This document shows, piece after piece, positions 1-11,324 of a stretch of DNA of 11,324 nucleotides. Under the pieces are notes generated by a model. The model saw nothing but the letters and a program-made list of their open reading frames with translations, had not been told where the DNA came from and did no database searches. The position numbers and the translations under genes were made by a program. How positions within the stretch are numbered: the first letter of the stretch is position 1; the number at the start of each line of letters is the position of its first letter. Source of the stretch: Candidatus Desantisbacteria bacterium CG1_02_49_89 (GTDB lineage: Bacteria > Desantisbacteria > UBA1551); NCBI GenBank assembly GCA_001871075.1, contig MNUP01000114.1, positions 1-11,324 of the forward strand, given 5' to 3'.

Positions 1-50
1 GCAGCAAGTTCGCGATAATACCGTCGCTTGAGTGGGCGATCATCTTTTAA
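1..50. other. Window edge, possible fragment of a neighbouring gene
   Basis: On the plus strand, the frame starting at base 3 stays open for 15 codons and stops at TAA 48-50, so it could be the end of an upstream gene. On the minus strand, an ATG at 43-41 opens a frame reading MIAHSSDGIIANLL to the edge, so a divergent gene is equally possible. Neither peptide is recognisable and neither start has a good ribosome binding site. Sequence to the left is needed to decide. Confidence 0.15.
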
Positions 51-55
51 AACAG

Positions 56-79
56 TGTCAAAGTATCAGAGTATCGTAG
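56..79. repeat. 8-bp tandem repeat, three imperfect copies
   Basis: Three consecutive octamers lie at 56-63 (TGTCAAAG), 64-71 (TATCAGAG) and 72-79 (TATCGTAG), with consensus TATCAGAG. The array abuts the hairpin at 81-98. It belongs to the same class of short intergenic arrays seen in most other gaps of this window. Confidence 0.55.
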
Positions 80-80
80 G

Positions 81-98
81 GCAAGCCTTTAGGCTTGC
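81..98. repeat. Short perfect hairpin
   Basis: GCAAGCC (81-87) and GGCTTGC (92-98) form a perfect 7-bp stem around the loop TTTA. No T-run follows, so it is not a convincing intrinsic terminator. It could be a REP-like dispersed element or leader RNA structure for the gene starting at 145. Confidence 0.6.
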
Positions 99-134
99 GA
101 TCAGTTGATACGTGAATAAGTCAGAGAATCCAGA

Positions 135-140
135 AGAGGA
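135..140 (+). promoter_or_regulatory. Ribosome binding site deciding the start at 145
   Basis: AGAGGA at 135-140 lies four bases before ATG 145. The longer reading frame could begin at GTG 112, but that codon has no purine-rich site before it, and the eleven extra residues would sit in front of a normal signal peptide. Confidence 0.65.
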
Positions 141-144
141 AATT

Positions 145-1368
145 ATGAAAATAATGAGAATTGTTTTGATGATCTGCGTTGTTATATGTGTAAATGAAGC
201 AACGGCTAAAGTAAGTACGGCGCCGTATTACTACCTCAACACCGGAGAGGCGCTTGTCATCACAACGGCGGAGACCGAGCCGCAGTATTCGTTCTCGACC
301 AGCATATGCGGGGATTTCGCCGCGTTCATGAAGATCGGTGAGAAATTTACCCTGATCCCTTTTTACGAGCTTGTTTACCAGGGGCCGGGGTTGAGCATGC
401 AGACAAAGGAGGGCGCCAACTTCCAGCAGCAGTCCCAGGAGCATGCGGTGTTCGTAAAAGGTAACTACAGGTTCAGCGAGGCGATGAGCCTGAATTCCCA
501 GGTTGAATACGTGCTGCAGCTCACCAGGACAGGGACAAATGAAAGGTGGGCGGACGGGATGTATAACCTTTATTCCTTTGGTTTTGATATCTACGCGGAC
601 CTGGCGCTGGGCAGGACAACGATGAAACCCGGTTTTTATTACGTCAATTGCACATACCCGAATTACATTTCTCTGCTTGGCATGATAGACAAAAGTCTTG
701 CGATCCCCCAGCAGGATCAGGAAAGGTACAAGATATACCTTACGGGCGAATACGCGCTCCCTAATAATATGTTCCTTGAATACCGCCCGGCGTATACGTT
801 TAAAAATTTCAAGTGGCAGAAAGTGATAGACGAGACCGGAGTCGAGCAGGGCCCTCTGCAGCAGGACGGGATCGTTGAAATGGGCTTGAAGCTGAGCATT
901 CCCAGGCTCAAATACCCTTACGTGCCGGGCCTTGTAATGCTGGTTGACTACGCGTTTACCTGGTATTATTCCAACCAGAACTCGATACAGACAACGGATA
1001 CCGGAAGCATAATCCCGAATTCCTGGATGCCGAATTTCTACGATTACCGCACGCATGAGCTGACACCGCAGATATATTACACTCTCCCGAATAAAATAAG
1101 GCTTATTCTCACGCTGGACTATTCCTTAAAGGATTACGCAAGCAGGCCGCCGCAGGATTACCTCGGGACCTGGCTTACGGATACGGACCAGAAGGAATAC
1201 GACCTTACAAGAACGCTGACAGCGGGCGTATCTTTCCCGCTGGGCAGTTTTTCGCTGGGGATCAATTACGTGCTGACCAGCGCGGTTTCCAACATGAAAT
1301 ACGAAAGGTATTACAAATACACCTACGACAACCAGACAATCATGGTGGATTATACCTTTGAATACTAG
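145..1368 (+). CDS. Predicted outer-membrane beta-barrel protein, porin-like, unknown substrate
   Basis: This is a 407-residue exported protein. The start at ATG 145 is preferred because AGAGGA stands just before it and because the protein then opens with a classical signal peptide: K2 and R5, a hydrophobic core at about residues 6-16, and a likely cleavage after the A-T-A ending at residue 21. The mature part has no long hydrophobic helix. It is rich in Tyr, Phe, Trp, Gly and Asn in alternating patterns typical of amphipathic beta strands. It ends in YTFEY, and a C-terminal aromatic is the usual signal for BAM-dependent barrel insertion. I do not recognise a specific family, and substrate and pore role are unknown. 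The next gene, 48 bases downstream on the same strand, is a membrane glycosyltransferase, so both may concern the cell envelope. Barrel nature is inferred from composition and termini, not from a named motif. Confidence 0.7.
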   Translation: MKIMRIVLMICVVICVNEATAKVSTAPYYYLNTGEALVITTAETEPQYSFSTSICGDFAAFMKIGEKFTLIPFYELVYQGPGLSMQTKEGANFQQQSQEHAVFVKGNYRFSEAMSLNSQVEYVLQLTRTGTNERWADGMYNLYSFGFDIYADLALGRTTMKPGFYYVNCTYPNYISLLGMIDKSLAIPQQDQERYKIYLTGEYALPNNMFLEYRPAYTFKNFKWQKVIDETGVEQGPLQQDGIVEMGLKLSIPRLKYPYVPGLVMLVDYAFTWYYSNQNSIQTTDTGSIIPNSWMPNFYDYRTHELTPQIYYTLPNKIRLILTLDYSLKDYASRPPQDYLGTWLTDTDQKEYDLTRTLTAGVSFPLGSFSLGINYVLTSAVSNMKYERYYKYTYDNQTIMVDYTFEY

Positions 1369-1375
1369 GAAAAGT

Positions 1376-1410
1376 GATTCCACCGATTCTGAAAACCGAT
1401 TACTCCGATT
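1376..1410. repeat. Short imperfect repeat of CCGATT
   Basis: CCGATT occurs at 1383-1388, 1396-1401 and 1405-1410, with a partial GATTC at 1376-1380. Spacing is 13 and 9 bases, so the array is irregular. It fills most of the 48-base gap and ends six bases before the next start codon, where a ribosome binding site would be expected and is not seen. Confidence 0.45.
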
Positions 1411-1416
1411 AAAACC

Positions 1417-3030
1417 ATGAAAGAGAGACATTTTGTTCTTTTGATGCTGGGCATTGCGGTTTTCCTGTTTGTATGGCAGGTAGGCAGCCTTAATTTCGTG
1501 GATGAAGACGAGGCGACCTATGCCAAAACAGCCCAGGAAATGGTTACAAGCGGTGACTGGATCTACCCGCGCTGCAATTATACCGATTTTATAGACAAGC
1601 CCCCGCTTATCTACTGGGGAACAGCAGTGTCTTTCAGGCTCTTTGGAAAAATGGATGAATTCGCAATACGTTTCTGGCATGCCCTGGTCGCGGTCCTGGG
1701 CGTTCTGGCCACTTACCTTATCGCGCGGGAGCTTTTCGGCCTGAAAAGAGCTTTATTTTCAGGCCTGATCCTTTTAAGCTCTCTGCAGTATTTTTACCAG
1801 GCAAGGATGACGCTCTGCGACATACCGCTTACTTTCTTTATAAGCCTTACGCTGTATCTTCTCCTGCTTTTTGCCAGGCGCGGGAAAGCCAGGTTCTATT
1901 ATATGTCAGTGATCGCGGCAGCCCTGGCAGTGCTGGTAAAAGGTCCCATAGGCATCCTTATACCGGCTCTGGTAGCAGCTTTGTATGTTTTTATTTCCGG
2001 GGAAAAGCTGTTCGCGGAAAAACGCGGTTTTCACCTGCTGGCGGGGCTCATGTTGTTTTTTGGGATCGTAAGCCCCTGGTTTATCGCCCAGTTCGCGCAT
2101 TATGGAAGGCTTTTTTTAACGGAATTTTTCATCCATACAAATATAGAAAGAGCGATGCATTCGATAACCGTATCCAGCAAGCCCGACCCTTTCTATTTCT
2201 ATATACCGGTTTTGATCGCCGGGTTCCTGCCGTGGTCGGGCATAATGCTTTACAGCGCCGGTACCGCGGCCAGGAGATGCCGGCTGGGCTTTAAAGAGCT
2301 GAGGGCAGGCAGGCCTGAGCTAAAAAACGAGCTTTTTCTTCTGATATGGGCGGGAACTGTTTTCGTGCTTTTCAGCGTTTTCGGAATGAAGGCCCCGAGG
2401 TACATACTGCCCGTTTTTCCGCCGCTTGCGATCCTGACCGCCGGTTTTTTTGAGGAGAAGGAAGGTCCCCGGCTCATACTGCCGTTCCTTTTTTCGGTGA
2501 TACTTGCTCCCTTCATTATCGGTGCGGTCATCGCGGCAGGGAAATTTTTTCCGTCAGACGCGGCGCTTTACCTGCCCATCCTGGCGCCTTCGTTCATCAT
2601 ACTGGGAGCCGGTATCATTGTTTCGTCGTTCTTGCTTTTTGTCAGAAAGGAAATTTCATTTACTAACTTTCTTATGACCGCTTTTGCGGCTTATACCGCT
2701 TTTATAGTTTTTGCCGGTATCCATTACAACAGGTTAACAATTTCAAAACCGTTCGCGGATATAATAAAAAAGACGCTGCGTCCTGAAGAATTAATAATAA
2801 ATTACAAGCCCCTTTACGGGGAGGGATTCAGCCCCGCGTTTTACGCAAACCACAGGATGGGTTTCGTAACGGATGAGCAGGAAATACTTGCCCTTTTGAA
2901 CTCCGAAACAAAGGTTTACTGCATCACTTCAGGGAAGGATCTCAGTCCCATTAAGGAAAAAGTCAGGACCCGGACGCTTGACGAGAGGATGGGCCGGGTC
3001 CTTTTTACCAATAGGCCGGAGAGTCATTAG
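1417..3030 (+). CDS. GT39/ArnT-like membrane glycosyltransferase (PMT_2 family)
   Basis: This 537-residue polytopic inner-membrane protein belongs to the family that moves a sugar from a polyprenyl-phosphate carrier to an acceptor outside the membrane (ArnT, protein O-mannosyltransferases). After a first membrane segment at about residues 6-24 comes the diagnostic external loop: acidic D29-E30-D31-E32, then Y35-A36-K37, the S45-G46-D47-W48 stretch, and D60-K61-P62-P63-L64 with Y66-W67. The same pattern of an acidic pair, GDW and KP..YW occurs in ArnT, where the first Asp is essential. Many more hydrophobic segments follow to about residue 440, then a soluble tail. Length fits the family. The substrate cannot be read from sequence: lipid A decoration, surface polysaccharide and protein glycosylation all remain possible. 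There is no clear Shine-Dalgarno before ATG 1417. It follows a barrel-protein gene and may share its transcript. Confidence 0.85.
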   Translation: MKERHFVLLMLGIAVFLFVWQVGSLNFVDEDEATYAKTAQEMVTSGDWIYPRCNYTDFIDKPPLIYWGTAVSFRLFGKMDEFAIRFWHALVAVLGVLATYLIARELFGLKRALFSGLILLSSLQYFYQARMTLCDIPLTFFISLTLYLLLLFARRGKARFYYMSVIAAALAVLVKGPIGILIPALVAALYVFISGEKLFAEKRGFHLLAGLMLFFGIVSPWFIAQFAHYGRLFLTEFFIHTNIERAMHSITVSSKPDPFYFYIPVLIAGFLPWSGIMLYSAGTAARRCRLGFKELRAGRPELKNELFLLIWAGTVFVLFSVFGMKAPRYILPVFPPLAILTAGFFEEKEGPRLILPFLFSVILAPFIIGAVIAAGKFFPSDAALYLPILAPSFIILGAGIIVSSFLLFVRKEISFTNFLMTAFAAYTAFIVFAGIHYNRLTISKPFADIIKKTLRPEELIINYKPLYGEGFSPAFYANHRMGFVTDEQEILALLNSETKVYCITSGKDLSPIKEKVRTRTLDERMGRVLFTNRPESH

Positions 3031-3049
3031 CCCTGTTCTGACTCGTAGG

Positions 3050-3082
3050 TTCCTGCGTTAAGTTCCGTAGGAACTGCAGGAA
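3050..3082. repeat. Nested inverted repeat in the 117-base gap
   Basis: An outer stem TTCCTGC (3050-3056) pairs with GCAGGAA (3076-3082). An inner stem AGTTCC (3061-3066) pairs with GGAACT (3070-3075) around loop GTA, leaving a one-sided bulge GTTA. CCCTG (3031-3035) could also pair with CAGGG (3084-3088). There is no T-tract, so termination after the glycosyltransferase gene is possible only by another mechanism. The rest of the gap, 3089-3147, holds nothing else I can name. Confidence 0.55.
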
Positions 3083-3147
3083 TCAGGGGTTGCAGGGATC
3101 GGAACCATAGGGAGAACACGTAACAGTCGTTTGACAACAGGCAGGTT

Positions 3148-5052
3148 ATGAAACAAATAAAACCGACCAAACATACAAAGATCAGTTTTTACCTGGGCTT
3201 GATAGTCATCGCGTTCATGTCATTTGCCATACTGGCGGACCTTTTCGGGGTTTTAAGGCTCAAGGGCATAGATTTTTATTTTACCATACGCCCCCAGATC
3301 ACCCCCAGGAGCGATATCGTAATAGTCACGATAGATGATATGAGTATTAAAGAACTCGGCGTGTGGCCATGGCCGAGAAGATACCACGCGGAAGTCTTAG
3401 ATTTCCTTACCAGGGCCAAGGCGAAAGTGGTGGGTTTTGACATACTTTTTGCTGATAACGCTCCGGACCCTGAAGACGACCGTTTGCTTATAGATGCGGC
3501 CCGGAAAGCTAAAAACGTGTATTTCACGATGTTCTTTTCTCCCCAAAAAAGGAAGAGGGCTGAAACCAAAAAGGTGTCAATAGTCGTTACCACGGAAAAG
3601 GAGAAGGCGGTCGAGGAGTTCCTGCCAAGGTTTGCCGTTACGCGGTTAGGGACATCGGATACACCAACCGGCGGGCAGGAAGTGACGATACCCATAACCG
3701 ATCTTTCGAAATGCTCAAAGGGAATAGGCAACATAAACTACGAGCCGGATGAGGACGGAGTCATAAGGTATGGCCAGCTGATAGTGGGCTACAAGGGGAA
3801 TTATTATCCGGCGCTCAGCCTTTGTCTTGCAGCTGGTTCGATGGGCCTTTCCATAGACCAGATCAAGGTAGGCAGGTACATAAAACTGAAAGACGACATT
3901 GTTCCGATCAGCAGGCAGGGGAAGATACTTGTAAATTACGTGGGGCCTTTTGATAAGTTCAAGACAATACCGTATTACAGGGTCCTGACCGGCGAAATGC
4001 CGGAAAGTGCATTCAAGGATAAGATTGTGCTGGTGGGTTCAACCGCCACCGGGGTCTACGACCTGCGCGTCACGCCATTTTCCGCTAATTTCCCTGGAGT
4101 TGGCGTCCACGCGAATATAATAAACAGCATACTTACCAGAAAATACATAAGAGCTCTGCCGCCGGTCCTGGGTCTCATGTTCGTTATCGGGTTCGGCCTT
4201 TTACTCGGTTACGCTTTACCCAGGCTTTCGCCTCTTCTTAAAGCGGTTTTCGCGGCCAGCCTTTTTGCGGTCCTGGTCACAACCGGAGTAGTCTTTTTCA
4301 ACAATAATATTTATATGGACATTGTTTATCCGGGGATGGCCGTTCTTTTCAGCTACTTCACAATTTCGCTTTACCTTTTTATAGCGGAGGAAAGAGAAAA
4401 GAGGGAAGTGAAGGGGGCATTCAGCAAATACGTCAACCCGGAAGTTATGGAAGAGATACTCAGCGCTCCGGAAAAGCTGCAGCTGGGCGGCACCAAGAAG
4501 AAACTTACCATACTTTTCGCGGACGTGCGCGGTTTCACTCCCATTTCAGAAAAGCTCCAGCCTGAGGAAGTCGTAAGCCTTTTGAACGAATGCCTTACCG
4601 AGATGGCGGACGCGATATTCAAGCACGAGGGCACACTTGATAAGTTTATCGGGGACGCTGTCCTGGCGTTTTTCGGGGCACCGGTGGAGCACACGGATGA
4701 CCCGCAGCGCGCCGTAAGGACCGCGTGGGAAATGCAGCAGAGGATAGATGTCGTTAACAAGCGCCGCGAGGGCGGAACTCACGGTCTCCTTAAAATAGGG
4801 ATAGGCATAAACACTGGCGATGTGGTTGTGGGCAACGTGGGTTCACACAGGAGAATGGATTACACCGTGATCGGGGATAACGTGAACCTTGGGCAGCGCC
4901 TCGAAGACACGGCGGGCGGAGGCCAGATACTTATAAGCGAGAGCACCTACGAGCTTGTAAAGGACATAGTTGACGCGGTAAAGCTTGAGCCCATAAAAGT
5001 CAAGGGCAGGGTACAGCCTGTCCAGATATACGAGATTCACGGAGTGAGATAA
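3148..5052 (+). CDS. CHASE2-domain class III adenylate cyclase
   Basis: This 634-residue membrane enzyme is predicted to make cAMP from ATP in the cytoplasm in response to a signal outside the inner membrane. One N-terminal helix (about 13-33) leads into a CHASE2 sensor domain (about 35-330), with the typical IVIVTIDD, WPWPR and VGFDILFAD stretches and the closing KIVLVGSTATG and PGVGVHANIINSIL. Three helices follow at about 339-357, 364-386 and 391-412. A linker containing FSKYVNPEVMEEIL then precedes the cyclase domain (about 448-630). Both metal-binding Asp are present (D459 in FADVRGFT, D503 in KFIGDAVLAFFG). So are the purine-selecting pair K499 and T573, a Lys/Thr pair known from bacterial adenylate cyclases, and the transition-state residues N580 and R584. 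It should therefore be active. ATP over GTP is inferred from K/T. The start has AGGCAGG upstream. The next gene begins after a single base. Confidence 0.92.
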   Translation: MKQIKPTKHTKISFYLGLIVIAFMSFAILADLFGVLRLKGIDFYFTIRPQITPRSDIVIVTIDDMSIKELGVWPWPRRYHAEVLDFLTRAKAKVVGFDILFADNAPDPEDDRLLIDAARKAKNVYFTMFFSPQKRKRAETKKVSIVVTTEKEKAVEEFLPRFAVTRLGTSDTPTGGQEVTIPITDLSKCSKGIGNINYEPDEDGVIRYGQLIVGYKGNYYPALSLCLAAGSMGLSIDQIKVGRYIKLKDDIVPISRQGKILVNYVGPFDKFKTIPYYRVLTGEMPESAFKDKIVLVGSTATGVYDLRVTPFSANFPGVGVHANIINSILTRKYIRALPPVLGLMFVIGFGLLLGYALPRLSPLLKAVFAASLFAVLVTTGVVFFNNNIYMDIVYPGMAVLFSYFTISLYLFIAEEREKREVKGAFSKYVNPEVMEEILSAPEKLQLGGTKKKLTILFADVRGFTPISEKLQPEEVVSLLNECLTEMADAIFKHEGTLDKFIGDAVLAFFGAPVEHTDDPQRAVRTAWEMQQRIDVVNKRREGGTHGLLKIGIGINTGDVVVGNVGSHRRMDYTVIGDNVNLGQRLEDTAGGGQILISESTYELVKDIVDAVKLEPIKVKGRVQPVQIYEIHGVR

Positions 5053-5053
5053 A

Positions 5054-6412
5054 ATGTCATCAGGCATGATAAGCGTGTCTTCTCAAGCGGGAGGCGCGGG
5101 AATATCCGGGATAGTGACCCAGATACTTTCAACTATACTGGGGCTTGCGATAACCATTGCTTTCGTGCTGGTCCAGATGACCGCCACGAAATACATATCT
5201 CAGGTCATAGACATGTTCCTGAGGTGGAAAGTGAACCTTCTGCCCGTGGCACTTTTCATATTTTCTCTTATTTTTGTTAACAGCGTTAATACAGGGGCGT
5301 CGGACACGGTCAGCCTTATATTGCTGCTTATCAGCGTTATTTCCCTTGTTCCGTATTTTTACGCATTGTTCGGATTCCTTAAATCAGAGAACCTTGTTGA
5401 CAGGATGGGAGAAGAAACGGTCAGGGCGCTTGAGCGCGGCAACAGGAAAAAAGCGCTTGACGAGATACTTAAGCTCAACAAAATGTCCAAGAGCGCCATA
5501 CAGAGGATGAAGAACGAAGTGCCGTTGAGATCAGCAGATCTCGTAAGGGACATCATGGTCCGTTATATTGACCTTAAAAAGGGCATGCCCGCGGAATGGT
5601 TCAGGATCGATTCTTCGGATTTTCCCGGCTCGCCGCCCGAAGCCATAGATGAAATAAACCGAAACAGGACATGGCTGGAAGTGAAGGTTTTTCAGGAGTT
5701 CGCTGTCATATTCAACCTGATACTATCCAGCTGGTACAAATTAAGGGATGTGCTTACGGGTATCCTGATAGCGGCGCGGACAGTAGGGTGTAAGGCGCAG
5801 GAGGCGGGGGACGGGCATGTTGTGGATCTGATGGTCAAATTCTTCAATACCTTCGCAAGGCTTGCCCTGAACAACAGCGACAGGACAGTTCTCTACAACA
5901 TATTCTACCAGTACCGGCTTTTCGCGGAATCGCTGCTTTCGAAGAACGACGGGCTTTCCCGCAGGATCGCCAGGCATATCGGGTATTACGGAACCCTCGC
6001 GGAGAAGCTGGGGCAGGAATACGTGCTGGAGACCAGCCTTTACGACATAATGATGCTTGTGCAGGCAGCCTGCGGGAAAAAAGCCGCTAATCATGCCGTG
6101 CTGCTGGAGGATTTCCTGGGTATGTACGATGATGCGGGGAAAAGCGGGAACGATAAACTTGTCTTCAAACTTGAAAAGAGATACCTGATGCTCGCGGGTT
6201 TCTACATACTGAAGAACGAACGGAGTTTTGCCGATCTGATAAAAAGGAAGCTGCAAACCGCGGGCCCGAGGATAAAAGAACTGGAGGCCCAGATCATGAA
6301 GGAGAAAGACCCGGATTTCTGGGAAGTCACAGACCGGATCATTAATTTCGATTACGTTGACAGCGCGCAAAAAGAAGGAATACGCAAGTTTATGGCGGAA
6401 CTGGAATCCTGA
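5054..6412 (+). CDS. DUF2254-like integral membrane protein, unknown function
   Basis: This 452-residue protein has a membrane N-terminus and a long soluble C-terminus. Three hydrophobic segments lie at about residues 15-42, 62-79 and 85-108. The first runs LSTILGLAITIAFVLVQMTA and is followed by a polar ISQVIDMFLR. Layout and wording resemble the DUF2254 membrane domain (segment, L-STI-G, F-LVQ, then a basic FLR turn, then two more segments), so I call it DUF2254-like on pattern recognition. Residues about 110-452 are mostly charged helices with no catalytic motif that I recognise, and I see no nucleotide-binding pattern. Its ATG is one base after the cyclase stop, which implies co-transcription and probably translational coupling. 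It may be a partner, anchor or effector of the CHASE2 cyclase, but that is inference from position only. Confidence 0.6.
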   Translation: MSSGMISVSSQAGGAGISGIVTQILSTILGLAITIAFVLVQMTATKYISQVIDMFLRWKVNLLPVALFIFSLIFVNSVNTGASDTVSLILLLISVISLVPYFYALFGFLKSENLVDRMGEETVRALERGNRKKALDEILKLNKMSKSAIQRMKNEVPLRSADLVRDIMVRYIDLKKGMPAEWFRIDSSDFPGSPPEAIDEINRNRTWLEVKVFQEFAVIFNLILSSWYKLRDVLTGILIAARTVGCKAQEAGDGHVVDLMVKFFNTFARLALNNSDRTVLYNIFYQYRLFAESLLSKNDGLSRRIARHIGYYGTLAEKLGQEYVLETSLYDIMMLVQAACGKKAANHAVLLEDFLGMYDDAGKSGNDKLVFKLEKRYLMLAGFYILKNERSFADLIKRKLQTAGPRIKELEAQIMKEKDPDFWEVTDRIINFDYVDSAQKEGIRKFMAELES

Positions 6413-6422
6413 GTAATAATTC

Positions 6423-6479
6423 AATGCAAAATTAAAAATGCCCCAAAGGGATTCCTTTGGAACAAAATGCAAAATTATG
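6423..6479. repeat. 12-bp direct repeat flanking a small hairpin
   Basis: AATGCAAAATTA occurs at 6423-6434 and again at 6466-6477. Between the copies CCAAAGG (6443-6449) and CCTTTGG (6454-6460) form a perfect 7-bp stem with loop GATT. The left part can be read as heptamers AATGCAA, AATTAAA, AATGCCC at 6423-6443. No T-run follows the hairpin. It sits directly after the DUF2254-like gene. Confidence 0.6.
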
Positions 6480-6493
6480 GAATAGCATTTAAA

Positions 6494-6528
6494 TTTACAT
6501 TTTACAATTTGCAATTTGACTTTTGCAA
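6494..6528. repeat. 7-bp tandem array, five copies, consensus TTTRCAA
   Basis: Five contiguous heptamers in exact register: TTTACAT (6494-6500), TTTACAA (6501-6507), TTTGCAA (6508-6514), TTTGACT (6515-6521) and TTTGCAA (6522-6528). A diverged unit, ATTTAAA, may precede them at 6487-6493. The array lies just upstream of the ribosome binding site of the DUF3307 gene. Confidence 0.65.
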
Positions 6529-6536
6529 TAGGTAGT

Positions 6537-6541
6537 AGGAG
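6537..6541 (+). promoter_or_regulatory. Ribosome binding site supporting a TTG start
   Basis: AGGAG at 6537-6541 stands six bases before TTG 6548. This spacing, and the fact that the family motif HLVAD begins only ten codons later, make TTG the likely start. The first in-frame ATG is too far inside the conserved region. Confidence 0.65.
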
Positions 6542-6547
6542 AGAAAG

Positions 6548-7261
6548 TTGTTTCTTTTCCTGAGACTGTTACTGGCGCATCTTGTAGCTGATTTCCCGCT
6601 TCAGTTCACCAAGCTTTTCAAACTGAAGTCCGAAAGCTTTAAGGGGGTGGTGCTGCACGGCTGTATTTTCGGTATAATAGCCGTGCTGTTCTCATATCCC
6701 TTCATAACCTTTTCTTTCATAGGGATGTACCTGCTTTTCCTGTGGGTATTCCATATTTTTATTGACTGGCTCAAGATCCACATGATACACAAGTGGAAAA
6801 GGGAAGACAATCTGGGCCTTTTTATCCTTGACCAGGTCCTTCATCTTATTTCCATAGCGGTCGTGATCCCGTTCACTAAAATTCAGGTCCGGACCGCCGC
6901 CGGGCTTGGGAAGCTTTATATGAACGATAAGTTCATTGTTTTCTGCATTTTCTATATCATATCCATGTTCATGGCAACGATCCTCATATATTATATGAAA
7001 AAGACATTTACCGGGAAAGAAGTTTATTTCCCAAGGAAAGGCAAGTACCGCGACATATTTGAGAGGGCGATCGTAACGACCCTTGTGGTCCTGCCGGGCT
7101 GGTACTGGGCTCTCATCCCGGTTGTCGTTGGTACTAAGGTAGCTCTATGCGCGAAGCATAATTTTAAGGAAAACGAGTATGATTATTCAATTTTCACCCT
7201 TATAGCAAGCCCGTCAATAGCCGTTATCTCGGGTTTAATACTGAGAATTTTCTTTATGTAA
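6548..7261 (+). CDS. DUF3307 family integral membrane protein
   Basis: This 237-residue polytopic membrane protein starts at TTG 6548. The DUF3307 pattern is clear: H11-L-V-A-D15 with Q19 close to the N-terminus, KGVVLHG in the next loop, H69-I-F-I-D73-W-L-K after a second membrane segment, and D95-Q96-V-L-H99 after that. These conserved polar residues (H11, D15, Q19, H69, D73, D95, Q96, H99) lie in or beside hydrophobic helices, which would suit a metal or substrate site, but no activity is established that I can cite. The N-terminal domain covers about residues 1-110; the remainder has further helices (about 127-148, 175-198, 217-237). It lies 12 bases before the HD-GYP gene and probably shares its transcript. 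A role in the neighbouring signalling module cannot be inferred from sequence. Confidence 0.75.
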   Translation: MFLFLRLLLAHLVADFPLQFTKLFKLKSESFKGVVLHGCIFGIIAVLFSYPFITFSFIGMYLLFLWVFHIFIDWLKIHMIHKWKREDNLGLFILDQVLHLISIAVVIPFTKIQVRTAAGLGKLYMNDKFIVFCIFYIISMFMATILIYYMKKTFTGKEVYFPRKGKYRDIFERAIVTTLVVLPGWYWALIPVVVGTKVALCAKHNFKENEYDYSIFTLIASPSIAVISGLILRIFFM

Positions 7262-7273
7262 GGATCTGCGGAG

Positions 7274-8893
7274 ATGAAAAAGAAGATCATGGACCCGGAA
7301 GAAGAGCTGGCCAGGGCAAAAGGGGAGCTTAAAATTTTCCACTGGCTGAGCAGGTCATGCAGTTCCGATGTCAGCATGGACGAGCTGCTTGATAAGTTCA
7401 CTGACCTCCTGCTGGAAGTTATGAAAGTAGAGGCGGGTTCCATACTGCTGCAAAGGGACAGCAGGCTCTTTTTCAAGGTCGCGAAAGGAAAGAAGGCAAA
7501 GCCGTTAAAAGAGACAGCTGTAAAACACGGCGAGGGCATAGTGGGATGGGTGGTGAAAACCGGGAAATCCGTGATCGTCCGGGATGTCAGGAAAGACAGG
7601 CGTTTTACCACTAAATTCGACGAAATTACGGGTTTCAAAACAAAGTCAATACTGGCGGTTCCGCTGAAAATGAAAGGCAGGATAATGGGGGCTATTGAGA
7701 TACTTAACCCGGCCAGGGAGCCTTTTTCCGGCGGCTCGCTTGAATTCCTGGAAAGCCTCGCATCACAGGTTGTTATAGCCATAGAAAACGTGTACCTCCT
7801 TGAAGAAACAAAGGAAAGATTCTCGGAGATGAACGCCCTTTTTGACGTCAGCCACATCATTACTTCCAGCATTGCCCAGGAAACGCTTTTGAATTCCATA
7901 ATGAGATCGGCTACCAACATGCTTGAGGTTGAAGCCATATCCCTGCTTCTGGTTGACGGGCTCACGAATGAGCTTGTTTTTAAGGTCGCGCTTGGCGAAA
8001 AAGGCCGGAAGATAAAGGAATTCAGGATCCCGATAGACGAAACAAGCATTGCCGGATGGGTCGCGAAGAACGGCAAGCCCATCATAGTAAACGACGTCAT
8101 GGAGGATACCAGGTTCAACCCGCACTACGGCCAGAAAGTCGATTTCCGGACCAAATCCATACTCTGCGTGCCGCTGAAGATAAAGGACAGGATCATTGGC
8201 GTTGCCGAGGCAATAAACAAAAAGGATGACGAAAGATTTGATTCCAGGGACCAGGACCTGTTCGCCACTGTGGCAAACCAGATCGCGATGGCCAGCGAGA
8301 ACACGAAGCTCAACCAGGACCTGGAGATCATGCTTTTCGGCACGGTCGCCTCTCTGGTAACTGCGATCGAAGCCAAGGATACATACACGAAAGGCCATTC
8401 GGAAAGGGTCACGGAATATGCGCTGATGTTGGGAAGGGCGCTGAAGTTGTCGGAAGATGAGCTGGTCATACTGCGCCTCTCAAGCCTTCTGCACGATATA
8501 GGAAAGATCGGGGTGATGGAAGGTGTGCTCAGCAAGAAGGACCCGCTTACCGAAGAAGAGTGGAAGAGCATCAGGCAGCATCCGGCTACCGGGGCGAAGA
8601 TACTTGAACCCGTTAAGCAGATATCCAACATTATTCCTTTCATACTGCACCATCACGAAAGATACGACGGCAAAGGTTACCCGGACTGCATGTCAGGGGA
8701 AGGCATCCCTCTTTTTTCCAGGATCATCGCGATAGGGGACACATTCGACGCGATGACGTCAGACCGCCCGTACAGGAAAGGGCTTTCAGCGCAGATAGCG
8801 CTGGGAGAAATAGAGAAGAACAGGGGAACCCAGTTCGACCCGCACCTTGCCGAAGTTTTTATCCAGACCTACAGGGGGAGCAATGAGTTATGA
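7274..8893 (+). CDS. GAF-GAF-HD-GYP cyclic-di-GMP phosphodiesterase
   Basis: This 539-residue cytoplasmic protein has two sensory GAF domains (about 28-165 and 197-338) and an HD-GYP domain (about 350-535), the family that hydrolyses c-di-GMP to pGpG or GMP. The metal ligands and signature are all present: H375 in KGHS, H407-D408 with K411 in LLHDIGKIG, H436 in RQHP, H460-H461, the HHERYDGKGYP signature at 460-470, and the later GDTFDAMTSDRPYR. It should therefore be catalytically competent. GAF2 carries N315-K316, F322, D326-Q327. This fits the NKFDE motif of cyclic-nucleotide-binding GAF domains except for Q in place of the last E. GAF1 has NP instead of NK. There is no membrane segment and no receiver domain, so the input is probably a small molecule. 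ATG 7274 has AGGA nine bases upstream. The 3' end overlaps the next gene by 11 bases. Confidence 0.92.
   Translation: MKKKIMDPEEELARAKGELKIFHWLSRSCSSDVSMDELLDKFTDLLLEVMKVEAGSILLQRDSRLFFKVAKGKKAKPLKETAVKHGEGIVGWVVKTGKSVIVRDVRKDRRFTTKFDEITGFKTKSILAVPLKMKGRIMGAIEILNPAREPFSGGSLEFLESLASQVVIAIENVYLLEETKERFSEMNALFDVSHIITSSIAQETLLNSIMRSATNMLEVEAISLLLVDGLTNELVFKVALGEKGRKIKEFRIPIDETSIAGWVAKNGKPIIVNDVMEDTRFNPHYGQKVDFRTKSILCVPLKIKDRIIGVAEAINKKDDERFDSRDQDLFATVANQIAMASENTKLNQDLEIMLFGTVASLVTAIEAKDTYTKGHSERVTEYALMLGRALKLSEDELVILRLSSLLHDIGKIGVMEGVLSKKDPLTEEEWKSIRQHPATGAKILEPVKQISNIIPFILHHHERYDGKGYPDCMSGEGIPLFSRIIAIGDTFDAMTSDRPYRKGLSAQIALGEIEKNRGTQFDPHLAEVFIQTYRGSNEL
8873..8878 (+). promoter_or_regulatory. Ribosome binding site inside the HD-GYP gene
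   Basis: AGGGGG at 8873-8878 precedes ATG 8883 by four bases. The reading frame could be extended to ATG 8847, but that would add twelve residues encoded entirely within the HD-GYP gene. The 8883 start gives MSYESFYHLRELPF, close to the usual ExeA-family opening. Confidence 0.65.
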
Positions 8894-9905
8894 ATCCTTT
8901 TACCATCTAAGGGAGCTTCCGTTTGCCAGCACCGTTGACCTAAGGTTCTATTTTGAGACCGATCAGTGTAAGGACGCTATTGCAAGGCTGAAGCACGCGA
9001 TAGAAGAAGGCGTAGGCCTGGGGGTTGTTATCGGAGAGATGGGCATGGGCAAAACAACCCTTGCGAAAAGGATGTTCGACGAAGCGCAGTCCCCGTCCTA
9101 CAAACCGGTGTTCCTTACGATCATACACCGTTCGGTCACTGCCAGCTGGCTTCTTAAGAAAATCGCCCTGCAAATGGACATATCATCCCTTCCGGATGAA
9201 AAATTCCTGCTGGTCGACCGCATTTACAACAGGCTCTGCGAACTCAGCGACGAGGGCATGAAAACCGTCGTATTCGTCGACGAGGCGAACATGCTGCAGG
9301 CAAAGGAGCTGCTTGAGGAATTCAGGGTGCTTATAAACCTGGAATTAAACGGTAAGAAGCTCATAAATTTCATTTTTTTCGGGTTGCCGGAAATAGATGA
9401 ATACCTTAAATTAGACGAGCACCTGCGCCAGAGGGTTGCTTCCAGGATAGTTTTGAAACCCATAGATCTGCAGTCCACCGCAGGTTACATCGGCTACAGG
9501 CTGGGCATTGCCGGGACCAACAGGAAGATCTTCACCGAGGGAGCCATAGCGCTCACCCACCATTATTCCAGGGGCATACCGCGTCTGATAAACACCCTCT
9601 GCGATAACGCTCTGCTTGAGACGTACCTCAAAAGGCAGGGCCTGATAGACGAAAAAACCATAGAGTGGGTTGCGGTCGAGATAGGCCTTAAAGAGGAAAA
9701 AGAAGTTGTGTTCAGAGAGCGCAAGCCTTTCGGCGAGATACTGATCGATGACAAACTGATAACAAAAACGCAGCTGGACAAGGCGCTTGAATATCAGAAA
9801 GAGGAAAGCATAACACTTGGCCAGGCGCTGGTGAAGCTGGATTACGTGCCCAAGGACACCATGATAGCGTACCTTAAGAAATACTATAAAACCGCATACC
9901 TTTAA
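8883..9905 (+). CDS. ExeA-like AAA ATPase with C-terminal MshEN-type domain
   Basis: This 340-residue cytoplasmic ATPase is of the ExeA/GspA type, which assists assembly or regulation of secretion and pilus machines. It opens with the family's Y-x-x-F/L-x-x-x-PF phrase (YHLRELPF). It has Walker A G51-E-M-G-M-G-K57-T58, Walker B V129-V-F-V-D133-E134-A, a sensor-like FFGLPE, and LRQRVASRI, where an arginine finger is expected. No peptidoglycan-binding domain or membrane helix is present, unlike ExeA itself. Instead, residues about 280-340 look like MshEN, the N-terminal domain of GspE/PilB-type ATPases. Two motifs are spaced 29 residues apart, counted from G284 (FGEILIDDKLITKTQLDKAL) to G313 (LGQALVKLDYV), which matches the 24-residue motif plus 5-residue linker of c-di-GMP-binding MshEN. 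The first-motif Arg is replaced by Pro 282, with R280 nearby. The gene overlaps the HD-GYP gene by 11 bases, implying coupled translation. Confidence 0.82.
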   Translation: MSYESFYHLRELPFASTVDLRFYFETDQCKDAIARLKHAIEEGVGLGVVIGEMGMGKTTLAKRMFDEAQSPSYKPVFLTIIHRSVTASWLLKKIALQMDISSLPDEKFLLVDRIYNRLCELSDEGMKTVVFVDEANMLQAKELLEEFRVLINLELNGKKLINFIFFGLPEIDEYLKLDEHLRQRVASRIVLKPIDLQSTAGYIGYRLGIAGTNRKIFTEGAIALTHHYSRGIPRLINTLCDNALLETYLKRQGLIDEKTIEWVAVEIGLKEEKEVVFRERKPFGEILIDDKLITKTQLDKALEYQKEESITLGQALVKLDYVPKDTMIAYLKKYYKTAYL

Positions 9906-9910
9906 ATACA

Positions 9911-9938
9911 GTGGTCAGCGGTGAGTGGTTAGTGGTCC
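9911..9938. repeat. 7-bp tandem array, four copies, consensus GTGGTYA
   Basis: Four contiguous heptamers in exact register: GTGGTCA (9911-9917), GCGGTGA (9918-9924), GTGGTTA (9925-9931) and GTGGTCC (9932-9938). It begins five bases after the ATPase stop and runs into the hairpin at 9935-9970. One further GCGGTGA unit lies alone at 9980-9986. Confidence 0.65.
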
Positions 9939-9989
9939 CCCTGCTTTCTCATGAAAGCAAGAAGGGGGACTCGCTTTATGCGGTGAGTG
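9918..9989. repeat. 10-bp direct repeats flanking a hairpin
   Basis: GCGGTGAGTG occurs at 9918-9927 and 9980-9989, bracketing the hairpin 9935-9970. The arrangement resembles a target duplication around a small palindromic insertion, but the left copy is also part of the heptamer array, so the resemblance may be accidental. Confidence 0.5.
9935..9970. repeat. Strong 14-bp hairpin upstream of grpE
   Basis: GTCCCCC (9935-9941) pairs with GGGGGAC (9964-9970), and TGCTTTC (9942-9948) pairs with GAAAGCA (9953-9959), around loop TCAT. The only flaw is a one-sided bulge AGAA (9960-9963). No T-run follows, so an intrinsic terminator is doubtful. In RNA it would separate the ATPase and grpE messages or protect a 3' end. 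It is not a CIRCE element. Confidence 0.65.
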
Positions 9990-9996
9990 AAAGGCA

Positions 9997-10506
9997 ATGA
10001 ACGAAAAAACAGAAGAAAAAATCGGGGATAATGAGCAGCTGCGCAGGGAAATAGAGGAAAAGAGCGCGCTGTGCAAAGAGTACCTGGACCACCTTGTGCG
10101 TCTTAAGGCGGAATTCGAGAATTTTAAAAAACGGGCTGACAAAGAAAAGCTTGAATATGTGAAATTCTCAAACGCCGACCTTATACGGCAGGTGCTGCCT
10201 GTCATTGAGAGCCTTGAGATGGGATTGGGGGCGGCTAAGAGCCTGCCGGGCGCTCAGGAGCTTGTTAAAGGCCTTGAGATGGTGGTTTCAGAACTGCAGG
10301 AGATCCTGGAAAGTAACGGCTTGACGAGGATAGAGACAAAAGGCAGGCTTTTTGACCCCCACGTTCATGAGGTAGTAGAACACGTTGAGGTATCTTCGAG
10401 CGCCGCTGAAAATGAGATCATAGAAGAAGTAAAGGCAGGATACATCCTTTACGGCAGGGTCCTGTGCCCCGCCCTTGTCAAGATTGCGAAAAAGGTTAAA
10501 AGTTAA
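9997..10506 (+). CDS. grpE: GrpE, nucleotide exchange factor of DnaK
   Basis: This 169-residue cytoplasmic cochaperone releases ADP from DnaK so that substrate can leave and ATP rebind. The N-terminal half (about 9-60) is a charged coiled-coil helix of the kind that forms the GrpE dimer stalk, including RLKAEFENFKKRADKEK. The C-terminal beta domain has L118-F-D-P-H-V-H-E125 and G148-Y-I-L-Y-G-R154-V-L-C157-P-A159, the family signature. C157 stands where most members have Arg (LRPA). Length is slightly short but normal. AAGG lies just before ATG 9997. The last codons (KKVKS) and the stop are part of a 7-bp repeat array. dnaJ follows after 182 bases of repeats, and dnaK is not between them. No CIRCE operator is visible upstream. 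Confidence 0.93.
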   Translation: MNEKTEEKIGDNEQLRREIEEKSALCKEYLDHLVRLKAEFENFKKRADKEKLEYVKFSNADLIRQVLPVIESLEMGLGAAKSLPGAQELVKGLEMVVSELQEILESNGLTRIETKGRLFDPHVHEVVEHVEVSSSAAENEIIEEVKAGYILYGRVLCPALVKIAKKVKS

Positions 10507-10533
10507 AGGTTGAAGGTTAAAAGCCAAAAGATT
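10492..10533. repeat. 7-bp tandem array, six copies, running into the grpE 3' end
   Basis: Heptamers AAGGTTA (10492-10498), AAAGTTA (10499-10505), AAGGTTG (10506-10512), AAGGTTA (10513-10519), AAAGCCA (10520-10526) and AAAGATT (10527-10533) are contiguous, with consensus AARGTTA; the last two are diverged. The first two units encode the C-terminal residues of GrpE and most of its TAA stop. Confidence 0.65.
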
Positions 10534-10535
10534 AC

Positions 10536-10569
10536 CACGAAAACACGAAAGTATCACGAAAGCACGAAA
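10536..10569. repeat. CACGAAA repeated four times
   Basis: CACGAAA occurs at 10536-10542, 10544-10550, 10555-10561 and 10563-10569. Start-to-start spacing is 8, 11 and 8 bases, so it is two octamer pairs separated by three extra bases. It directly follows the AARGTTA array. Confidence 0.65.
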
Positions 10570-10583
10570 ATTTATTATCTTGC

Positions 10584-10611
10584 TAATGACAAATGACTAT
10601 TGACTAATGAC
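10584..10611. repeat. 7-bp tandem array, four copies, consensus TAATGAC
   Basis: Contiguous heptamers TAATGAC (10584-10590), AAATGAC (10591-10597), TATTGAC (10598-10604) and TAATGAC (10605-10611) keep TGAC at exactly every seventh base. Read on the minus strand the unit is GTCATTA, which matches GTGGTTA of the array at 9911-9938 at five of seven positions. Confidence 0.65.
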
Positions 10612-10622
10612 TGCTTTTAAAA

Positions 10623-10678
10623 CACCGTAATCATCTTCAATAATCACTGTAATCATCAGTTAGAAATCACCGTAATCA
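10623..10678. repeat. 11-bp repeat, three copies spaced 22-23 bases
   Basis: CACCGTAATCA (10623-10633), CACTGTAATCA (10645-10655) and CACCGTAATCA (10668-10678) differ at one base only. The start-to-start distance is 22 and 23 bases, about two helical turns, so a protein could read them on one face of the DNA. The last copy ends ten bases before the dnaJ start, which lacks a visible ribosome binding site. Confidence 0.65.
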
Positions 10679-10688
10679 AAATAGTTAA

Positions 10689-11324
10689 ATGGAAAAAAGA
10701 GACTACTACGAAATACTGGGATTAAAGAAAGGCGCTTCTAAGGACGAGATAAAGGACGCATACAGGAAGCTCGCGCTTCTGTGGCACCCGGACAGGGTTG
10801 CCCCGGAAAAGAAAAAGGAAGCCGAGGAGAAGTTTAAGGAAATATCCGAGGCGTACGCGGTGCTTTCCGACGATACCAAAAGGCAGCAGTATGACCAGTT
10901 CGGCCATTCGGGCATAGACAGCCGTTATACAACCGATGACATTTTCAGGAACGCTGATTTCAGTGAGATTTTCGAAAATTTCGGGGTCGGCGATATGTTC
11001 GGGGACAGCGTCTTCGGCGATATTTTCGGAGCCAGGAAAAGAGGCGGGTACCGGCTTAAAGGCCAGGACCTTGAATACCACCTGAGGATTTCCTTAAGAG
11101 AAGCAGCTTCCGGCAAGGAAATGCCGGTAACCATCAGCCACCACGAGTTGTGCCCGACCTGCAGGGGTGACGGTATTAAACCCGGGACCAAAAAGAAGAC
11201 CTGTACTCAATGCCGCGGTTCAGGGGAGGTCAGGTACGCGCAGGGATTTTTCAGTATTTCCCAGCCCTGCCCGCGGTGCAGGGGAACAGGCGAAATAGTA
11301 GAGTTTCCATGCGCTGAATGCCGC
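10689..11324 (+). CDS. dnaJ: DnaJ chaperone (partial, 3' end beyond window)
   Basis: The first 212 residues of DnaJ are present and the frame is open to the window edge. DnaJ delivers unfolded protein to DnaK and stimulates its ATPase. The J domain (about 5-70) opens with [23 protein letters not shown] and has the catalytic H33-P34-D35 in the loop after WH. A short G/F-type region follows at about 72-120, rich in Phe, Gly and Asp with repeated GDMF/GDIF. The zinc-finger domain begins at C155-P-T-C158-R-G-D-G, followed by [16 protein letters not shown] and the start of the fourth motif C208-A-E-C211-R212. This is therefore a type I DnaJ and not a J-only protein. There is no clear Shine-Dalgarno before ATG 10689; the region is AT-rich and preceded by the CACCGTAATCA repeats. 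Confidence 0.93.

Follow-up and report, generated by a model that had tools for sequence, protein, structure and literature searches.

The gaps between the genes of this locus hold several tandem arrays whose units differ in sequence and share a length of seven bases. What keeps the length of a repeat while leaving its sequence free is the question raised here. The arrays lie in an 11,324-nt stretch of DNA (hereafter, the window), contig 26 of the 2.48-Mb draft genome of Candidatus Desantisbacteria bacterium CG1_02_49_89, which was analyzed with TRF and read letter by letter. In this study, we found that the heptamer arrays resemble paired arms that belong to small selfish elements, kin to the interrupters of rRNA genes, which fill most of the gaps of this genome.

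Tandem arrays in the window

A sequence-only reading of part of the window had listed four heptamer runs, and TRF calls period 7 at all four sites, some copies being degenerate. Read directly, the run at 6494-6528 is TTTACAT TTTACAA TTTGCAA TTTGACT TTTGCAA, and that at 9911-9938 is GTGGTCA GCGGTGA GTGGTTA GTGGTCC. The run at 10492-10533 is AAGGTTA AAAGTTA AAGGTTG AAGGTTA AAAGCCA AAAGATT, the final two copies being degenerate, and that at 10584-10611 is TAATGAC AAATGAC TATTGAC TAATGAC. The confinement of the arrays to gaps, save for the end of grpE, also holds: the array from 10491 gives the final grpE codons and the stop. A relative's GrpE has a different C-terminal end, and its gene overlaps dnaJ. 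Other periods stand beside the heptamers in the same gaps, namely period 8 at 10536-10570 and period 23 at 10619-10678 (TRF). The features of the window are as follows.

54-75, plus strand: octamer array of the CGTGTCA/AGTATCA family (TRF, period 8), in a gap beyond the span of the sequence-only reading; matches in other gaps.
1369-1410, plus strand: period-22 array (GATTMCACCGATT; TRF), in a gap likewise beyond that span; found in 8 other gaps.
6413-6547, no strand: element of inverted TTTGCAA/AATGCAA arrays with a nested palindrome, filling its gap; copies in 37 other gaps, arm identical at 43/43 positions at C117:5100-5142.
6423-6443, plus strand: weak left-arm heptamers AATGCAA/AATTAAA (direct reading), complementary in kind to the TTTGCAA arm.
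6440-6464, no strand: REP-like palindrome CCCAAAGGGATTCCTTTGG inside the left arm; 11 matches in 10 other gaps.
6487-6530, minus strand: right-arm heptamers TTTRCAA (TRF); found in 26 gaps.
9909-9938, plus strand: heptamers GTGGTYA, 5 nt past the ATPase stop (TRF); blast match to L134_2269_2758, E 5e-5.
9936-9972, no strand: 37-nt palindrome CCCCCTGCTTTCTCATGAAAGCAAGAAGGGGGA adjoining the GTGGTYA array; part of a dispersed 73-nt unit.
10491-10535, plus strand: heptamers AARGTTA, source of the last grpE codons and stop (TRF); 50 matches in 25 gaps.
10536-10570, plus strand: period-8/9 array CACGAAAA; 35/35 identity at L089_1561_1778 and 34/34 at L068_4867_5096.
10583-10612, plus strand: heptamers TAATGAC (TRF); found in 14 gaps.
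10619-10678, minus strand: period-23 array (AATCACCGTAATCAT..; TRF); found in 71 gaps, with a match to L083_536_625, E 7e-10.

None of the gaps of the window contains an ORF, and what they hold are arms rather than a complete ORF-bearing element. A clear inverted partner is absent for most window arrays, which stand as partial or single arms. Hence, the window arrays were assigned by unit and period.

Genome-wide excess of short periods

The genome-wide test covered 1.35 of the 2.48 Mb, with 191 kb of gaps and genes called with a simple codon model. Intergenic self-match reaches 0.304 at lag 7, whereas the adjacent lags give about 0.278, and the signal is echoed at 14 and 21; coding DNA of the same 1.35 Mb shows no peak at lag 7. 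In the 191 kb of gaps, TRF detects 189 period-7 arrays against 0.1 per dinucleotide shuffle, and therefore the gaps do hold a 7-bp excess over their own shuffled sequence. Tandem intergenic 7-bp units above chance, the defining trait of STRR and heptameric LSSR repeats, are thus present. The excess on which the sequence-only reading depended is real and genome-wide, but 7 is the commonest of several periods: TRF also finds 82 arrays of period 8 (0.6 per shuffle), 69 of period 9 (1.3), 90 of period 10 (2.3), 75 of period 14 (1.4), and 20 of period 23 (0.3). Array density is 0.99 per kb in gaps versus 0.074 per kb in called coding DNA.

Dispersed copies and inverted pairs

The array families of the window are dispersed, some of them in up to 71 gaps. 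Distant copies keep their unit variants in one order and at the same positions, as in the TTTGCAA arm (43/43, on another contig) and in CACGAAAACACGAAAGTATCACGAAAGCACGAAAA, which recurs at 35/35. The GTGGTYA array and the CCCCCTGCTTTCTCATGAAAGCAAGAAGGGGGA palindrome recur together as a single 73-nt unit at L125_4039_4536 (79% over 73 nt). The AATTATG family has 53 matches, 34 of them near-full, to a model of 104 nt; its variants occupy fixed unit positions (for example, AATGATG is the third unit), and its copies differ in length by 7-bp steps. The shared order and the fixed positions of the variants indicate copying, not independent slippage.

A resemblance between units, suggested earlier from a handful of heptamers, was borne out statistically, as 57 of 59 distinct heptamers fall in one single-mismatch network, versus 18 +/- 7 when shuffled. 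The idea that single units might be universal was dropped, since 8 of 290 genomes have the AATTATG triple array and 1 of 280 has GTGGTYA x3.5. The CTCTGTG unit is present in 9 of 145 genomes (0 for the reversed-pattern control), and CTCTGTGYCTCTGTGGT, a word of one array family, recurs in unrelated genomes, with zero for the reversed-pattern control.

The arrays are also paired in inverse orientation. Among 189 adjacent array pairs, 66 match better when inverted and 16 when direct, and many gaps are hairpins of ~100 bp made of an array, a short core, and the reverse-complement array. A AAGGATTTATTTAAATAAATTCCTT-like core is common to elements with AATTATG heptamers, CGTGTCAA octamers, or GATCCTG heptamers. 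Both arms are of one kind in 20 elements with this core and of two kinds in 2, one of which is recombinant-looking. An apparent chimera, at ~14684 of L135, has a left arm of CGTGTCAA octamers, a right arm of AATTATG heptamers, and a REP in the shared core; it looks like the product of recombination between element families.

Arms of the AATTATG family show no covariation: of 29 positions paired, they match their own partner at 23.9 and a shuffled partner at 24.6. Selection on RNA structure was rejected on this ground. The insertion of nested palindromes at hairpin centres was also dropped, since flank complementarity was not above shuffled. The REPs of this genome are non-periodic palindromes (GTAACTCAGGGC..GCCCTGA) nested inside array elements. 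On contig 23 (L061, 1824-4176), tandem REPs (TCAAACCTGAAGGTTTGAGTTACG and GTAACTCAGGGCTTTAGCCCTGA) flank two RAYT-like Y1 transposase genes; the same REPs are also nested within array elements.

IVP and GxxExxY genes between inverted arrays

The route to a carrier gene led through another genome (G040), in which CTCTGTGYCTCTGTGGT makes inverted pairs at gene junctions and one such pair (L192) brackets a GxxExxY (PDDEXK_3) ORF. The genome of the window has 5 GxxExxY and 11 23S_rRNA_IVP matches, 9 of the latter above the family cut-off, and no rRNA context was seen for any of these. Nearly all readable loci of both families are bracketed by inverted arrays with matching units, and the inverted flank similarity of 10 of 12 loci lies above the 95% level of 843 other genes of the genome. 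The flank heptamers of the IVP genes are GTGGTCA, ACGTCGT, GCTCATA, GTGTAAC, TTTGCAA, and GGGTCAT; the flank units of the GxxExxY genes are CCACGAATT, CACAGAGA, CACGGATTA, and a 23-mer. Thus, an S23/IVP (PF05635) ORF is found within the ORF-bearing elements of this genome and is absent from the gaps of the window. None of the IVP genes seen had AATTATG arms.

Several window arrays belong to families that flank these genes. The GTGGTYA array matches the array beside the IVP gene at C96:2358-2672 (blast, E 5e-5), and the period-23 family also flanks the GxxExxY gene at C45:174-515 (E 7e-10). The match of the TTTGCAA arm to the flanks of the S23/IVP gene at C6:5460-5756 was judged by eye. The CGTGTCA octamer stands ahead of the IVP gene of C25, and the period of the CACGAAAA array falls in the range of the GxxExxY elements.

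The same layout in other bacteria and viruses

Homologues of IVP were found mostly on cyanobacterial plasmids; taken together, the plasmid hosts are Nostoc, Anabaena, Calothrix, Pseudanabaena, Geminocystis, Gemmatirosa, Azospirillum, and Riemerella. Most IVP loci on these plasmids and on two viral contigs have inverted arrays of heptamers. In all, the pattern is seen in Cyanobacteria, Bacteroidota, Gemmatimonadota, a 23S rRNA IVS of Azospirillum, and viral contigs. Over own and external loci, the inverted flank score averages 24.7 for IVP, against 12.1 for mismatched partners, and 25.3 for GxxExxY, against 11.9. The complementary terminal arms that characterize an IVS are therefore found around the IVP genes.

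The period of the arms follows the class of the gene. In the 150-nt flanks of all loci, an external sample that is small and heavy in Cyanobacteria being included, 36 of 47 TRF arrays beside IVP genes have period 7, 14, 21, or 28, and 16 of 17 beside GxxExxY genes have period 8-11 or 23. Control pieces ~330-480 nt away contain any array in 11 of 81 cases, and TRF called no array at three GxxExxY and two IVP loci. Pooled self-match of the IVP arms is 0.536 at lag 7 and 0.488 at lag 14, versus about 0.28 elsewhere, and the unit sequence differs at nearly every IVP locus. Repeat length thus appears to be set by the protein class of the element.

Several IVP genes split one system: nrdB/nrdA, cas6/cas4, cas10/cmr3, or an Fe-S assembly gene and sufB. 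On three cyanobacterial plasmids (L217, L220, and L224), the IVP gene interrupts CRISPR-cas operons between cas6 and cas4 or between cas10 and cmr3; heptamer arrays flank it clearly in L217 and L220 and more weakly in L224. The Azospirillum copy (L227) lies within a 23S rRNA gene as a classical IVS with heptamer arms, and is the only one located in rRNA. Carriage by phages was considered and rejected: no IVP was found in 50,697 phage records, and 2 IVP loci were found in 2.9 million viral contigs.

Gene junctions and comparison with a relative

The arrays occupy gene junctions, at medians of 14 nt past the stop and 32 nt ahead of the start. We compared one relative, Ca. Desantisbacteria CG1_02_38_46 (G001; L139), which shares the window locus and whose neighbouring ATPase is 77% identical. 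It has 1 period-7 array in 131 gaps, and no IVP or GxxExxY match. At 18 syntenic array-bearing junctions, the median gap is 146.5 bp here versus 14.5 bp in the relative; the ATPase-grpE gap measures 91 bp versus -4 bp (an overlap), and the grpE-dnaJ gap 182 bp versus -26 bp (also an overlap). Syntenic gaps with no called array are likewise longer here (76 versus 6.5 bp), which is consistent with decayed elements, although not proof of them. As polarity rests on a single relative with no outgroup, we infer gain in the present genome from the element-like structure.

An initial excess of target-site duplications was gone once the arrays were masked (junction score 5.45, observed and shuffled), and such duplications were rejected. 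The gene-orientation bias of the whole genome is extreme, with 740 of 765 gaps lying between co-directional genes. Specificity for operons was also discarded: of the 34 near-full AATTATG copies, 33 are flanked by co-directional genes and one is at a contig end, but the gaps as a whole are distributed likewise.

Origin of the arrays

Altogether, our results suggest that the arrays are probably the terminal arms of IVS-like insertion elements at gene junctions, most of these arms being solo or lacking an ORF, and that the elements form two parallel classes. Class 1, of the 23S rRNA IVS type, would carry a 23S_rRNA_IVP/S23 (four-helix-bundle) ORF between inverted tandem arrays of 7-bp units; class 2 would have a like layout with a GxxExxY ORF (PD-(D/E)XK superfamily), its units measuring about 8-11 or 23 bp. 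The elements may enter junctions as units, both neighbouring genes surviving, and the ORF-less hairpins may derive from, or be mobilized in trans by, the ORF-bearing elements. Units of 7 bp would later be gained or lost in the arms by slippage. If the machinery of the element recognizes or rebuilds the paired arms by spacing rather than by sequence, both arms would drift in unit sequence and still keep their unit length. The sequence-only reading had proposed a single mechanism that fixes length and leaves sequence free. The tie of the 7-bp length to one entity with free sequence stands (36/47 IVP-flank arrays), but the arrays were not each built in place, being dispersed copies of the arms of inverted-array elements, and the 8-11 and 23-bp arrays belong to the second class, GxxExxY.

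The arrays might instead be MITE- or REPIN-like repeats moved by a resident transposase unrelated to IVP and GxxExxY, such as a RAYT-like Y1 enzyme. The genome has ten Y1_Tnp matches, and the true REPs that flank two Y1 genes are nested in array elements. However, none of the nine Y1 genes examined has a period-7 array within 800 bp, target-site duplications are lacking, and across phyla the inverted arrays flank IVP and GxxExxY genes. This origin is therefore unlikely, and Y1/RAYT was rejected as the mobilizer of the arrays. Around the Y1 genes, both copies on C23 are flanked by REPs, and a period-8 array lies near one fragment at a contig end.

Independent polymerase slippage in place, with 7 bp favoured by polymerase geometry, was proposed by Mrazek, as quoted in PMC4679880 and PMC4692102. 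In many genomes, heptamers do outnumber the other long simple repeats, and the 7-bp length steps among AATTATG copies agree with it. Yet slippage leaves several facts unaccounted for: distant loci keep unit variants in one order (35/35, 43/43), arrays are paired inversely (66 against 16 of 189 adjacent pairs), the abundant periods 8, 9, 10, and 23 go with another ORF class, and the gap as such is missing from the relative. Copy number may still be adjusted by slippage; as the origin of the arrays, slippage is not supported, and we regard it as quite improbable. That the arrays are selected regulatory RNA or protein-binding sites between cistrons, as MacGregor proposed for the TAACTGA repeats, is very improbable, and a functional RNA is not supported: the location between stop and start codons (medians 14 and 32 nt) and the strong hairpins would suit such a role, but 97% of all gaps are co-directional, so that operon placement of the arrays is not special, units differ at nearly every site, compensatory covariation is absent, Shine-Dalgarno-like motifs are no commoner (175/365 versus 146/278 other gaps), and no Rfam match was found.

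Relation to known repeats and implications

If the arrays are arms of IVS-like elements, the closest known system is the 23S rRNA IVS. In Salmonella, forms of about 100 nt that lack an ORF are known. The IVS with an S23/IVP ORF of Coxiella and Leptospira (PMC4990558) shares with our elements the inverted terminal arms, the ORF in the loop, and the arm heptamers; in Coxiella, 3-4 GACAGAT heptamers precede the S23 ORF, and their number varies among strains. Unlike these, the elements described here occur between protein genes, as do the window and family copies, rather than in rRNA helices; their hundreds of copies mostly lack an ORF and have many different unit sequences. Because the copies lie between protein genes and only L227 is in 23S rRNA, we term them IVS-like, not rRNA IVS. 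In the literature searched, we found no generalization of the IVS heptamer arms.

The parallel drawn earlier with the STRR heptamers of cyanobacteria is apt, since STRR-like heptamers flank cyanobacterial IVP genes (L214, L217, and L219). Both are tandem gap heptamers with several unit sequences per genome, but the descriptions of STRRs treat them as free-standing arrays rather than as arms of an element, and further periods are present here. The TAACTGA repeats of Beggiatoaceae (PMC4679880) and the GGGNATC repeats of Xanthomonas and Nostoc (PMC4692102) are also many intergenic heptamer arrays in scattered phyla; in those studies there was one main unit per genome and no element was proposed. 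REP/REPIN sequences with RAYT are short dispersed gap palindromes, present in this genome too. Period-7 arrays differ from them in not flanking the Y1 genes examined, and it is the non-periodic REPs that do so at C23.

For decades, reports of heptamer arrays have come from scattered bacteria and have offered slippage or regulation as the only explanations, while IVP and GxxExxY are widespread families of unknown role. Joining the families with the arrays gives both a context, that of class-specific selfish elements with tandem-array arms entering gene junctions. It also provides a rule testable on existing genomes, IVP with 7 and GxxExxY with 8-11, and points to a possible route by which IVSs reach rRNA genes. 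In this sense, our results suggest that, in genomes of this kind, much of the DNA between genes is debris of elements and not regulatory sequence.

A more far-reaching idea, which we hold to be doubtful, is that IVP (Avd-like), possibly aided by a polymerase or reverse transcriptase, makes DNA or measures it in 7-nt steps and rebuilds matching inverted arms. The element class would then program repeat length and leave sequence free, and a single mobile system of this kind would account for the heptamer satellites seen in cyanobacteria, Xanthomonas, Beggiatoaceae, and candidate phyla alike. IVP matches bAvd (PF22296), the protein that accompanies the reverse transcriptase in diversity-generating retroelements, weakly (E 7e-6, below the cut-off), but the genome has a single partial reverse-transcriptase match, on another contig, so that a retro-mechanism is speculation. 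The IVP profile also matches the Xanthomonas protein XCC0516 (PDB 2gsc), which offers a lead. Finally, another genome (G009; C2, C3, C7, C12, and C13) has 19 IVP-like matches, many of them divergent pairs on opposite strands with ~200-400 bp between the two members, a layout that suggests a putative inverse duplication of the coding sequence.
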